From Pseudarthrobacter phenanthrenivorans (GTDB taxonomy: Bacteria; Actinomycetota; Actinomycetes; Actinomycetales; Micrococcaceae): a stretch of 64,000 nucleotides of DNA. The notes beneath the pieces are model-generated. The model had not been told where the DNA came from. It saw only the letters and a list, made by a program, of their open reading frames with translations, and did not search any database. The stretch covers positions 124,001 to 188,000 of the forward strand of contig NZ_JWTB01000007.1 in NCBI RefSeq assembly GCF_000813845.1, given 5' to 3'. The translations under genes and the position numbers were made by a program. Positions 1 through 64,000 of the stretch are shown in pieces (position 1 is the first letter of the stretch; each line of letters starts with the position of its first letter).

Positions 1-1008
1 TTCGAGCGAACCCAGCCCGCGGACCTGCTGGAGGTAGAGCGGCAGCAGGATCACGCCGCCGAACAGGGCCATCATGGCCACCACCATCAGCAGCACCGAG
101 ACCGTGAACATCCGGAAGTTGAAGGCCCGCAGGTCCAGCAGCGGCGCTGCAGCCTTCTGCAGCCGGAGCTGGCGGAACACGAACACGGCCAGGGCGGCGA
201 CGCCGATGAGCAGGGCTGCAATGGCGCCCGCGCCGGGGCCGGCCTGCCCGCCGTGGCCGCCGCCGATCTGGCTCAGGCCGTACACCAGGCCGCCGAAGGC
301 AGGAACGGTCAGGATGACGGACAGGAAGTCCAGCTTGCCCTTCTCGGCTTCACCCACATTGGTGAGGTACTTGGCGCCGATGGCCAGCGCCGCGAGGGCC
401 ACGGGCAGGACGAAGATGAACATGAAGCGCCAGGTGAAGTGCTCCAGGATCAGGCCGGAAACGGTGGGGCCCATGGCCGGCGCAACCGAGATGGCAATGC
501 TGACGTTCCCCATCACGGCGCCGCGCTTGGCCAGCGGCACCAGGGTGAGGATGGTGGTCATCAGCAGCGGCAGCATGATGGCTGTGCCGCCTGCCTGGAC
601 GATGCGGGCCAGAAGCAGCACCTCGAAGCCGGGGGCGGCAGCGGCAAGCGCGGTTCCGCCGGCGAAAAGGCCCATGGCCAGCATGAACACAGCCCTGGTG
701 GAGAGCCGTTGGAGGATAAAGCCCGTGGTGGGGATGACTACGGCCATGGTCAGCATGAAGCCGGTGGACAGCCACTGGACGGTGGGGGCGTCCACGCGAA
801 GGTCCACCATGAGCCGCTGCAGGGCGACATTCATGATGGTCTCGTTGAGGATCACCACGAATGTCGCCACCAGCAGCGTGCTGATGATGGTCACTGCCTC
901 CCGGGACATCTTCTCCGGCGCGGAGGACTGGGCTTCGTGTCCGGGCACTTCCCGTCCGGGCGTTTGGACGGATGGGCCGCTGGAGTCGGGCGAGGTCTCG
1001 GTAGACAT
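1..1008 (-). CDS. MFS drug exporter, DHA2 (EmrB/QacA) family, partial
   Basis: The gene starts at the ATG at 1008 (preceded by GAGGGAA) and runs off the left edge, so only the N-terminal 336 residues are present. After a hydrophilic tail of about 35 residues come repeated hydrophobic segments typical of a 14-helix exporter. They include a first helix ending in LNETIMNVAL, the form of motif D1 seen in the DHA2 family, and a motif-A-like stretch near GFILQRLSTRA. Members pump cationic drugs or dyes using the proton gradient. No regulator is adjacent; the TetR gene 2.7 kb away could be related but is separated by two genes. The substrate cannot be told from the sequence. Confidence 0.85.
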   Translation of the reverse strand, partial: MSTETSPDSSGPSVQTPGREVPGHEAQSSAPEKMSREAVTIISTLLVATFVVILNETIMNVALQRLMVDLRVDAPTVQWLSTGFMLTMAVVIPTTGFILQRLSTRAVFMLAMGLFAGGTALAAAAPGFEVLLLARIVQAGGTAIMLPLLMTTILTLVPLAKRGAVMGNVSIAISVAPAMGPTVSGLILEHFTWRFMFIFVLPVALAALAIGAKYLTNVGEAEKGKLDFLSVILTVPAFGGLVYGLSQIGGGHGGQAGPGAGAIAALLIGVAALAVFVFRQLRLQKAAAPLLDLRAFNFRMFTVSVLLMVVAMMALFGGVILLPLYLQQVRGLGSLE

Positions 1009-1129
1009 GGGTGTTCCCTCAGGGGTTTTATGAGTGGTGCGCGGTCAGCCGCTGCAGATTCCAACACTCTACCCGCTGGAGTAATTCCTCCACACGGGGA
1101 TTTCTTAACCCTGGGGGAACATTGGGGGG

Positions 1130-1696
1130 TTAGGCCGTCTGCCCCGCATGCTGCCCTTCGGAGATCTCCTCCACCAGCTTGTTGTTGAAGGCTGGAAGGT
1201 CGTCAGGGTTCCGGCTGGTCACCAGTCCCTGGTCCACCACCACTTCCTGGTCTGTCCAGTTGGCACCGGCGTTCTTCAGGTCGGTTTCGAGGGTGAAGTA
1301 GGACGTGACGTTCCGGCCCCGGACCACGCCGGCCTCGATCAGCAGCCACGGTCCGTGGCAAATGGATGCCACCGGCTTGTGCTGTTCAAAAAAGCTGCGG
1401 GTGAAGCTCTGGGCGTCCTTGTCGACCCGCAGGTGGTCTGCGTTCACCACGCCGCCCGGAAGTACCAGGGCGTCGAAATCGGAGGCATTGGCATCGGCCA
1501 CGGTGAGGTCCACGTCGAAGGTGTCGCCCTTCTCCGTGCCGTTATAGCCCTGCAGCTTGCCGCTCTTGGGAGCCACCAGGGTGGGCTCGCCGCCGGCGTC
1601 CTTCACGGCCTGCCAGGGGCTGGTGAGCTCCACCTGCTCCACGCCGTCAGTCAGCAGGAATGCCACCTTCTTGCCTGCGATGCTGTGCTCTGACAT
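1130..1696 (-). CDS. DJ-1/PfpI family protein (class I glutamine amidotransferase-like)
   Basis: A 188-residue protein with the DJ-1/PfpI fold. It opens with KKVAFLLTDGVEQVELTSPW, carries the conserved acidic position of the family (VEQVE), and has the nucleophile elbow motif SICHGPW near residue 113, which contains the reactive cysteine. Family members act as stress-protective proteases, chaperones or deglycases; which applies here is not settled by sequence. The start is well supported by GAGGAGG five bases upstream. It is a single gene divergent from the HNH gene. A 12-bp palindrome-like element that recurs upstream of katE lies 100 bp upstream and may link it to stress regulation. Confidence 0.88.
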   Translation of the reverse strand: MSEHSIAGKKVAFLLTDGVEQVELTSPWQAVKDAGGEPTLVAPKSGKLQGYNGTEKGDTFDVDLTVADANASDFDALVLPGGVVNADHLRVDKDAQSFTRSFFEQHKPVASICHGPWLLIEAGVVRGRNVTSYFTLETDLKNAGANWTDQEVVVDQGLVTSRNPDDLPAFNNKLVEEISEGQHAGQTA

Positions 1697-2016
1697 TTTT
1701 CCTCCTCATCCTTGCGGTTGCGCGCTTTTGGCACGCGGGGGTCCCGCTTGAGAGTTGATTGCCTGACCAGTCCAGCCTAGGAAATGGGAAAGTAATAAGC
1801 AAGCTGACTATCCACCTTGCGCGCTCTCCCGAGTGCGCCGCGCAAGCTCCTTTGCGCGGCGGGTATTTGGGGTGCGCCGGGGATTTTGCGCCCTGGAATT
1901 GCGTACGACGGCGGCAGGCATCTTGCGCGGCCGAGGCACCTTCTTGGACGGCCGGTGGCGTTTGGACGTGACGGCTGGGCCTCCGGCGGCTCCCGACCGG
2001 TGGCCAGTGACCGGCG
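1697..2016. other. Divergent intergenic region with repeated TTGCGCG
   Basis: This 320-bp region separates the PfpI gene (leftward) from the HNH gene (rightward). Apart from the palindrome at 1796 and the PfpI ribosome site it holds no gene I can support. The heptamer TTGCGCG occurs at 1818-1824, 1852-1858 and 1923-1929, and in inverted form (CGCGCAA) at 1839-1845, so the first pair can form a 7-bp stem. These may be protein-binding sites or chance in GC-rich DNA. Confidence 0.4.
1796..1807. promoter_or_regulatory. TAAGC-AA-GCTGA palindrome-like element
   Basis: TAAGCAAGCTGA is a one-mismatch copy of a 12-bp palindrome that also occurs at 25432 (upstream of katE) and 37938 (upstream of the lapA-like gene). 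It lies 100 bp upstream of the PfpI start. It could be a transcription-factor site; the binding protein is unknown. Confidence 0.35.
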
Positions 2017-3546
2017 ATGCCACGTCAGAATGTCAGTGGGTCGCTGGATGATATGGGTATCGGAATCGGGACACGCGGGGCAGCGGTTGTGGAGGGACTT
2101 GAATCCTCCATGGCTGCCTTCCGCAGGCTGGTTCAGGAAGACACCGCCCTTGCCTCAGGTGCCTGCGTTGGCACTGAGGTGGACGTGCTGCAGCGGCGGT
2201 ATGAGCTGTGCCTGGAAGGGTTGGAGCTGACAGCCCGGCTGGAGGCGCGGCTGGCGGCGCTAAAGTCCCGGCAGGCTGTCCAGGCCGTCGAGTTTCAGCA
2301 GGCCATGACTCCGCCGGACGCGTCCGTGCAGGACCGCCTTTATGCCGAGATGTCTACTGTGGAGGAGATCGCCGGGGTCCTGACAGTGAGCTCTGAGGCC
2401 GCGGGGGCGTTGGTGGAGCAGTCCCGGCGGGTCTGCTCCCTGCCGCCGGTGTTCGAGGCGTTGTCCGCCGGGGCGATGTCCTGGCAGCACGCGAAGATTA
2501 TTGCTGACGAAACGGAGGGGCTCACTCCTGAGGGCGCGGTGAAGTTGGTGGCGCATTTCTTCGATCCCGAGGGTCCCAACCTCCCCCGCGGCGCTGGCCC
2601 CGGTGAACTTGTCCCGTCACGGTTCAGGGCCAAAGTCCGTGCCTGGCGCGAACGCCACCACCCCGAGTCGATCGAGAAGCGCCACGCCAAAGGGTTCAAG
2701 GATCGGCGGATGGACTACACCCCGGACCGGGACGGCATGGCCTGGGTTTCAGGCTACCTCCCCGGCGACACCGCCTGCGCCTTCTGGAACCGGAGCACCG
2801 CCACCGCCCGCGGACTCCAGGGACCCGACGAACCCCGTACCCTCACCCAACTCCGCCCGGACATCGCCGCGTCATTGCTCCTTGGCGCCACCCTGCATCC
2901 CACTACCGCGGACACTGCCCGTGCCGCCAGCAGCGGAAATCCAGGAGCGGCAGGCGAAACCAACACCACAGTCGGCAAGGTCCCCGCTCCACGGGCCGAC
3001 GTCCTGGTCACCGTGCCGGTATTCTCCCTCCTCGGCCTCACCGACGAACCCCCCGAACTCGACGGCTTCGGGCCCATCCCGGCATCGATGGCACGGAAAC
3101 TGGTCGCGGACGGCGCCGAATCGTTCTACCGGGTCCTGATCGACCCCAGGGACGGGGCGCCGCTGGAGATCGGCCGCAAGAACTACCGGCTTACCGAGAC
3201 CATCAAGCGCTGGATCAGGATGCGCGATGGCAAATGCACCTTCCCCGGCTGCACCAACCGCACTCCCGACAACGACACCGACCACCTGCAAGCCTGGGAC
3301 CGCGGCGGCAGTACTGAGGTCAGCAATCTGGCCCAGCTCTGCCCCAAGCACCACCGACTCAAACACGCGCGCCCCTGGATTCCCGAGCCGGCAACCAAGA
3401 ACGGGGCACCCGGCTGGACCTCGCCAACAGGACGGCACTACAAAGCCGAACACCCCGACCCCGAACCGCCACACTGGCCACCAGGCATCCTGCCGGGAGA
3501 ACGAAGCCTGCTCGAAGAAGTTCTACTGCAGCGCCTGGCTGCCTAG
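2017..3546 (+). CDS. DUF222 / HNH endonuclease domain protein
   Basis: A 509-residue protein (497 if it starts at the ATG at 2053) with an N-terminal DUF222 region, roughly residues 20-330, and a C-terminal HNH nuclease motif. The HNH part reads CTFPGCTNR, then DTDHLQAWDRGG, then LCPKHHRLKH, giving the paired cysteines of a zinc knuckle and the catalytic His region. Actinobacteria carry many paralogues of this type, often single genes of unknown purpose; links to 13E12-type mobile elements have been suggested for the family. Here it stands alone between PfpI and a tetR gene, with a tandem repeat just downstream. Nuclease activity is inferred only. Confidence 0.85.
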   Translation: MPRQNVSGSLDDMGIGIGTRGAAVVEGLESSMAAFRRLVQEDTALASGACVGTEVDVLQRRYELCLEGLELTARLEARLAALKSRQAVQAVEFQQAMTPPDASVQDRLYAEMSTVEEIAGVLTVSSEAAGALVEQSRRVCSLPPVFEALSAGAMSWQHAKIIADETEGLTPEGAVKLVAHFFDPEGPNLPRGAGPGELVPSRFRAKVRAWRERHHPESIEKRHAKGFKDRRMDYTPDRDGMAWVSGYLPGDTACAFWNRSTATARGLQGPDEPRTLTQLRPDIAASLLLGATLHPTTADTARAASSGNPGAAGETNTTVGKVPAPRADVLVTVPVFSLLGLTDEPPELDGFGPIPASMARKLVADGAESFYRVLIDPRDGAPLEIGRKNYRLTETIKRWIRMRDGKCTFPGCTNRTPDNDTDHLQAWDRGGSTEVSNLAQLCPKHHRLKHARPWIPEPATKNGAPGWTSPTGRHYKAEHPDPEPPHWPPGILPGERSLLEEVLLQRLAA

Positions 3547-3586
3547 CGCCTGCGCAACAACACCCTCCAACAGCACATTGTGCTGC

Positions 3587-3662
3587 TACCTGGCCGACGT
3601 CCTGCTACTTGGCCGACGTCCTGTTACCTGCCGGGCGTCCTGCTAGCTGCCCGGCCTCCTGC
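3587..3662. repeat. Four-copy 19-bp tandem repeat
   Basis: Four adjacent 19-base units begin at 3587, 3606, 3625 and 3644. The first reads TACCTGGCCGACGTCCTGC; the second differs at two positions, and the third and fourth are more diverged. A unit length that is not a multiple of three, and the position between convergent genes, argue against a coding role. It lies 40 bp after the HNH stop codon. Confidence 0.8.
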
Positions 3663-3710
3663 TGCGTGCAGGTGTTCCCGCTGCGGCCGACGCCGCGACG
3701 GGCCGTAGTG

Positions 3711-4361
3711 CTAACCCCTGTGGTGCTCAATCAAGCAGCCCGCCATCTGCTGTGCACGCTGGGCCGCCTGCAGGTCCCCCTCGGTGGCCGCAATGATGGA
3801 GCCCTTCATCAGAATGTGCCAGGACCGCGCGAAGTCCTCCGCCCGGGACAATCCGGCTTCTTCCGCCAGCCCCTGGACGTGCCCACGCATCTTCGCCAGG
3901 TAGTCCTTGCTGGCTTGGCCCAAGGGGTGCGCAGGCCCCATTTCGAGCAGGACGTTGATGAAGGCACTGCCCTCGAAATCGTCCCGACGGAACCACTCGG
4001 CAAAGACATCGAAAATTGCCAGCAGTTGCTCCACGGGCGTGCTGCCCCGCTGGCGCGCCTTGGAGATGATGCTGTCAACGGTCCACTGTTTATCGCGCTG
4101 TTCCAGGAACGCCAGCACCAGGGAATCCTTGGACGGGAAATGGCGGTAGAAGGTGGCTTTCGCAACGCCGGAACGTTCAATGAGTTCGTTTACGCCAACG
4201 TCCCGAATCCCCCGCCGCGAAAACAATTCGTAGGCCACCGACAGGATCCGCTCCTCCGGGTCCAGGCGGCTGGAGGAAGAAGCTGGCGCCGACGGCTGGA
4301 GAGACGCTTGCGCGGAGCCTACGTCCGGCTTCATACCGGACCCCGGATTCATCACATCCAT
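3711..4361 (-). CDS. TetR/AcrR family transcriptional regulator
   Basis: A 216-residue regulator. After a disordered tail of about 32 residues comes the TetR DNA-binding domain: ILSVAYELFSRRGIRDVGV, then LIERSGVAKATFYRHFPSKD as the recognition helix region, around residues 37-85. The rest is a helical ligand-binding domain. An AGACA-N4-TGTCT palindrome lies 18-31 bp upstream of the start and fits an autoregulatory operator. In-frame ATGs at 4352 and 4334 are alternative starts. The ligand and target genes are unknown; the divergent 87-residue gene is the nearest candidate target. Confidence 0.9.
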   Translation of the reverse strand: MDVMNPGSGMKPDVGSAQASLQPSAPASSSSRLDPEERILSVAYELFSRRGIRDVGVNELIERSGVAKATFYRHFPSKDSLVLAFLEQRDKQWTVDSIISKARQRGSTPVEQLLAIFDVFAEWFRRDDFEGSAFINVLLEMGPAHPLGQASKDYLAKMRGHVQGLAEEAGLSRAEDFARSWHILMKGSIIAATEGDLQAAQRAQQMAGCLIEHHRG

Positions 4362-4378
4362 AGGCTAATTCTGGCACG

Positions 4379-4392
4379 AGACAGACTTGTCT
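4379..4392. promoter_or_regulatory. Candidate TetR operator AGACA-gact-TGTCT
   Basis: AGACAGACTTGTCT is a perfect inverted repeat (5-bp arms, 4-bp spacer) directly upstream of the TetR gene start at 4361. Short palindromes containing AGAC...GTCT are common TetR-family sites, so autorepression is a reasonable inference. Confidence 0.5.
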
Positions 4393-4435
4393 TTCTCCCT
4401 GTAGTGTGTTGGCTACGTGCAGTGCATTCGAACGC

Positions 4436-4459
4436 CGCACCGGCAACGTCGCCGGTGCG
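4436..4459. promoter_or_regulatory. 9-bp stem hairpin/inverted repeat upstream of the 87-aa gene
   Basis: CGCACCGGC and GCCGGTGCG pair perfectly around a 6-base loop, 21 bp before the ATG at 4481. It lies between the divergent tetR and small gene and could be an operator or a leader hairpin close to the ribosome site. Confidence 0.45.
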
Positions 4460-4480
4460 CATTGATGCAAGGAGGCCACT

Positions 4481-4744
4481 ATGACAGCAGAGCAGCTCGC
4501 CCCCGTGCCCCCAGATCCGGAGCCATGGCTTCCCCGTGACACGCCCGCGGAGATCCGGCAGTTCGCCATTGAGTCCCTCCGGTGGCAGGCGCAGGAAATC
4601 ATCGATGAACTGCTTTCCAGCACAGACCCCGCCGATGAGCTGGCCAAGGCCCGCCTCCGGCGCTTCGTGGCACGGAATCCGGGGCGGCCGGAAAAGGCAC
4701 TCCTGGAACAGTTCATGGCCAGCGAGGACGGACCGGCCCTCTAA
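4481..4744 (+). CDS. Small acidic hypothetical protein (87 aa)
   Basis: The start is supported by AAGGAGG at 4468-4474, a near-ideal ribosome site. The 87-residue product is rich in acidic residues, proline and arginine, has no membrane segment or cysteine, and appears largely helical (EIRQFAIESLRWQAQEIIDEL). I do not recognise a named domain. It is divergent from tetR across a 119-bp region with two inverted repeats, and a hairpin terminator follows the stop codon at once. This makes it a well-delimited single gene and a possible TetR target. Confidence 0.75.
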   Translation: MTAEQLAPVPPDPEPWLPRDTPAEIRQFAIESLRWQAQEIIDELLSSTDPADELAKARLRRFVARNPGRPEKALLEQFMASEDGPAL

Positions 4745-4763
4745 CCGGCCGTAAATAGGCCGG
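4745..4763. terminator. Hairpin between convergent genes
   Basis: CCGGCC and GGCCGG form a perfect 6-bp stem around gtaaata, immediately after the TAA of the 87-residue gene. There is no T-tract, as is usual in this GC range. It may also terminate the panC transcript from the other side. Confidence 0.55.
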
Positions 4764-4820
4764 GTCAGGATTGCAAAGGTCAGGCTGGAACAGGGTCAGG
4801 GGCAGGAACAGGGGCGGGGC

Positions 4821-5747
4821 TCAGGAATTCAGCGGCATATTGTCGATCAGCCGGACCGGACCAACCCTGGCCGCGATCAGGGCCAGCGCTTCGCCGCGGA
4901 AGGGAGTCTCGCGGCAGTTCTCGGCCAGGGGCTCCAGGGTCCCCGGGTCCACTACCTCGAAATAATCGAGTTCCACCAGGGGCTGGGACTCCACCAGGGC
5001 CAGCGCCGAATCAAGGTCCAGCGGCTCATGGGCATTCGCCCGCTCCTCCAGCAGCCGCAGGGCCCTGGACAAGACCAGCGCGGCGTCCCTCTCGTCGTCG
5101 GACAGGAACCGGTTGCGGCTGGAAAGTGCCAGACCGTCAGCTGCCCGGACGGTTGGCACGCCAACGATCTCCACCGGGAAGTCCAGGTCGGCAACCATGC
5201 GCCGGACCAGGGCCAACTGCTGGGCGTCCTTTTGCCCAAAGTAGGCGCGGTAGGCCGGCAGGCTGCCGTTGACGGCATCGCCGCCGGAGCCAGCGGGAAG
5301 ACCCGCCGCAGGCATCCCGTAGTGCAGCAGCTTGGCCACGACGGTGAGTGCGCCGTCGAAGTGTCCGGGCCGCGAGGCGCCCTCCCACTTCTCCCCCAGC
5401 CGGCCGGAGGTAACGCGCACCAAGGGCTCACCGCCGGGGTAGACCTCCTCCACGGAAGGCGCGAACGCCAGGTCCACGCCCTGCTCCTCCAGCAGCGCGA
5501 GGTCAGCCTCAAGCGTCCGCGGATAGCGGTCCAGGTCTGCAGCGTCGCCGAACTGGAGGGGGTTGACGAAGATGCTGGCCACCACCACGTCGTTCTGCCC
5601 GACGGCGGTCCGGGCCAGGGCGGCGTGGCCCTCGTGCAGTGCGCCCATGGTGGGCACCAGCCCCTGGGAAGCGCCTCCCTTGGCGGTCAGCAGCCTGGCG
5701 CTTTCGGCTTTCAGGCCGGCCACTGTGGTGACGAGTTGTATGGACAC
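4821..5747 (-). CDS. panC: Pantothenate synthetase (pantoate--beta-alanine ligase)
   Basis: PanC joins pantoate and beta-alanine with ATP to make pantothenate. The 308-residue protein shows the nucleotide-binding [10 protein letters not shown] motif near residue 31, [10 protein letters not shown], and [13 protein letters not shown], all diagnostic. A glycine/alanine-rich insert ([18 protein letters not shown]) sits just before YRAYFGQKD and makes it slightly longer than typical homologues. The start is GTG at 5747, directly abutting the TGA of the DUF2520 gene, with AGGAGG inside that gene's end. It is the last gene of the long folate/pantothenate array. Confidence 0.97.
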
Positions 5748-6641
5748 TCAGTCCTCCTTTTGGTCAAGGGCGTCGTTCAGCCCCTTCAGCTGGTCAGGTT
5801 TCAGCAGTCCGCGTCCTTCGGCCCGAAGCGCCGTCGCCCGTGCCATCGCAAGGTAGGCCGCCAGGATGTCGCCGTGACCGCCGCCGTCGAACTCCCGCAA
5901 CGCCTCGGCGTGGGCACGCACCGTACCCACATCCCCGCGGGCCACTGGTCCGGTGAGTGCCGATTCCCCGGACGCCAGGGCATTCTCCAGCGTGGCCCGC
6001 AGGAGCGGACCCAGCATGCGTTCGGGCGATTCCACGCCGACGTCACGCAACAGTTCCGAGGCCTGCGCCACCAGGGTGACCAGGTGGTTGGACCCGTGCG
6101 CCAGGGCTGCGTGGTAGAGCGTCCGGTCCGCCTCCGCGATGGCAACTGGCTCGGCCCCCATCTCCACCACCAGCGCCTGCGCGATGGGCAGCATGGCGGC
6201 ATCCGCCGTCACCCCGAAAGTGCAGTCCAGCAGCCGGGTGAGGTCCAGGCTCATGCCCGTGAACGTCATGGCCGGATGCAGTGCCAGCGGGATGGCGCCG
6301 GCGGCACGGACCGGATGCAGTACTCCGACGCCGAAGCGGCCCGAGGTGTGCGCCACGAGCTGGCCCGGCTGCCAGGCGCCAAGCTTCGCCAGTCCCTCCA
6401 CCAGGTCCGGCAGGGCGTCGTCCGGGACGGCGAGCAGCACCAGCTCGGCCCGCTCCACGATGTCCTGCACCTCAAGGACCGGCACGCCGGGCAACAATGC
6501 TTCGGCCCGTTCCCGGCTCGCGTCGGACACCGCCGAGACCCCGATGACGGCGTGTTCGGCCGCACGCAGGGCAGCGCCAAGCACGGCCCCCACCTTGCCG
6601 GCACCGATGATTCCGACGCCGAGGCGTCCTGGCTTAGCCAT
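5748..6641 (-). CDS. Rossmann-like DUF2520 protein, possible ketopantoate reductase-type enzyme
   Basis: A 297-residue protein starting with a Rossmann dinucleotide-binding signature, GVGIIGAGKVGAVLGAAL, at about residues 8-25, followed by a DUF2520 helical domain (HPAMTFTG, YHAALAHGSNHLVTL). The ATG at 6641 overlaps the previous gene by 8 bases, so longer upstream extensions are not needed. Proteins of this class resemble ketopantoate reductases, and a PanG-type ketopantoate reductase of similar architecture has been described in other bacteria. Its place directly before panC supports a role in pantothenate synthesis. That function is inference. Confidence 0.8.
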   Translation of the reverse strand: MAKPGRLGVGIIGAGKVGAVLGAALRAAEHAVIGVSAVSDASRERAEALLPGVPVLEVQDIVERAELVLLAVPDDALPDLVEGLAKLGAWQPGQLVAHTSGRFGVGVLHPVRAAGAIPLALHPAMTFTGMSLDLTRLLDCTFGVTADAAMLPIAQALVVEMGAEPVAIAEADRTLYHAALAHGSNHLVTLVAQASELLRDVGVESPERMLGPLLRATLENALASGESALTGPVARGDVGTVRAHAEALREFDGGGHGDILAAYLAMARATALRAEGRGLLKPDQLKGLNDALDQKED

Positions 6642-8331
6642 GCTGCTGGCCTTCCTGTTGGGGACGGGGGCGCGCTTCTCCGGCGGCCGCCTCCGGCAGC
6701 GTCGCCGCAACCACCGTCGCGCCGGGTACGGGGTCGGGTGCGTCTGCCGGGATAACCTGCCGCAACCATTGTTCGGTGGTTTGCCTCTTCCGTGCCAGCC
6801 GGGCGCGGGCCGACTGCTCATTGAAGAGTTGCCTGGCCTCGTCCAGGCCGGCCTGGATCAGCCTCGGCGCAACGGGACCGGCGGTGGTGTGCAGGACCAG
6901 GTCGGCAACGCGGAACCGGCGGGCCAGCGGGCCCTGATGGAGCGCCATCGACTGCGTCCGCTGGTGCGGCACCACCACAAGGTGCCGCCACCAGCGGCCC
7001 GAGCGGATCAGCAAGGCGGTGCCGGTAGCCGCAAAGCCGTTCCGCCGCCAGGCCAGGGGTGCAAGAATCCGGGCCCGGCGCGGCGTGGTGACGAAGCCGC
7101 CGTCGGAATCCCTGCCTGTAAGCCCCGCGGCGAAAACGGCTGCGGGCGCGTCCGTCCCGGGGTCCGGGAGCACCAGCGACAGCATGGCGAGGACGTCGGC
7201 GAACGTGCCCACCGGCAGGAGGATGGTCCTGGTGTTCCCTTCGACGGCATTGCCGGAAGCCCCGTAGCCGGCGACATTGACCTGCATCCGGTACCAGCCG
7301 AGCGGACGCCACAATGGCGGCTGGGAAACCTTCACCACCTGGATCCGGCCGGGCGGCAGGGTCTGCGCCTGCGTGTCCAGCAGGCCGTACCGCAGCCGGA
7401 TCCCGTCGGGCGAGATGGCTGCGGTGAAGTTGTAGCCCTTGTTGAAGAAGTTCCAGTAACCGGCGGCGAGGCCCAGGGCGGCCGGCACCAGGTAGAAATA
7501 GAAGGCTCGGTTGTCAGTCACGGCGGACAGGACCACCGAAGCGGCGCCGCCCACCACGATGAAGAAGCTTTGCTCACTCAACAGCAGCGATCCGATAAGG
7601 CGCGACGGCGGCACGGCAAGTACGGTGGCTTCGGGCGCCTCGGGTGCAGGCAGGAAAGGGTGCTCCCCCGGGTGCAGCGCCCCGGAAGCTGTTCCGCCGA
7701 CGGTCACGGCGCCGGCGACGGGCCCGCCCGGAGCGTGGCCAGGTGCGGGACCAGGGGCGGCCGCCCCTGCCCCGGAGGCTTGGGCCAGGATGGTGGCGCG
7801 CAGCTGCCTGGCGTCCCCGATCTTGAGGTAGGCCAGGCGCACTGCGGACTCGCCGGCGTCGGCCACCTCGAACCGGAGCTCGGCCAGGCCAAAGATCCGG
7901 GCCAGCAGCGGCTGGACGATGTCGATCGCCTGCACCCGGTCCAGGCGTGCCTGCCGGTGCTGGCGGAAGAGGAAGCCGGAGTTCACCCGGACGTAGCCGC
8001 CGGATACCTGGTACTTGGTGAAGTACCAGGTGAGGACGAAGCCGAGCACGGCCACGGCCAGCACCAGCGCTCCGCCGCCCAGGAGCCACGGCGCGCGACG
8101 GGCGAAGCCGTTTTCGAACACTGCCTGTCCCTGCAGCATCCGCTCAAAGAGGTCCCGGCCAAAGAAGAACGTGATCGCGGCCAGGGCAAACCAGCCCCTG
8201 ACAAAAGGTGACGCCGGATGAACGCGCCGCCAGTCGCCGTCGGACGTGCCGGTGCTGTCCGGGACTGGGAAAGGAGGTGCGGAGGCGGGCGGAACGGGTG
8301 GCTGCCCGGGCAGGTGGCCGTCAGCCGTCAC
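6634..8331 (-). CDS. PH domain-containing membrane protein (YdbT-like, DUF304)
   Basis: A 565-residue membrane protein starting at GTG 8331, which overlaps the TGA of the preceding gene as GTGA. A short proline-rich tail is followed by paired hydrophobic segments (GWFALAAITFFFG, ALVLAVAVLGFVLTWYF). Bacterial PH (bPH_2) modules then occur in about three copies, recognisable by TKYQVSGGYVRVNSGFLFRQ, then PDGIRLRYGLLDTQAQTLP, then RILAPLAWRRNGF. YdbS/YdbT pairs are widespread membrane proteins of uncertain role, linked in some bacteria to envelope stress. It is translationally coupled to the smaller PH gene before it. Confidence 0.85.
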   Translation of the reverse strand: MTADGHLPGQPPVPPASAPPFPVPDSTGTSDGDWRRVHPASPFVRGWFALAAITFFFGRDLFERMLQGQAVFENGFARRAPWLLGGGALVLAVAVLGFVLTWYFTKYQVSGGYVRVNSGFLFRQHRQARLDRVQAIDIVQPLLARIFGLAELRFEVADAGESAVRLAYLKIGDARQLRATILAQASGAGAAAPGPAPGHAPGGPVAGAVTVGGTASGALHPGEHPFLPAPEAPEATVLAVPPSRLIGSLLLSEQSFFIVVGGAASVVLSAVTDNRAFYFYLVPAALGLAAGYWNFFNKGYNFTAAISPDGIRLRYGLLDTQAQTLPPGRIQVVKVSQPPLWRPLGWYRMQVNVAGYGASGNAVEGNTRTILLPVGTFADVLAMLSLVLPDPGTDAPAAVFAAGLTGRDSDGGFVTTPRRARILAPLAWRRNGFAATGTALLIRSGRWWRHLVVVPHQRTQSMALHQGPLARRFRVADLVLHTTAGPVAPRLIQAGLDEARQLFNEQSARARLARKRQTTEQWLRQVIPADAPDPVPGATVVAATLPEAAAGEARPRPQQEGQQHG

Positions 8332-8840
8332 AGCCCTGCCAGCCTGGCTTCGCCGCGTGCGGCCAACTGTTCGCGCAGCCGCGCGCCCTCCGCTGCGGGG
8401 AGGCCGGGGATGCGGGCGTTGGTGCCGGGGGACGCCGTGTGCAGCTTGACGCTGCACAGGCCCAGGGCCCGTTCCACGGGTCCGACGGCGATGTCCACGT
8501 ACTGCATCCGGCCGTAGGGCACGGCCATGGTGCGCTGGAAGAAGATGCCGCTCCTGACCAGCAGGTCGTCGTCGCGCTCGGCATAGCCGATGGCCCGGAC
8601 CTGGCGTGGGATGAGGACCAGCCGCCACAAAGCCAGCAGCAGCGCGATGGCGGGAACGGTGACGGCCAGCCACAGCGGCGGCCACCGCCACCAGCCCAGG
8701 AGGACCATCACCAGCGGCGCGGACAGGACCAGGACGGTAACCAGGTTGGCAACGGCCCATTCCACCAGCCGGACCGTGACATATTTCGGTGACACCCGCT
8801 GCCAGTCGATACCCGGCGGGTCAGTCGCCTCGGTATGCAT
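8328..8840 (-). CDS. PH domain-containing membrane protein (YdbS-like)
   Basis: A 170-residue protein with two adjacent transmembrane segments (about residues 25-75: VEWAVANLVTVLVLSAPLVM, PLWLAVTVPAIALLLALW). One bPH_2 domain follows, with the typical YAERDDDLLVRSGIFFQ start and PYGRMQYVDI core. It overlaps the DUF3180 gene by 20 bp at its start and the larger PH gene by 4 bp at its end, so the three are probably made together. The pair matches YdbS-YdbT, whose molecular function is not settled. Confidence 0.88.
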   Translation of the reverse strand: MHTEATDPPGIDWQRVSPKYVTVRLVEWAVANLVTVLVLSAPLVMVLLGWWRWPPLWLAVTVPAIALLLALWRLVLIPRQVRAIGYAERDDDLLVRSGIFFQRTMAVPYGRMQYVDIAVGPVERALGLCSVKLHTASPGTNARIPGLPAAEGARLREQLAARGEARLAGL

Positions 8841-9366
8841 ACTCGCCTTCCCCTGCGGCCTCGCCGCGGGCAGGCCGGCCCTTCCCGTCGAGGCCCTTGG
8901 TGTCGCCGTCTTCCGGGGGAATTTTGCAGAAACGCTCCACCAGGAGCCCCACCACGATCATCACCAGGCCGCCACCGGCCATGGCAAGGGCCAGCCAGGT
9001 GATGCCTTGGTCGCTGCGCAGGCTCCAGATCCGCAGCTGGTCCAGGAAGATGCCCACGTGCCACCCCAGCAGAACCGTTCCGGCATACGCGCAGGCCTGG
9101 GCCAGGACCAGTGTCCGGGCGGCCAGCAATGGATCCAGCTGCGTCTTCTGCGCCTTGCTGTTCGGCTGGTGGCTGTTCCGCCACCGGAGGACCCGGATCC
9201 CCAGGATCAGGGTGATGATGACGATCACGCCCATGGTGGCCAGCGCGGTCGCAGGCAGGACCGGCGTGGCCATGCTGTAGCGGCTGGTGACCACCGTGGC
9301 TGACCAGCCCGCGACGGCAAGAATGATGCAGACCAGGAGCAGGCGCAGCGGGCTGATGGGCTTCAT
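8821..9366 (-). CDS. DUF3180 membrane protein
   Basis: A 181-residue protein with four predicted membrane spans (about residues 8-25, 38-56, 80-102 and 118-140) and a charged C-terminus. It matches the actinobacterial DUF3180 family by its location directly after folK and by its topology. ATG 9366 overlaps the folK stop as ATGA. The function is unknown; the constant linkage to the folate operon is family knowledge rather than evidence of a folate role. Confidence 0.85.
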   Translation of the reverse strand: MKPISPLRLLLVCIILAVAGWSATVVTSRYSMATPVLPATALATMGVIVIITLILGIRVLRWRNSHQPNSKAQKTQLDPLLAARTLVLAQACAYAGTVLLGWHVGIFLDQLRIWSLRSDQGITWLALAMAGGGLVMIVVGLLVERFCKIPPEDGDTKGLDGKGRPARGEAAGEGEYAYRGD

Positions 9367-9908
9367 CGTTCCTCCACCGCTCCCGCCGTCGGCATGCCGT
9401 CAAAGTCACCGAAGCCGTCGAACGGCGCGAGGTCGGCGAAGTCCTCTGCCTTCACGGCGAGGGCGCCGATTCGCTGACCGTCCAGGGTGGCGGCGGGTTC
9501 GATGAGCGACCAGGGGTAGAGCACGAACGCCCGGGACGCCGCCCGCGGATGCGGGATGGTCAGGGCGGGGTCGTCGCTGTGCAGGTCACCGTAGGTGATG
9601 ATGTCGACGTCGAGTGTCCTCGGACCCCAGCGGACCTCGCGGACGCGGAGGTGCTTGTTTTCCACCGCCTGGCAGTGGGCCAGCAGCTCCTGCGGGGACA
9701 GGCTGGTTTCCACCGTGATGACCATGTTGAGGAAGTCCGGCTGCCCGGCAGGGCCGCCTACGGCCTTCGTCTGGACGATGGGCGAGACGGCGAGGAGCCG
9801 CACCTCGGGCGGATCCACCAGGTCTGCGACGGCCTCCGTCAGGGTTTCGTTGCGTTCTCCGAGGTTGCTGCCCAGGGCGAGCACGGCCTTGGTGTAGACG
9901 CCGTTCAT
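9363..9908 (-). CDS. folK: 2-amino-4-hydroxy-6-hydroxymethyldihydropteridine pyrophosphokinase
   Basis: FolK transfers pyrophosphate from ATP to hydroxymethyl-dihydropterin. The 181-residue protein opens with the signature AVLALGSNLGERNETL and carries RWGPRTLDVDIITYGD, whose aspartates bind magnesium. IPHPRAASRAFVLYPW follows, all standard. Starting at ATG 9908 gives an ATGA overlap with folB and the normal family length; the frame is open further upstream, but that reads through folB. It is part of the folE-P-B-K run and coupled to DUF3180 downstream. Confidence 0.96.
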   Translation of the reverse strand: MNGVYTKAVLALGSNLGERNETLTEAVADLVDPPEVRLLAVSPIVQTKAVGGPAGQPDFLNMVITVETSLSPQELLAHCQAVENKHLRVREVRWGPRTLDVDIITYGDLHSDDPALTIPHPRAASRAFVLYPWSLIEPAATLDGQRIGALAVKAEDFADLAPFDGFGDFDGMPTAGAVEER

Positions 9909-10297
9909 GCCTGGGCTCCGGCCGGCGCAGGATCGGCTGCCTTCCGTTCCCGGTGGACGCTGACGGCCACGTCGCCGAACGGGACTTCGATGGGGGCCTG
10001 CGGTTTGTGGACGGTGATGTCCACGGCCTGCAGCCTGAATTCGGCCAGGAGGCTGTCGGCGATCCGCACTGCCAACGCCTCGATGAGGTTCAGGGGTTCT
10101 CCGGAAATCCATTCAGTAATACGCTGCGCCACCTCGCCGTAATGCGCGGTGTCCCGGACGTCGTCGGACTGCGCCGCTTCGGTGAAGTCGAGATACAGCA
10201 CCGCGTCCACCACGAAGGGCTGGCCATCCCGGCGTTCGAAATCGAGAACACCGTGGTGACCCACTGCGGTCACTCCGGTCAGCGTAATCCTGTCCAT
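9905..10297 (-). CDS. folB: Dihydroneopterin aldolase
   Basis: FolB cleaves 7,8-dihydroneopterin to hydroxymethyl-dihydropterin and glycolaldehyde. The 130-residue protein begins MDRITLTGVTAVGHHGVLDF, containing the conserved GxHGVLxxER pattern, and has the usual acidic segment and the late lysine in TVHKPQAPI. The length is normal. The ATG at 10297 lies 13 bp after the folP stop. The folK start overlaps its stop. Confidence 0.96.
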   Translation of the reverse strand: MDRITLTGVTAVGHHGVLDFERRDGQPFVVDAVLYLDFTEAAQSDDVRDTAHYGEVAQRITEWISGEPLNLIEALAVRIADSLLAEFRLQAVDITVHKPQAPIEVPFGDVAVSVHRERKAADPAPAGAQA

Positions 10298-10310
10298 GGG
10301 TCCCCCGGCC

Positions 10311-11249
10311 CTATTGCGTCTTGGGTACGGCTTGTTGCGCGGGTCCGGCAGCCATGCGCGCAGCCACTTTGACGGCGTCAAGGCTGGGCCCGACGTCGTG
10401 CACGCGCACTGCCCAGGCGCCGCGGTAGGCGCTGATGGCGGTGATGGCCGCGGTGGCACCATCCCGCTCTTCCGGCGCGGCGGACTTGCCGGCCACCGTA
10501 AGCAGGGTGCCCAGGAAGCGCTTCCGCGAGGCACCCACCAGAACCTTGTGGCCCAGGCTGTCCAGCTGGTCCAGGTTCTGCAGCAGTTCCCAGTTCTGGG
10601 CGTCATTCTTGGCGAACCCCAGGCCCGGATCAATGATGATCTGCTCCTGGCTGACGCCGGCGGCGTAGAGCTTGTCCCGCACTCCTGCCAGCTCGGACAC
10701 CACTTCCCCGGCAACGTCCGTGTATTCGGCGAGCGAGTTCATGGTCCGGGCGTCCCCGCGGCGGTGGGTGAGGACGTAGGGCACCTTGGAGGCCGCCACG
10801 AATTCGGCCATTTCGGGCTCGATGCTGAGGCCGGAGATGTCGTTGATGATGGCGGCGCCGGCCTTGACGGCCGCTTCCGCCGTGGAGGCGTGCGTGGTGT
10901 CGATGCTGACCAAGGCGCCGGCCTTCACCAGGGCTTCAACCACGGGCAGGACGCGGCGCTGTTCTTCGTCGGGGGTGACGTCATCGGCGCCGGGCCGGGT
11001 GGACTCGCCCCCGACGTCGATGATGTCCGCACCGGCGTAGAACATCCGCAGGCCGGCGGCGATCGCGGTGTCCGCGGTGGGGTGCTTCCCGCCGTCGCTG
11101 AAGGAGTCAGGGGTGACGTTCAGGACTCCCATGACCAGGGTGCGGCCGGTGGGGAGGTCTTCGAAGCGCGCCGCCGGGCGGGGCTTGCGCAGGATGGGCA
11201 GCGGGGAGGTTGCGGGCCCCGTTCCCGGGGCTGCAGCGAGTGAATCCAT
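10311..11249 (-). CDS. folP: Dihydropteroate synthase
   Basis: FolP condenses hydroxymethyl-dihydropterin pyrophosphate with p-aminobenzoate to give dihydropteroate, the sulfonamide-sensitive step. The 312-residue protein has both PROSITE-type signatures: VLNVTPDSFSDGG near residue 43 and DVGGESTRPGA near residue 77. IIDPGLGFAKN and VGASRKRFLG follow. An N-terminal extension of about 35 residues precedes the barrel. It sits nine bases after folE and is followed by folB. Confidence 0.97.
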   Translation of the reverse strand: MDSLAAAPGTGPATSPLPILRKPRPAARFEDLPTGRTLVMGVLNVTPDSFSDGGKHPTADTAIAAGLRMFYAGADIIDVGGESTRPGADDVTPDEEQRRVLPVVEALVKAGALVSIDTTHASTAEAAVKAGAAIINDISGLSIEPEMAEFVAASKVPYVLTHRRGDARTMNSLAEYTDVAGEVVSELAGVRDKLYAAGVSQEQIIIDPGLGFAKNDAQNWELLQNLDQLDSLGHKVLVGASRKRFLGTLLTVAGKSAAPEERDGATAAITAISAYRGAWAVRVHDVGPSLDAVKVAARMAAGPAQQAVPKTQ

Positions 11250-11258
11250 GGTCTGTGG

Positions 11259-11903
11259 TTACCTTCCGAGGATGAGGCTCATGGCTTCGGCACGGGTGGC
11301 CGGGTCATGAAGCTGCCCGCGGACCGCACTGGTGACGGTCTTCGCTCCGGGCTTGCGGATGCCGCGCATGGACATGCACATGTGTTCGCATTCAACAACG
11401 ACAATGGCGCCACGGGGCTTGAGGTGGCTGACCAACGCTTCGACGATTTCCGTGGTGAGCCGTTCCTGCACCTGCGGGCGGCGGGCATAGATATCCACCA
11501 GCCGGGCCAGCTTGCTCAGACCGGTGACCTTGCCGTCATGGGACGGGATGTACCCCACGTGGGCCACTCCGTGGAACGGAACCAGGTGGTGCTCGCAGGT
11601 CGAATAGAACGGAATGTCCTTGACCAGGACCAGTTCCTCATGGTCCAGGTCGAAGGTGGTGGACAGGACGTCCGCGGGATCGTGGTGCAGCCCGGCGAAC
11701 ATCTCGGCGTACGCCTTTGCCACCCTCTTCGGGGTGTCCAGGAGGCCGCCGCGGTCCGGATCCTCACCGATGGCAAGGAGGATTTCGCGGACGGCCGCCT
11801 CGATCCGGGGCTTGTCCACTTTTTCGGTTTTCGAGGGGTGGGCACCGGCCTCCGCCAGGTGTCCGGCGGAGGCGGGAACGTCGTCGTCGTCGAAGGAAGT
11901 CAC
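11259..11903 (-). CDS. folE: GTP cyclohydrolase I
   Basis: FolE turns GTP into dihydroneopterin triphosphate, the first step of folate synthesis. The 214-residue protein has the zinc-binding [12 protein letters not shown] motif near residue 118, [20 protein letters not shown], and [14 protein letters not shown], all diagnostic. An N-terminal extension of about 25 polar residues is present. It begins nine bases after the ftsH stop, so the two are very likely co-transcribed. Confidence 0.97.
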
Positions 11904-11912
11904 AGGGAAAGC

Positions 11913-13973
11913 TTAGCCGCGAAGGGTGTCAGGCCCCGATTCGGGGGTCCCCCCGTGAAACGGTGCATCCTCCGGAACGCCCTGCGCATGCGGGGGCTGG
12001 GCGTCCAGCGGCTCGTCCAGGCGGGCCTGCTTGGCTTCCTCCTGGGCCTCGCGCTCCGCCCGCTCCCGGCGGGTTTCCACCGGGCCGGCGAGGACGGGAC
12101 GGGTCTCCTTGGAGAGCCACACTTCACGGAAGTCCCGCTTGCGGACGTCACGGAAGATGTCGGCGATCTCGGCTTGGTTAAGTGTTTCGCGTTCCAGCAG
12201 TTCCAGGGCCAGGATGTCCAGGATCTCCCGGTTCTCGGTGAGGATCTCGTAGGCCTCATCGTGGGCCTGCTCGATCAGGCGGCGCACTTCCTCGTCCACG
12301 ACGTAGGCGATCTGGTCGGAGTAGTTCCGCTCGTGCCCGGCGTCGCGGCCCAGGAAGGGTTCACCGCCGCCCTGGCCCAGGCGGACAGCGCCGACGCGTT
12401 CGCTCATGCCGTATTCGGTGACCATCTTGCGTGCGGTGCCGGTGGCCTTCTCGATGTCGTTGGAAGCCCCGGTGGAGGGATCGTGGAACACGATCTCTTC
12501 CGCCACGCGGCCGCCCATGGCGTAGGCCATCTGGTCCAGCAGTTCGTTGCGGGTGATGGAGTACTTGTCGTTTTCCGGGACCACCATGGTGTAGCCGAGG
12601 GCCCGGCCGCGCGGAAGGATGGTGATCTTGGTGACCGGCGCGGAGTTCCGCAGGGCCGCCGCCACCAGGGCGTGGCCGCCTTCGTGGTAGGCGGTGATCT
12701 TGCGCTCGTGTTCCTTCATGACGCGGCTGCGCTTCTGCGGGCCTGCCATGACGCGGTCAATGGCCTCGTCCAGGGCGCGGTCGTCGATCAGGTTAGCGTT
12801 GGAGCGGGCGGTGAGCAGCGCGGCCTCGTTCAGGACGTTGGCCAAATCTGCGCCGGTGTAACCGGGCGTCTTCTTGGCCACCGCCTTCAGGTCCACGCCC
12901 GGTGCCATGGGCTTGCCCTTGGCGTGCACCTGCAGGATCTGGTCGCGGCCGATCAGGTCCGGCGCTTCCACGGACACCTGGCGGTCGAAACGGCCCGGGC
13001 GCAGCAGGGCCGGGTCCAGGACGTCGGGACGGTTGGTGGCCGCGATCAGGATGACGTTGGTCTTGACGTCGAAGCCGTCCATTTCAACCAGCAGCTGGTT
13101 GAGGGTCTGCTCGCGTTCGTCGTTGCCGCCGCCGATGCCGGCACCGCGGTGGCGTCCGACGGCGTCGATTTCGTCCACGAAGATGATTGCCGGGGAATTG
13201 GCCTTGGCCTGCTCGAACAGGTCGCGGACACGGGAGGCACCCACGCCGACGAACATTTCCACGAAGTCGGAGCCGGAGATGGAGAAGAAGGGTACGCCCG
13301 CCTCACCTGCGACAGCGCGGGCCAGCAGGGTCTTGCCGGTACCCGGCGGGCCATAGAGCAGGACGCCCTTGGGGATCTTGGCGCCAACAGCCTGGAACTT
13401 GGCCGGTTCCTGGAGGAATTCCTTGATTTCCTGGAGTTCCTCCACGGCCTCATCCGCACCTGCGACGTCGGCGAAGGTCACCTGCGGCATGTCCTTGCTG
13501 ACCATCTTGGCCTTGGACTTGCCGAACTGCATGATCTTGGATCCACCGCCCTGCATGCGGGTCATCAGGAACCAGAAGAGGGCGCCCAGCAGGATGACGG
13601 GGATCAGGAGGGAGAGCAGGCCGGAGAACCAGTTGCTTTCGATCGGCTGGTCCGTGAAGCCCTGCGCCGGCTTGGCGTCCGTAACGGCCTTCACCACGTC
13701 CTGCGCGCGGGCATCCACGAAGAAGAACTGGACGCTCTTGCCCTTGTCCTGCCCATCCAGCTGCAGGTTGTCCTTCAGCGTGAGGTCAACGCGGTTCTCG
13801 CCGTCGAAGATCTTGGCCTGCTCCACCTTGTTGCTGGAGAGCAGTTCCAGGCCCTTGTCCGTGTCGATCCGGGCCGCACCGCCGGGGGCGAGCGTCGCAA
13901 AAGCCACCAGGAGCAGACCGACCACAACGACGATCCAGATGCCCGGGCCTTTGAAGAAGTTCTTAGCTTTCAT
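11913..13973 (-). CDS. ftsH: ATP-dependent zinc metalloprotease FtsH
   Basis: A 686-residue membrane AAA protease. A first membrane helix lies at residues 11-29, an extracellular region follows, and a second helix lies near 115-138. The AAA domain has Walker A GPPGTGKT at 208-215, Walker B/second region FVDEIDAVG near 265, and the arginine-finger region LLRPGRFDR. The zinc protease motif HEGGH is at 430-434. The C-terminus is a charged, proline-rich tail. It degrades misfolded membrane and regulatory proteins. The actinobacterial placement before folE is typical; the LacI gene just upstream is not. Confidence 0.98.
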
Positions 13974-14145
13974 CTGTTCGGGGGCTCGCCCCGTCCCTTC
14001 CGGTAGTGCTTCACGGCGAGTAGTCTGCGCGCGTGATGGTGCTGCGTCAGCTTCTAGCTATACACCGTCCGGAGTACATCACGCATAGCGAAAAGCAAAA
14101 GTTCCCTGTGGGCGTAGCATGCCGGCTGTCCGCCGGACGCCTGCC

Positions 14146-15207
14146 TCAGCGGTGCTCCCCGGGCGCCGCCACGGATCCGCGGGTCACCAGCGGACACTCG
14201 AGCAGCACGGGCTCCGGGCGGTCATGGAACCCTGGCCCGGCGTCCCCGGGCTCTCCGGCGTCGATCGTGTCGATCAGCCGGTTGGCCGCCCAGGCGCCCA
14301 TTTCATAGTGCGGCAGGGCCACGGTGGTGAGGCCGGGGTGGAGGCTGCCGGCGATCAGTTCCTGGTCGTCGAAGCCAACGATGGACAGGTCTTCCGGGAT
14401 GGACAGGCCCAGTTCCGCGGCAGCCCGGTAGGCTCCCATGGCCATCCTGTCGTTGTAGCAGAAGAGGCCCGACGGCGGGTTGGCGCCTTCCAGCATCCGC
14501 CTGGCGGCCGCGTACCCGCCCAGGGCATCGGACGACGCCGTCCCGACAGGGGCGCCGCCGGCGTCCAGTCCCGCGCGGGCAAGGGTGTCCCGGAAACCCT
14601 GCAGGCGCTGGTGGGTGGAGGGAACATCCTCCGTATTGTTGATGAAGCCGATCCGCGTGTGCCCGGCGGCGAGCAGCGCCTGCACAGCTGCGGAGGCGCC
14701 GCCGTGCTCGTCCGGAACCACAGCCGGGAACGTCCCGGCGTCGGTGACGGCGTCCACCAGTACCGATGGCACCCGGGCCAGGTTGGCGGGCGGCTGAACG
14801 CTGCGGTGGTACATCGTTGCGTAAAGGATCCCGTCCACCTGCCGCTCCAGCAGCGACTCGACGTCCGCCTGCCGGGATGCGGTGTCGGCGGCGCCTGCGG
14901 TGTTGATGAGCATCAGGGTGTAGCCGCGGGCGCGGGCGGCCTGGTCCGCGCCCAGGATGATCCGGCCGGCGTGCGGCGTGGTGGCCACGTCCTCGCTGAC
15001 CAGGCCCAGCACGCCGGACTTCCGGCTGCGCAGTGCCTGGGCCAGGCGGTTGGGGCCGTAGCCCAACTGGTCCGCCGCCGCCCTGACCTTGTCGCGGGTG
15101 TCCTGGCTGACGCGGGCGTAGGGCGCATCGTTGAGCACGTGCGAGACGGTGGTGGCGGAGACGCCGGCCGCCTTGGCAACGTCCCGGATGCCGATGTTCC
15201 TTGGCAA
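14146..15207 (-). CDS. LacI family transcriptional regulator
   Basis: A 353-residue repressor. The N-terminal helix-turn-helix reads IRDVAKAAGVSATTVSHVLN, followed by the hinge helix region PNRLAQALRSRKS. A periplasmic-binding-protein-like domain follows, with GILYATMYHR, INNTEDVPSTHQR and SIVGFDDQELIAGSLHPGLT, which would bind a sugar effector. It is co-oriented with hpt (16-bp gap) and ftsH (172-bp gap), but no sugar gene is near. Insertion between hpt and ftsH interrupts an otherwise conserved block, so it may have been acquired. Targets are unknown. Confidence 0.92.
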   Translation of the reverse strand: MPRNIGIRDVAKAAGVSATTVSHVLNDAPYARVSQDTRDKVRAAADQLGYGPNRLAQALRSRKSGVLGLVSEDVATTPHAGRIILGADQAARARGYTLMLINTAGAADTASRQADVESLLERQVDGILYATMYHRSVQPPANLARVPSVLVDAVTDAGTFPAVVPDEHGGASAAVQALLAAGHTRIGFINNTEDVPSTHQRLQGFRDTLARAGLDAGGAPVGTASSDALGGYAAARRMLEGANPPSGLFCYNDRMAMGAYRAAAELGLSIPEDLSIVGFDDQELIAGSLHPGLTTVALPHYEMGAWAANRLIDTIDAGEPGDAGPGFHDRPEPVLLECPLVTRGSVAAPGEHR

Positions 15208-15223
15208 GATGGTGGGCGGCAGC

Positions 15224-15778
15224 CTACTCGTAGACGTGCGGCGCCAGGGTGCCTACGAAGTCCAGGTTGCGGTACTTCTCGGCGTAGTCCAGTCCGTAGC
15301 CGACCACGAATTCGTTGGGGATGTCGTAGCCGACGTACTTGACGTCGATTTCCACCTTGGCGGCGGTGGGCTTGCGGAAGGCGGTGCAGATTTCCACCGA
15401 CGCGGTACCGCGGGACTCCAGGTTGGTCTTGAGCCAGGACAGGGTCAGGCCGGAGTCGATGATGTCCTCGACGATCAGCACGTCCTTGCCCATCAGATCC
15501 GTATCCAGGTCCTTCAGGATGCGCACTACCCCGGAGGACTGGGTTCCCGAGCCGTAGGAGGAGACAGCCATCCAGTCCATGGAAATGTGGCTGTGCAGTG
15601 CCCGGGCCAGGTCCGCCATAACCATCACGGCACCCTTGAGGACGCCCACAATGAGGATCTCGCGCCCTTCATAGTCCTTGTCGATCTGCGCTGCGAGTTC
15701 GGTGATCCGCTGCTGGATCTGTTCCTTGGTGTAGAGAACGTGCTTGAGATCTGCCTGGACGTCGTTTGAATCCACCAA
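15224..15778 (-). CDS. hpt: Hypoxanthine phosphoribosyltransferase
   Basis: Salvages hypoxanthine (and guanine) to nucleotides using PRPP. The 184-residue enzyme has the PRPP loop VLIVEDIIDSGLTLSWL near residue 100, GVLKGAVMVMADL, and the C-terminal VGYGLDYAEKYRNL with the usual tyrosine-rich flap. It begins 27 bases after tilS; hpt-tilS-ftsH clustering is widespread in Gram-positives. Confidence 0.96.
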   Translation of the reverse strand: MVDSNDVQADLKHVLYTKEQIQQRITELAAQIDKDYEGREILIVGVLKGAVMVMADLARALHSHISMDWMAVSSYGSGTQSSGVVRILKDLDTDLMGKDVLIVEDIIDSGLTLSWLKTNLESRGTASVEICTAFRKPTAAKVEIDVKYVGYDIPNEFVVGYGLDYAEKYRNLDFVGTLAPHVYE

Positions 15779-15805
15779 TGGCTCCTGTGTAGATGCGGGG
15801 TGCGA

Positions 15806-16969
15806 CTATTTTGTGGGCGGCTTGGAAGGCCGGAATACTAGCTTCCCACAGCGTGCCCGTTCGCGGGGAACGGGACCGGGGCCGTGGGGGGCGGCGGGGA
15901 CGGCTTTGCCCGTGGCTCCCTCCAGCTGCGCCAGCGACAACCGGTAGGCGCTGACACCGCCGGGAAGCTGCACCGGGCCGGCCGAACCGTGCCGCCGGAG
16001 CAGGGCTTCCGCCGCCAAAAGGCGCTGGTAGCTGGGCTGCTGGCCGCCTGCCTCCGCCGCGGCCTTGGCAATGACCCGGAACCTGATGGCCGGCGCCAAG
16101 GCGCGCAGGGCCTCTTCCGGAAGGGCAAGGTCGGAGCCGTCCCGCTCCACGAGGGAGGCGTAGGTGCTTTCCGCCACATCCTCCAGGTAGTCGGCGTCCA
16201 GTTGCAGGATTGCAGCGGTCCGGGCCAGCGATTCCGCCACGCCGGGGCCCAGCTTGTCCTCCAGGTGCGGGAGGACCTCCACCCGGGTCCGGGACCTCGC
16301 GAAGGCGGGGTCCGCGTTGGTGGGATCGTGCCAGGGGTCCAGTTCCTCCACGACGCAGATCTCTTCGGTGTCCGCCCGCCGAAGGCCCAGGAACGGGCGA
16401 AGGAGCACCGTGTCTCCGGAGCCTGCCCGGGCCGGGCGCATGCCGGCAAGGGAACGGGTTCCGGAGCCTCGGGCCAGGCCCAGCAGGACCTGTTCGGCCT
16501 GGTCGTCCAGGGTGTGCCCCAGCAGGATTGCCCCGGCGCCCTGGCCAGAGGCGGCAGCCTCAAGGGCGGCATGGCGGGCCTCGCGGGCAGCAGCTTCGGG
16601 CCCCATTCCGGCGGCGGCCACCCTAACGGTGCGGATCTCCACCGGTGCAAGGCCCAGCTCCTGCAGCATCCCTGCAGTGCGGGCTGCCACCTCGGCGGAG
16701 CCGTCCTGCAACTGGTGGTCCACCACCACCGCACCCACGGTCAGCGGATGGCCGTCCACGTGGCCGCGGCGGGCGAAGTAGGCCGCGACGGCGGCGAGCG
16801 CCAGGGAGTCCGGCCCGCCGCTGCAGGCCACCAGGACGTGGCGGGGGTAGCCGGCACCTGCCAGGGCCTCCTGCAGCATCCTGCGTGCAGTGCCGACGAC
16901 GGGAGCCAGCCTTCCGGGCCGGCGCCGTCCGCTGGTGACAGGGGACGGCGCCGGAACGTCGTCAGGCAA
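15806..16969 (-). CDS. tilS: tRNA(Ile)-lysidine synthetase
   Basis: TilS attaches lysine to C34 of tRNA-Ile(CAU), changing its codon and amino-acid identity; it is essential. The 387-residue protein has the PP-loop ATP pyrophosphatase motif VACSGGPDSLAL at about residues 48-59, followed by LGHTLDDQAEQVLLGL with the conserved His/Asp set, and a helical TilS substrate-binding region. The actinobacterial form lacks much of the E. coli C-terminal domain. It directly abuts the DUF2342 gene (stop at 16970) and precedes hpt. Confidence 0.95.
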   Translation of the reverse strand: MPDDVPAPSPVTSGRRRPGRLAPVVGTARRMLQEALAGAGYPRHVLVACSGGPDSLALAAVAAYFARRGHVDGHPLTVGAVVVDHQLQDGSAEVAARTAGMLQELGLAPVEIRTVRVAAAGMGPEAAAREARHAALEAAASGQGAGAILLGHTLDDQAEQVLLGLARGSGTRSLAGMRPARAGSGDTVLLRPFLGLRRADTEEICVVEELDPWHDPTNADPAFARSRTRVEVLPHLEDKLGPGVAESLARTAAILQLDADYLEDVAESTYASLVERDGSDLALPEEALRALAPAIRFRVIAKAAAEAGGQQPSYQRLLAAEALLRRHGSAGPVQLPGGVSAYRLSLAQLEGATGKAVPAAPHGPGPVPRERARCGKLVFRPSKPPTK

Positions 16970-18124
16970 CTACAGGCCCATCCGCTCAAGCCACAGCTTG
17001 GCGTCGTGGATCTCCGGCTCAGTGGGAAGGTGGTCCACCGAGTCCCAGACCTTGTTGAAGCCTTCCATCCCGGCAACGTCCACCACGGCGCGGACGAAGC
17101 GGGCGCCGTCGGAGTACTGCCGCATCTTCGCGTCCAGGCCCAGGAGGCTGCGGATGAACTTCTCGATCACGCCGCGGTCCTTGCCGCGGTCGTTGAACCG
17201 CTGCCGGATGGTCTTGACGGACGGCACGATGCTGGCGTCCACGGCGTCCATCACCACGTTGGCGTGCCCTTCGAGCAGGCTCATGACGGCGGTGAGGTGC
17301 GAGATGGCGGCCTTTTCCTCGGGATCCTGGAGCAGGTCCAGGATGGCGCCGCGGCCCGGCGTGTTTCCGCTGGCGGAGCGGTCCTTCAGTGAACGCGCAG
17401 CAGCGGAGGCACGCTCCATCAGGGAGTCGACGTTGCCCAGCAGGTGCCCGCTGAGGTTGTCGATCTGCTCCAGCATGTGGTGGCGCAGCCAGGGGGCCGC
17501 CGCGAACTGGACCCGGTGGGTTTGTTCGTGCAGGCACACCCAGAGCCGGAAATCCTCCGGCGTGACGTTGAGTTCACGCTCCACCGAGATGATGTTCGGG
17601 GCCACGAGCAGAAGCCGGCCGGCGGCGGGTGCGGAGGAGTTCTCGGCAAGCGCGGCGAAGGGGTCGTACTGGCCCAGGACCTTGCTGGACAGGAAAGCGA
17701 GGACAGCGCCCAGCTGGGAGCCGGTGATGGCGCCGCTGACCTGCGCGGCAGCGGGGCTCAGGTTTCCGCTGCGGCTGTCCAGCATCTTCTGCATGGCCGG
17801 TTTGAGCATCACGGCGAAGCTTTGGGTGTTGGCTTTGGCCCAGGACGCCCGGTCCACCACCAATACTGACGAGTCGCGCAGATCGCGCGCCGCCTCCAGC
17901 CCGGTGATCTCATGGACGTGCGGAACGGAGGCGTCCGCGAGCCGGCGCAGGCTGTCCACCGCCCCGCCGATGGCTGCTTCGTCCAGCACCGGGCCGGCCG
18001 GAGCCAGCCGCGCTGCGGCGGAAGCGGCAAGGTCCCAGTTGATCAGGGACTGGGCAGTCGGTGACCCGGCCTTCGTGGACACGGTCGGTGCGGACTCGCG
18101 CGCAGTGGACTCCATGGTTCCCAT
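16970..18124 (-). CDS. Zinc-dependent metalloprotease, DUF2342 (coenzyme F420 biosynthesis-associated family)
   Basis: A 384-residue protein with the zinc motif HEQTHRVQF in the middle (about residue 223). The flanking sequence is typical of the actinobacterial DUF2342 metalloprotease family, including VPHVHEITGLEAA, GQYDPF and LLLVAPNI. Annotation pipelines tie this family to F420 biosynthesis through co-occurrence only. No signal peptide is seen, so a cytosolic peptidase is likely. It heads the tilS-hpt-ftsH array, directly abutting tilS, and its start lies beside a perfect 8-bp inverted repeat. Confidence 0.88.
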   Translation of the reverse strand: MGTMESTARESAPTVSTKAGSPTAQSLINWDLAASAAARLAPAGPVLDEAAIGGAVDSLRRLADASVPHVHEITGLEAARDLRDSSVLVVDRASWAKANTQSFAVMLKPAMQKMLDSRSGNLSPAAAQVSGAITGSQLGAVLAFLSSKVLGQYDPFAALAENSSAPAAGRLLLVAPNIISVERELNVTPEDFRLWVCLHEQTHRVQFAAAPWLRHHMLEQIDNLSGHLLGNVDSLMERASAAARSLKDRSASGNTPGRGAILDLLQDPEEKAAISHLTAVMSLLEGHANVVMDAVDASIVPSVKTIRQRFNDRGKDRGVIEKFIRSLLGLDAKMRQYSDGARFVRAVVDVAGMEGFNKVWDSVDHLPTEPEIHDAKLWLERMGL

Positions 18125-18153
18125 CAGAACACAGCAGCCCGGGGATCGTCCTT

Positions 18154-18175
18154 AAGTTCGCTCACCGGCGAACTT
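18154..18175. promoter_or_regulatory. Perfect 8-bp inverted repeat in divergent region
   Basis: AAGTTCGC and GCGAACTT flank a 6-base spacer, 30 bp upstream of the DUF2342 start. The half-site order is opposite to a LexA box (GAAC-N4-GTTC), so I do not call it one. It may be an operator for the leftward array or for the small rightward ORF. Confidence 0.45.
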
Positions 18176-18289
18176 CCACAGCCTCCGCACAGGAGCGCGA
18201 AAGCGCTGTCCAAGACCCGCCGGGCAGGCTGGAAACCGCAGGGCAACCTGCCTGTCCGGAGCGGCCCGTACCCGCACAACCGTTGCTGC

Positions 18290-18308
18290 CCCGCATCGTT
18301 CATGCGGG
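18290..18308 (+). promoter_or_regulatory. Leader hairpin before the 36-codon ORF
   Basis: CCCGCATCGTTCATGCGGG forms a perfect 7-bp stem with a 5-base loop, ending 22 bases before the ribosome site AAGGAGG of the small ORF at 18343. It could modulate translation or terminate a leader. Confidence 0.4.
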
Positions 18309-18342
18309 ACAGGGCCGGTCATAACCATCGAAGGAGGACACC

Positions 18343-18453
18343 ATGATCCCTTACCGTCCCATCGTGCCCCTGACCATCGGCCCGCGCACGGGCTGGAGGT
18401 CGGTGCTGGCCGCCGTCGTCATGGCCGCGCTGCTGGGCGTCCAGCCGCAGTAA
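18343..18453 (+). CDS. Predicted 36-aa small protein
   Basis: ATG 18343 is preceded by a perfect AAGGAGG (18331-18337) at ideal spacing. The ORF encodes 36 residues: a polar N-terminus with several prolines and arginines, then a hydrophobic stretch SVLAAVVMAALLGVQ that could sit in a membrane. It is too short for routine gene calling and resembles no family I know. It stands alone between the divergent DUF2342 gene and convergent dacB, with a hairpin in its leader and a palindrome after its stop. The case rests on the ribosome site and placement only. Confidence 0.5.
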   Translation: MIPYRPIVPLTIGPRTGWRSVLAAVVMAALLGVQPQ

Positions 18454-18460
18454 TACCCGC

Positions 18461-18480
18461 CGCCCCACCCCGGGTGGGCG
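18461..18480. terminator. GC-rich palindrome between the small ORF and dacB
   Basis: CGCCCCACCCCGGGTGGGCG is nearly self-complementary with one extra C on the left arm. It lies 7 bp after the small ORF's stop and abuts the dacB stop, so it may act as a two-way terminator; there is no T-tract. Confidence 0.4.
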
Positions 18481-19989
18481 CTAGCGGCAGCCGCAGCCGG
18501 CCAATACGGTGGCGGCACGGTCCAGGGCTTCCTTGTTGCCGGCGGCGCCGGGTGTCAGTCCGTTGCCGATGAAGGAGAACACCAGGAGCCTTCCATCCGC
18601 GTCCACAACGTAGCCGCTCAGCCCCAGCACGGTGTTCAGGGTTCCGGTCTTGGCCCGCACCAGCCCGGCGCCGCCGAAGGTGGTGGCGTCCCCGTACCGG
18701 GCGTCCAGGGTGCCGGACAGGCCGCCGACCGGGAAGCCGTCCAGAGCGGCACGCAGCCTGGTGTCGGCTCCGGTGGTGATGGCCCGCAGCACGTCCACGA
18801 ACAGCCGTGCCGGGACCTGATTGCCCATGGCAAGCCCGCACACGTCCGCCAGCTTGAGGGTGTCCGCGGGGATGCCGGCCGCCCGGACCTCGTCCGCCAC
18901 CACGGCCACGGCGCCGTCGTTGCTGCCGGGCCGGCCCGTGGCCACGGCGGCCAGCCGGCCCATGGTTTCGGCCAGGTAGTTGTCCGATACCTGCAGCATC
19001 AGGTCCACCTGCTCCGCCACCGTGGCCGATTCGACCGCGGCGAGGACTGCCGGGTTGGCCTGGGAAGCGCCCGCGGAACGTTCGACGCCGGCCGCCACCG
19101 TCAGTCCCGCAGCGGCACCGGCCGCACGCAGCTGGGCCGCGAACGCTTCCGCCGCGGTTATCGCCGAATCCTGCGGCCGGGGGCCGGTGGTGACGGCGGG
19201 ATCGAAGCGGGCCGAGTTGAGGGCCAGCGGGTACAGCGGCGCTATTTCGCCTGCTTCCACGTCGCCGGACTGCCAGTTGGGATTCAGCGCGGGTCCCGTG
19301 AACAGGGAGTCGTCCACCAACACCGTGATGTCGCCGGTGGTGCGGGCGGCCTGCAGTGCCTGCACCGTGCGGGCCGCGAGGGTGGCAAGGCCGGCATGGC
19401 CCATCACCTGCTCCGGCTGCGATCCGCCCGCGGCCAGGAGGACGTCGCCGCCGCCCACCAGCACCACCTGCCCGGCGGCAGGGCCTTGCACCACTTTGGT
19501 GGTGAAGCGGCGGTCCGGCCCCAGGGTGCGCAGCGCGGCCACCGCCGTCAGCAATTTAAGGTTCGACGCCGGCACGCGGCCGTCTGCGCCGCCCCGGTCG
19601 AAGAGGACCTGGCCAGTGAAAGCGTCCTGGACCATGCCCGTGAAAGTACCGCCGCCGTCGGTCTTCAACACCGGATCAACCTGCGCCGCCACCACCGTCG
19701 GAGCCGGCACCGGGGCGGATTGCCGAAGCGGTGCCAGCACCTGCGGGGCGGCAATCGTTGCCGGGGCCTGCTGCCAGGCGGGCGGCGCCGGGGCGGGCGG
19801 AGCTGCTGCCGGGCCGGTGAAACCGGGAACAACCAGGAGGACCGCCGGTATGGCCAGGACCAGCAGGAGCAATGCGGCGAACACCAGGTGCCAGGGCGTG
19901 TGCGGCTCTTTCCCGGAGACCCGTCGGGGGCTGCCGGGGCGCCCGGCCCGGCGGGCGCGCAGCGGTTCCTGGCCGGTAGTTTTGGTCAT
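18481..19989 (-). CDS. dacB: D-alanyl-D-alanine carboxypeptidase/endopeptidase, S13 (PBP4 type)
   Basis: A 502-residue penicillin-binding protein that trims or cleaves peptidoglycan peptides outside the cell. A basic N-terminus and one hydrophobic segment (VFAALLLLVLAIPAVLLVV, about residues 36-54) act as signal or anchor. The three active-site motifs are present: SNLK (SxxK) within VPASNLKLLTAV, SDN within QVSDNYLAETMG, and KTG within VRAKTGTLN. A Pro/Ala-rich linker follows the anchor. ATG 19989 is preferred; the frame remains open to 20025. It is divergent from ppa. Confidence 0.93.
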   Translation of the reverse strand: MTKTTGQEPLRARRAGRPGSPRRVSGKEPHTPWHLVFAALLLLVLAIPAVLLVVPGFTGPAAAPPAPAPPAWQQAPATIAAPQVLAPLRQSAPVPAPTVVAAQVDPVLKTDGGGTFTGMVQDAFTGQVLFDRGGADGRVPASNLKLLTAVAALRTLGPDRRFTTKVVQGPAAGQVVLVGGGDVLLAAGGSQPEQVMGHAGLATLAARTVQALQAARTTGDITVLVDDSLFTGPALNPNWQSGDVEAGEIAPLYPLALNSARFDPAVTTGPRPQDSAITAAEAFAAQLRAAGAAAGLTVAAGVERSAGASQANPAVLAAVESATVAEQVDLMLQVSDNYLAETMGRLAAVATGRPGSNDGAVAVVADEVRAAGIPADTLKLADVCGLAMGNQVPARLFVDVLRAITTGADTRLRAALDGFPVGGLSGTLDARYGDATTFGGAGLVRAKTGTLNTVLGLSGYVVDADGRLLVFSFIGNGLTPGAAGNKEALDRAATVLAGCGCR

Positions 19990-20143
19990 GCTGGTGCTGG
20001 TCCTCAAGTCCTGAAATTTCCCCACAAGTTCCTGATTCCAGGGCCTCTCGCTATATCCTCAATACTAGTCGGCGGCACCGACACGCTTTTTTGTGGCCCG
20101 TCAAGTGTGCCGCGCACCCCCTGCAATTGCCGAGGAGCATTCC

Positions 20144-20632
20144 ATGAAGCACGACGTGACCATCGAGATCCCCAAGGGATCACGCGTCAAGTACGAAGTT
20201 GACCACGAGACCGGCCGCGTCCGCCTGGACCGCGTCCTCTTCACCTCCATGCAGTACCCCACCCACTACGGGTACTTCGAGAACACCCTCGGCGAAGACG
20301 GCGACCCGCTGGACGCGCTGGTGCTGCTGCAGGACTTCGACCTGCACCCCGGCGTCATCGTTGAGTCCCGCCCCATCGGCGTCTTCAACATGACTGACGA
20401 CGGCGGCGGAGACGCCAAGATCCTGTGCGTGCCGGTGGATGCCCGCTTCGACCACATCCAGGAAGTCAGCGACGTCAACGAGTACCTGATCAAGGAAATC
20501 GAGCACTTCTTCACCCGCTACAAGGACCTGGAGCCCGGCAAGTGGGTCAAGGCCGAAGGCTGGGGCGACCGCGCCGCCGCCGAAGCCGAACTGGAAGCCT
20601 CCATCAAGCGCTACGTGCCCACCGGACACTAG
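20144..20632 (+). CDS. ppa: Inorganic pyrophosphatase (family I)
   Basis: Hydrolyses pyrophosphate to two phosphates, driving biosynthesis. The 162-residue protein begins [20 protein letters not shown] and contains the signature [10 protein letters not shown] preceded by EDGD, giving the metal-binding aspartates, plus the [10 protein letters not shown] motif near the C-terminus. GAGGAG at 20132-20137 fixes the ATG at 20144. It is a single gene with a hairpin terminator downstream. Confidence 0.97.
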
Positions 20633-20645
20633 TCCCGCTGAGGGT

Positions 20646-20674
20646 GTGGGGCCCCTCCTTGTTGACGGGCCCAC
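20646..20674 (+). terminator. Hairpin terminator after ppa
   Basis: GTGGGGCCC and GGGCCCAC can pair with one bulged G around a 12-base loop, starting 14 bases after the ppa stop. No clear T-tract follows. Confidence 0.55.
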
Positions 20675-20719
20675 TCCAACCGCCGTCGTTGTTCCAGGAA
20701 GTTGTGGCATGGTGGGGCT

Positions 20720-22063
20720 GTGAGTTTCGAGCACGCCCCGACGTCCCAGCTGTTGTTCCAGCCACCCTGCGGCCCCGTCACCGGCTGGGCTGATGGTGAC
20801 GTCCTCCGCGCCAGCGGCATCCCGTACGCCACGGCCGGACGCTTCCAGCCTCCGGTGCCCGCCCCGGACTGGACCTCGGAATTTTCCGCTACGTCCCTCT
20901 CCCCCGCCTGCCCACAGGCACCAGTCCCCTTCCTCGACGACGTCCTGGGCACCAGGTACGGTGAACTGCCCGGCAGCGAGGACTGCCAGAACCTCTCCAT
21001 CACCATGCCCGGAGACCTCAGGCCGGAGGAACGGCTGCCGGTCATGGTCTGGATCCACGGCGGCTCCTACACCACAGGTTCGGGCGACCTGGCCATCTTC
21101 GACCCCGCCCGGCTGGTCGCCGAAAACCGCGTCATCGTGGTGTCCGTGACGTACCGGCTGGGCCTGTTCGGGTTCCTGGCCACTCCGACCGGCCGGCCCG
21201 GCAACCTGGGCCTGCTCGACCAGCTTGAGGCCTTCCGCTGGGTGCAGCGGAACATCGCCGGCTTCGGCGGCGATCCGGGCCGGGTCACCGCGTTCGGCCA
21301 GTCCGCGGGCGGCGACGCCATCGCCCACCTGATGGCCGTGCCGGAAGCACCCAGGCTCTTCCAGCGCGCCATCATCCAGAGCGCACCGCTCGGCATTACC
21401 CGGGGACGGGCCAGGATGAACCACGCGATGGGAACCGCTGCGGAGTCCCTGACGGAGGAGACCCCGGCCATGGAGGTGGTGGCCCGCGAGGCAGACGTGG
21501 CGCAGGTGGCCAGGAAGTTCGGGATGCTGGCGGCCATGCCGTTCGGCACCCAGTACGGGCACGATCCGCTTCCCGAAGAGCGAGGCATTGAAGAAGCGTG
21601 GAACCGCGCCGCGCCGGCCATCGACGTGCTGATCGGCCATACCTCCGAGGAGGCGCGCCTGTTCCTTCCCCGCAGCCCGCGGCTGATGCGCCTGGGAGGC
21701 ATCCCCCTGGCGGGCCCTGCCGCCGTGCGGGCCATCGACTGGGTGGTCACCGAAACCGTGTACGGCAGGGCCACCCGCCGGTTCGCCCGCCGCCACGCCA
21801 AGGCAGGCGGAAGGGCGCACCGCTACGTCCTGGACTGGCACGCGCCCGGCAACATCTTCGGCGCCGCCCACACGGTGGATTTGCCCCTGCTGCTCGGCAA
21901 CCGGAAGACCTGGGACGGCGTTGGGCTCATTGCCGGAGCGGACTGGGCGGACGTGGACGCCGCGGGCCGCAGGATGCGCGCCCTGTGGGCCGGCTTCGCC
22001 TCCGGCCAGGACCTCGGGGACTCGGGCAGCATCCCCGGCGTCCTGCGGTACCGGGCCGTCTGA
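20720..22063 (+). CDS. Type-B carboxylesterase/lipase
   Basis: A 447-residue alpha/beta hydrolase. It has the oxyanion-hole segment MVWIHGGSYTTGSGD, the nucleophile elbow FGQSAGGDA with the catalytic serine, and the family motif EDCQNLSI near residue 92. The catalytic histidine is probably in FGAAHTVDLPLLLGN. There is no signal peptide, so an intracellular enzyme is likely. The start is uncertain: GTG 20720 gives a sensible N-terminus, and a TTG at 20702 is possible. Substrates cannot be inferred. The DUF429 gene follows closely in the same direction. Confidence 0.88.
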   Translation: MSFEHAPTSQLLFQPPCGPVTGWADGDVLRASGIPYATAGRFQPPVPAPDWTSEFSATSLSPACPQAPVPFLDDVLGTRYGELPGSEDCQNLSITMPGDLRPEERLPVMVWIHGGSYTTGSGDLAIFDPARLVAENRVIVVSVTYRLGLFGFLATPTGRPGNLGLLDQLEAFRWVQRNIAGFGGDPGRVTAFGQSAGGDAIAHLMAVPEAPRLFQRAIIQSAPLGITRGRARMNHAMGTAAESLTEETPAMEVVAREADVAQVARKFGMLAAMPFGTQYGHDPLPEERGIEEAWNRAAPAIDVLIGHTSEEARLFLPRSPRLMRLGGIPLAGPAAVRAIDWVVTETVYGRATRRFARRHAKAGGRAHRYVLDWHAPGNIFGAAHTVDLPLLLGNRKTWDGVGLIAGADWADVDAAGRRMRALWAGFASGQDLGDSGSIPGVLRYRAV

Positions 22064-22100
22064 CGCAATGCCGTCTGACCGCAGGGTTGGTGGGCAGCCC

Positions 22101-22856
22101 ATGAAGACCCTCGGCGTGGACCTGGCGGCCGCGACCAAGAAAACTGCCGTGGCCGTCATCGAGTGGAGCGATGACCGGGCCCGGCTCACCCACCTGGCCC
22201 TGGACGTGGACGACCAGGAGATCGTGGACCTGTTCGGCACTTGCGCCATGACCGGCGTCGATTGCCCCGTGGGCTGGCCGGACGCGCTGATCCCGTTCCT
22301 CACCGGCCACCTGAATAATGATCCGGCACCCGTCCTTGACCACGACGGGATCGCCGGCCGCCGGCTCCTCGCCTATCGCGATACCGACCGGTTCTGCACC
22401 GCGCAGACCGGGCTGATTCCGCTCAGTGTCTCCGCTGACCGGCTGGCCCACCCGGCCATGCGCTGCGCCGTCATCCAGGCGAAGATCGCTGCGCTGCACG
22501 GCCCGCAACCGCGTGACGGCTCGGGCCGGCTGGCAGAGGTGTACCCGGCGGCATCGTTGAAGATCTGGGGGCTCAAGGGCCGGGGCTATAAGGGCCGGGG
22601 CACTCCGGAAGCGGAGCGGCTTGGCGTGCTGCTCGGCTCACTGCAGGACCAGGCGCCATGGCTGGACCTGGCCGGGAACGAGGCGCGGCTCGCGGCTTCG
22701 GACGACCTGTTCGATGCCGTCATCGCCTCGCTGACCGCCCGGGCCGTGGCCCGCCGTCGTACCCTCGCCCCTGACGATGCGCATGCCCGGGCGGCCCGCA
22801 GCGAAGGCTGGATCCACCTGCCCTCCTGCACCCCGGATGAACTCCTGGGGCAGTAA
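22101..22856 (+). CDS. DUF429 domain protein
   Basis: A 251-residue protein starting MKTLGVDLAAATKKTAVAVI, the usual DUF429 opening, which resembles an RNase H-like/ASKHA-type first strand with a conserved aspartate. It also has IVDLFGTCAMTGVDCPVGWP and the conserved EVYPAASLKIWGL. The function is unknown. ATG 22101 is chosen because it directly precedes the conserved strand; an in-frame ATG at 22068 is possible. It lies 37 bp after the esterase gene and ends 1 bp from the convergent phosphoketolase stop. Confidence 0.85.
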   Translation: MKTLGVDLAAATKKTAVAVIEWSDDRARLTHLALDVDDQEIVDLFGTCAMTGVDCPVGWPDALIPFLTGHLNNDPAPVLDHDGIAGRRLLAYRDTDRFCTAQTGLIPLSVSADRLAHPAMRCAVIQAKIAALHGPQPRDGSGRLAEVYPAASLKIWGLKGRGYKGRGTPEAERLGVLLGSLQDQAPWLDLAGNEARLAASDDLFDAVIASLTARAVARRRTLAPDDAHARAARSEGWIHLPSCTPDELLGQ

Positions 22857-22857
22857 G

Positions 22858-25299
22858 TCAGCCGCCCAGCTTCCAGTTCCGGATCTCCTCCGGGTCCTCG
22901 CCGTGGGTGCGGGTGTGCTCGCGGGCCCGGCTGCGCCGGTCCTGCAGGTCCTGGCGCAGGAGCGAATGCTTCTCGGCCAGGCCCGGCACGCGGTCGATCG
23001 CGTCGATGGCAAGCGTGAAGCGGTCGATGCCGTTCAGCATGGCCATATCGAACGGCGTGGTGGTGGTCCCCTCTTCCTTGTACCCGTGCACGTGAAGCCC
23101 CTGCTGGTTGGCCCGCCGGTACGCCAGCCGGTGGATCAGCGCCGGGTAGCCGTGGTACGCGAAGATGACGGGCTTGTCCGCCGTGAAAATGCCGTCGAAG
23201 TCGTGGGCCGGGAGGCCGTGCGGGTGCTCGCTTTCGTCCTGCAGCCGCATCAGGTCCACCACGTTGACCACACGCACCTTGAGTCCCGGGGCGCCCTCGC
23301 GAAGCAGCTCCGCCGCGGCCACGGTCTCCACCGTGGGGACGTCACCGGCGCAGGCCAGGACGACGTCGGGCTCCTCGCCCGGCACCTCCGAGCCGGCGAA
23401 CGTCCAGATCCCCAGGCCGCGGCGGCAATGGCTGGCGGCATCCGCGGGACCAAGCCAGGTGGGCGAGGGCTGCTTGCCGCTGACCACGATGTTCACGTAG
23501 TCGGTGGACGCCAGGCAATGCTCCATGACGGAGAGCAGGGTGTTTGCGTCCGGCGGCAGGTACACCCGGATGACCTCGGCCTTCTTGTTCACGGCGTGGT
23601 CGATGAAGCCCGGATCCTGGTGCGAGAACCCGTTGTGGTCCTGCTGCCACACGTGCGAGGACAGCAGGTAGTTCAGTGACGGCACCGGCTGGCGCCAGTG
23701 CAGTTTGCGGGACACCTTCAGCCATTTGGCGTGCTGGTTGAACATGGAATCGACTATGTGCACGAAGGCCTCGTAGCAGTTGAAGACGCCGTGCCGCCCG
23801 GTCAGGAGGTAGCCCTCCAGCCAGCCCTGGCACAGGTGCTCGCTGAGCACCTCCAGGACCCGTCCGGAGCGGGCAAGGTGCTCGTCGACGTCGTCAATCC
23901 GGTACTGCCACACCTTGTCGGTGACCTCGTAGACGTTCTGCAGCCGGTTGGAGGCCGTCTCGTCCGGGCCGAACAGCCGGAAGTTTTCCATGTTCTGCGC
24001 AATCACGTCCCGCATCCAGAAGCCGAGGGTGATCATCGGGCTGACCCGGTCGGTTCCCGGGCTGGGCACCTCCACGGCGTGGTCCTGGTAGGCGGGCAGC
24101 CTGAGGGCCCGCCGGAGCAGCCCGCCGTTGGCGTGCGGGGTGGCACTCATGCGGAAGTCCCCGGTGGGTGCCCCTTCGGCGACGCCGGGCCGGAGCCGGC
24201 CGTCGCCGTCGAACAGCTCTTCCGGCCGGTAGGACTGCAGCCATTCCTCCAACTGCTTCAGGTGTTCGCCGTTGGTGCGCACCTCGGACAACGGGACCTG
24301 GTGGGCCCGCCAGGTCCCTTCCACCTGCAGCCCGTCCACCATCCGCGGCCCGGTCCAGCCCTTCGGCGAGCGCAGCACGATCATGGGCCAGCGGCGGCTC
24401 CCCTCCCCCGCCTGTTCTCCGGATTCGTCCCGCCGGTGGGCGTCCTGGATGGCCCTGATGTCCGCCAGGCAGCGGTCCAGCACGGCGGCGAAATCGCGGT
24501 GCGCCTGCTCCGTGCTGTCCGGGTCCGCCACCGTCACGAAATACGGCTCGTGGCCATACCCGCGCAGCAGCTGCTCCAACTGGTCCTGCGGCATCCGGGC
24601 CAGGATGGTGGGGTTGGCGATCTTGTAGCCGTTCAGGTGCAGAATGGGCAGCACGGCGCCGTCCGCGGCAGGGTCCAGGAAGTTGTGCGAGTGCCAGCTG
24701 GCCGCCAGCGGCCCGGTTTCGGCCTCGCCGTCGCCAATCACGACGGCGGTCACCAGCTGGGGATTGTCGAACACCGACCCGTAGGCGTGGGCCAGCGCGT
24801 ACCCCAGTTCCCCGCCTTCGCTGATGGAGCCGGGGCTTTCCGGCGCGGCGTGGCTGGGGATGCCACCCGGGTAGGAAAACTGCCGGAACAATTCGGCAAG
24901 GCCGGCCCCGTCATTGCCCACATGGGCATAGATTTCCGAGTACGTCCCCTCCAGCCAGGCATTGGCGACGACGGCGGGACCGCCATGGCCCGGACCGGCA
25001 ACAAAGAGCATCTCCAGGGAGTCGCGGCGGATCACCCGGTTCAGGTGCGCGTAGACGAAGTTGAGCCCGGGCGTCGTTCCCCAGTGGCCCAGGAGCCGGG
25101 ATTTGGTGTCCTCTGCCTGCAGAGGTTCGCGCAGCAGCGGGTTGGACCGCAGGTAGATCTGCCCCACGGAGAGATAGTTCGCGGCCCGCCACCACCGGTC
25201 GACGAGCTCCAGCTCCGCCTGGTCGATGCCGTCCCGCTGCACCGTGTCCTGCTGGTTCCCGTCCTGCTGTTTCCCGTCCTGTCCAGTGCTGCCGGCCAT
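22858..25299 (-). CDS. xfp: Phosphoketolase (xylulose-5-phosphate/fructose-6-phosphate)
   Basis: A thiamine-diphosphate enzyme that splits xylulose-5-P or fructose-6-P with phosphate to acetyl phosphate and an aldose phosphate. The 813-residue protein shows [19 protein letters not shown], the signature [20 protein letters not shown], and the ThDP-binding [18 protein letters not shown]. The late conserved blocks [19 protein letters not shown] and [18 protein letters not shown] are also present. ATG 25299 lies at good spacing from GAGG; ATG 25305 is nearly equivalent. It is divergent from katE. No acetate kinase gene is in view. Confidence 0.95.
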
Positions 25300-25431
25300 A
25301 ACCATCCTCACCTTGGGTATGCCGCTGCAGGCGGCCGTTCCCCCATCGCAACAGATCGAGGGGCACGCAGGCAACCCCCGCCGTCGCGCCTTTCCACCTT
25401 GCCCCGCCCCTGCAGGCCACCTGTAGGGTAG

Positions 25432-25443
25432 TAAGCAAGCTTA
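25432..25443. promoter_or_regulatory. TAAGCAAGCTTA palindrome-like element upstream of katE
   Basis: TAAGC-AA-GCTTA is a 12-bp inverted repeat 48 bp before the katE start, just downstream of a possible minus-10 TAGGGT. Similar copies are at 1796 and 37938. A stress-linked regulator site is possible. Confidence 0.45.
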
Positions 25444-25491
25444 GCTTCCGCCTGGCGGGGCTGGGAACATCTGATGAGGGGAGATCAAGAC

Positions 25492-27723
25492 ATGCCAGCC
25501 GAAGACAACATCGCAATTCCCGGGGCGCCGGCCAGTGAGGCTCCGGCGCAGGCAGAGCCCACCACACCCCGTGAACCGCTGCCGCCCAAGCCGGACCAGC
25601 GCGGCCCGGAGGCAGTGTCGCCAACCGGCAGCCCCACCGGGGCACCCGCCACTGCGCGCGGCCAGTCCGGCCAGTACCTGACCACGGCCCAAGGCCTCCG
25701 GCAGCAGGATACGGACCACTCGCTGAAGGCCGGCCCGCGGGGACCCATCCTGCTGCAGGACCACCACCTGCGCGAGAAAATCACCCACTTTGACCACGAG
25801 CGGATCCCGGAGCGCGTCGTCCACGCACGCGGAGCTGGAGCACATGGCGTGTTCCGCTCGTACGGGACGGCTTCGAAGGTCACGCGCGCCGGATTCCTTG
25901 CCCCGGACGTCGAAACGCCCGTGTTTGTCCGGTTCTCCACGGTGCTTGGCTCCCGCGGGTCAGCGGACGCGGTGCGGGACACCCGCGGGTTCTCCACGAA
26001 GTTCTACACGGATGAAGGAACCTACGACCTCGTGGGCAACAACATTCCGGTGTTTTTCATCCAGGACGGAATCAAGTTCCCGGATATCGTCCACGCGGCC
26101 AAACCCCATCCAGACCGTGAAATCCCACAGGCCCAGAGCGCGCACGACACTTTCTGGGACTTCGTCTCGCTCCACACCGAGGCGCAGGCCCACACCATGT
26201 GGAACATGTCCGACCGCGGCATCCCGCGGTCATACCGGACCATGGAGGGCTTCGGCGTCCACACGTTCCGGCTGGTCAATGCCGACGGGGACACCACGCT
26301 GGTGAAGTTCCACTGGAAGCCCAAACAGGGTGTCCACTCGCTGGTCTGGGAAGAAGCCCAAATCATTAACGGCATGGATCCGGACTTCCACCGGCGCGAC
26401 CTTGCCGATGCCATCGAAGCCGGCGCCTATCCGGAGTGGGAACTGGGCATCCAGACGTTCCCGGACACGGAGGACCAGATGTTCGAAGGCATCGACCTCC
26501 TGGACCCCACGAAGTTCGTTCCCGAGGAACTCGCGCCGGTGCAGCCCATCGGCCTCATGACCCTCACCGCGAACCCGACGAACTACTTCGCCGAGACCGA
26601 GCAGGTGGCCTTCCACCCGGGGCACCTGGTGCCGGGCATCGACGTCACCAATGACCCGCTGCTGCAGGTCCGCCTGTTTTCCTACCTGGACACGCAGATC
26701 TCGCGCCTGGGCGGCCCCAATTTCGGGCAGATCCCGATCAACCGGCCGCACGCCCCCGTCAACGACATGCTGCGTGACGGCATGCACCAGACGGCGGTCC
26801 ACTCGGGGGTTGCCCCGTACCGGCCCAATTCGCTGGATGGCGGCTGCCCTTTCCTTGCCGGACAGGACCTGGGGGCCTTCGTGGACGTGCCGGCCGCGGT
26901 TGCGGAATCCATCAAGGAGCGGCGCAACCCGGCCTCCTTCGATGACCACTACAGCCAGGCCCGGCTGTTCTTCCGCAGCCTCAGCGCGGTGGAACAGGAC
27001 CACGTGGTCCAGGCGTATACGTTCGAGCTCGGCAAGTGCTACGAAACCGCCGTCCGCGAACGCCAGCTCCAGGCCCTGGCCAATATCGACGCCGCGCTGT
27101 GCGCCGCAGTGGCCGCCGGCCTCGGCATGGCTGCCCCGGAAGCTTCTGAGCAGGTGGCGGAGCATGCTCCCAGCCCGGCGCTGTCCCAGGTCGGCCGGAC
27201 GTGGCCGGTAGCCGGGCGCGTGGTGGGCATCATTGCCGATTCCTCCAGCGACCTTTCGCAGGTGGACGCGGCCCGCAAGGCGCTCGACGGCGAGGGCATG
27301 GTCCCGCTCGTCATCGCACCAACCGGCGGCACGCTTTCCTCCGACGGGCTTTCCGTCACGGTGCAGCGGACCTTCCTCACGGCTCGGTCCACCGAATTCG
27401 ACGCGCTGATTGTTGCCGGCGGGCAGCGTCCTGCCCCGGACGCCACTGCCGGTCGCGATGCCAAAGCCGGGGAGCCGGCGGCAGGCGCCGATCCGCGCGT
27501 CGGACTCATGCTGTCCGAGGCCTACCGCCATGCGAAGGCCATCGGCTTCTGGGGTTCGGGTTCCGGGGTTCTGGACGCGGCAGGCATTCCCCAGCAGGCT
27601 GCTGGCATAGCTGCCGGAGATGACGCTGCGTCGGTAACCTCCGCGGTCTCGGAACTTCTCGCCGCCCACCGCGCCTGGGATCGTTTCCCGGCGACCGGTG
27701 CCGCTGCGGGCCCGGCACGCTGA
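25492..27723 (+). CDS. katE: Monofunctional heme catalase, large-subunit (clade 2, KatE/HPII type)
   Basis: Breaks down hydrogen peroxide. The 743-residue protein has a Pro/Ala-rich N-terminal extension, then the catalase core. The core has the distal heme-side region FDHERIPERVVHARGAGAHG with the catalytic histidine, RFSTVLGSRGSAD, NNIPVFFIQDGIKFPD with the catalytic asparagine, and proximal heme ligand motif RLFSYLDTQ. Beyond about residue 570 a C-terminal DJ-1/GATase-like domain (VGIIADSSSDLSQ, FDALIVAGGQRP) marks the large-subunit clade. ATG 25492 is preceded by GAGGGGAG; an in-frame ATG at 25474 is less likely. A hairpin follows at 27797. Confidence 0.97.
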   Translation: MPAEDNIAIPGAPASEAPAQAEPTTPREPLPPKPDQRGPEAVSPTGSPTGAPATARGQSGQYLTTAQGLRQQDTDHSLKAGPRGPILLQDHHLREKITHFDHERIPERVVHARGAGAHGVFRSYGTASKVTRAGFLAPDVETPVFVRFSTVLGSRGSADAVRDTRGFSTKFYTDEGTYDLVGNNIPVFFIQDGIKFPDIVHAAKPHPDREIPQAQSAHDTFWDFVSLHTEAQAHTMWNMSDRGIPRSYRTMEGFGVHTFRLVNADGDTTLVKFHWKPKQGVHSLVWEEAQIINGMDPDFHRRDLADAIEAGAYPEWELGIQTFPDTEDQMFEGIDLLDPTKFVPEELAPVQPIGLMTLTANPTNYFAETEQVAFHPGHLVPGIDVTNDPLLQVRLFSYLDTQISRLGGPNFGQIPINRPHAPVNDMLRDGMHQTAVHSGVAPYRPNSLDGGCPFLAGQDLGAFVDVPAAVAESIKERRNPASFDDHYSQARLFFRSLSAVEQDHVVQAYTFELGKCYETAVRERQLQALANIDAALCAAVAAGLGMAAPEASEQVAEHAPSPALSQVGRTWPVAGRVVGIIADSSSDLSQVDAARKALDGEGMVPLVIAPTGGTLSSDGLSVTVQRTFLTARSTEFDALIVAGGQRPAPDATAGRDAKAGEPAAGADPRVGLMLSEAYRHAKAIGFWGSGSGVLDAAGIPQQAAGIAAGDDAASVTSAVSELLAAHRAWDRFPATGAAAGPAR

Positions 27724-27761
27724 CCCACGCAAACTGACCCAGACAAACTGACCCAGGCAGG
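27720..27761. repeat. Three-copy 14-bp tandem repeat over the katE stop
   Basis: Three successive 14-base units each begin CTGACCCA (27720, 27734, 27748). The first contains the TGA of katE. It may be replication slippage. Confidence 0.7.
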
Positions 27762-27796
27762 TTGGTCGAGGCAGGTGGTTCCGCCGGTTTATCGCT

Positions 27797-27827
27797 GGGG
27801 GTCCGCGTCATCCCGATGCGGGCCCCC
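27797..27827 (+). terminator. Hairpin terminator downstream of katE
   Basis: GGGGGTCCGC and GCGGGCCCCC pair over 10 bp with one T-G wobble around an 11-base loop, 74 bp after the katE stop. No T-tract follows. Confidence 0.6.
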
Positions 27828-27913
27828 GGCCCTGTTCCCGGGAGGTCCGGGCCGCTGACCAGTCGTAACATGCCGGTTTCGCAGTTCCTACTTCCGGGTA
27901 GTGTGGATCCAGA

Positions 27914-28513
27914 ATGTTCACCCTGACCATCAACCAGACGGACAGCCGGCTCGACGGAGACCAGGTCCCGCAGCTGCTCAAGGCGCTGCGGCACATCCCC
28001 GCGCGCCTGGACTTCGACCGGTCGGTGGAGGACGAAGTCCAGGGAATCGTCGATTGCCCGCACCAGGCCGTGGATGCCGCGCTGATCGCGCTGCGCACCG
28101 GGCACTGGTACGTGGGGATCGGCGCCGGGCCGGTGAATGAGCCCCTGCCCAACCAAATCAAGGACGCCTCCGGCCACGGCCTGGTCTATGCCCGCCGCGC
28201 GGTGGACCGGCTGCGGAGCAGCAAAGAACGCATCCCGGTGGCGGTGGAGGGGCCCCTGGCCGATGTGGCCCATGATGCCGAGGCCGTCCTCCGCCTGCTG
28301 GGTCACATCGTGCGGGACCGCTCAGAGGCGGAATGGCGGGTGCTGGACCTGCTGACGCCCGGGGTCCGCGGCCAGCAGAAGGCCGTGGCGCAGGAACTGG
28401 GGATCACCACCCAGGCCGTCAGCAAGGCCGTGGCACGGGCCCAGTGGAACGAGGAGCATGCCGCCCGGCCGGCGGCCGCCAGGCTGCTGGCCCTGATCCT
28501 GGCGGTGCAGTAA
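27914..28513 (+). CDS. Putative HTH DNA-binding protein (SatD/MarR-like)
   Basis: A 199-residue protein. The N-terminal half opens MFTLTINQTDSRLDGDQVPQ and resembles the nucleotide-cyclase-like fold found in SatD-type proteins. The C-terminal region contains a helix-turn-helix, with VLDLLTPGVRGQQKAVAQEL then GITTQAVSKAVARAQWNEE around residues 145-180. I would call it a probable transcriptional regulator; the family assignment is weak. It is a lone gene between katE and a convergent phosphatase, six bases from that gene's stop. Confidence 0.65.
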   Translation: MFTLTINQTDSRLDGDQVPQLLKALRHIPARLDFDRSVEDEVQGIVDCPHQAVDAALIALRTGHWYVGIGAGPVNEPLPNQIKDASGHGLVYARRAVDRLRSSKERIPVAVEGPLADVAHDAEAVLRLLGHIVRDRSEAEWRVLDLLTPGVRGQQKAVAQELGITTQAVSKAVARAQWNEEHAARPAAARLLALILAVQ

Positions 28514-28518
28514 CCGGT

Positions 28519-29103
28519 TCAGCTCCCGGTGGCAGCCATGACCGGCTCGCCGTTGAAGTACTCCAGCTTCCAGCCATCGATCGCGTGGTGGTGCGCAAGG
28601 TTGAGGGCCGCGTTGTCCACGCTGGTGAGGGTCTGGCCGATGGCGCGGCTGAGCGTGACGCGCAGGAGGGTGCCGTGGGTGACCACCAGGAGCCGCCGGC
28701 CGCGGAACTCCTCCGCCAGGGCTTCCAGGGCTGCAATGCCGCGGTCGGCGGCCTCCTCTTCGCTCTCGGCACCCTTGAACCCGCCGGGGACGCGCAGCGC
28801 CTCCAGCTCGGGGCCGGCCTGCATTCCTTCGGCGGGGCCGAAGCTGCGCTCGGTGAGTTCCGGGACGCGGCGGGCCACGGTCAGCCCGAGGCCTTCCGCG
28901 ATCAGGTCGGCCGTTTCAGCGGCACGGCTCAGCGGCGAGGAGACGATGGCGTCCCATTCGTACGGGGCCAGGATGCCGACGGCGGCACGCGCCTGTCCGC
29001 GTCCGACGTCGTTCAGCGGGATGTCGGTGGATCCCTGCAGCCGGCGCTCGGCATTCCAGTCGGTCTGGCCATGGCGGACGAGGGCGAACGTCGTAAGGGT
29101 CAT
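28519..29103 (-). CDS. Histidine phosphatase family protein (phosphoglycerate mutase-like)
   Basis: A 194-residue enzyme with the phospho-accepting motif LVRHGQTDWN at residues 8-17, the matching GSTDIPLNDVG block, the acidic ELTERSFG segment, and the second histidine in LLVVTHGTLLRV. Family members hydrolyse phosphate esters or act as mutases; GpmB-like and cobalamin-phosphatase roles cannot be separated here. It is followed in the same direction by nothing close and preceded at 66 bp by the HAD hydrolase gene, possibly co-transcribed. Confidence 0.9.
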   Translation of the reverse strand: MTLTTFALVRHGQTDWNAERRLQGSTDIPLNDVGRGQARAAVGILAPYEWDAIVSSPLSRAAETADLIAEGLGLTVARRVPELTERSFGPAEGMQAGPELEALRVPGGFKGAESEEEAADRGIAALEALAEEFRGRRLLVVTHGTLLRVTLSRAIGQTLTSVDNAALNLAHHHAIDGWKLEYFNGEPVMAATGS

Positions 29104-29169
29104 GCCTCTATTCTGCCTTGGCGCCGGCCGCCGACCGGAATCGCGGCAGCGGGCCCTGCCCTGCCTGGC

Positions 29170-30057
29170 TCAGAGGAGGCTGCGCAGCACGTGGGCCGCG
29201 CCGTCGTCGTGCACGGAGTGGGTGACCTCATCCGCTGCGGCCACCACTTCCGCGGGAGCCTGCCCCATGGCCACCCCCCTGCCGGCCCAGGCGAGCATCT
29301 CGATGTCGTTCCGGCCGTCGCCCACCGCGACGGTCAGGTGCTCTTCGAAGCCAAGCCGGACCCGGAGGTTTTCCAGGGCGCTGGCCTTGGTGACGCCGGC
29401 TGCGGCGATGTCCAGCCATGCGGTCCAGCCCACGGAGTACGTCACGCCCGCAAGTCCCACGTGGTTGATGGCCTCGTTGAACTCCTCGGGCGTGTTCTCG
29501 GTGCTGAACACCACCACGCGCACGGCGGTGGCCTCCAGCATGGTGTGGAAGTCAACGCCGATGGCCTCGACGCCGAAGCTGGCGTCCTGGAACCGCTCGG
29601 TGGAGAGGAAATTGCCGTCGGCGTCCTCGAGGGCGTACTTGGCCGAGGGCAGCCGTTCCCGGAGTGCGCGCAGGGCCGGGGCGGGGTCGAACGTAGCCTT
29701 GTGGATCACCTCGTAGCCGTTCTCCAGTTCCGGGTGGAGCCGGAGCGTCACGCCGCCGTTGCAGCAGATGGCGTACCCGCGCTCGATGCCGATCTTTTCG
29801 ATGATGGGAAGGGTGGCATTCAAGGAGCGGCCGGTGGCAATCATCACTTCATGCCCTGCGGCCACCACCGCCTGCGCGGCCTCCCGTACTCCCGGGGACA
29901 TGTGGCCGTCGTGGTTCACCAGGGTCCCGTCCACATCCAGGGCGACCATGAACTTCCGGTCGACACCGGTGAAGCCGGCGTTGTCCTGGTGGTTGTCTCG
30001 ATTGGTGTCTCGCCGGTCATCGTTGCCGGCGACTGAGGTTTCAGTCAGCGTTGTCAT
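29170..30057 (-). CDS. HAD superfamily hydrolase, Cof/IIB type
   Basis: A 295-residue phosphatase. HAD motif I is ALDVDGTLVNHDG near residue 36, motif II is EVMIATGRS, and motifs III/IV are in VAVGDGRNDIEMLAWAGRGV. The large C2 cap between motifs II and III marks the Cof family, which dephosphorylates sugar phosphates or flavin-type substrates. A hydrophilic N-terminal extension of about 35 residues is present. ATG 30057 is preferred; ATG 30063 is six bases upstream. The substrate is unknown. Confidence 0.9.
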   Translation of the reverse strand: MTTLTETSVAGNDDRRDTNRDNHQDNAGFTGVDRKFMVALDVDGTLVNHDGHMSPGVREAAQAVVAAGHEVMIATGRSLNATLPIIEKIGIERGYAICCNGGVTLRLHPELENGYEVIHKATFDPAPALRALRERLPSAKYALEDADGNFLSTERFQDASFGVEAIGVDFHTMLEATAVRVVVFSTENTPEEFNEAINHVGLAGVTYSVGWTAWLDIAAAGVTKASALENLRVRLGFEEHLTVAVGDGRNDIEMLAWAGRGVAMGQAPAEVVAAADEVTHSVHDDGAAHVLRSLL

Positions 30058-30253
30058 CCACATAGTGAACCAGACGTAACTGACAGGCGCTAGGACGCGG
30101 ACCACAGGTTTATTGAACTGTTGGTTAACACGGCGGATTTCCACATTTGGGGGCCGGTGCTCGTCAGCTTCGTAATGCACCCGTCTGCGGACATCACAGC
30201 GCCGCCCGCACCGGTGCACCGTCCATACGGCGGTGCAAATGCGAAATCCAAGG

Positions 30254-30262
30254 TTGTCCACA
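30254..30262 (+). promoter_or_regulatory. DnaA-box-like nonamer TTGTCCACA
   Basis: TTGTCCACA matches the actinobacterial DnaA-box consensus. It lies in the 252-bp gap upstream of the AbiEi-like gene. A second copy is at 34124. A lone box is weak evidence; it could titrate DnaA or be chance. Confidence 0.35.
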
Positions 30263-30315
30263 TGCCCGGGCTTTCCCCTTCAACGGCCGTCCGTTGGCCG
30301 GTGAGGATAAGTGGC

Positions 30316-31311
30316 ATGCACCTGATCTCCGCGCAGGACCTCCGCCGCACCACGGGTGACACCCGTTCACTCAGCAGGCGCTATGCGCGGGGTGAACTCG
30401 TCCGCGTCCGCAAAGGTGTTTACGCCGACAAGGAAGAGTGGGTATCCCTGGCTCCGTGGGAAAGATATCTCCAGACAGTCCGCGCCGTGGATTTGGAGCT
30501 CCCGGGATCCACATTTTGCCTGAACTCAGCCATTGCTGTTTGGAACCTGGCCCTCCTCGCAGTTCCCGGGTACGTCGATCTGGCCGGGGCATCGAGGGGG
30601 CACACCGGGCGGAAGCAGTCAACCACTTCCGCAGCCTGCAACTATTTCGGAGTAACGGGCATCGAACACATCAGCGCTTACGGAGTTCATAGGCATCCGG
30701 GGCATCCTGCCGCAGTTGAGTACGCAGGGCTTCAGGTGACTCCCCTGCCCGCGACCGTAGTGGAAGTCATCGCGAGGGAGAGCTTCGCGGCAGGAGTAGT
30801 GCTGGCGGATCACGCCATCAGCAGCCGCCGCCCTTCGGGACCTGCGCTCAGCAAGGATGAACTGCTGGACAAGGCTTCCCGGCTCCCCTCAGGAGCCCGC
30901 CGGGATTGGGTGGCCAAGGTGCTCGACTTCGCCTCGCCCGAGTCAGAGTCGGCTGGTGAATCGCTCAGCCGCGCCCAGATGCATCTGCTCGGCTTTCCGG
31001 CCCCCATGCTCCAAGCAACGTTCCGGCAGGGGGGTTCACTGCTCGCCCGGACTGACTTCTTTTGGCCTAAGTACCGGCTTATCGGGGAGTTCGACGGCGA
31101 CGCAAAGTACCTGAGTGACGACTACCTGGGTACACGGACGGCACGGCAAACCGTGCTGGCGGAGAAGAAACGCGAGGACAGGCTGCGGGCAGCGGGTTTC
31201 CGGTTTGTTCGATGGGACTGGGCAACGGCTTCAGACGCCACCCGCTTCGCGGCATGCCTCCGGCGGGCAGGCCTGCAGAGCACCCGGAGCAGATCATCCG
31301 GCACCCACTGA
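30316..31311 (+). CDS. AbiEi-type antitoxin-like N-terminus with DUF559-like C-terminus
   Basis: A 331-residue protein of a type common in Actinobacteria. Residues 1-60 look like the winged-helix of AbiEi-type antitoxins (SRRYARGELVRVRKGVYADK). The middle is variable. The C-terminal 110 residues match a DUF559/very-short-patch-like fold: ARTDFFWPKYRLIGEFDGDAKY, then VLAEKKREDRLRAAGFRFVRWDW. No partner AbiEii toxin is adjacent. ATG 30316 is favoured because it starts at the conserved domain. Base composition appears less GC-rich than the flanks, a hint of transfer. A 15-bp perfect hairpin begins at its last base. Confidence 0.75.
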   Translation: MHLISAQDLRRTTGDTRSLSRRYARGELVRVRKGVYADKEEWVSLAPWERYLQTVRAVDLELPGSTFCLNSAIAVWNLALLAVPGYVDLAGASRGHTGRKQSTTSAACNYFGVTGIEHISAYGVHRHPGHPAAVEYAGLQVTPLPATVVEVIARESFAAGVVLADHAISSRRPSGPALSKDELLDKASRLPSGARRDWVAKVLDFASPESESAGESLSRAQMHLLGFPAPMLQATFRQGGSLLARTDFFWPKYRLIGEFDGDAKYLSDDYLGTRTARQTVLAEKKREDRLRAAGFRFVRWDWATASDATRFAACLRRAGLQSTRSRSSGTH

Positions 31312-31350
31312 CGGACAGTGCACCCCCGCACTCGCGGGTGCACTGTCCGT
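31311..31350. terminator. Perfect 15-bp stem hairpin between convergent genes
   Basis: ACGGACAGTGCACCC and GGGTGCACTGTCCGT are exact reverse complements around a 10-base loop. The left arm starts at the final base of the AbiEi-like gene's TGA, and serS ends 40 bp beyond the right arm. It is a probable two-way terminator without T-tracts; the perfection is unusual enough that a mobile or regulatory origin is possible. Confidence 0.7.
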
Positions 31351-31390
31351 CCAAGGGTGAACTGTCCAGATGCGGGTGTATCACACAGGA

Positions 31391-32671
31391 CTAGAGAACC
31401 GGCAGGACCTCAAGCCCGCCCAGGTACTTCTGCAGCGCCTTGGGGACTTTGACCGAGCCGTCCGGGTTCTGGTGGTGCTCCAGGAGCGCCACAATCCAGC
31501 GGGTGGTGGCCAGCGTACCGTTCAGGGTGGCCACGGCGCGGGTGCCCTTGGAAACGCCCTCCGCGTTCACTACCCGCTCCCGGATGTTCAGGCGGCGGGC
31601 CTGGAAGGTGGTGCAGTTGGACGTGGACGTCAGCTCGCGGTACGCGCCCTGGGTGGGGACCCAGGCTTCGCAGTCGTACTTCCGCGCGGCTGAGGTGCCC
31701 AGGTCGCCGGCGGCGGTATCGATCACGCGGTACGGCAGCTCGCACTTGGCCAGCATTTCCTCTTCCCACGCAAGCAGGCGCTGGTGCTCCGCTGCGGCTT
31801 CCTCCACCGTGGTGTAGATGAACATCTCCACCTTGTTGAACTGGTGCACGCGGATGATCCCGCGGGTGTCCTTGCCGTGCGATCCGGCTTCGCGCCGGTA
31901 GCAGGAGCTCTGGCCGGCATACCGGATGGGACCTGCCGAGAAGTCCAGGATCTCGTCCGCGTGGTACCCGGCGAGGGCGACCTCCGAGGTGCCCACCAGG
32001 TACAGGTCGTCCTCGGCCAGGCGGTAGATCTCGGCGTCGTGCTTGACGTCGAAGCCGGTGCCCTGCATGGTCTCGGGCCGCACCAGCGTGGGGGTGATCA
32101 TCGGAATAAAGCCGGCTTCGATGGCCTGGTCCATGGCCATCTGCAGCAGGGCCATCTCCAGCCGGGCGCCCACGCCGCGGAGGAAGTAGAACCGCGCGCC
32201 GGAGACCTTGGCCCCGCGTTCCATGTCGATGGCGCCAATCAGCTCACCGATCTCCAGGTGGTCCTTCGGCGTGAAGTCAGGGAATTCACGCGGCGTGCCG
32301 ACGGTCTTGACCACCACGTAGTCGTCTTCGCCGCCTTCGGGAACGCCGTCCTCGATGAGGTTGGGGATGGTGCGCAGCAGCTCTTCCTGCTTGGTCTGCG
32401 CGGCATCAGCCTCGGCGGAAGCTGCCTTGACGGAGTTGGCCAGCTCCTTGACCTCGGCCAGCAGCGCCTGCTTTTCCTCACCCTTGGCCTGCGCCACCTT
32501 CTTGCCGAACACGTTCTGTTCAGCCCGGAGGTTTTCGAAACGGATCAGTGCGGCACGGCGGGCGGAATCCGCGGAGATGATCGCGTCCACCACTGATTCA
32601 TCGGCGCCGCGGGCACGCTGGCTGGCACGGTACTTGTCCGGGTTTTCGCTGAGGTCTTTTACGTCGATCAC
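31391..32671 (-). CDS. serS: Seryl-tRNA synthetase
   Basis: Charges tRNA-Ser with serine. The 426-residue class II synthetase has an N-terminal coiled-coil arm (about residues 30-105, rich in A/E/K), motif 2 [21 protein letters not shown], and [14 protein letters not shown]. Motif 3 is in [20 protein letters not shown]. Length and architecture are normal. It is a single gene, divergent from the lipid-kinase-like gene across an 88-bp GC-rich gap. Confidence 0.98.
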
Positions 32672-32699
32672 CAGACAAGGGTATCCAATTCAGTGCACG

Positions 32700-32735
32700 A
32701 CGGCGGGCGCCCGGCGCCGTGCCGCCGCCCGCCGT
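32700..32735. promoter_or_regulatory. Perfect 10-bp inverted repeat between serS and the kinase gene
   Basis: ACGGCGGGCG and CGCCCGCCGT are exact reverse complements separated by 16 bases, in the short divergent region. This could be a leader structure in either transcript or an operator. GC-rich repeats are cheap here, so confidence is low. Confidence 0.4.
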
Positions 32736-32759
32736 GCGCCGGGCTACTGTTGAACCACC

Positions 32760-33839
32760 ATGAGCGACTGGATTCTCTACCTGCTGATTGCGGTGGCGCT
32801 TGCCTTCGCCACCTCGAGCTGGTGGGGCGTCCGCCGCCTCAAGGCACTGCATATACGCAGCACCGTGGCCGGCGAAGCCTACGACATAGGCCTGGCCCAG
32901 CAGCGGGTGGCGGTGGTCCTGAATCCGGTGAAGGCACGCGCCGAGGAAGCCAGGGCAACCATCCAGCGGGCCTGCCTTGCCGCGGGGTGGCAGGCGCCGG
33001 TCTTTTACGAGACCACGGCGGAGGACCCCGGCTTCTCGCAGGTCAAGGCCGCCCTGGCCGGCAAACCCGACGTCGTCCTGGTGGGCGGTGGCGACGGCAC
33101 GGTCCGCGTGGTGGCTGAGGCGCTGGCGCACACCGAGATCGCGATGGGCCTGATCCCGCTGGGCACCGGAAACCTGCTGGCCCGCAACGTGGACCTGGAC
33201 GTCAGTGACCTGCATGCAAGCGTCCAGACTGCCCTGTTCGGCCGCCAGCGCTACATCGACACGGCGCGGATGGCCATCGAAAACTCGCGGACCGGGCACT
33301 ACTCAGAGCACGTGTTCCTGGTCATTGCCGGGATCGGCATGGACGCCGAAGTCCTGGCCGACACCAACGCGGGGCTGAAGAAGGCCGTGGGCTGGCTGGC
33401 CTACACCGAAGCGGGCGTCCGCCACCTGCCGGGACGGCGCAAGAAGGTCTCCATCTCCCTGGACGACAGTCCCGAGCAGATCCGCAACATCCGCAGCGTC
33501 CTTTTCGCCAACTGCGGGCTGGTGCCGGGTGGGATCGACTTCATCCCGCAGGCCATGATCGACGACGGGATGCTCGATGTAGTGGTGATGAGCCCGCGCA
33601 GCGTGATGGGCTGGCTGCTGATGTACGTGAAAATCATGTTCAAGCACAGCGGAAAGCTGCCGATCATGACCGTCTACCGGTCCGGCCGGGTGGTCATCAA
33701 GTGCCCGGAACCCATGCCCACACAGCTCGACGGCGACACGTCCGGGGAGGCGACGAAGCTCACCGTGCAGGTGGAACCGCGGTCGCTCCTGGTCCGGGTC
33801 AGGGGGCAGTCACACGGCAGCAGCGCCGCAATCAGGTAG
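32760..33839 (+). CDS. Diacylglycerol/lipid kinase family protein (DAGK catalytic domain)
   Basis: A 359-residue protein with one N-terminal membrane segment (ILYLLIAVALAFATSSWWG) and a DAGK-type catalytic fold. It has VVLNPVKARAEEARA for the nucleotide site, VLVGGGDGTVRVVAEAL as the GGDGT signature, and LIPLGTGNLLARN. The C-terminal LCB5/YegS-like half follows with VLFANCGLVPGGIDFIPQA. Such enzymes phosphorylate diacylglycerol, sphingoid bases or related lipids; the actual lipid is unknown. It stands alone between serS and a convergent small gene. Confidence 0.92.
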   Translation: MSDWILYLLIAVALAFATSSWWGVRRLKALHIRSTVAGEAYDIGLAQQRVAVVLNPVKARAEEARATIQRACLAAGWQAPVFYETTAEDPGFSQVKAALAGKPDVVLVGGGDGTVRVVAEALAHTEIAMGLIPLGTGNLLARNVDLDVSDLHASVQTALFGRQRYIDTARMAIENSRTGHYSEHVFLVIAGIGMDAEVLADTNAGLKKAVGWLAYTEAGVRHLPGRRKKVSISLDDSPEQIRNIRSVLFANCGLVPGGIDFIPQAMIDDGMLDVVVMSPRSVMGWLLMYVKIMFKHSGKLPIMTVYRSGRVVIKCPEPMPTQLDGDTSGEATKLTVQVEPRSLLVRVRGQSHGSSAAIR

Positions 33840-33865
33840 GCGGCGGCAATAAGTCCTGGGCGTGG

Positions 33866-34069
33866 TCAGGCGCTGGCCTTCTTCGCAGCCTCCGCAGCGG
33901 CTTTCGCGGCAGCGCGGGCCTCGGACTGCTCACGGATCATTGCCTGCTCCTCTTCGAAGCGCAGGCGGTCGGCGCGGTCGGCTTCGTCCCCGTCCCAGTC
34001 CTGGTTGTCCGCGGCGGGCTTGGGGTTGACGATCATCCCCTGGCCGTCATTGTCATTGCTGCTGGTCAT
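33866..34069 (-). CDS. Small charged hypothetical protein (67 aa)
   Basis: A 67-residue polar protein: an acidic N-terminal half (DNQDWDGDEADRADRLRFEEE) and an alanine/lysine-rich helical C-terminus (EARAAAKAAAEAAKKASA) that probably forms a single long helix. There is no cysteine or membrane segment. GGGAG precedes ATG 34069. It lies downstream of pheA on the same strand. I do not recognise a function; it may be a conserved genus-level protein. Confidence 0.65.
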   Translation of the reverse strand: MTSSNDNDGQGMIVNPKPAADNQDWDGDEADRADRLRFEEEQAMIREQSEARAAAKAAAEAAKKASA

Positions 34070-34099
34070 GACCCGCTCCCTTCATCCGGGGCCATACCC

Positions 34100-34133
34100 C
34101 TGTGGATCAAGCAAGCATACGCATTGTCCACAG
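34100..34133. promoter_or_regulatory. Inverted pair of DnaA-box-like sites
   Basis: CTGTGGA (34100-34106) and TCCACAG (34127-34133) form a 7-bp inverted repeat. The right copy is part of TTGTCCACA (34124-34132), an exact actinobacterial DnaA-box match, and the left is the near match TGTGGATCAA in the other orientation. They lie between pheA and the 67-residue gene. Confidence 0.4.
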
Positions 34134-34162
34134 CCCGGGGAAGTACTCCGGACGGTATTCAC

Positions 34163-35143
34163 CTACGCTGTGGGCGAAGCCGCGGAACCGTTTTCACCTG
34201 CACCGGATTCCCTGCCGAGGATGGAATCCACCCAGGATCCGGCAGCCGAAAAAGCCGCGTCCGAGGTGTACCCCGGCACGGGTGTTGCTTGCCCGTCAGC
34301 CCGGGCATACGAACCCAGGAAGCGGATGCCGGGGCTGATGCGGTGCAGCCCGGCCAGCGCATCCGCCACCCGCGCCTCACCGGCGTGGCCCTCCGCGTCG
34401 ATGCTGAAGAAGTAGTGGCCCAGGTACTGTCCGGTGGGGCGCGATTCGATCCTGCTGAGATTGACCCCGCGGCTGGCGAACTGGTCCAGGATTTCCATCA
34501 GCGCGCCGGGACGGTCCTGGGGAAGCGGGACCACCACTGTCGTCTTGTCGGCGCCGGTCCGCGCCGGCAGTGCGCCCGGGCGGCTGACCAGGATGAAGCG
34601 GGTCACCGCCTCCGGGTTGTCCCCGATATTTTCGGCCAGCATCGAGAGACCCGGGTGCCCGTGTGCGACAAGGGGCGCGCAGATCGCCGCGTCATAGTGG
34701 CACTCGTCGGCCAGCAGGCCCATGGCCGACGCCGCTGTAGAGGAGCCGGGAACGTATTCCGCTTGAGGAATGTTGGTATCCATCCATACCCGGCACTGCG
34801 CCCAGGCATGGCCGTGCGTGGAAACCCGCCGTACATCCCGAAGCTGCACTCCAGGCCGGGCCACCAGGACAAAGCTGATGGGCACCAGGACTTCCCGGAT
34901 AATCCGGAGTTCCTGGCCGGACGCGATAGCGTCCAGGGTGGCGGTAACGCCGCCCTCCACGGAGTTCTCGATGGGGACCATCGCGGCGTCGGCCTGCCCT
35001 GCGCGGACCATGTCGAGTGCAGCATTGACGTTCGACGCCGGGACTCGGGCCGCCTGCAATGCGCCGGGTACGTGCAGCAGCGCTGCCTCCGTGAACGTCC
35101 CCTCGGGTCCCAGGAAGGCGTACACCGGGGAGTGTGCCGGCAC
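34163..35143 (-). CDS. pheA: Prephenate dehydratase
   Basis: Converts prephenate to phenylpyruvate for phenylalanine synthesis. The 326-residue stand-alone enzyme opens YAFLGPEGTFTEAAL, has VPIENSVEGGVTATLD, and ends its catalytic part with KTTVVVPLPQDRPGALMEIL. That last segment begins a C-terminal ACT domain (LSRIESRPTGQYLGHYFF), the phenylalanine-binding regulatory site. The GTG start at 35143 shares its first base with the TAG of the rhodanese gene, indicating translational coupling. The C-terminal 25 residues are unstructured. Confidence 0.95.
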   Translation of the reverse strand: MPAHSPVYAFLGPEGTFTEAALLHVPGALQAARVPASNVNAALDMVRAGQADAAMVPIENSVEGGVTATLDAIASGQELRIIREVLVPISFVLVARPGVQLRDVRRVSTHGHAWAQCRVWMDTNIPQAEYVPGSSTAASAMGLLADECHYDAAICAPLVAHGHPGLSMLAENIGDNPEAVTRFILVSRPGALPARTGADKTTVVVPLPQDRPGALMEILDQFASRGVNLSRIESRPTGQYLGHYFFSIDAEGHAGEARVADALAGLHRISPGIRFLGSYARADGQATPVPGYTSDAAFSAAGSWVDSILGRESGAGENGSAASPTA

Positions 35144-35469
35144 TAAAGCACCAAGGGCTTCAGCCCGTTGTCCGAAACCAGCGGCTTGCCGGATTCCAGC
35201 CACTGGTCCATACCGCCGGCAACGTTGATGGCGGTGTAGCCCTGGCCCGTCAGCCATTGGGCAGCCCGGAAGGAGCGGCCGCCGGTCCGGCAGATGACGT
35301 AGATGTCCTCGTCGGGGTCGAGCTCGTCCAGCCGGGCCGGGATCTGGTCCATGGGGATGTGGAGGGCGCCGTCTGCATGGCCGGCGACCCACTCATAGTC
35401 CTCCCTGACGTCCAGGATGACGGCGTCGGCGGGGATGTCGTGGACGGGGACGGTATCGAAATCACTCAT
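35143..35469 (-). CDS. Rhodanese-like domain protein
   Basis: A 108-residue single-domain sulfurtransferase-like protein with the domain start ILDVREDYEWVAGHADGALH. The active loop is YVICRTGGRS, with the reactive cysteine followed by RTGGRS, as in GlpE-type domains. It may move sulfane sulfur or detoxify; the substrate is unknown. Its stop overlaps the pheA start by one base, so the two are co-expressed, though no biochemical link is obvious. Confidence 0.92.
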   Translation of the reverse strand: MSDFDTVPVHDIPADAVILDVREDYEWVAGHADGALHIPMDQIPARLDELDPDEDIYVICRTGGRSFRAAQWLTGQGYTAINVAGGMDQWLESGKPLVSDNGLKPLVL

Positions 35470-35656
35470 CGGGAGTCCTGTCGTGGTGGATCAAAGTCAG
35501 TATTAAGCCTAGTAGGTCCTGCTCCGGCCAGCAGATGGACGGGCAAGGCTAGGCTTCTTGGTGACGTTGGGGCTTCCGTTGGGTTCGAAGTCCCAACTGG
35601 AGCCTGCGCAGCGCCCGCCAGGCCGGAAACCACCCGCGAGAGGACAGGAGGCCCGC

Positions 35657-37063
35657 ATGGTTGAGCTGCACGACCTCCCGGCGGTGGAGCTGCGGAACCT
35701 CCTGCGTACCGGAGAGGTGTCCGCGGTGGAGGCCGCCGCCCATTTCCTGGCCCGCATCGAACAGCGCAACCCCCTGCTGGGCGCCTTCATCACCGTCACC
35801 ACCGGGCAGGCACTGGAACAGGCGAAGGCGGCTGATGCCCGCCGCTCCCGCACAGCCGGCGGCGATCTGCCCCTGCTGCATGGCATGCCGATTGCCTTCA
35901 AGGACCTCACCGATGTGGCCGGCGTGGTGACCACCCACGGCAGTGCCGCCCTGGACCACAAGCCCGCCCCGGCGGACGCCCCGCTGGTGGCCCTCTTCAA
36001 GGACGCCGGCGTGATCTCGCTGGGCAAGACCCAGGTGCCCGAATTCGGACTGACGGCCTACAGCGAAAACCGCATCGCCCCGCCGTCGCGCAATCCGCAC
36101 GCACCCAGCAGGAGCCCGGGCGGGTCCTCCGGGGGCAGTGCAGCCGCCGTCGCGGCAGGGCTGCTCCCCTTTGCCCCGGGGACCGACGGCGGCGGATCAG
36201 TCCGCATCCCAGCTGCGGCCTGCGGACTCGTCGGGTTGAAGCCAGGCCGCGGGCTGGTGGCAGCCGGGGAGAGCGCGGGCGATCCCGCACGGCTGGTGGT
36301 GCCTGGTCCGCTCGCCCGGAACGCGGAGGACGCAGCGCTGATGATGGACGCCATGGCGCCCGGCGGCCACTACCTTGGGGCGCTTCGGCGGGAGCCGCCG
36401 CGCCTGAGGATCGGCATCACCCTGGACAGCCCCTGGTCCGGCACGTTCCCCTTCACCCCGGACCAGGAGGCCCTGGACGCGCTCCGCGCAGGCGAAAACC
36501 TCCTGGAACACGCGGGCCATACCCTTGGCGACGCCGCCATCCGTTACGACAACCGGTACCCGGACGCCTTCACCACCGCCTGGACGGCCGGGGTTGGCGC
36601 TGCCCGGATCAGCCCCGCACGCGAAGCCTCGCTGGCACCCCTCACCCGGACCTTCAGGCGGCGCGCCCAGCAACGCAGCCCGGCCAAGCTTGCCGAGTCG
36701 CTGGCATTCCTGCGCCGGTTCCAGCACGACACCCTGGCCCAGTACGGCGAGTGGGACCTGATGCTGATGCCCGCACTGGCGCAGACCCCGCGTCCGGTGG
36801 GCTGGTTCACCGGGACCGCCCACGGCAGTGAGCCTTGGCCGTCCGCCCAGTGGCCCGGAGACGCCGACGGCGACTACCGGAAGCAGTGCGAGTACGCGCC
36901 GTGGTCATCGATGGTGAACGTGTGCGGCCTGCCCGCCATCACTATTCCGGTGCACTGGACCGGCGGTTCCAGCGGCAGCGGGCTCCCCATGGGCATCCAA
37001 CTGGTGGGCCCGATGGGTTCCGAGGCCGTCCTCCTGCAGGTCGCCCACCAGCTGGGTTTCTAG
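35657..37063 (+). CDS. Amidase signature family protein
   Basis: A 468-residue amidase with the catalytic Ser-cisSer-Lys set. The lysine is in LLHGMPIAFKDLTDVAG, and the signature GGSSGGSAAAVAAGLLPFAP continues into GTDGGGSVRIPAAACGLVGL. A C-terminal substrate-pocket region follows (VCGLPAITIPVHWT). It hydrolyses an amide bond; the substrate is not evident, and lack of GatB/GatC neighbours argues against a GatA role. AGGACAGGAGG directly upstream supports ATG 35657. Its position divergent from rhodanese-pheA is probably incidental. Confidence 0.9.
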   Translation: MVELHDLPAVELRNLLRTGEVSAVEAAAHFLARIEQRNPLLGAFITVTTGQALEQAKAADARRSRTAGGDLPLLHGMPIAFKDLTDVAGVVTTHGSAALDHKPAPADAPLVALFKDAGVISLGKTQVPEFGLTAYSENRIAPPSRNPHAPSRSPGGSSGGSAAAVAAGLLPFAPGTDGGGSVRIPAAACGLVGLKPGRGLVAAGESAGDPARLVVPGPLARNAEDAALMMDAMAPGGHYLGALRREPPRLRIGITLDSPWSGTFPFTPDQEALDALRAGENLLEHAGHTLGDAAIRYDNRYPDAFTTAWTAGVGAARISPAREASLAPLTRTFRRRAQQRSPAKLAESLAFLRRFQHDTLAQYGEWDLMLMPALAQTPRPVGWFTGTAHGSEPWPSAQWPGDADGDYRKQCEYAPWSSMVNVCGLPAITIPVHWTGGSSGSGLPMGIQLVGPMGSEAVLLQVAHQLGF

Positions 37064-37195
37064 GGGCCACCCCGGTCCCCGCTGTTGACCTGAACCTAAC
37101 GGCGGCTTAACCCGGCCGTAACCTGGCTTGACCAGACTGGTAAGGCGCCATCCCGTTTCCTCCACCATCAAGTGCTCCACGAGGAGTTGTCCTGC

Positions 37196-37423
37196 ATGAA
37201 CGCTGAAACCAACGCGACCGGCGCCGAAACGGACGCAACGGCTGCCGACGGCCGCCCGGACCTAAGCAACACCAACGTCAGGGAAGACCTCGCCATGACC
37301 GGCCGGTGCGCCCTGGTCCACCTGCCCACCGGCAGGACCTGCCTGCTTCCGCTGCGCCACCAGGGTCCGTGCGACTTCCATGGCCCGCAGGAGGCCCAGG
37401 ACGTGGTGGCGGCCGGCAGCTAG
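37196..37423 (+). CDS. Small hypothetical protein with Cys/His C-terminus (75 aa)
   Basis: GAGGAG at 37181-37186 supports ATG 37196. The first 35 residues are Ala/Thr/Asp-rich and disordered. The compact C-terminal part, GRCALVHLPTGRTCLLPLRH then GPCDFHG, holds three cysteines and three histidines that could bind a metal. I do not know a named family. It is a single gene after the amidase and before the 67-residue MCYAS protein. Confidence 0.65.
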   Translation: MNAETNATGAETDATAADGRPDLSNTNVREDLAMTGRCALVHLPTGRTCLLPLRHQGPCDFHGPQEAQDVVAAGS

Positions 37424-37572
37424 CCCGAAGTAATCGCCGGCGCAGGAAATTTCCGGGCGCCAGCGTTTTTGACGTGCAGGCAGGGTCCCGGCGCAGGCGT
37501 TTGGCGCTGACTGTCGACTCCCGGAGGGATCAGGAGGACGATTAATAGGCAGTCACCATAAGGAGGTCTGTG

Positions 37573-37776
37573 ATGTGCTACGCATCGAGCAAGGACTTTG
37601 GGTGGGGCGCCAGGAAAGAAACCACGCGCCGGCCTGAAGCGGAACCGTCAACCCCTGCGGAGACGCCGGAGAAGCCGGTCAAGGCACAGGATTTCACGTT
37701 CTGGGCCTTTCCCAAGTGGCGCAGGACGCCTGCGGCACGCACCCCCTCCGCTGAACGGAGCAAGGAGAGGGTCTGA
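37573..37776 (+). CDS. Small hypothetical protein starting MCYASSKDFGW (67 aa)
   Basis: A strong AAGGAGG ends six bases before the start; GTG 37570 and ATG 37573 are both in frame and ATG is preferred. The protein has a short conserved-looking head with one cysteine, a Pro/Glu-rich middle, and an aromatic/basic patch FTFWAFPKWRR. Similar tiny proteins with an MC...KDYGW-like head seem to recur in Actinobacteria, but I know no function. A hairpin follows. Confidence 0.65.
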   Translation: MCYASSKDFGWGARKETTRRPEAEPSTPAETPEKPVKAQDFTFWAFPKWRRTPAARTPSAERSKERV

Positions 37777-37809
37777 CGCCCGGGCCGGGTAACCGGGCAG
37801 GGGTCACGG

Positions 37810-37830
37810 AGGGGTCCTGACGGGGCCCCT
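37810..37830 (+). terminator. Hairpin after the MCYASS gene
   Basis: AGGGGTCC and GGGCCCCT pair over 8 bp (one T-G wobble) around a 5-base loop, 33 bases after the stop codon. There is no T-tract. Confidence 0.55.
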
Positions 37831-37937
37831 CTGCCATGCCGGCACCGTTTCCAAACCCCGAGGTGCTGCAGCTGAGCCCGCCGCCGGCGTCGTCCGGTCG
37901 TTGTGCTGCGGCAACCAGGGCGTCTATGGTTGAACGA

Positions 37938-37949
37938 TAAGCATGCTTA
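37938..37949. promoter_or_regulatory. Perfect palindrome TAAGCATGCTTA
   Basis: TAAGCATGCTTA is a fully symmetric 12-mer ending 21 bases before the ATG of the LapA-like gene. Near copies lie upstream of PfpI (1796) and katE (25432). Confidence 0.5.
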
Positions 37950-37970
37950 GCATTCGGGAAGAGGACGACT

Positions 37971-38414
37971 ATGAGCGCAGGACAGAGTACGCCTACACCT
38001 GACAGGCAGCCGGAAACCGAACCTGGCACGGCACAGCCCACTCCCACGGCAACACCGGCGGGACGGCCTGCGGGTTATGGCAACGCGCCCTCCTACCGGG
38101 CGGATGGCCCGGAAGCCACGGGCACCGGGCCGACGGCGGGGGCTGCTCCCGAACGCAAAGTCACCCGTGCCGGGGTCATTTGGGCCGCGGTGGTGGCCGC
38201 CCTGGTCCTCTTGATCCTGCTGATCGTCTTTATCCTGCAGAACCAGGAGCTGGTGCTGGTGAAATTCCTGGGCTTTGAGGGCTCCGTCCCGCTGGGCATG
38301 GCGCTGTTCATCGCCGCCGTGACGGGCGGAGTGCTCGTAGCCGTCGCCGGCGGCGCGCGGATTCTGCAACTTCGCTCCAACGCCCACCGGGACAGGGCCG
38401 GGCAGCGCAGGTAA
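37971..38414 (+). CDS. LapA domain-containing membrane protein
   Basis: A 147-residue protein. Residues 1-60 are Pro/Thr/Gly-rich and disordered. Two membrane helices follow (VIWAAVVAALVLLILLIVFI and MALFIAAVTGGVLVAVAGGA), separated by the typical LapA link ILQNQELVLVKFLGFEGSVP. The C-terminus is a short basic tail. LapA-type proteins help assemble lipopolysaccharide in Proteobacteria; the role in Gram-positives is unknown. A TAAGCATGCTTA palindrome lies right at the promoter. Confidence 0.88.
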   Translation: MSAGQSTPTPDRQPETEPGTAQPTPTATPAGRPAGYGNAPSYRADGPEATGTGPTAGAAPERKVTRAGVIWAAVVAALVLLILLIVFILQNQELVLVKFLGFEGSVPLGMALFIAAVTGGVLVAVAGGARILQLRSNAHRDRAGQRR

Positions 38415-38452
38415 CCGCGGCTGCCAGGCCGGCGCGGGAAAGGCTGGCGACA

Positions 38453-39034
38453 ATGGGCAAGGTTGTGGTGGCCAACCACATGACGCTCGACGGCGTGATG
38501 CAGGGACCCGGCCGGCCCGACGAGGATACCCGCGGCGGCTTCAGCCACGGCGGTTGGGCTGTTCCCTATGCAGACCAGGCCACCGTCCACAAGATGGGCG
38601 AACGGATGGGCCCGGACCACGCCTTCCTGTTCGGACACCGCACTTACCGGCAGTTGCTGGAGTCCTGGAACCGGCAGGGCGGCCCCTTCAAGGACGCCCT
38701 GCTCAATACGCCCAGGTACGTCGCATCGAGGAATCCGGAAACCCACCTCGAGTGGCCCCATTCAACCCTCCTGCACGGTGACGTTGCCGCCGCCGTACAG
38801 GAACTGCGGGCAGGCACCAGCTCAAACCTGGTGGTCATGGGCAGCGGGGAGCTGATCCGCTCCCTCATGTCCGCCGGCCAGATCGACGAGTACCTGCTCA
38901 TGATCCATCCCGTCGTCCTGGGCACGGGCCACCAACTTTTCGCCGGCGGCAGCCGCGCTGCGCTGCGGCTGGTGGAAGCGGAACCTACTGCCACCGGCGT
39001 CATCGTGGCCCTCTACACCCCCGACCGCCGGTAA
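38453..39034 (+). CDS. Dihydrofolate reductase/RibD C-terminal family protein
   Basis: A 193-residue reductase-fold protein opening MGKVVVANHMTLDGVMQGPG, typical of the YyaP/RibD-C group. HAFLFGHRTYRQLL and LVVMGSGELIRSLM follow, and then DEYLLMIHPVVLGTGHQLF near the end. It would bind NADPH. True folate or riboflavin function is not implied; the group is of uncertain substrate. It lies 38 bp after the LapA-like gene, so co-transcription is possible. Confidence 0.88.
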   Translation: MGKVVVANHMTLDGVMQGPGRPDEDTRGGFSHGGWAVPYADQATVHKMGERMGPDHAFLFGHRTYRQLLESWNRQGGPFKDALLNTPRYVASRNPETHLEWPHSTLLHGDVAAAVQELRAGTSSNLVVMGSGELIRSLMSAGQIDEYLLMIHPVVLGTGHQLFAGGSRAALRLVEAEPTATGVIVALYTPDRR

Positions 39035-39126
39035 GGGACAGCGCGAGCGGCCCAAACCGCCGTCGAGCGCATGCCCCACGCCGTGCCGCGCCCGTGCCGC
39101 GGTTCGCCCCGGCCAGGCCGGACCTG

Positions 39127-40647
39127 TCAGCGGGCTCCCAGGGTGGCGAACTTGCGGGCCCGTGCTGCCACGAGATCCGGCACGGGAGTGGACGCCACGG
39201 CGCCCAGTTCATATTCGATCGCCCTGGCCATCCGGGTGCAGAACTCGCGGGGCTCCAGTGAAGCATCCCCGCGCTCGTCCACAATGTGGTCCACCAGGCC
39301 GTTGGCGTGCAGGGCGGACACGTTGACCCCCTGGGCCTGCGCCATTGCGGGCGCGAAAGCGGTGGTCCGGTGCACGATGGCACTGGCCCCCTCCGGCGGC
39401 AGGGGCGAAAGCCAGCTGTGCTGGGCGGCGATGGTCCGGTCCGCCGGCAGCAGCGCCAGCGCCCCGCCACCGGCACCCTGGCCCAGCAGCACCGAGACCG
39501 ACGGCGATTGCAGCCCGATCAGTTCGTGCAGCGACCTGGCGATCTCCCCTGCAAGGCCGCCTTCCTCCGCTTCCTGCGAGAGCGCCGCACCGGCAGTGTC
39601 GATGACGGTGAGCAGGGGAAGCCGCAGTTCCTCCGCGAGCTTCATCCCGCGGCGGGCCTCGCGCAGCGATCCGGGCCCCATCCCGGCCGCGTCCCTCCGG
39701 AGCGGACGGGCGTGGCCCAGCACAATGCAGGACTGGCCTCCGAAACGTGCCAGCGCGAGCAGCAGCCCCGGATCCTTTTCCCCCTGGCCCGTGCCGTTGA
39801 GGGGCAGCGCGTCGGTGGCGCCGAACTTCAGCAGTTGGCGCAGGTCGGGCCGACGCGGCCGGCGGGAAAGCTCGATGGACGTCCAGGCATCAACCGTTGA
39901 CGGCCGGATGCCCAGGGTTTCGGGGGGAGCCGGCCGCACCTGGCCGGCCACGGGATCCCCCGGGGACAGCATGGCGAGTGCCCGGCCCACCAGGTCGGCA
40001 AGATCGCCCGGTTCCACCACCCCGTCGATCAATCCCTTGTGGAAGAGGTTCTCCGCCACCTGGACGTTCGCCGGGAACGGCTGGCCGTAGAGTGCCTCGT
40101 ACACCCTGGGGCCCAGGAAACCCAGCAGGGCACCGGGCTCGGCCACGTTGATGTGTCCCAGGGATCCCCAGGACGCCATGACGCCCCCGGTGGTGGGGTG
40201 CCGGAGGTAGACAAGGTAGGGAAGGCCGGCCTGGCGGTGGGCACGGACAGCGCCGGTGATTTTGACCATGGACAGGAATGCAAGCGTCCCTTCCTGCATG
40301 CGGGTTCCGCCGGAGGCGGGGCCGGCCAGCAGGGGAAGCCCCTCAGCCGTGGCACGTTCGACGGCGGCAACAATCCTTTCCGCCGCCGCGTGGCCGATCG
40401 ACCCGGCCAGGAAGGAGAATTCGCTGACGATCAGTGCCACCCGGCGGCCGCGGATGAGGCCGGCGCCGGTGAGCACGGATTCGTCGGCGCCGCTGCGCTC
40501 CCGGGCGCGGGCCAGGTCCTGCGCGTACTCCGCGGACAGGTCCGGCTGCTGCGGTTCCGTGTCCCAGGAAACGAAGGAGCCGGGGTCCACCACCGCGCCC
40601 AGCAGTTCGGCTGCGTTCATGTGCCGTACCTTTTCCGCCGTCGCCAT
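39127..40647 (-). CDS. Fused AccD/AccA-type carboxyltransferase, candidate biotin-independent decarboxylase
   Basis: A 506-residue crotonase-fold fusion. Residues about 60-270 are AccD-like (PLLAGPASGGTRMQEGTLAF, then TTGGVMASWGSLG). About 290-490 are AccA-like (LREARRGMKLAEELRLPLLT, then GQGAGGGALALLPAD). The N-terminus has no cysteine, so the AccD zinc ribbon is absent. No biotin carboxylase or biotin carrier lies nearby. The two bases between the CoA-transferase stop and this ATG mean tight coupling. With a MatC carrier and CoA-transferase in the operon, I infer a malonyl-CoA (or similar) decarboxylase comparable in principle to the MdcD/MdcE pair; a true acetyl-CoA carboxylase subunit is the alternative. 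Confidence 0.75.
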   Translation of the reverse strand: MATAEKVRHMNAAELLGAVVDPGSFVSWDTEPQQPDLSAEYAQDLARARERSGADESVLTGAGLIRGRRVALIVSEFSFLAGSIGHAAAERIVAAVERATAEGLPLLAGPASGGTRMQEGTLAFLSMVKITGAVRAHRQAGLPYLVYLRHPTTGGVMASWGSLGHINVAEPGALLGFLGPRVYEALYGQPFPANVQVAENLFHKGLIDGVVEPGDLADLVGRALAMLSPGDPVAGQVRPAPPETLGIRPSTVDAWTSIELSRRPRRPDLRQLLKFGATDALPLNGTGQGEKDPGLLLALARFGGQSCIVLGHARPLRRDAAGMGPGSLREARRGMKLAEELRLPLLTVIDTAGAALSQEAEEGGLAGEIARSLHELIGLQSPSVSVLLGQGAGGGALALLPADRTIAAQHSWLSPLPPEGASAIVHRTTAFAPAMAQAQGVNVSALHANGLVDHIVDERGDASLEPREFCTRMARAIEYELGAVASTPVPDLVAARARKFATLGAR

Positions 40648-40649
40648 GC

Positions 40650-41861
40650 CTACTTCGCCCCGGCTGCGGCAGAGGCCAGGCCCAGCCATTCCCGAATCGC
40701 CGGCCCGTCCTCGTCGAGCAAAGGCGGCGCGTCGTGTTCGGTGCGGGTGGTTTCGGCCGTGTCCCCCGGTGCGAAGAACCGCAGCGGCGGCCCGGGCAGG
40801 CTCACCTTGCCAAGGAGTGGATGCTGCACGTCCACCACCAGGCCCTGGGACGCCACCTGCTCCCAGGCGTACACCTCATCCAGGGAGCGGACCTTCCCTG
40901 CCGGGATCCCGGCGTCGTTCAGTTTGTCCAGCAGCTCCGCCGCGCCGTAGCCGGCAAAGACGCGTTCGACGGCGGCAACCACCCCGGCGCGGTTCCGCAC
41001 CCTTTCGGCGTTGCTGGCAAAGCCCGGGGCGGCCGGGTCCAGGCCGAAGGCGGAGGCGAACGTGTGCCAGAGCTTCTCGCTGCCGACGCTGATCTGGACG
41101 CTCCCGTCCCTGCAGTTGAACAGGCCGTAGGGGGCGATGGAGGGGTGGTGGTTGCCCTGGGCGCGCGGCACCTCGCCGGCGATCGTGGTCCTGGTGCCCT
41201 GGAAGGCATGCACCCCGATCAGCGATGCCAGCAGGGAGGTGCGCACCACCTGGCCCCGGCCCGTGCTGTTCCGCTCGACCAGGGCCGCCAGGACGCCAAC
41301 CGCCCCGTTCATGCCGGAGAGCAGGTCGGCGATGGGGACGCCCACGCGCTGGGGGTCGTCCGGCCCGGAACCGGTCAGGGACATGAGGCCGGCTTCGCCC
41401 TGGAGGATCTGGTCGTAGCCGCTGCGCTGGGATTCGGGTCCGTCGTGGCCAAAGCCGGTGATGGACAGGATCACCAGCCGGGGGTTGAGCGCGTGCATGG
41501 CGGCCGTGGAGAAGCCCAGCCTGTCCATCACGCCGGGCCGGAAGTTCTCGATCACCACGTCTGCCCGCTCCAGCAAGCCGCGGAGCACCGCCTGGCCGTC
41601 GCCGTTCTTCAGGTCCAGGCTGATGGACTCCTTATTGCGGTTGCAGGACATGAAGTAGGTGGACTGCAGGTCGTCTTCGGGACCGACGAACGGCGGGCCC
41701 CAGCCGCGGGTGTCATCCCCGGTGCCGGGGCTCTCCACTTTGATGACGCGGGCGCCAAGGTCCGCCAGCATCATGCCGGCGTGCGGTCCGGCCAGTGCCC
41801 GGCTGAGGTCGACCACGAGGTGTCCGGCCAGGGGGCCTCGGGTGGTTTCAGTTGTGCTCAT
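40650..41861 (-). CDS. Class III (CaiB/BaiF) CoA-transferase
   Basis: A 403-residue protein with the family opening GPLAGHLVVDLSRALAGPHA and the segment VVIENFRPGVMDRLG. The catalytic aspartate lies within SGYDQILQGEAGLMSLTG, near residue 150. Such enzymes move CoA between carboxylic acids. ATG 41861 starts at the conserved head; the frame is open further upstream into the carrier gene but without homology. Between a MatC-like carrier and an AccDA-like gene, it probably activates malonate or a related diacid; the acceptor and donor are inferred. Confidence 0.88.
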   Translation of the reverse strand: MSTTETTRGPLAGHLVVDLSRALAGPHAGMMLADLGARVIKVESPGTGDDTRGWGPPFVGPEDDLQSTYFMSCNRNKESISLDLKNGDGQAVLRGLLERADVVIENFRPGVMDRLGFSTAAMHALNPRLVILSITGFGHDGPESQRSGYDQILQGEAGLMSLTGSGPDDPQRVGVPIADLLSGMNGAVGVLAALVERNSTGRGQVVRTSLLASLIGVHAFQGTRTTIAGEVPRAQGNHHPSIAPYGLFNCRDGSVQISVGSEKLWHTFASAFGLDPAAPGFASNAERVRNRAGVVAAVERVFAGYGAAELLDKLNDAGIPAGKVRSLDEVYAWEQVASQGLVVDVQHPLLGKVSLPGPPLRFFAPGDTAETTRTEHDAPPLLDEDGPAIREWLGLASAAAGAK

Positions 41862-41911
41862 GTGCTGGGTTTTCCTTTCTGAAGTGCGTGCGCCGGCCGG
41901 TCCGTTGGCGG

Positions 41912-43279
41912 CTACAGCCAGCCGGGGACCACCAGCGCCAGCCAGGCCAGGACGGGTCCTGCCACGATGACGATTCCGCTGTAGCCGAGGATCTGCTTGT
42001 AGAACCGGTCCTTGTCCACGCCCTCCGGCGCGTTGGCCAGGACCAGGGCGCCGTTGGTGGAGAAGGGCGAAACGTCCACGATGGTGGCTGAAACGGCGAG
42101 GGCGCAGATGACACCGACGGCACCGATCTCGCCCGTGGAGAGGAACGGCACGGCGAGCGGGATGAGTGCGGCCAGGATGGCCGTGGACGATGCGAAGGCG
42201 GACACCACGGCGCCGATGAAGCAAATGATGAGTGCGGCCAGGAGCGGCATGCCCATTCCGGCGACGCCGCCGGAGACGAATTCGATGGTGCCGGCTTCCT
42301 CCAGCACGCCGACGAAGGTCAGCATGCCGCAGATCAGCAGCACGGTGGACCAGCTGATCTTGTTGATGGCGCCTTTTTGGGCTGCGGGTGAGACCAGGGC
42401 CAGGACTATGGCGATGGTGATGGAAACGAATCCGACGTCCATCTTGAAGCCGAGGGCCACGACGGCCAGCACGATCAGGCCGGCAATGGTGACGAGCTGC
42501 GGAATCCGCTCCCTGCGCTCCTTGGTGGCGGCAACGCCGTCACCTGCGGGGTCGCGGGGCCCGTACATGCCGGATCCGAATCCCTTGAAGGGAACGTCCG
42601 CGCCGGCCTTGGCGCCGACACTGACTGCCATGCGCGCCTCCGCTGCCTGTTCCACGAACTGGCCCACCCGAGAGGACAGGAGGTTCCTGCCGCCCAGGAC
42701 GACGAAGAGGACCAGCGCGATGACCAGGTTGAAGACCAGGCTCGAGAGGAACAGCGCCGTGGGGCTGAAGGCGAGGTCGGTCTTGGCCAGGATGCCGTTG
42801 ACAGTGACGCCGTAGACAGCGATGGGCGAGAAGCCGCCGGCCTGGGCGCCATGGATGACCATCATGCCCATCAGGAGCGGGCTGATCTTGTACTTGCCCG
42901 CAAAGCTCAGGGCGATGGGGGCAATGATGGCGACGGCGGCGGGAGAGAGCGCGCCCACGGCCGTGATGACGGCGGTGATCGCGAACATGACCCATGGGAT
43001 CAGGGCGACGCGGCTGCCCACCAACTTGACGGCACCGCGCACCAGGAGGTCGATGGTGCCGTTGTTCTGGGCGATGGCGAACAGATACGTGACGCCCACG
43101 ATGGTCAGGAAGAGGCCGCCGGGAAAGTTGGCCAGAATCTCGTTGGTGGACATGCCCAGCACCACGGAGCCGAGCAGGAAGGCACCGACGAACGCGAGGG
43201 CACCCATATTGAGGGGCAGGACGGTGGCGAGCAGGAACATCGCCGCCAGGATGATGATCGACAAGACAGGAGCGGACAT
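41912..43279 (-). CDS. matC: MatC-type dicarboxylate (malonate) carrier
   Basis: A 455-residue membrane protein with about 11-12 hydrophobic segments. The N-terminal half matches the MatC_N family closely: LPLNMGALAFVGAFLLGSVV, then FPGGLFLTIVGVTYLFAIAQ, then GMMVIHGAQAGGFSPIAVYG. The C-terminal half has the ion-transporter-like repeats SAFASSTAILAALIPLAVPF and DVSPFSTNGALVLANAP. Rhizobial MatC imports malonate. It is the first gene of a three-gene leftward operon and is divergent from a FadR-type regulator, as in mat loci. The specificity is inferred. Confidence 0.85.
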   Translation of the reverse strand: MSAPVLSIIILAAMFLLATVLPLNMGALAFVGAFLLGSVVLGMSTNEILANFPGGLFLTIVGVTYLFAIAQNNGTIDLLVRGAVKLVGSRVALIPWVMFAITAVITAVGALSPAAVAIIAPIALSFAGKYKISPLLMGMMVIHGAQAGGFSPIAVYGVTVNGILAKTDLAFSPTALFLSSLVFNLVIALVLFVVLGGRNLLSSRVGQFVEQAAEARMAVSVGAKAGADVPFKGFGSGMYGPRDPAGDGVAATKERRERIPQLVTIAGLIVLAVVALGFKMDVGFVSITIAIVLALVSPAAQKGAINKISWSTVLLICGMLTFVGVLEEAGTIEFVSGGVAGMGMPLLAALIICFIGAVVSAFASSTAILAALIPLAVPFLSTGEIGAVGVICALAVSATIVDVSPFSTNGALVLANAPEGVDKDRFYKQILGYSGIVIVAGPVLAWLALVVPGWL

Positions 43280-43341
43280 CGTTGGTCCTCCGTTGGGGGA
43301 AAGAATGTGACGTGAGTTACTGGCTCACTGGACTAGCCTCT

Positions 43342-43370
43342 TAGACAGTGAGTCTATCTGTCAATAGAAC
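43342..43370 (+). promoter_or_regulatory. Promoter of the GntR gene with GACAG-N9-CTGTC operator
   Basis: TAGACA (43342-43347, five of six to the minus-35 consensus) and TAGAAC (43365-43370) are 17 bp apart. An inverted repeat GACAG (43344-43348)/CTGTC (43358-43362) sits between them, which would suit autorepression. On the other strand TTGACA (43364-43359) could be the minus-35 of the matC operon. A second inverted repeat, GTGAG/CTCAC, lies at 43312-43328. Confidence 0.55.
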
Positions 43371-43412
43371 GAGGGAGTATTCTGGACAGGGACAACCCCA
43401 AGGGAGGGCTTT

Positions 43413-44111
43413 GTGGAGAAGACTGCACGGATGGGCCTGGAACGCGTCACGCGGCCACGGCTCTACGAACAGCTGGTGGAGCAGATCCTCGCCTACATCG
43501 AGTCGGCCCAGCTGCGTCCCGGCGACCTCCTGCCCGCGGAGCGCGACCTTGCCGAGCGGCTGGGAGTTTCCCGCGCTACCCTCGCCCAGGCCCTGGTGGC
43601 CTTGGAAGTACTGGGGGTCATTGACGTGCAGCATGGCACCGGGGCTGTCCTGGCCCGCCGTCCAAGCGTGGCCTCGGTGATCAAGGGCCTGCGCGAACAC
43701 CAGAGCCGGCTGCCGGAAATCGTGGAGGCACGCAGCACGCTCGAAGTGAAGTTGGCGGCACTGGCGGCCGAGCGGCGGACGGAGGAGGACCTCGCCGCCA
43801 TCGACAATGCGCTGGACGTCATGGCGCAGGAAATCAACGACGGCGACCGCGGCACGCATGGCGACGAACTGTTCCACCAGGCCATCACCGCCGCGGCGCA
43901 TTCCTCGGTCCTGGCGCAACTGATGGCCTTTATCGCGGAGATGATCCTGGAGACCCGGATGGAGTCCCTGGGCCAGCCCGGGCGGCCCGAGCAGTCACTG
44001 GCGTCCCACCGGAAAATCACCGATGCCATCAGGGCGCAGGATCCGCGGGCCGCCGCCGACGCCATGCTGGCCCACATCGAGCTGGTCTCGGACGTGGAAC
44101 TGCTCCGCTAG
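43413..44111 (+). CDS. GntR family regulator, FadR/FCD type (MatR-like)
   Basis: A 232-residue regulator starting at GTG with AAGGGAGG upstream. The winged helix reads RLYEQLVEQILAYIESAQLR, then LPAERDLAERLGVSRATLAQ. A FadR C-terminal (FCD) all-helical domain follows (VEARSTLEVKLAALAAE, GDELFHQAITAAAHS) that binds a small carboxylic acid through metal-linked histidines. It is divergent from the matC operon across a 133-bp region with two inverted repeats. A role as the malonate-responsive repressor is inferred from position and from rhizobial MatR. Confidence 0.92.
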   Translation: MEKTARMGLERVTRPRLYEQLVEQILAYIESAQLRPGDLLPAERDLAERLGVSRATLAQALVALEVLGVIDVQHGTGAVLARRPSVASVIKGLREHQSRLPEIVEARSTLEVKLAALAAERRTEEDLAAIDNALDVMAQEINDGDRGTHGDELFHQAITAAAHSSVLAQLMAFIAEMILETRMESLGQPGRPEQSLASHRKITDAIRAQDPRAAADAMLAHIELVSDVELLR

Positions 44112-44117
44112 CAGCAG

Positions 44118-44142
44118 GCCGCCCGGGACTCCAGGGTGCGGC
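44118..44142. terminator. Imperfect hairpin between gntR and DUF4190 gene
   Basis: GCCGC(CC) and (GG)GTGCGGC can pair with a bulged T around a 9-base loop between the convergent stop codons. This is a modest two-way terminator candidate. Confidence 0.4.
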
Positions 44143-44645
44143 TAGAAGGTCCCGGTGTTGGACCCGGCACTGCCCGCGACGGCCAGGCCGATAATGAGCA
44201 GCAGCCAGATGGCGCCGTACCCCAGCAGGCAAAGGTAGCCCAGCACCAGGCCCGTGAAGGACATCCCCCTGCCGGACGGTTCCCGACGCAGGGCCAGGTG
44301 GCCGGTGGCAATGGCAGCGATTTGGGGCAGCATGAGCCACCCCATGATGACCGAGGCGATACCGCAGACCATGCTGGCGATGCTGAGGGTCTTGGGCTCA
44401 ACAGGCCTGCCGTAGTAGGACTGCTGACCGAAGTATCGCGGCTGGCCGTACTGGGAGTTGCCGTACTGGGAGGCGCCGTACTGGCCCTGGTTGTACGAAG
44501 CCTGGCGATATGGGGCCTGGCCGTAGGGTGCCTGGCTGTAGGGCGGCTGCCCGGACTGGGACTGCCCGGACTGCGGCGGCTGGTAGCTGGGCCAGGGTGA
44601 ATCGCCGTTCTGGCGGTCGGGCCCCTGGGATGGCTGGTTGCTCAT
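44142..44645 (-). CDS. DUF4190 membrane protein with Tyr/Gln-rich N-terminal repeats
   Basis: A 167-residue protein. The first 85 residues are low complexity with a repeating YGQ/YNQ/YSQ-like pattern (APYGQAPYRQASYNQGQYG), probably disordered. Two membrane helices follow around residues 92-112 and 138-160, with GHLALRREPSGRGMSFTGL between them, the DUF4190 pattern. These proteins are common in Actinobacteria, with unknown function. The tyrosine-rich tail could drive self-association at the membrane; that is speculative. Confidence 0.88.
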   Translation of the reverse strand: MSNQPSQGPDRQNGDSPWPSYQPPQSGQSQSGQPPYSQAPYGQAPYRQASYNQGQYGASQYGNSQYGQPRYFGQQSYYGRPVEPKTLSIASMVCGIASVIMGWLMLPQIAAIATGHLALRREPSGRGMSFTGLVLGYLCLLGYGAIWLLLIIGLAVAGSAGSNTGTF

Positions 44646-44680
44646 GGTTTCTCCCCTGCGAATTCTGGCTACAGCCTACT

Positions 44681-45277
44681 TCAGTGCAGGACCAGGCGGA
44701 TGGCCAGGAAGACCATGAGGAGGCCGATGCCGGCGTCTATCCATCGCCAGGCCCGGGGGCTGCGGAGCACACCGGCCAGCCCCCTGGCCCCGTACCCCAG
44801 GGCGGAGAACCACAGGACGCTTCCCGTCACGGCTCCGCCGGCGAAGACCCACCGCAGGCCGGCGCCCTGCTGGTTGGCGAGGCTGCCCAGCAACACCACC
44901 GTATCCAGGTAGACATGCGGGTTGAGGAAGGTCAGCGCGGCCGTCGTGGCGATCACCGAGTTCTTCGACCTGGGCTCCTGCTCCGCCAGCGATGAAGGCC
45001 TCAGGGCTGCCATGAAGGAGCGCACTGCGAACCAGAGCAGGTAGGCAGCACCGGCCCAGCGAAGGACCTCCAACGCCTCGGGAAAGCGGCTCACCAGTGC
45101 GCCGATTCCTGCCGTTCCGCCCAGGATCAGCACGGCGTCGCCGGCCATGCATACGGCCACGACCGCGCCGACGTGTTCCTTCCGGACGCCCTGGCGCAGC
45201 ACAAACGCGTTCTGAGCGCCGATTGCCACGATCAGTGCCAGCCCGGTCAGCAGTCCTGTAATTCCCGCAGTCCACAT
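44681..45277 (-). CDS. LysE/ArgO family amino-acid exporter
   Basis: A 198-residue membrane protein with five to six helices, starting MWTAGITGLLTGLALIVAIGAQNAFVLRQG, of which GAQNAFVLRQG is the family signature. NPHVYLDTVVLLGS, also diagnostic, appears near residue 120. It exports lysine and/or arginine. ATG 45277 is chosen because it precedes the conserved head. It is divergent from an ArgP/LysG-type regulator, the usual arrangement for controlled basic amino-acid export. Confidence 0.93.
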   Translation of the reverse strand: MWTAGITGLLTGLALIVAIGAQNAFVLRQGVRKEHVGAVVAVCMAGDAVLILGGTAGIGALVSRFPEALEVLRWAGAAYLLWFAVRSFMAALRPSSLAEQEPRSKNSVIATTAALTFLNPHVYLDTVVLLGSLANQQGAGLRWVFAGGAVTGSVLWFSALGYGARGLAGVLRSPRAWRWIDAGIGLLMVFLAIRLVLH

Positions 45278-45316
45278 GCCCTCGACGGTACGGTCACCCG
45301 CAAATGTAGGCAAATA

Positions 45317-45341
45317 AATGATTCTTGGGGATCATTAGAAT
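45317..45341. promoter_or_regulatory. AATGAT-N8-ATCATT operator and minus-10 of a leaderless argP
   Basis: AATGAT (45317-45322) and ATCATT (45331-45336) form a perfect 6-bp inverted repeat, the right size for a LysR-type site. It overlaps TAGAAT (45336-45341), a good minus-10 six bases before the ATG at 45348. Transcription would then start at or next to the start codon, giving a leaderless mRNA. Confidence 0.55.
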
Positions 45342-45347
45342 AGCTTC

Positions 45348-46274
45348 ATGAATGTGGAACACTTGAGGGCCCTCGCGGCAGTCATCGATGAGGGAACATT
45401 CGAGGCGGCGGCAGACCTGCTCCGGATCACACCATCCGCGGTGAGCCAGCGGATCAAGGCACTGGAAACCTCCGTGGGCCAGGTCCTGGTCCGCCGCCGG
45501 GTGCCGTGCGCGACTACCGACGCCGGGGCGCTGCTGCTGCGGATGGCCCGTCAGGTGCAGGTGCTGGAAGCGGAGACGTCGGCGGCACTGGGCACGGGCC
45601 CGGCCGCCAGGGCGCACTTGCCCGTGGCAGTCAACGCGGATTCGCTGGCCACCTGGTTCCTGCCGGTGCTTGGCGATGCCGCCGGGTGGGAGGACTCTGC
45701 CCTCAACCTGCACCTGGAGGACCAGGGGTTCAGCAGCCAGCTTCTCCGTGAGGGCGAGGTGATGGGGGCCGTGACCTCGGATCCCGTGCCGGTCAGCGGA
45801 TGCCGGGTGGAACCGCTGGGCTTGATGCGGTACATCCCGGTGGCCGCACCCGGCCTGCGCCACCGCTTTTGGGGCTCCGGACGTCTCGACTGGGCGGCCA
45901 TGCCGGTCCTGAAATTCAACAGCAAGGACACTCTCCAGCAGCAGTTGCTCACCCACAAGGACGTCTCCCGGCAACCACCAACCCACACCATCCCCTCTTC
46001 CCAGGGGTTCCTCGCGGCCATCAAGGCCGGCCTGGGCTGGGGAATGATCCCGGAACTCCAGCTGGCGGATGAGCTGGAGCTGGACTCCCTGGTGCGGCTG
46101 GACGAGGACGGCCACGAGGATGTGGCTCTCTACTGGCAGGCCTGGACCCTGGATTCGGAACGGCTCAACCGCCTTACCGCCGCCGTCCGCAGCGCCGCGC
46201 GCGAACGGCTGCGGGCGGTGGATGCCGACGGCCCTAGCGGCCCAAGTAGGGCAGGATATACACGGCGAAAATGA
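45348..46274 (+). CDS. argP: LysR family regulator, ArgP/LysG type
   Basis: A 308-residue regulator. The N-terminal helix-turn-helix (LRALAAVIDEGTFEAAADLL, then ITPSAVSQRIKALETSVG) is typical of the ArgP/LysG subgroup. A LysR substrate-binding domain follows (VAVNADSLATWFLPVL, GLGWGMIPELQLADEL). It senses lysine/arginine and activates the divergent exporter gene in Corynebacterium and E. coli. There is no ribosome site upstream; the promoter geometry suggests a leaderless transcript. Its last 41 bases overlap the convergent NERD gene. Confidence 0.92.
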   Translation: MNVEHLRALAAVIDEGTFEAAADLLRITPSAVSQRIKALETSVGQVLVRRRVPCATTDAGALLLRMARQVQVLEAETSAALGTGPAARAHLPVAVNADSLATWFLPVLGDAAGWEDSALNLHLEDQGFSSQLLREGEVMGAVTSDPVPVSGCRVEPLGLMRYIPVAAPGLRHRFWGSGRLDWAAMPVLKFNSKDTLQQQLLTHKDVSRQPPTHTIPSSQGFLAAIKAGLGWGMIPELQLADELELDSLVRLDEDGHEDVALYWQAWTLDSERLNRLTAAVRSAARERLRAVDADGPSGPSRAGYTRRK

Positions 46275-47256
46275 CGAAGGCTGCCAGCAGGGCGAGCTTC
46301 GCGCCGCTGGTTCCCGCGGGCTGCTGCGCCTTGCTGTTCCGGCCGTGCCTGCCCCGGCCAGCATGGTCCGCCGTATGCTGTCCCGCCGGCTTCGCTGCGC
46401 GGTGCCCTGCCTGCTTGGCCGGGTGCTGGGCCGCCTGTTTTTCAGCATCCCGTCCCGCCTGGTTTCCTTTCGGAGGAAGCCCGCGCCCCGCGGGGTGCCT
46501 TGCCCTGCTGTGGCTTCGGCCCGCTCCCTGGGAAGGGCGGAGTCCACCGTGCGGGGACTGCACGTGCGGGGCTTCCACGTCCGGCGCCACAGCGGGACCG
46601 GCCGGCGGCAGCGCTCCGGCCGGCCGCACCACAGTTCCGGGCCGCACATTCCGCAGGGCCGTGATGCCCGGTTCCTGCTCATGGGTCAGCAGCTGGCCCA
46701 ATTGTTCGTAGAGTCCCACCACGGCTTGCTGGTCGAGCACCGCGGGCAACGCTGCAATCGCGTCCACCACGCGCTGCGAACCGGCCACGGCAACGTCCGA
46801 CGCCGTCACGCCGAAGAGGTCCGGCTGGGCCGCCATGCAGATGAGGGGACGCACCAATCTGCGGTGCGGGGGCGGCAGCACCGAGGCCACGGCGGCGCAC
46901 TGGGCCAGTGCACCTTCCACCGCCTGGGTCCGCGCATAACGGCCCTGCCACAGGACACCGGAGGCTACCCGCACTTCACCGGTCCAGTTTTTCGAATCGA
47001 CCACCACTACCCCGCCGGGTCCCACCAGGACGTGGTCGAGGTTCGCCTTGGGCCGGCCCGGCCAGTGCACGTCGTGGAGTACATACCAGCCGCGCGGTAC
47101 CAGTTCACTGAGCTTGTCTGCCACCACCCGCTCCCCCACCGAGCCCGCGTCCCATGCCTTCGTGCAGCGCTCGGCCTCGTCCAGCTGGCGCTTGAGCCGG
47201 GCCACACGCTCGGCCGCCAGCCTGGACTGCTCCGCTGCCCCGTCTCCTGCCCCCAT
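46234..47256 (-). CDS. NERD domain protein with C-terminal membrane anchor
   Basis: A 340-residue protein. Residues 1-35 are a charged helix. The NERD (nuclease-related) domain covers roughly 38-150, with [20 protein letters not shown], then [19 protein letters not shown], where the aspartate and DSK match the endonuclease-like core. A long low-complexity Ala/Gly/His/Pro/Gln-rich region (residues 220-315) leads to a C-terminal helix [20 protein letters not shown]. Substrate and cell role are unknown. It overlaps the convergent argP gene by 41 bp. Confidence 0.88.
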
Positions 47257-47346
47257 TGGACGTCCCCGTTTCCTTGCCGGACAGGACGACGGCGGCGGCC
47301 CGCCGTCGTCCGTTCCTTTCGGTCATTTCGTGGAATTTCCTTGAAA

Positions 47347-47375
47347 TTAGCAGGGCGCCGAAGGCCCGGTATATA
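47347..47375 (+). promoter_or_regulatory. Candidate pgm promoter
   Basis: TTAGCA (47347-47352) and TATATA (47370-47375) are separated by 17 bp and lie 120 bp upstream of the pgm ATG, in the AT-richest part of the 239-bp divergent gap. The minus-35 matches at four of six positions. Confidence 0.45.
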
Positions 47376-47495
47376 GGTACTTTCCGGACGGTGTACTCAG
47401 GTGGACTACTTGGTTGGCGCCGTCACGGCAGGTCACAGGGGCCGCATTTCGGGCGGGTCGTTTTGACTCGTGCCAGGTTCTGGCATGCTGGAGCC

Positions 47496-49156
<1,661 letters not shown>

Positions 49157-49160
<4 letters not shown>

Positions 49161-49666
49161 CCGCCGGCATCAAGGCTCCACAGCCGGAGGACCTGCCTGA
49201 TGGCGTGGTCCCCGCCAGGGGCCATGTCCACCAGGGCGACGCGGTCGAGCACGACTGCGTCGCCCCGGTGGAGGCGTTTGCTGCCGTGGTGTGAGATGTG
49301 CGGCCGGTAGCCTGCGAGGGTGTGGCGCGGGGTGAGGATCCTGCCGCCGACCTCCGGCACCAGGTCCACCAGCTGTTCATGAAGCTGCTGCAGGGCCCGG
49401 TTTGGGGCCACGAGATTGACCGGCACGCTTCCGTCGCGGCCGAACCCGGCGTCCGCCCCCACCGTCAGCGGGGTGCCCAACGCTGCGGCAACCGGGACGT
49501 CGGCGAGCCCTGCGAGGCGTTCGGCGACGTCCGCACCCGCCGCATTGCCGGCGTCGAACCTCACGTCGAACCTCACCAGGGTGATGTGCAGCGGCCAGTC
49601 CGTCCGCGGGAAAACCTGGCCCTCAGCCACCGGCTCCACGAAGGCCACAAAGATGAGGTTCCGCAT
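49157..49666 (-). CDS. 2'-5' RNA ligase/phosphoesterase superfamily protein
   Basis: A 169-residue protein with the two HxT/Sx motifs of the 2H phosphoesterase fold: [11 protein letters not shown] near residue 28 and YRPHISHHG near residue 130. Members ligate or hydrolyse 2'-5' or cyclic phosphate bonds in RNA or nucleotides. The start may be ATG 49666 ([12 protein letters not shown]) or ATG 49672. Its upstream region holds the palindromic repeat cluster at 49701. It ends within the pgm stop codon region on the opposite strand. Confidence 0.82.
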
Positions 49667-49700
49667 CGGCATGCCCCCAGTCTCCCACCCGCCCGTCAGA

Positions 49701-49854
49701 CGCCCCATCACCTTTCGCCCTTAAAAACACAACGCCCCATCACCTCCCGCCCCTTAAAACCCAACGCCCCCATCAGTAGGTGATGGCGCGTTGGGGAAAA
49801 GGGGGTTAAAGGTGATGGGGCGTTGGGAATAAGGGGGCAGGAAGTGATGGCGCG
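49701..49854. repeat. 154-bp palindromic cluster of 32-bp repeats
   Basis: Two head-to-tail 32-bp units (49701-49732, 49733-49764) are followed by a 26-bp self-complementary centre (49765-49790) containing CCATCA and TGATGG. Two units in the opposite orientation follow (49791-49822, 49823-49854). In the first orientation each unit starts near CGCCCCATCAC, has a C-rich then T/A-rich middle, and ends CCAA. The whole can fold into a long cruciform. It sits between two leftward genes, downstream of the nitroreductase and upstream of the 2H protein. Confidence 0.85.
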
Positions 49855-49865
49855 CCCGGGGAGGG

Positions 49866-50471
49866 TTAGACGGTGCGGACGGCCTCGTCATAGGAAAACT
49901 TGGGCTTGGCGTCGCCCCAGGCGTCGGCACCGGGCTGGCCGATGTTGACCACCAGGAAGCTCTTCTGGTCGCCGGCCGGGAAGAAGGCGGCGTCGATGGC
50001 GGCGAAGTCGGCACCGGTCATCGGGCCGGCGGCGAAGCCGAGCGAGCGGACGGCCAGGATGAAGTAGCCCGCCTGCAGATGGGCATTGTTGTTTCCCGTG
50101 GCCGCGGCGAGCTCCGGGTCGGCGTCGTACATGGCCTTGGGGGCGTTGTAGCCGGGCAGGAACTCGTCCCACTTGCCGGCCCAGTCGGTGTCGTAGCTGA
50201 GGATGGCCACGAGCGGGGCGGAGGCAGTCTTGGCCTGGTTGCCGCGGGACAGCGCGTCCACCAGGGTGGCGCGGGCTTCGGGCGACCGGACATAGGTCAC
50301 GCGCAGCGGCTGGGAGTTGAAGGCCGTGGGGCCGAACTTGGTGAGCTCATAGATGGCCCGGGCCTGCTCGTCGGTCACCTCGCCGGTGAACGAGTTGGCG
50401 GTTCGGGCCTGGGCGAAGATGGCGTCCACGGCTGCCGAATCGATAACCGCTTCTTCATGGGCAATGGTCAT
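49866..50471 (-). CDS. Nitroreductase family protein, RutE/HadB-like (malonic semialdehyde reductase type)
   Basis: A 201-residue flavin enzyme. It has the early TANSFTGEVTDEQARAIYEL, then KFGPTAFNSQPLRVTYVRS, a pattern specific to the RutE/HadB subgroup, and AGYFILAVRSLGFAAGPMTG. RutE reduces malonic semialdehyde to 3-hydroxypropionate at the end of Rut uracil breakdown. A uracil permease gene lies divergently 200 bp away, which fits pyrimidine catabolism, but no other rut gene is in view. The physiological substrate is inferred. Confidence 0.88.
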   Translation of the reverse strand: MTIAHEEAVIDSAAVDAIFAQARTANSFTGEVTDEQARAIYELTKFGPTAFNSQPLRVTYVRSPEARATLVDALSRGNQAKTASAPLVAILSYDTDWAGKWDEFLPGYNAPKAMYDADPELAAATGNNNAHLQAGYFILAVRSLGFAAGPMTGADFAAIDAAFFPAGDQKSFLVVNIGQPGADAWGDAKPKFSYDEAVRTV

Positions 50472-50671
50472 TGGCTTACCTTTCGCTGCGCCTCCCCGCC
50501 AGCTGGGGTGGCCTCTGTGCTTTCCATAGTTGCAACTTCAACTGCTTCGGTCCTCTTCCCATGACGGCAGGTGACGTTGGCCACAGCAGGCGGCCGGGAA
50601 TTACTTGGCGGTATTCTTGACCGAGTTATTCTTTGCCCCCTCGCGGCACCCCCTGAAAGGCATTCCTTCCC

Positions 50672-52036
50672 ATGAGCATGCTTGGAATCAAATGGAAGCT
50701 GCACGGCACCGGCAAGACCATCAATCCCGGACAGGTGGTGGCCCCGGATGAGCGCCTGGCCTGGCCCCTGACGATCGGCGTGGGAATGCAGCACGTGGTG
50801 GCCATGTTCGGCGCCACGTTCCTGGTTCCCATCATCACCGGGATGCCGCCGGCCACCACCCTGTTTTTCTCGGGGATCGGCACGCTGCTGTTCCTGGTGA
50901 TCACCAAGGGCCGGGTGCCCAGCTACCTTGGCTCAAGCTTCGCCTTCATCGCGCCCATCACGGCCTCCCAGGCGCAGTTCGGCATCCCCGGCGCCCTGGG
51001 CGGCGTGGTGCTGGCCGGGGCGACCCTGGCGCTGGTGGGTGCGGTGGTGCAGAAGTTCGGCGCCGGATGGATCAACCGGCTCATGCCGCCGATCGTCACC
51101 GGCGCCATCGTGGCGCTGATCGGCCTGAACCTCGCCCCCGCCGCCAAGCAGAACTTCGATGCGGCGCCCATCACGGCCCTGGTCACGCTGGTCACCATCA
51201 TCCTGGTCAGCGTCCTGTTCCGCGGGATCCTGGGCAGGCTCAGCATCCTGGTGGGCGTGGTGGTGGGCTACCTGGTGGCGATGCTCCGCGGCGAGGTGAA
51301 GTACGACAAGATGGACGCCGCAGCCTGGGTGGGCCTGCCGCACTTCCAAACGCCCGAGTTCCACATCGGCGTCCTGGGCCTGTTCGTCCCGGTGGTCCTG
51401 GTGCTGGTGGCGGAAAACATCGGCCACGTGAAGTCCGTCGCCGCCATGACGGGGCAGAACCTCGACGGCGTCTCCGGGCGCGCGCTGATGGCTGACGGTG
51501 CCGCCACGGTACTGGCAGGCCTCGGCGGCGGGTCCGGCACCACCACGTACGCCGAAAATATCGGCGTCATGGCTGCCACCAAGGTGTATTCGACGGCGGC
51601 CTACTGGGTGGCGGGCATGTTCGCCATCCTGCTCAGCTTCTCGCCCAAGTTCGGCGAACTGATCGCCACCGTCCCGGCAGGCGTGCTGGGCGGCGCGGCC
51701 ACCATGCTGTACGGCATGATCGGCATCCTGGGTGTCAAGATCTGGGTGCAGAACAAGGTGAACTTCGCCAACCCGGTCAACCTGACCACCGCCGCAGTGG
51801 CCCTGATCATCGGCATCGCCGACTACACCTGGACTATCGGCGACCTGAAGTTCACCGGGATCGCGCTGGGATCCGCCGCCGCCCTGGTGATCTACCACGG
51901 CATGAAGGCCATCGCGAAGGCACGCGGGACCGTGGCGGAACCCGAAACGGAGCCGGGCGTGCTGCCACCCGCGGCGAAGGCCGCAGCAAAAGCTGCAGCC
52001 AAGGCCGAGGGCAAGCGTTCCCCCAGGAAGCGGTAG
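50672..52036 (+). CDS. uraA: Uracil/xanthine permease (NCS2, UraA type)
   Basis: A 454-residue membrane protein of about 14 helices. It shows the early QHVVAMFGATFLVPIITGMP, then PSYLGSSFAFIAPITASQ, and the NCS2 signature region VVLVLVAENIGHVKSVAAMT, followed by GGGSGTTTYAENIGVMA. These mark the uracil branch. A C-terminal Ala/Lys-rich tail of about 35 residues is cytosolic. It imports uracil with protons. Its stop lies 5 bp from the convergent SGNH gene's stop. Confidence 0.94.
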   Translation: MSMLGIKWKLHGTGKTINPGQVVAPDERLAWPLTIGVGMQHVVAMFGATFLVPIITGMPPATTLFFSGIGTLLFLVITKGRVPSYLGSSFAFIAPITASQAQFGIPGALGGVVLAGATLALVGAVVQKFGAGWINRLMPPIVTGAIVALIGLNLAPAAKQNFDAAPITALVTLVTIILVSVLFRGILGRLSILVGVVVGYLVAMLRGEVKYDKMDAAAWVGLPHFQTPEFHIGVLGLFVPVVLVLVAENIGHVKSVAAMTGQNLDGVSGRALMADGAATVLAGLGGGSGTTTYAENIGVMAATKVYSTAAYWVAGMFAILLSFSPKFGELIATVPAGVLGGAATMLYGMIGILGVKIWVQNKVNFANPVNLTTAAVALIIGIADYTWTIGDLKFTGIALGSAAALVIYHGMKAIAKARGTVAEPETEPGVLPPAAKAAAKAAAKAEGKRSPRKR

Positions 52037-52041
52037 CGGCC

Positions 52042-52974
52042 TCAGGCAACCCTGTCCGGGGCCGCCCCCTCTTCCGGTCCCAGCCGGAAGCCGGCGGCCA
52101 TGCCGGACGAGGAGGCCTGGACTGCCGGGTGGCCGGGAGGAAACGGGCCGGGACGGCCCTGGCCGAACACCGGACCGGGCAGCGGGCGCTTGGCCCTCAG
52201 GAGGTCGTCAGCCTGGTGGGGCCGCAGCCGCTTGAGCACCCAGGGCACAAAGTACTGCCGCGCCCACACCAGGTCCTCGGCCCGGGCCTGGGTCCACCCA
52301 TGGACCGGAAGCGGACGCGGCTGGAGCGGCTTGAGTCCGTGGGGCACGCCCAGGGCGTCGAGGGTTGCCACGGCCACCGAGTGGTGGCCCAGCGGCGACA
52401 GGTGCAGGCGGTCCGGATCCCACATCAGCGCATGCTGGAGCTCCGGCAGGCACCACAGGTCCACCATAATGGCATGGTTCCGGACCGCGATCCTGTGCAG
52501 GTGCTCGTTGTAGATGGCCACCCGGCCGCGGATCTTGCCGAAGACCGGCGTGTTGCCCCAGTCCGGTCCCGCGAACAGGAGCACGGTGGCGCCCGTGGCT
52601 GACAGCGTGCCGATGGCCTGGTCGAGCTTTTCTGCCAGCTTGTCGGGGTCGCCCCGTTTGAAGATAATGTCGTTGCCCCCGGCAGCCACGGCCACCAGGT
52701 CCGGCTTCAGGGACAGCGCCGGCGCCAGCTGCCTGTCCAGGATCTGCTTCAGCAGCATGCCGCGGATGGCCAGGTTTGCATAGGCGAAGTCCGGATCGCT
52801 GGACGCCAGTTCCTCCGCAACCCGGTCCGCCCAGCCCCGGAATCCGCCCAGGCTGAGCGGTTCGGGATCGCCAATCCCTTCGGTGTAGGAGTCTCCGAGG
52901 GCAACGAACCGGTGCCAGGGGTGCCTGCCCGGTCCTTCCGCAACGGAACGCAGTTCCTGCTTCTCGACGGTCAT
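52042..52974 (-). CDS. SGNH/GDSL family hydrolase
   Basis: A 310-residue esterase-like protein with all four blocks: VALGDSYTEG (nucleophile serine) near residue 25, the block II glycine region ANLAIRGMLL, VAAGGNDIIF (block III Asn), and DRLHLSPLGHHSV (Asp/His dyad). There is no signal peptide, so it is cytosolic. Substrates in this family range from esters to acetylated sugars. The ATG overlaps the GAF-ANTAR stop as ATGA, so the two genes form an operon. A Pro/Gly-rich tail follows the fold. Confidence 0.9.
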   Translation of the reverse strand: MTVEKQELRSVAEGPGRHPWHRFVALGDSYTEGIGDPEPLSLGGFRGWADRVAEELASSDPDFAYANLAIRGMLLKQILDRQLAPALSLKPDLVAVAAGGNDIIFKRGDPDKLAEKLDQAIGTLSATGATVLLFAGPDWGNTPVFGKIRGRVAIYNEHLHRIAVRNHAIMVDLWCLPELQHALMWDPDRLHLSPLGHHSVAVATLDALGVPHGLKPLQPRPLPVHGWTQARAEDLVWARQYFVPWVLKRLRPHQADDLLRAKRPLPGPVFGQGRPGPFPPGHPAVQASSSGMAAGFRLGPEEGAAPDRVA

Positions 52975-53855
52975 GCCGTCCTCCCTTCTGCGGCGGACGG
53001 AGGTTCCTTCCCCGTCCGGGCATTCCTGCGGGGGGACGTTCCGGTTGGAAAGTCCCGCCCCGCCGCCGGCGGCCGCGGCAGCTCCGCCACGCCGTCGTAC
53101 GTTTCCTGCCGCAGCCCCGAAGGCTGCCCGGCCCCGCGGTCCAGCCCACCGGGGGCCACAACGTTCAGGGCCGCGTCCCGGAGGTCCAGTTCATGGTGCA
53201 GCGCCTGCGTCTGCAGGAACCGCAGCGCGCCCTCCCGGGTGAGTCCGTATTCGTTCATGAGGCTGCGCACGGCCAGGTCCACCAGGACCAGGGAGCTTTG
53301 GACGACGGCGAGGCCCGCCGTCGCCTCCGCCCGCCCGGCCACGCGGAGCACAACCCGCAGCGCCCGGGCCACCTCTCGTGCGTAATTCCGGCTGCTGACC
53401 AGGTCGTCGCTGGTGAAGGTGTGCGGCTCCGACGCGTAAAGGCTGATCGCTGCGCTGGTGCCGCCTTCGGAAAGGATGGGGACGGCGAGGAGGGACTGGA
53501 CCCCGTGGGCGGCGGCAGCACTGGCGTAACCCGGCCAGCGGCGGTCCATGCCCAGGTCTGACACCAGGACGAACTCCCCGCTGCGGACCGCCTCCATGAC
53601 CGGGCCGTCCGAAAACGAGCATTGCTCCCGGTCCGCCTCGCGCGCCTGCTCCGTACTGGCCGTGAGCGCGCGGCCTTTGCCCAGCCGGAAGAGGGTGGCC
53701 GCCCAGCCGATGCCGCGCCGGTCGCCGTCAATTCCCGCCATCAGGTCATGGGTGACTTCCCAGAGATAGTTTTCGACATCCTTGCTGTCGAAAACCGGCT
53801 CCGGGGTAACTGGAAGCGGTCCCCAGCCAACCTGCCCCGTGGGATCAGCGGCCAT
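52971..53855 (-). CDS. GAF and ANTAR domain regulator
   Basis: A 294-residue sensor. The GAF domain covers about residues 30-170 (GPVMEAVRSGEFVLVSDLG, GVQSLLAVPILSEGGTSAAI). An ANTAR RNA-binding domain follows near 180-235 (LAVRSLMNEYGLTREGALRF, then LDLRDAALNVV). ANTAR domains bind paired hexaloop RNA hairpins and prevent termination. The C-terminal 55 residues are Pro/Gly/Arg-rich and disordered. It is translationally coupled to the SGNH hydrolase, an obvious candidate target. The signal sensed by the GAF domain is unknown. Confidence 0.88.
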   Translation of the reverse strand: MAADPTGQVGWGPLPVTPEPVFDSKDVENYLWEVTHDLMAGIDGDRRGIGWAATLFRLGKGRALTASTEQAREADREQCSFSDGPVMEAVRSGEFVLVSDLGMDRRWPGYASAAAAHGVQSLLAVPILSEGGTSAAISLYASEPHTFTSDDLVSSRNYAREVARALRVVLRVAGRAEATAGLAVVQSSLVLVDLAVRSLMNEYGLTREGALRFLQTQALHHELDLRDAALNVVAPGGLDRGAGQPSGLRQETYDGVAELPRPPAAGRDFPTGTSPRRNARTGKEPPSAAEGRTA

Positions 53856-53914
53856 GTTCCAGCCTTGCTATTAGAGCTCCGGGCCCACTGCAAAACCTGT
53901 GCTCTAAGAATACG

Positions 53915-53928
53915 ACCGGATGACCGGT
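53915..53928. promoter_or_regulatory. Inverted repeat ACCGG-atga-CCGGT
   Basis: ACCGGATGACCGGT is a perfect palindrome (5-bp arms, 4-bp spacer) in the 278-bp divergent region between the GAF-ANTAR gene and the GH13 gene, 60 bp from the former's start. It is a possible operator. The rest of the region shows only a CCCTTG/CAAGGG pair at 54047/54077 and no further gene. Confidence 0.35.
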
Positions 53929-54133
53929 TGGAGGTGGACAGTGGCGAAACAAGGGGGATTGGCCGCGTTAGGGGCAGGCGGCGCGCCGGTGGCCCCGCCA
54001 CCGGCTCCGCTGCACAGTAGCATCGGGAGAGGGAACGCCGAATAGTCCCTTGTTCGCCTGGGTACCTGTCCTTGAGCAAGGGGTCTTGGAGCATCCATGC
54101 CAGCACGGAAACGAGCAATGGAAAGAGGAGCTT

Positions 54134-56407
54134 ATGCGGGAACCAGGTACCAGCGAGCGCACTTCAGAAGCGGATGCACCCGCCGGTAATGGCGAAGTGG
54201 AGGCCGGCACCGAGCCGTCAGCGGAGCTGGATGTCAATTTCGACGAACAGTTCTTCGCGGCGCGGCCCAAGGCCCTGCGGCCGATTGCGCGCCGTCGCCA
54301 GTTCGTAGGCACCAGGCCTTCCTTTGAATTCGACGGCCGGAACGCGGCGTACGTGGAGTGGCTGCGGAACCAGGCGATGCTCGGGGATGCGAACACGCTG
54401 GCGCGCCAGCTGTCCGGCCAGGCCAGCATGTGGCAGAACTCCTATGCGCACCCCAACCCGCGGGCCGCCGTCGAACGCGCCTCTGTCTGGTTTACCGCCT
54501 ACCCGCTGTCCTTCATCACCCGGACCGGCCAGTCGTTCCTTTCGGCGCTGGGTGATCCGGAGATGTGGAAGGCGTTCCGCGAAATCGGCATCCGCGGCAT
54601 CCACACGGGACCGGTGAAACTCGCCGGCGGCATCAGCGGCTGGTCCCACACACCCAGCGTGGACGGGCACTTCGACCGCATCAGCATGGCCATCGACCCG
54701 GTCTTCGGGACGGAAGAGGAGTTCCGGCGGATGTGCGAGGTGGCCGCCGAGCACGAAGGCACCGTCATCGACGACATCGTCCCGGGCCACACCGGCAAGG
54801 GCGCGGACTTCCGGCTGGCCGAAATGAACTTCCGGGACTACCCCGGGATCTACCACATGGTGGACATCCCGGAGGAGGACTGGCACCTGCTTCCGGACGT
54901 CCCCGAGGGCGCCGACTCGGTCAACCTCAGCCCCGACTCCGAACAGGCCCTGCAAAAGGCCGGCTACATCATCGGCCGGCTGCAGCGCGTTATCTTCTAT
55001 GAGCCCGGCGTGAAGGAGACCAACTGGAGCGCCACCCGGCCCATCGTGGACACCACCGGCAAGACCCGCCGCTGGGTCTACCTGCACTACTTCAAGGCGG
55101 GCCAGCCGTCCATCAACTGGCTGGACCCCACCTTCGCCGGGATGCGCCTGGTGGTGGGCGATGCCCTGCATTCGCTGGTGGACCTGGGCACGGGGGCGCT
55201 GCGCCTGGACGCCAACGGCTTCCTGGGCGTCGAAAAGAGCGCCGAAGAGCAGCCCGGCTGGTCCGAGGGACACCCGTTGTCCGAGGCCGCCAACCAGCTC
55301 ATCGGCTCCATGATCCGCAAGGTGGGCGGGTTCTCCTTCCAGGAACTGAACCTGACCATCGACGACATCAAGGCAACCTCGGATGCCGGCCCGGACCTCT
55401 CCTACGACTTCATCACGCGGCCCGCGTACCATTACGCCCTTGTCACGTCGGACACCGAGTTCCTGAGGCTCACCCTCCGCCTGTCCCTGGAAATCGGGGT
55501 GGACCAGGCCTCGCTGGTGCACGCACTGCAGAACCATGACGAGCTCACCTACGAACTGCTGCACTTCGCCGCCGGCCACCGGGACGAGATGTTCGAGCTC
55601 AACGGCGAGGAATTGACCGGAGCCCAGCTGGCCGAACAGGTCCAGCAAACCCTGCGGGACCGGCTGACCGGAGAGAACGGGCCTTACAACGCCGTGTTCA
55701 CCACCAACGGCATCGCCTGCACCTCGGTGAGCTTCATCATGGCTGCCTTGGGGATCAAGGACCCCGCCTCGGTCACCCCGGAGCAGGAAGCCCAGATCCG
55801 GGACGTCCACCTGCTGCTGGCCATGTACAACGCCCTGCAGCCCGGCGTCTTCGCCCTGTCCGGCTGGGACCTCACGGGCATCATGGCCCTGGACCGCAGC
55901 AGCGTCCGGGAGCTGACCTCGCAGGGCGATACGCGCTGGATCAACCGCGGCGCGCACGACCTCATGGGAACCAGCCCTGACGCCACCACGTCCTCCGCCG
56001 GGATGCCGCGGGCCCGGAGCCTCTACGGCTCGCTGCCGGACCAGCTGAAGGACGAAGACTCGTTCGCCCGGCGCCTGCAGCGGATCCTTGCCGTGCGTGA
56101 GGACAACGGAATCGCCACCGGCACCCTGCTCGACGTGCCGGACGTCTCCAACCGCAGCGCGCTGGTGCTGGTCAACCGGCTGAAGGACGGCACCCTGCAG
56201 GTTACGGCGCTCAATTTCTCCGGGCAGGACATCGCCGGCAGCATCCAGTCCAACGAACTTCCGTCCGGCGCCAATGTCCAGGACCTGTTCAGCGGGGAAA
56301 CCGTGGGCCAGGTGGACGACCTGCACAGCTTCTTCCTGGAGCTTCCCGCGTACGGGGGGACCGCGCTGGTCCTGACCGAGACGCCGGACACGGAAGAGGA
56401 AGCCTAG
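54134..56407 (+). CDS. GH13 enzyme, trehalose synthase-like (maltose alpha-D-glucosyltransferase)
   Basis: A 757-residue alpha-amylase-family protein. The barrel has the nucleophile aspartate in [17 protein letters not shown], the acid/base glutamate in [14 protein letters not shown], and the third acid in [17 protein letters not shown]-terminal beta domain with [20 protein letters not shown] follows. The overall pattern fits an Arthrobacter-type trehalose synthase that isomerises maltose and trehalose, differing from the mycobacterial TreS form; a related glucosyltransferase is possible. AGAGGAG supports ATG 54134. No maltokinase or glgE gene is adjacent. Confidence 0.75.
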
Positions 56408-56414
56408 GGCAATC

Positions 56415-56459
56415 CGCCGGGTAACGCCGGGGACGCAGAGTCCGCGGCGTTACCCGGCG
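56415..56459. terminator. 15-bp perfect two-way terminator overlapping the ROK 3' end
   Basis: CGCCGGGTAACGCCG and CGGCGTTACCCGGCG are exact reverse complements. Inside the 15-base loop, GGAC and GTCC can form another 4 bp. The right arm contains the TAA and last codons of the ROK gene, so that hairpin is partly coding. Confidence 0.75.
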
Positions 56460-57670
56460 ATCGCACCGGCCAACGTGGCCTCGATGACGGCCGGGGAGAG
56501 GACATACTGGGTGACCAGCTGGCTTGCGCCCAGGACGCCCGCATGGCCGCCGGCCCGGGAAACGTTGATGCGCAGGTGCGAGGTGGCCAGCGGCGGCGAG
56601 CGGCGGTACACCACCTCGCGGATGCCTGCCACCAGGTGCTCCCCGGTCTCACCCACGCTGCCGCCCACCACGATCACGGACGGGTTGAGCAGGTTGACCA
56701 CCGTCGCCAGCACCTCGCCGATGTCCCGGCCCGCCTGGCGCAGCGCCTGGATGGCCTGCAGGTTGCCGTCGGCCGCCAGCCGGAGAACGTCAGCGGCCTT
56801 TGCCACCTCCAGTCCCTGGCCCTTCAGGGAACGCACGACGGCGGGTCCGGACGCCAGCGCCTCCAGGCACCCATAGTTTCCGCAGGCGCACAGGACCTCC
56901 GCGCCGCGCGCCACCTGGACGTGGCCCAGGTCCCCGGCGGTGCCATTGGCGCCGCGCTGCAGTTCGCCGTTGCTGATGATCCCGGAGCCGATGCCGGTTG
57001 CCACTTTCACGAAGAAGAAGTTGTTGTACTCGGGCCAGTGGGCCGACTGCTCGCCCAGCGCCATGATGTTCACGTCGTTATCCACCAGCACATGCACGGG
57101 CAGTGAGCGCTGGACGTAGCTGACCACGTCGAAGCCGTCCCAGCCCGGCATGATGGGCGGCTTCACCGGCTTCCCGCTGTCGTGTTCCACGGGCCCGGGC
57201 AGCCCGATCCCGATTCCCGCGAGTTCCGCGACGCTCCGTCCGGCCGCTACCAGCAGTTCCCTGCCCTGTGCCACCACCTGGTCCAGCACCGCTTCCGGCC
57301 CGTCGGCCACCTGCTGCTCCAGCCGGTGCTCGGCCAGGATCTTCCCACCCAGGTCAGTGACCGCCACGATCACGTGGGTGGCCCCCACGTCCACGGCCAG
57401 CACCAGCCGGGCGGCCGGGTTGAAGGCAAAGCGCGACGGCGGCCTGCCGCCGCTCGAGAGCGCCTCACCTGCCGGACCCACCAGTCCGGACAGCATCAGC
57501 GCGTCGATGCGGGAGGCGACGGTTGAACGGGCGAGGCCGGTGCTCAGCGCGAGTTCGGCACGGGTCCGGGCTTTGCCGTCCCGGAGGAGCTGGAACAGGT
57601 CTCCGGCACGGGACAGGCTGCCGGCGTCGGAATCTTTTCCGGGCTGTTTCCCCGAGCCTGTAGAAGTCAT
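56450..57670 (-). CDS. ROK family transcriptional regulator
   Basis: A 406-residue repressor. An N-terminal winged helix (ARTRAELALSTGLARSTVAS) is joined to a ROK sugar-kinase-like domain with the phosphate-loop-like LAVDVGATHVIVAVTDLGG, the GIGLPGPVEHDSGKP segment, and the zinc-binding ROK signature CACGNYGCLEALASG. It should sense a sugar or sugar phosphate. It is divergent from the oxidoreductase/ABC operon across a 193-bp region containing an 8-bp inverted repeat, so it is the likely repressor of that operon. Confidence 0.92.
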   Translation of the reverse strand: MTSTGSGKQPGKDSDAGSLSRAGDLFQLLRDGKARTRAELALSTGLARSTVASRIDALMLSGLVGPAGEALSSGGRPPSRFAFNPAARLVLAVDVGATHVIVAVTDLGGKILAEHRLEQQVADGPEAVLDQVVAQGRELLVAAGRSVAELAGIGIGLPGPVEHDSGKPVKPPIMPGWDGFDVVSYVQRSLPVHVLVDNDVNIMALGEQSAHWPEYNNFFFVKVATGIGSGIISNGELQRGANGTAGDLGHVQVARGAEVLCACGNYGCLEALASGPAVVRSLKGQGLEVAKAADVLRLAADGNLQAIQALRQAGRDIGEVLATVVNLLNPSVIVVGGSVGETGEHLVAGIREVVYRRSPPLATSHLRINVSRAGGHAGVLGASQLVTQYVLSPAVIEATLAGAIAG

Positions 57671-57718
57671 GCCTCAGTCATAACACTCTTACTTATGGCT
57701 GTCACGATGGCAGAAGAA

Positions 57719-57771
57719 TGACGCGCAACAAACAACTTTTGCTTGATGCGCGTCAAAAGTGGTTCTAGGTT
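57719..57771 (+). promoter_or_regulatory. Promoter and ROK-type operator of the sugar operon
   Basis: TGACGCGC (57719-57726) and GCGCGTCA (57748-57755) are a perfect 8-bp inverted repeat with a 21-bp spacer. TTGATG (57743-57748) and TAGGTT (57766-57771), 17 bp apart, form a plausible promoter that overlaps the right arm, as expected for repression. Confidence 0.55.
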
Positions 57772-57863
57772 GTGACTCAGGGCACATCGGTTCGCCCGAT
57801 GTCTCCCATCACCGGCAGTTATCCCTGGTCCCCTTGAGTCCGCTTACAAAGAGGTAATTGAAC

Positions 57864-58952
57864 TTGTCCCACCATGCAGCGCCACCAGACCGGCCCCTCG
57901 GCGTCGGCATCCTCGGCGCCGGACCTGTCACCCAGGCCATCCACCTCCCCGCACTGGCCCGGCTCCGGGACATCCTGGAAGTTCGGCACATCATGGATGT
58001 GGATCCCGCAGTTGCCTCCTCCGTGGCGGCGCGGGTTGGCGCAACCGCCAGCACCAGCGTTGACCACCTGCTGGGTGACACCGGCGTGGACATCGTGGCG
58101 ATCTGCAGCCCGCACCAGTTCCACGCAGAGCAGGTCATCGCAGCCTGCAGGGCGGGCAAGAAAGCGGTGCTCTGCGAAAAGCCCTTTGCCATGAACGCAG
58201 CCGAAGCCGAACGCATCTCGGCCGTCAGCACCGAAACCGGGGTACCGATCGTGGTCGGGGCGATGCACACCTTCGACCCCGGCTGGCTCGCCGCGGAACA
58301 GCATTGGGACGACCTCACGGCCCGGGTGCATACGATCCGCTCCTCCATCGTCCTGCCGCCCAATGCGCGCTTCGAGGACTTCGCTACCGAGATCGTGACC
58401 CGGCCTGCTTCCGGCAACCCGGATTACTCGGACCTTGAGGTGATCAAGGGCGCGCTCCAGGGCGGGATCATGGGGCTGGCCATCCACGACCTGCCGCTGG
58501 TCCGCCGGTTCACGCCGGACTTCGCCGACGTCGAAGTGCTGCAGGTATTCCACGTCCGTCCGTTCGGCTACGCCGTATCGCTGCGCACCCCGACGCGGTC
58601 CATCGAACTGCGCGCCGTCATGGGCAGCACCTGGAAGCCTGAATGGACCTTCGAGGCGATCGCCGACGACGAGGCGCTCCGGATCGACTTCACCCCGTCC
58701 TACGTCCAGGCCGGCTCCGCCGCCGCCACCTTCTCCCGCGGCAGCGAAACCAGGACCTTCGGCCCCTATGGACACAACGGCTACGAAGGCGAATGGCGGG
58801 AACTTGCCGCATTGGCCCGCGGGACCAGGCAGGCTCCGTCCGCCCAGGCCCTCATCGATGACCTGACCTTCGCCCTCGACATCGCCGGGGCCACGGTGGC
58901 GGCCGCCGCGGCAGGGCATGCAGCCGCCGACAAAGCAGGAGTCTCCGCATGA
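57864..58952 (+). CDS. Gfo/Idh/MocA family oxidoreductase
   Basis: A 362-residue NAD(P)-dependent sugar or polyol dehydrogenase. The Rossmann head is LGVGILGAGPVTQAIHLPAL, and the diagnostic GKKAVLCEKPFAM with the catalytic lysine lies near residue 100. The C-terminal alpha/beta domain has MGLAIHDLPLVRR with the conserved histidine. The start is a TTG codon: TTG 57864 sits 8 bases after GAGGT, and TTG 57858 is closer. It is first in the operon and overlaps the next gene as ATGA. The substrate is unknown. Confidence 0.88.
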   Translation: MSHHAAPPDRPLGVGILGAGPVTQAIHLPALARLRDILEVRHIMDVDPAVASSVAARVGATASTSVDHLLGDTGVDIVAICSPHQFHAEQVIAACRAGKKAVLCEKPFAMNAAEAERISAVSTETGVPIVVGAMHTFDPGWLAAEQHWDDLTARVHTIRSSIVLPPNARFEDFATEIVTRPASGNPDYSDLEVIKGALQGGIMGLAIHDLPLVRRFTPDFADVEVLQVFHVRPFGYAVSLRTPTRSIELRAVMGSTWKPEWTFEAIADDEALRIDFTPSYVQAGSAAATFSRGSETRTFGPYGHNGYEGEWRELAALARGTRQAPSAQALIDDLTFALDIAGATVAAAAAGHAAADKAGVSA

Positions 58953-59779
58953 GCGGCCGGTACACGGTGTCGGCAACCCCGGCCGCAGTGGAGGCCGGGG
59001 CGGTCACGCAGACCCTGGCTTCGCTGCCCGCAACGTTCCAGCCGGCCGGGGAAGACCAGGCAGGCACGGCCGACGTGCTGGTGCTGGCCGGCGGTGCGGG
59101 CTGGACGACTGAGGCCGCCGCCGCTGTCGCGGCCGGGACGCGGGGTGTCGTGGTGGTCAACCCGGTTCCCGAGGACACCACGGAACTGGCCGCTGCGGCG
59201 CATGCCGCTGGAACCGCCGTCGTCCTTGACCTCCGCTGGGCCTCGAATCCTGCGCTGGTGGCCGGAAGCGGCCAGCCGGACGCCCGCGGTGCGGTGCGCA
59301 GTGCCCTGGGCACCGCCGCACTGCTGGACAGTGTTGCGGCTTCGGCACCGGGCACGGAATCCAAGGAGCTCCTGGCTGCACACCTCGCCGCCCTGCTGGC
59401 AGTCAGCGGGCAGCTGGATGGCGTGCGCGTCATCCGCAGCGACACCACCGGGTACACGGTCTGCGGCAGGCTGGCCAACGGCGCCCCGTTCACCGCCCAG
59501 GGCGTGCTCACCGCTGCCCGGCCGGCCGGCGTCGACATCCGGCTCTACACCGCCGACGGCGGGGTGGCCGTCCAGGTGCCCGATCCGGACGCCGCCTGGC
59601 CTGCGACAATCCGGGTCACCGGGGCCCACGGCGAACTTATGCTCCCCACGCTTTACGAATCCGCCCACCGGTCAGCGTGGCGGCGCCTGAAGGACCATCT
59701 TGGCGCCGGCACCCTGCCGGACGACCTGTCCGGGTTCGCCCGGCTGGCCGACCTCTACGCAACCCTCGCTGCCACGTAA
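58949..59779 (+). CDS. Unrecognised alanine-rich protein in sugar operon
   Basis: A 276-residue protein coupled to the preceding oxidoreductase by an ATGA overlap. It contains alternating hydrophobic strands and Ala/Gly-rich helices (TADVLVLAGGAGWTTEAAA, RGVVVVNPVP, TAVVLDLRWASNPAL) suggesting a degenerate Rossmann-like half, then a beta-rich half ending SAHRSAWRRLKDHLGAGTLP. It lacks a dinucleotide glycine motif and the catalytic EKP lysine. It may be a diverged Gfo/Idh relative that partners the first protein. I cannot assign a function. Confidence 0.7.
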   Translation: MSGRYTVSATPAAVEAGAVTQTLASLPATFQPAGEDQAGTADVLVLAGGAGWTTEAAAAVAAGTRGVVVVNPVPEDTTELAAAAHAAGTAVVLDLRWASNPALVAGSGQPDARGAVRSALGTAALLDSVAASAPGTESKELLAAHLAALLAVSGQLDGVRVIRSDTTGYTVCGRLANGAPFTAQGVLTAARPAGVDIRLYTADGGVAVQVPDPDAAWPATIRVTGAHGELMLPTLYESAHRSAWRRLKDHLGAGTLPDDLSGFARLADLYATLAAT

Positions 59780-59919
59780 CCAGTCCACCGATACGCAACC
59801 ACACAAGCAGTCCAACAGCCAAGCAGTCCAAAGCACAGTCCAGTCCCACCTCCACTCTCAACGATGAGCAGGACCGCATCTACGGCGCACCACGCCCGCC
59901 GGTCCCGAAAGGACACATC

Positions 59920-61245
59920 ATGAACGCAACTTCCGAACAGCGCCGCTCCTTCTCCCGGCGCGGTTTCCTCGGCCTGACGGCTGCCGCAGCAGCAGCCCCG
60001 CTCCTGGCTGCCTGCGGCGGCGGTTCGGCAACCCAGGGAGGCGGCGGCGGTGCAGGCGGCACCGTCAAGTTCTGGGACATGCCCTGGGCAACCCCCGCCT
60101 ACAACGACGCCGCGAAGGGCATCGCGGAAGGATTCTCGGGGGCCAACGGCGCCAAAGCGTCCTACCAGATCATCCAGTGGAACAATTTCTACCAGACCTT
60201 CTCCTCCGCCATCGCGTCAAAGACAGGACCCGCAGTCTCCACCGGCGGCGGTTTCCAGGCGTTCCAGTTCGAGCAGCAGGGCCAGATTGCCTACGCGGAC
60301 AAGGTAATCGAGAAGCTGAAGGCCAATGGCCAGTTCGACGACTTCCTGCCCGGCGTGCTGGATCCGTTCAAGTCGGACAAGGGCTATGTGGCCGTCCCCT
60401 GGCAGCTGGACATGCGCGTCTTCTGGTACCGCAAGTCGCTGTTCGAAAAGGCCAACGTCGCGCTGCCAACGGACTGGCCGTCGCTGCTGGAAGCCGGCAA
60501 GGCGCTGAAGAAGGTGGGTGCGTTCGGCTTCACCACCGGCGCGGGCGCGGGCAACAACTATGCCAACCACTCCATGATCATGATGATGGTCAACAACGGC
60601 GGCGGTGTCTGGAACAAGGACGGCGAGCTGGACCTGATGAATGACCGCAACGTCGAGGCCATGGAGTTCGTGCTGGAGCTGGTGTCCAACGGCATCGTGG
60701 ACCCTGCTGCCGTCAGCTACACCACGGACAACATGTCCGCCCAGTGGAAGGACGGGAAGGCGGGCTACGGCCTGTTCCAGGTCAACGTACCGCAGCGCGT
60801 GGGCGACACCTCCGGCGACCTGCTGGTGGCTGACCCCATCAAGGGCCCGCACGGGGACAAGGCCACCATCGTCTTCCCGAACAACATCATGATGTACACC
60901 AACACCCCTTCGCAGGAAGCCTCGGAGGAGTTCCTGGTGTACTACCTGGGCCAGCTCAAACAGCTGTGGCAGAAGAAACTGATGTCCGCCCTGCCGGTCT
61001 TCAAGTCGATCACGGAGATCCCCGAGTTCGCCAACGACCCCAACAACGTCAAGATCGTCAAGGACTGGCAGCCCATTGCCAAGACCTTCGCCGCACAGGG
61101 CAGCCGGCTCAATGCCAACCTGGCGGCCCTTGACGGCGGCCAGGCACTGAACCAGTTCAGCCAGACCATCATCACCGGCAAGGCCGACGCCAAGACTGCC
61201 CTGCAGACCTTCCAATCCGGCCTCGAGTCGGTCCTGAAGAAGTAG
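59920..61245 (+). CDS. ABC sugar-binding lipoprotein (extracellular solute-binding protein family 1)
   Basis: A 441-residue binding protein. The signal peptide carries twin arginines (SRRGFLGL) and a lipobox LLAAC at residues 28-32, so it is probably Tat-exported and lipid-anchored. A glycine-rich linker precedes the mature fold (TVKFWDMPWATPAYNDAAKG, VAVPWQLDMRVFWYRKSLFE). GAAAGGA supports ATG 59920. It delivers an unknown sugar or glycoside to the two permeases encoded next. Confidence 0.93.
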   Translation: MNATSEQRRSFSRRGFLGLTAAAAAAPLLAACGGGSATQGGGGGAGGTVKFWDMPWATPAYNDAAKGIAEGFSGANGAKASYQIIQWNNFYQTFSSAIASKTGPAVSTGGGFQAFQFEQQGQIAYADKVIEKLKANGQFDDFLPGVLDPFKSDKGYVAVPWQLDMRVFWYRKSLFEKANVALPTDWPSLLEAGKALKKVGAFGFTTGAGAGNNYANHSMIMMMVNNGGGVWNKDGELDLMNDRNVEAMEFVLELVSNGIVDPAAVSYTTDNMSAQWKDGKAGYGLFQVNVPQRVGDTSGDLLVADPIKGPHGDKATIVFPNNIMMYTNTPSQEASEEFLVYYLGQLKQLWQKKLMSALPVFKSITEIPEFANDPNNVKIVKDWQPIAKTFAAQGSRLNANLAALDGGQALNQFSQTIITGKADAKTALQTFQSGLESVLKK

Positions 61246-61257
61246 GACCGAGCGCCC

Positions 61258-62220
61258 ATGTCCAGCACCACCACCCAGTCCGGCTTTGCCCGGGCCCGCC
61301 GCGGGCTTGCCCCCGGCAGGTCCGGGGCCGCCCCCGGCAAGCGCAAGAGCAAACTCTCGGCCCAGGCCACCAGGACGTTCTTCTGGCTCCTGCTCCCCTC
61401 CGTTGTCCTCCTTGTCCTGATCCACGGCTACCCGCTCATCTACGCCGCCATCCAGGCCACACACGACGGAAACCTCCTCCAGACCGGAAACTTCGTGGGC
61501 GGCCAGAACTTCGCCACCGTCCTGACCTCGCCCGCGTTCTGGAAGGCGGCCCAGTTCACGCTGTGGTTCACCATCGTGGGCGTCTTCGGTTCCTGGCTCG
61601 TTGGCCTCGGCCTGGCCCTGCTCCTGCGCACCAGGATCCCGGGAAGAAACACGTTCAAGGTCCTGCTGCTCCTGCCCTGGGTGGTGCCCATCGTGGTGTC
61701 CTCCACCGCGTGGAACTGGCTGGTGGCCACCCCGGACAGCCTGATCCCGGCGCTGTTCCGGAACCTGGGCATGGGCACCCCGCTCTTCCTGGCGGATCCC
61801 ACCCTGGCCTCCGTCACCGTCATGGTGTTCAAGGTCTGGGTCAGCTTCCCCTTCATGATGATGATGATCTCCGCCGCCCTGGCCTCCGTTGACACCACCG
61901 TCTACGAGGCGGCCAGCATGGACGGGGCAAGCCGCTGGCAGCAGTTCACCCAGATCACCCTGCCGCTGATCGCCCGCTCCACGTACATCAGCTGGATCCT
62001 GATGACCATCTTCTGCGTCAACGACTTCCCCACCATTTACCTCCTCACCGGCGGCGGCCCGGTCAACGCCACCACCTCCCTGGTGGTCCTGGCCTACCGG
62101 ACCGTGTTCCAGGACTTCGCCACCGGACCCGGCGTCGCCATCGCCTTCCTCATGACCATGACCCTGGTGGTCATCTCCGTCATCCTGTATCGCCAGATCC
62201 GAAAGTCGAGCGTCGAATAA
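61258..62220 (+). CDS. ABC sugar transporter permease (MalF type)
   Basis: A 320-residue membrane protein with six helices after a basic 35-residue tail. The coupling motif EAASMDGASRWQQFTQITLP (EAA-G loop) near residue 220 docks to the ATPase. It starts 12 bp after the binding-protein gene and its stop overlaps the next ATG by one base. No ATPase gene is visible, so a shared MsmK/UgpC-type ATPase is likely. Confidence 0.94.
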   Translation: MSSTTTQSGFARARRGLAPGRSGAAPGKRKSKLSAQATRTFFWLLLPSVVLLVLIHGYPLIYAAIQATHDGNLLQTGNFVGGQNFATVLTSPAFWKAAQFTLWFTIVGVFGSWLVGLGLALLLRTRIPGRNTFKVLLLLPWVVPIVVSSTAWNWLVATPDSLIPALFRNLGMGTPLFLADPTLASVTVMVFKVWVSFPFMMMMISAALASVDTTVYEAASMDGASRWQQFTQITLPLIARSTYISWILMTIFCVNDFPTIYLLTGGGPVNATTSLVVLAYRTVFQDFATGPGVAIAFLMTMTLVVISVILYRQIRKSSVE

Positions 62221-63110
62221 TGAGCGCAGTCCTTCACGCCCATCCCGAATCCGGCCCCGCACTCGGCATCGACGCCGCCAAACGGCGCAGGGTCCTCTCC
62301 GAAGCCGGCCAGCGCGGCCGCTGGTGGCGCTTCGCAGCAATCCTGATCATCACCGGGATCGTGCTGGTTCCCATCATGGTTACCGTGCTGCTGGCCTTCA
62401 CTCCCGGACCCAACAGCACCGCGACCGGGCTGACTTTCGAGAACCTCGGCAACGTCTTCTCCAAGACCCTGGCAGCCACCTGGCTCAAGAACAGCCTGGT
62501 CACCACCCTGTCCACCGTGGTGGTCTCGGTGGCCGTCGCGGCCCCGGCCGGCTATGTCCTTTCCCGGGGCCGCAGCAAGGCAGTCTCCGGGTACTCCCTG
62601 CTCCTGTTCGTGATGCAGTCCCTCCCCATCATCACCTCCGTGGTGCCGCTGTTCATCCTGTTCGCCGGCATGGGCCTGGTGGACAACCTCCTGGGCCTGA
62701 CCATCATCTACGTGGGTTCCACCATGACCGTGGCCACCTGGATGATGGCCGCCTACTTCGACTCCATCCCCATCAGCCTGGAGGAAGCATCCTGGATCGA
62801 CGGCTGCTCCGTCTTCGGGTCCTTCACCAAAGTGGTGCTGCGGAACTCCCTTCCCGGCGTCCTTTCCACCGCCATCTTCGCCTTCCTCCTCGCCTGGAAT
62901 GACTACCTCGTAGCCATCGTGTTCCTCCGCTCCAACGAAATCTTCACGCTCCCCATGGGCGTGCAGTCCTTCTTCCAGCAGAATGCAACTGACTGGACAT
63001 CCGTCATGGCCCTGGCCGTGGTCATGATGCTCCCGCCCGTTATCGTCTTCGCCACCCTGAACAAGTACTTCAGCGTTGGCGGCATCGGCGGCTCCCTCGC
63101 CGGCCGCTGA
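62220..63110 (+). CDS. ABC sugar transporter permease (MalG type)
   Basis: A 296-residue six-helix protein whose EAA loop reads SLEEASWIDGCSVFGSFTKV, followed by VVLRNSLPGVLSTAIFAFLL, typical of MalG-like permeases. It pairs with the preceding MalF-type subunit; TAATG overlap makes translation coupled. A hydrophilic N-terminus of about 35 residues precedes the first helix. Confidence 0.94.
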   Translation: MSAVLHAHPESGPALGIDAAKRRRVLSEAGQRGRWWRFAAILIITGIVLVPIMVTVLLAFTPGPNSTATGLTFENLGNVFSKTLAATWLKNSLVTTLSTVVVSVAVAAPAGYVLSRGRSKAVSGYSLLLFVMQSLPIITSVVPLFILFAGMGLVDNLLGLTIIYVGSTMTVATWMMAAYFDSIPISLEEASWIDGCSVFGSFTKVVLRNSLPGVLSTAIFAFLLAWNDYLVAIVFLRSNEIFTLPMGVQSFFQQNATDWTSVMALAVVMMLPPVIVFATLNKYFSVGGIGGSLAGR

Positions 63111-63150
63111 CCCCGACCTCCACGACCACCAGAACCACCAAAGGAAATCC

Positions 63151-63909
63151 ATGTCGTACTCACTGCAGCTTTACACCCTCCGCAACGCCATGTCGGAGGA
63201 TCTTCCGGGGACCATCAAGCGGGTGGCGGAGATCGGCTTCACGCAGGTCGAGCCGTACAACTTCGTGGCCACGGCCAACGAACTGGGCGCTGCCCTGAAG
63301 GAAAACGGGCTCACCGCGCCGTCCGGCCACGCACCCCTGATGAGCCAGGACCAGGACGAAATCTTCGCGGCGGCGAGGGGACTGGGCATCAGCACGGTAA
63401 TCGACCCGTTCCTGCCCGCCGAGCACTGGCAGAAAGCGGAAGACATCCAGGCCACCGCAGGGAAGCTGAATGCTGCCGCCAGGAAGGGTGCGGAGTACGG
63501 CATCCGCGTGGGTTACCACAACCATGCGTGGGAACTGGAGTCCACCATCGAGGGCCGGACCGCCCTTGAGTACTTCGCGTCACTGCTGGACCCGGAACTG
63601 GTCCTTGAAGTGGACACCTACTGGGCCGCAGTGGGCGGCCAGGACCCCGTCGAGCTCCTGGGCCGGCTCGGTGACCGGGTGAAGTTCATCCACATCAAGG
63701 ACGGCCCCCTCAACAAGGACAACAAAGCCCAGCAGCCGGCGGGCCAGGGCAAGGTCCCGGTCCTGGACGTCATCGCCGCCGCCAAGTCCCTGGAGGTGGG
63801 CGTGGTGGAGTTCGACGACTACGCCGGTGACATCTTCGAGGGCATTGCCCAGTCCCTGACCTTCCTGAACAGCAACAGCACCACTGGAGCAGAAGGAGCG
63901 CAGGCATGA
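63151..63909 (+). CDS. Sugar phosphate isomerase/epimerase (AP-endonuclease-2 TIM barrel)
   Basis: A 252-residue TIM-barrel protein beginning MSYSLQLYTLRNAMSEDLPG, with metal-ligand motifs VEPYNF, GYHNHAWELE, LEVDTYWAAVGG and KFIHIKDGPL typical of the xylose-isomerase-like/IolE group. AAGGAAA supports ATG 63151. The enzyme likely works on the sugar imported by the operon's transporter or on the oxidoreductase product. The next gene overlaps its stop as ATGA. Confidence 0.9.
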   Translation: MSYSLQLYTLRNAMSEDLPGTIKRVAEIGFTQVEPYNFVATANELGAALKENGLTAPSGHAPLMSQDQDEIFAAARGLGISTVIDPFLPAEHWQKAEDIQATAGKLNAAARKGAEYGIRVGYHNHAWELESTIEGRTALEYFASLLDPELVLEVDTYWAAVGGQDPVELLGRLGDRVKFIHIKDGPLNKDNKAQQPAGQGKVPVLDVIAAAKSLEVGVVEFDDYAGDIFEGIAQSLTFLNSNSTTGAEGAQA

Positions 63910-64000
63910 GCACCCCAGCAGCCAAGCCGGTCCGCAGCGGCCCGGTAGGCGTCGGCGTCATCGGCGCCGGCGTGATCAGCAAGCAGTACCTGGACAACCT
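63906..64000 (+). CDS. Gfo/Idh/MocA family oxidoreductase, partial
   Basis: Only the first 31 codons are present before the window ends. After a short tail the Rossmann motif GVGVIGAGVISKQYL is clear, typical of this family. The ATGA overlap with the isomerase gene indicates it is part of the same operon. Confidence 0.8.
   Translation, partial: MSTPAAKPVRSGPVGVGVIGAGVISKQYLDN

Follow-up and report, generated by a model that had tools for sequence, protein, structure and literature searches.

A Pseudarthrobacter matC operon with a class III CoA-transferase and an AccD-AccA fusion, predicted to degrade malonate at the CoA level

Malonyl-CoA is the key intermediate of the rhizobial matR-matABC operon, in which a divergent GntR/FCD regulator accompanies a decarboxylase (MatA, an MCD of family PF05292), an AMP-forming ligase (MatB) and a carrier (MatC). 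In the MdcABCDEGH system, a transferase makes a malonyl thioester on a dedicated acyl-carrier protein and a carboxyltransferase (CT)-fold pair decarboxylates it without biotin; MdcDE, part of this biotin-independent system, is described as decarboxylating malonyl-CoA in vitro (PMC5534430). CT-type "MatA" malonyl-CoA decarboxylases have already been named in S. coelicolor and Saccharopolyspora according to PMC6491548, and following that paper's naming we liken to the S. coelicolor enzyme the actinobacterial matC-matB-CT loci compared below. A malonate CoA-transferase is listed in a review without a KEGG function number (PMC8307300).

The locus and its relatives

The window, that is, the whole stretch of DNA analysed, is 64,000 nt of contig NZ_JWTB01000007.1 from the soil actinobacterium Pseudarthrobacter phenanthrenivorans, and gene coordinates count from its first letter (Table 1). 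A preliminary description had placed the layout matC-caiB-accDA with a divergent gntR/FCD gene at 39127-44111, and all four genes were found there, although the frames of CaiB (403 aa) and the fusion (506 aa) are likely shorter than the longest ORFs. The names HyuA, HyuB, HisG, HisF, TrpE and NmrA were assigned by reading the sequences alone. The gntR-matC-caiB-fusion set was found again in Micrococcaceae and Cryobacterium loci at 67–97% protein identity, and because of this recurrence we do not regard the four-gene arrangement as chance. The order is changed to matC-fusion-caiB in Murinocardiopsis and Nocardiopsis, and the pairing recurs across several families. On a Rhodococcus plasmid, a caiB-fusion pair lies inside an aromatic-degradation cluster.

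Table 1. Features of the locus, in window coordinates
Feature	Positions	Strand	Description
matC	41912..43279	(-)	malonate carrier, MatC_N + CitMHS, 455 aa; first gene of the operon
caiB	40650..41861	(-)	class III CoA-transferase, 403 aa; proposed acyl-CoA:malonate CoA-transferase
AccD-AccA fusion	39127..40647	(-)	506 aa, without zinc ribbon; proposed biotin-independent malonyl-CoA decarboxylase (CT-type MatA)
gntR	43413..44111	(+)	divergent GntR/FCD regulator, 232 aa
TAGAC-N5-GTCTA	43342..43356	(.)	perfect dyad in the matC/gntR spacer; candidate operator

MatC scored 200.7 bits against MatC_N (PF07158; cut-off 23), also carries a CitMHS domain and is ~55–57% identical to MatC of rhizobial plasmids, one of which adjoins an MCD and a malonyl-CoA synthase. 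GntR and FCD domains were called in the regulator. The label "FadR-type" holds for the wide GntR/FCD family only: the protein gave 122 bits with NanR and 115 with LldR, versus 33 with FadR, and is just 29% identical to the rhizobial regulator. The likeness to matR-matABC extends to the divergent GntR/FCD gene and MatC but not to gene order, which is matR / matA-matB-matC in rhizobia, nor to the enzymes, since the window has a CT-fold fusion and a class III CoA-transferase where rhizobia have a PF05292 MCD and an AMP-forming ligase. The actinobacterial layout gntR / matC-ligase-CT is nearer; in its three loci the carrier is 53–55% and the regulator 52–54% identical. Among matC-bearing fusion loci, a GntR/FCD relative was found no more than 8 kb away in 13 of 14 from the Micrococcales sample and in 27 of 29 from the named loci listed, and the GntR/FCD protein would control the operon. 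The spacer dyad occurs in 8 of 45 gntR-matC spacers, namely those of the window and its close relatives; on this count it was rejected as a general operator and is put forward as a tentative candidate.

Tallies for the window-fusion clade refer to 139 listed loci, with 54 Micrococcales, 5 plasmid and 80 named loci as subsets; the named loci are the best 80 of a longer list, so that this set leans to close relatives. For 24 of the 139, one of the flanks covers less than 8 kb, and absences at these loci are therefore weaker. The window's own locus and L007, whose frame is broken inside the fusion gene, were left out. L146, with a fusion split over two frames, is in the 139-locus counts and out of the trees, and L147 (39%) was assigned to neither fusion class.

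The fusion and its relation to biotin

Carboxyl_trans (PF01039, 161.7 bits) and ACCA (PF03255, 155.8 bits) domains were called in the fusion, and the MCD domain PF05292 was not. As described before, the AccD zinc ribbon is lacking: PF17848 was not called in the domain search, in contrast to the Pseudonocardia alni AccDA fusion, which carries it. The CxxC...CxxC pair was found in 0/139 listed window-clade loci versus 6/6 ACC-type loci. Loss of the ribbon is no proof of biotin independence, because PccB-type biotin-dependent CTs are likewise without it. Nor is the changed loop proof, an argument weakened by the Chloroflexus ACC alpha chain 9m70_B, from which the second PG is missing too.

The fusion falls below the curated cut-offs for accD (171.9 vs 317.45 bits), accA (119.8 vs 319.3), MdcD (38.9 vs 278.15) and MdcE (19.6 vs 237.15). 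It scores far nearer AccD (171.9 bits) and AccA (152.8) than MdcD and MdcE, which counts against a biotin-free enzyme. The AccD-AccA CT of acetyl-CoA carboxylase, AccDA fusions included, is closest to it in both sequence and fold, and comparison of an AlphaFold model pointed to the ACC/PCC CT fold only, among the matches listed. MdcD and MdcE were absent among the 50 matches listed by either search with the fusion, an absence that carries no excluding force. In trees of thinned sets (71 and 63 rows; quick method, SH-aLRT support only), a branch with a support of 99 separates off the zinc-less fusions together with the ligase-linked ones (63 rows), and a branch with 100 separates off the ACC-type fusions (71 rows). 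The long MdcDE row joins among ACC rows in the 63-row tree, and its branch is far too long for this outgroup to root the trees.

One could read the fusion as a biotin-dependent CT that borrows a biotin carboxylase (BC) and a carrier encoded at other places of the genome, and that runs ACC backwards on malonyl-CoA or else makes malonyl-CoA. The nearness of its sequence and modelled fold to acyl-CoA carboxylase CTs fits this, as do six BC places in the host (E <= 1e-20), which could in principle serve the fusion and so count against biotin-free decarboxylation; one of the six is free-standing and, together with BCCP, belongs to a pxpABC-like cluster. None of the six lies inside the window, in keeping with the earlier claim, and one of them ends 5.4 kb before the window start. 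BC or BCCP, the latter searched for in the surroundings of fusion loci, was found near 0/139 listed window-clade loci versus 10/10 zinc-ribbon AccDA fusions. A relative of the free-standing BC (E <= 1e-130) was present in just 6 of 52 fusion-bearing genomes, a figure for this BC type alone, and on this figure the pxpABC-like BC/BCCP was rejected as a required partner. The split of zinc-less from ACC-type fusions and the catabolic nature of the fusion's partners (MatC, CaiB, malonyl-CoA ligase, barbiturase) also stand against borrowing, which we consider unlikely. The fusion is most likely a biotin-independent malonyl-CoA decarboxylase of the CT-type MatA kind, judging by its context and sequence: it is a zinc-less CT fusion in a matC operon, beside a putative malonate-activating enzyme (CaiB) and with no BC or BCCP adjoining.

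The CoA-transferase and the ligase slot

CaiB matched CoA_transf_3 (PF02515) over its whole length (389.6 bits, E 1.9e-116, profile 1–364 of 366), and 4ed9, SUGCT and YfdE are among its best relatives in the PDB. The Asp of its "pi-AD-llsg" block, which we take to be the catalytic aspartate, aligns with Asp in 5/5 PDB chains shown.

We compared the locus with 12 large actinobacterial genomes, hand-picked from the phylum sample. In three of them gntR is divergent from matC, a malonyl-CoA ligase and a zinc-less CT fusion, again with no BC or BCCP adjoining, and a CT adjoins the ligase in 8 of the 12 chosen ligase loci. The ligase from one such operon gave 851 bits to the PDB entry "Malonyl-CoA Ligase" 3nyq (next match, 271). 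CaiB in the window sits in the ligase slot of these otherwise equal operons, which suggests, as had been proposed, that a CoA-transferase takes the role of MatB. Their CT fusions lie on a separate branch, 31–40% identical to the window's. The fusion at locus L234 groups inside the window clade in the 63-row tree and shares 59% identity with the window fusion. It points away from an adjoining malonyl-CoA ligase gene whose product gave 651 bits with 3nyq, and a fragment of matC lies where the contig ends. CaiB orthologues adjoin 3nyq-type ligases in 3 loci. From this context, CaiB most likely forms malonyl-CoA from malonate and an acyl-CoA.

Co-occurrence was partial: of the 139 listed loci, 93 have a caiB orthologue no more than 3 kb from the fusion and 46 do not. 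Some Rhodococcus and Nocardioides fusions are solitary, at conserved positions. These observations would fit three genes that are not one pathway and are neighbours by chance or through common regulation only. When 45 genomes without caiB near the fusion were searched, 20 had one elsewhere at at least 58% identity and 25 had none at that threshold; in 10 of the 20 caiB regions a second fusion adjoins caiB. The lone Rhodococcus and Nocardioides fusions are thereby partly answered as counterexamples. Against such unrelated genes stands also the recurrence of the pairing in several families with its order changed, and we regard this reading as very improbable.

The host genome fits the expected absence of matA, matB and mdc, since searches for MCD (PF05292), MdcA and MdcD found none, the rhizobial-type MatB profile gave no match over its cut-off and no 3nyq-type actinobacterial malonyl-CoA ligase appeared at E <= 1e-110. 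Order-wide, MCD occurs in 1/248 and rhizobial-type MatB in 2/248, so their absence from other fusion genomes has little force, and an anti-correlation with the fusion was dropped because both are too rare. Since 3nyq-type ligase scores under the MatB profile cut-off (351–375 vs 558 bits), absence by that profile says nothing on this ligase in the other 51 fusion genomes.

Malonate supply and the proposed route

The oxidative pyrimidine pathway is described as leading, via barbiturase, to malonic acid and urea (PMC3758960). The caiB-fusion pair of Rhodococcus sp. P-2 adjoins a barbiturase identical at 365 of 367 residues to the solved Barbiturase, and the cluster also holds two uracil/xanthine permeases, UPRTase, an amidase and PucR. 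Barbiturase lies within 6 kb of the fusion in 5/54 Micrococcales, 1/5 plasmid and 0/80 named loci (best 80 of the longer list); of 20 further caiB regions, 6 have barbiturase no farther than 8 kb from caiB. The malonate reading of the preliminary description thus gains from the ligase-slot swap, the clade fusion beside a ligase at L234, the barbiturase clusters and a host in which other malonate genes were not found.

The same chemistry might have another diacid as its natural substrate, such as methylmalonate (thymine branch) or a substituted malonate. NCBIfam relatives of CaiB use glutarate, oxalate and mesaconate, the Rhodococcus plasmid pair lies among aromatic-degradation genes, and methylmalonic acid is reported from thymine by the oxidative pathway (PMC7662398). 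However, MatC belongs to a malonate-carrier family, the CaiB slot is that of malonyl-CoA ligase in sister operons, and within the window none of the neighbours seen suggests another acid; we find this substrate change quite improbable.

Predicting from sequence and context, we consider it highly probable that the operon degrades malonate by a CoA-level cycle. MatC would bring malonate into the cell; CaiB would charge malonate with CoA taken from acetyl-CoA or from a different acyl-CoA (succinyl-CoA, for example), yielding malonyl-CoA and the free acid; and the fusion would convert malonyl-CoA to acetyl-CoA and CO2 without biotin. With acetyl-CoA as donor the net reaction would be malonate to acetate and CO2, which is the logic of mdc with free CoA in the role of the special carrier protein; the window operon has no mdc gene. 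In other actinobacteria the same pair may also dispose of malonate from uracil via barbiturate, and possibly of methylmalonate from thymine.

The route had been called possibly new. Its decarboxylase type is already present in PMC6491548, but the CoA-transferase variant and its pyrimidine link were not found in the open PMC literature. We judge it probable that this is a third bacterial malonate activation, in which a class III CoA-transferase, as first sequence for EC 2.8.3.3, is coupled to an ACC-derived biotin-free decarboxylase; this module would take the place of the ligase in matC operons and, following barbiturase and ureidomalonase, complete the oxidative breakdown of uracil. If so, the operon would supply candidate genes for the malonate CoA-transferase activity listed without a KEGG function number, and correct the automatic annotation (acetyl-CoA carboxylase or "carboxyl transferase domain" protein) of enzymes likely running the opposite way. 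It would offer polyketide engineers a small malonyl-CoA module with no direct ATP for activation. It would also mean that an acetyl-CoA carboxylase carboxyltransferase can turn into a free-standing decarboxylase, and would supply the last steps of actinobacterial oxidative pyrimidine breakdown.

Organization of the operon and its carboxyltransferase fusion

In the 4.33 Mb host genome, where the window is G000:C67:124001-188000, we confirmed the preliminary description of a minus-strand matC, caiB and AccD-AccA fusion gene divergent from a GntR/FCD gene (see table). The fusion starts 2 bases from the caiB stop and caiB starts 50 bases past matC, an arrangement as in one operon. A domain search also bore out the proposed loss of the AccD zinc ribbon from the fusion. 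An AlphaFold model (mean pLDDT 80.7) has the acyl-CoA carboxylase carboxyltransferase (CT) fold, its C-terminal half being nearest to AccA-type chains (best Z 34.9). The host genome holds no close paralogue: the remaining matches, at two loci, are weak (23-25% identity). An amidase-like ORF lies 2 kb beyond the operon. Eight other loci have an amidase family close to the fusion, but the window copy seems to belong to a neighbourhood conserved in Arthrobacter (families f25 and f18).

Positions of features in the host genome
Feature	Position	Strand
matC	window 43279-41912	-
caiB	window 41861-40650	-
AccD-AccA fusion gene	window 40647-39127	-
gntR (GntR/FCD)	window 43413-44111	+
Amidase-like ORF	window 35558-37063	+
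L177, cluster with free-standing BC and BCCP	G000:C12:47500-60000 (outside window)	

To place the fusion, we compared 139 loci with fusions at least 50% identical to it (the window clade): 80 from named genomes (the best of a longer list), 54 from a Micrococcales sample and 5 from plasmids. The ribbon is absent from all 139 proteins. The loop DTxG(A/G)x(L/M)Sxx(A/S)E is present in 138, all but L146, a gene broken across two frames. Biotin-dependent enzymes look different: six AccDA fusions nearer to a Pseudonocardia alni polyketide-cluster protein all have the ribbon, the loop DTxGAxPGxxAE and adjoining genes for biotin carboxylase (BC) and biotin carrier (BCCP), and four further AccDA fusions likewise come with ribbon, BC and BCCP. 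The loop change by itself does not settle the matter, as PG is not kept in the Chloroflexus ACC alpha chain 9m70_B either. In a later set of 36 loci, all 4 fusions with a ribbon had BC and BCCP, while none of the 32 without it had BC. The preliminary claim that biotin partners are missing held for BC in the window, which contains none of the six genomic BC places; BCCP was sought around fusion loci, and neither BC nor BCCP was found within 9 kb in any of the 139 (one flank was shorter than 8 kb in 24).

A further class of CT fusions (L226, L227, L229, L231, L245, L246, L248) likewise lacks the zinc ribbon and has neither BC nor BCCP close by; it branches near ligase-linked fusions, and a GntR gene adjoins L227, L231 and L246. 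Matches are split over two frames in L007 (near 7640-7666, StoSoilB13 plasmid) and L258 (G425) as well as in L146 (G082), reflecting either assembly error or decay. In L177, BC and BCCP stand in a LamB/YcsF - PxpB - PxpC-like cluster with a PucR-like gene (these neighbours named by eye), with no carboxyltransferase gene among the ORFs listed.

Distribution and gene neighbours

In an evenly drawn sample of 248 Micrococcales genomes, 58 gave a match to the fusion at E <= 1e-30, and 52 of the 58 have a fusion of the window clade. Of 8 sampled genomes of the window's genus, its own included, 5 had a match; the gene is thus accessory within the genus. Neighbourhoods were searched in DNA around 60 sample hits. 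Over the 139 loci, caiB lies within 3 kb of the fusion in 93 (named 45, sample 44, plasmid 4), and within 6 kb are found matC in 43 (29, 14, 0) and barbiturase in 6 (0, 5, 1). Murinocardiopsis and Nocardiopsis have the order matC-fusion-caiB, so linkage is not merely common descent of one stretch.

In Brevibacterium and Sediminivirga, a caiB-fusion pair without matC nearby is flanked by hisG-like and by hisF- or trpE-like genes (named by eye; L040, L041, L046-L049, L052-L054, L059, L061), an unusual setting for catabolic genes. On a Rhodococcus sp. USK13 plasmid (L003), CoA-transferase and fusion genes overlap by 4 bases beside an aromatic-degradation cluster, where the substrate may be a different malonyl-type compound.

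The 46 loci without caiB within 3 kb were followed into 45 genomes: caiB was present elsewhere at 58-70% identity in 20 and not found at that identity in 25. Among 20 caiB regions from 19 of these genomes, 10 had a second fusion adjoining caiB, 5 matC, 6 barbiturase and none BC. Some Rhodococcus and Nocardioides genomes thus carry the lone fusion as an extra paralogue and have the catabolic copy elsewhere. The lone paralogue occupies a conserved chromosomal place, apart from the caiB-linked copy where present, in Rhodococcus and kin (L042, L050, L055, L069, L071-L074, L076, L077, L083, L084, L086, L091), where the Rhodococcus copy is beside an ABC exporter-like gene, and in Nocardioides (L043-L045, L058, L060 and others). 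M. tuberculosis AccD3 is a possible relative.

Malonate as the probable substrate

Gene content, order, conservation, partners and the lack of nearby carboxylase partners are the observed steps of a route in which MatC would import malonate, CaiB would transfer CoA to it and the fusion would decarboxylate malonyl-CoA. Among the best relatives of CaiB are dicarboxylate CoA-transferases, for example SUGCT and YfdE, and MdcDE is a biotin-free precedent of the same fold for malonyl-CoA decarboxylation (PMC5534430). The cycle would release acetate if acetyl-CoA were the donor; if succinyl-CoA were, the acetyl group would stay on CoA.

Independent sequence contexts make malonate a well-supported candidate, as first proposed. 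MatC is ~55-57% identical to rhizobial MatC (Rhizobium plasmids listed); in strain TA1, malonyl-CoA decarboxylase, malonyl-CoA synthase and MatC follow behind a divergent GntR/FCD gene. We also located the malonyl-CoA ligase in 12 large genomes chosen from a phylum sample (the one ligase tested gave 851 bits to PDB 3nyq, 'Malonyl-CoA Ligase'). A zinc-less CT fusion adjoins it in 8, no CT was seen near it in 4, and 3 have a full divergent gntR / matC-ligase-CT operon, a layout equal to the window's, where CaiB fills the ligase position. At L234 (G259), a fusion that shares 59% identity with that of the window, and groups inside the window clade in the tree, is encoded divergently to a malonyl-CoA ligase scoring 651 bits against 3nyq; the contig ends in a matC fragment. 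CaiB orthologues adjoin such ligases in three loci.

Pyrimidine clusters are a further context. In Embleya sp. NBC_00888 the caiB-fusion pair precedes genes for a carbamate kinase-like protein and a ring-opening amidohydrolase; as an NCBIfam cyanuric acid amidohydrolase model is also over cut-off, we based the barbiturase call on PDB ranking (Barbiturase 5hwe 594.6 bits, runner-up 324.1). Rhodococcus sp. P-2 has the pair with two uracil/xanthine-family permeases, UPRTase, amidase, PucR regulators and a barbiturase identical to 5hwe at 365/367 positions, and sample locus L111 unites matC, caiB, fusion, carbamate kinase and barbiturase. The products of barbiturase and ureidomalonase are malonic acid and urea (PMC3758960); for the thymine branch, methylmalonic acid is the reported product (PMC7662398). 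Assuming one barbiturase per 4 Mb genome, chance would place one within 6 kb at about 0.3% of loci; its absence near the fusion in all 80 named loci (best of a longer list) counts against the link. HyuA/HyuB hydantoinase-like genes (named by eye) lie near caiB in L109, L133, L136, L143, L214, L220, L222 and L207-L209, some also with an NmrA-like gene, carbamate kinase and barbiturase, which hints at a carbamate-releasing, ATP-linked ring-breakdown branch in place of urea release.

Known malonate routes and earlier descriptions

Searches for known malonate genes gave no PF05292 MCD, over-cut-off MatB or over-cut-off MdcA in the 52 fusion genomes, though three (G110, G124, G219) have partial sub-cut-off MdcA hits. 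Across the 248 Micrococcales genomes, MCD occurred in 1, over-cut-off MatB in 2 and over-cut-off MdcA in 1 (a marginal partial hit); with MCD and MatB this rare, their absence from the fusion genomes carries little weight. G067, the one genome with both MCD and MatB, lacks the fusion; its two genes adjoin each other beside a MatR-like regulator. PF05292 matched 0 of 14 control genomes; the G067 and rhizobial-protein matches show that the profile works. MdcD was found in 4 genomes of a phylum sample of 296; the host gave no match. The MatB cut-off (558 bits) does not exclude 3nyq-type ligases, as these score 351-375 bits. The host's best hit reaches 353, and a direct search for a 3nyq-type ligase, made among the fusion genomes only in the host, gave nothing at E <= 1e-110.

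The route is less new than first suggested, since CT-type malonyl-CoA decarboxylases of S. coelicolor and Saccharopolyspora were earlier named MatA (PMC6491548); the literature consulted gave no assay of a CT-type MatA. Our searches of the open PMC literature turned up no description of the gene set that joins a CoA-transferase to a CT fusion. The R. trifolii citation behind the MatA naming does not seem to carry over to the CT type, because the Rhizobium leguminosarum bv. trifolii TA1 protein is of the PF05292 type, unlike CT-type MatA. A malonate CoA-transferase activity is described in Pseudomonas ovalis according to a review that lists no KEGG function number for it (PMC8307300). We file the operon as a variant of the mat-type malonate operon, one that unites two half-known ideas, a malonate CoA-transferase and a CT-type MatA, in one gene set.
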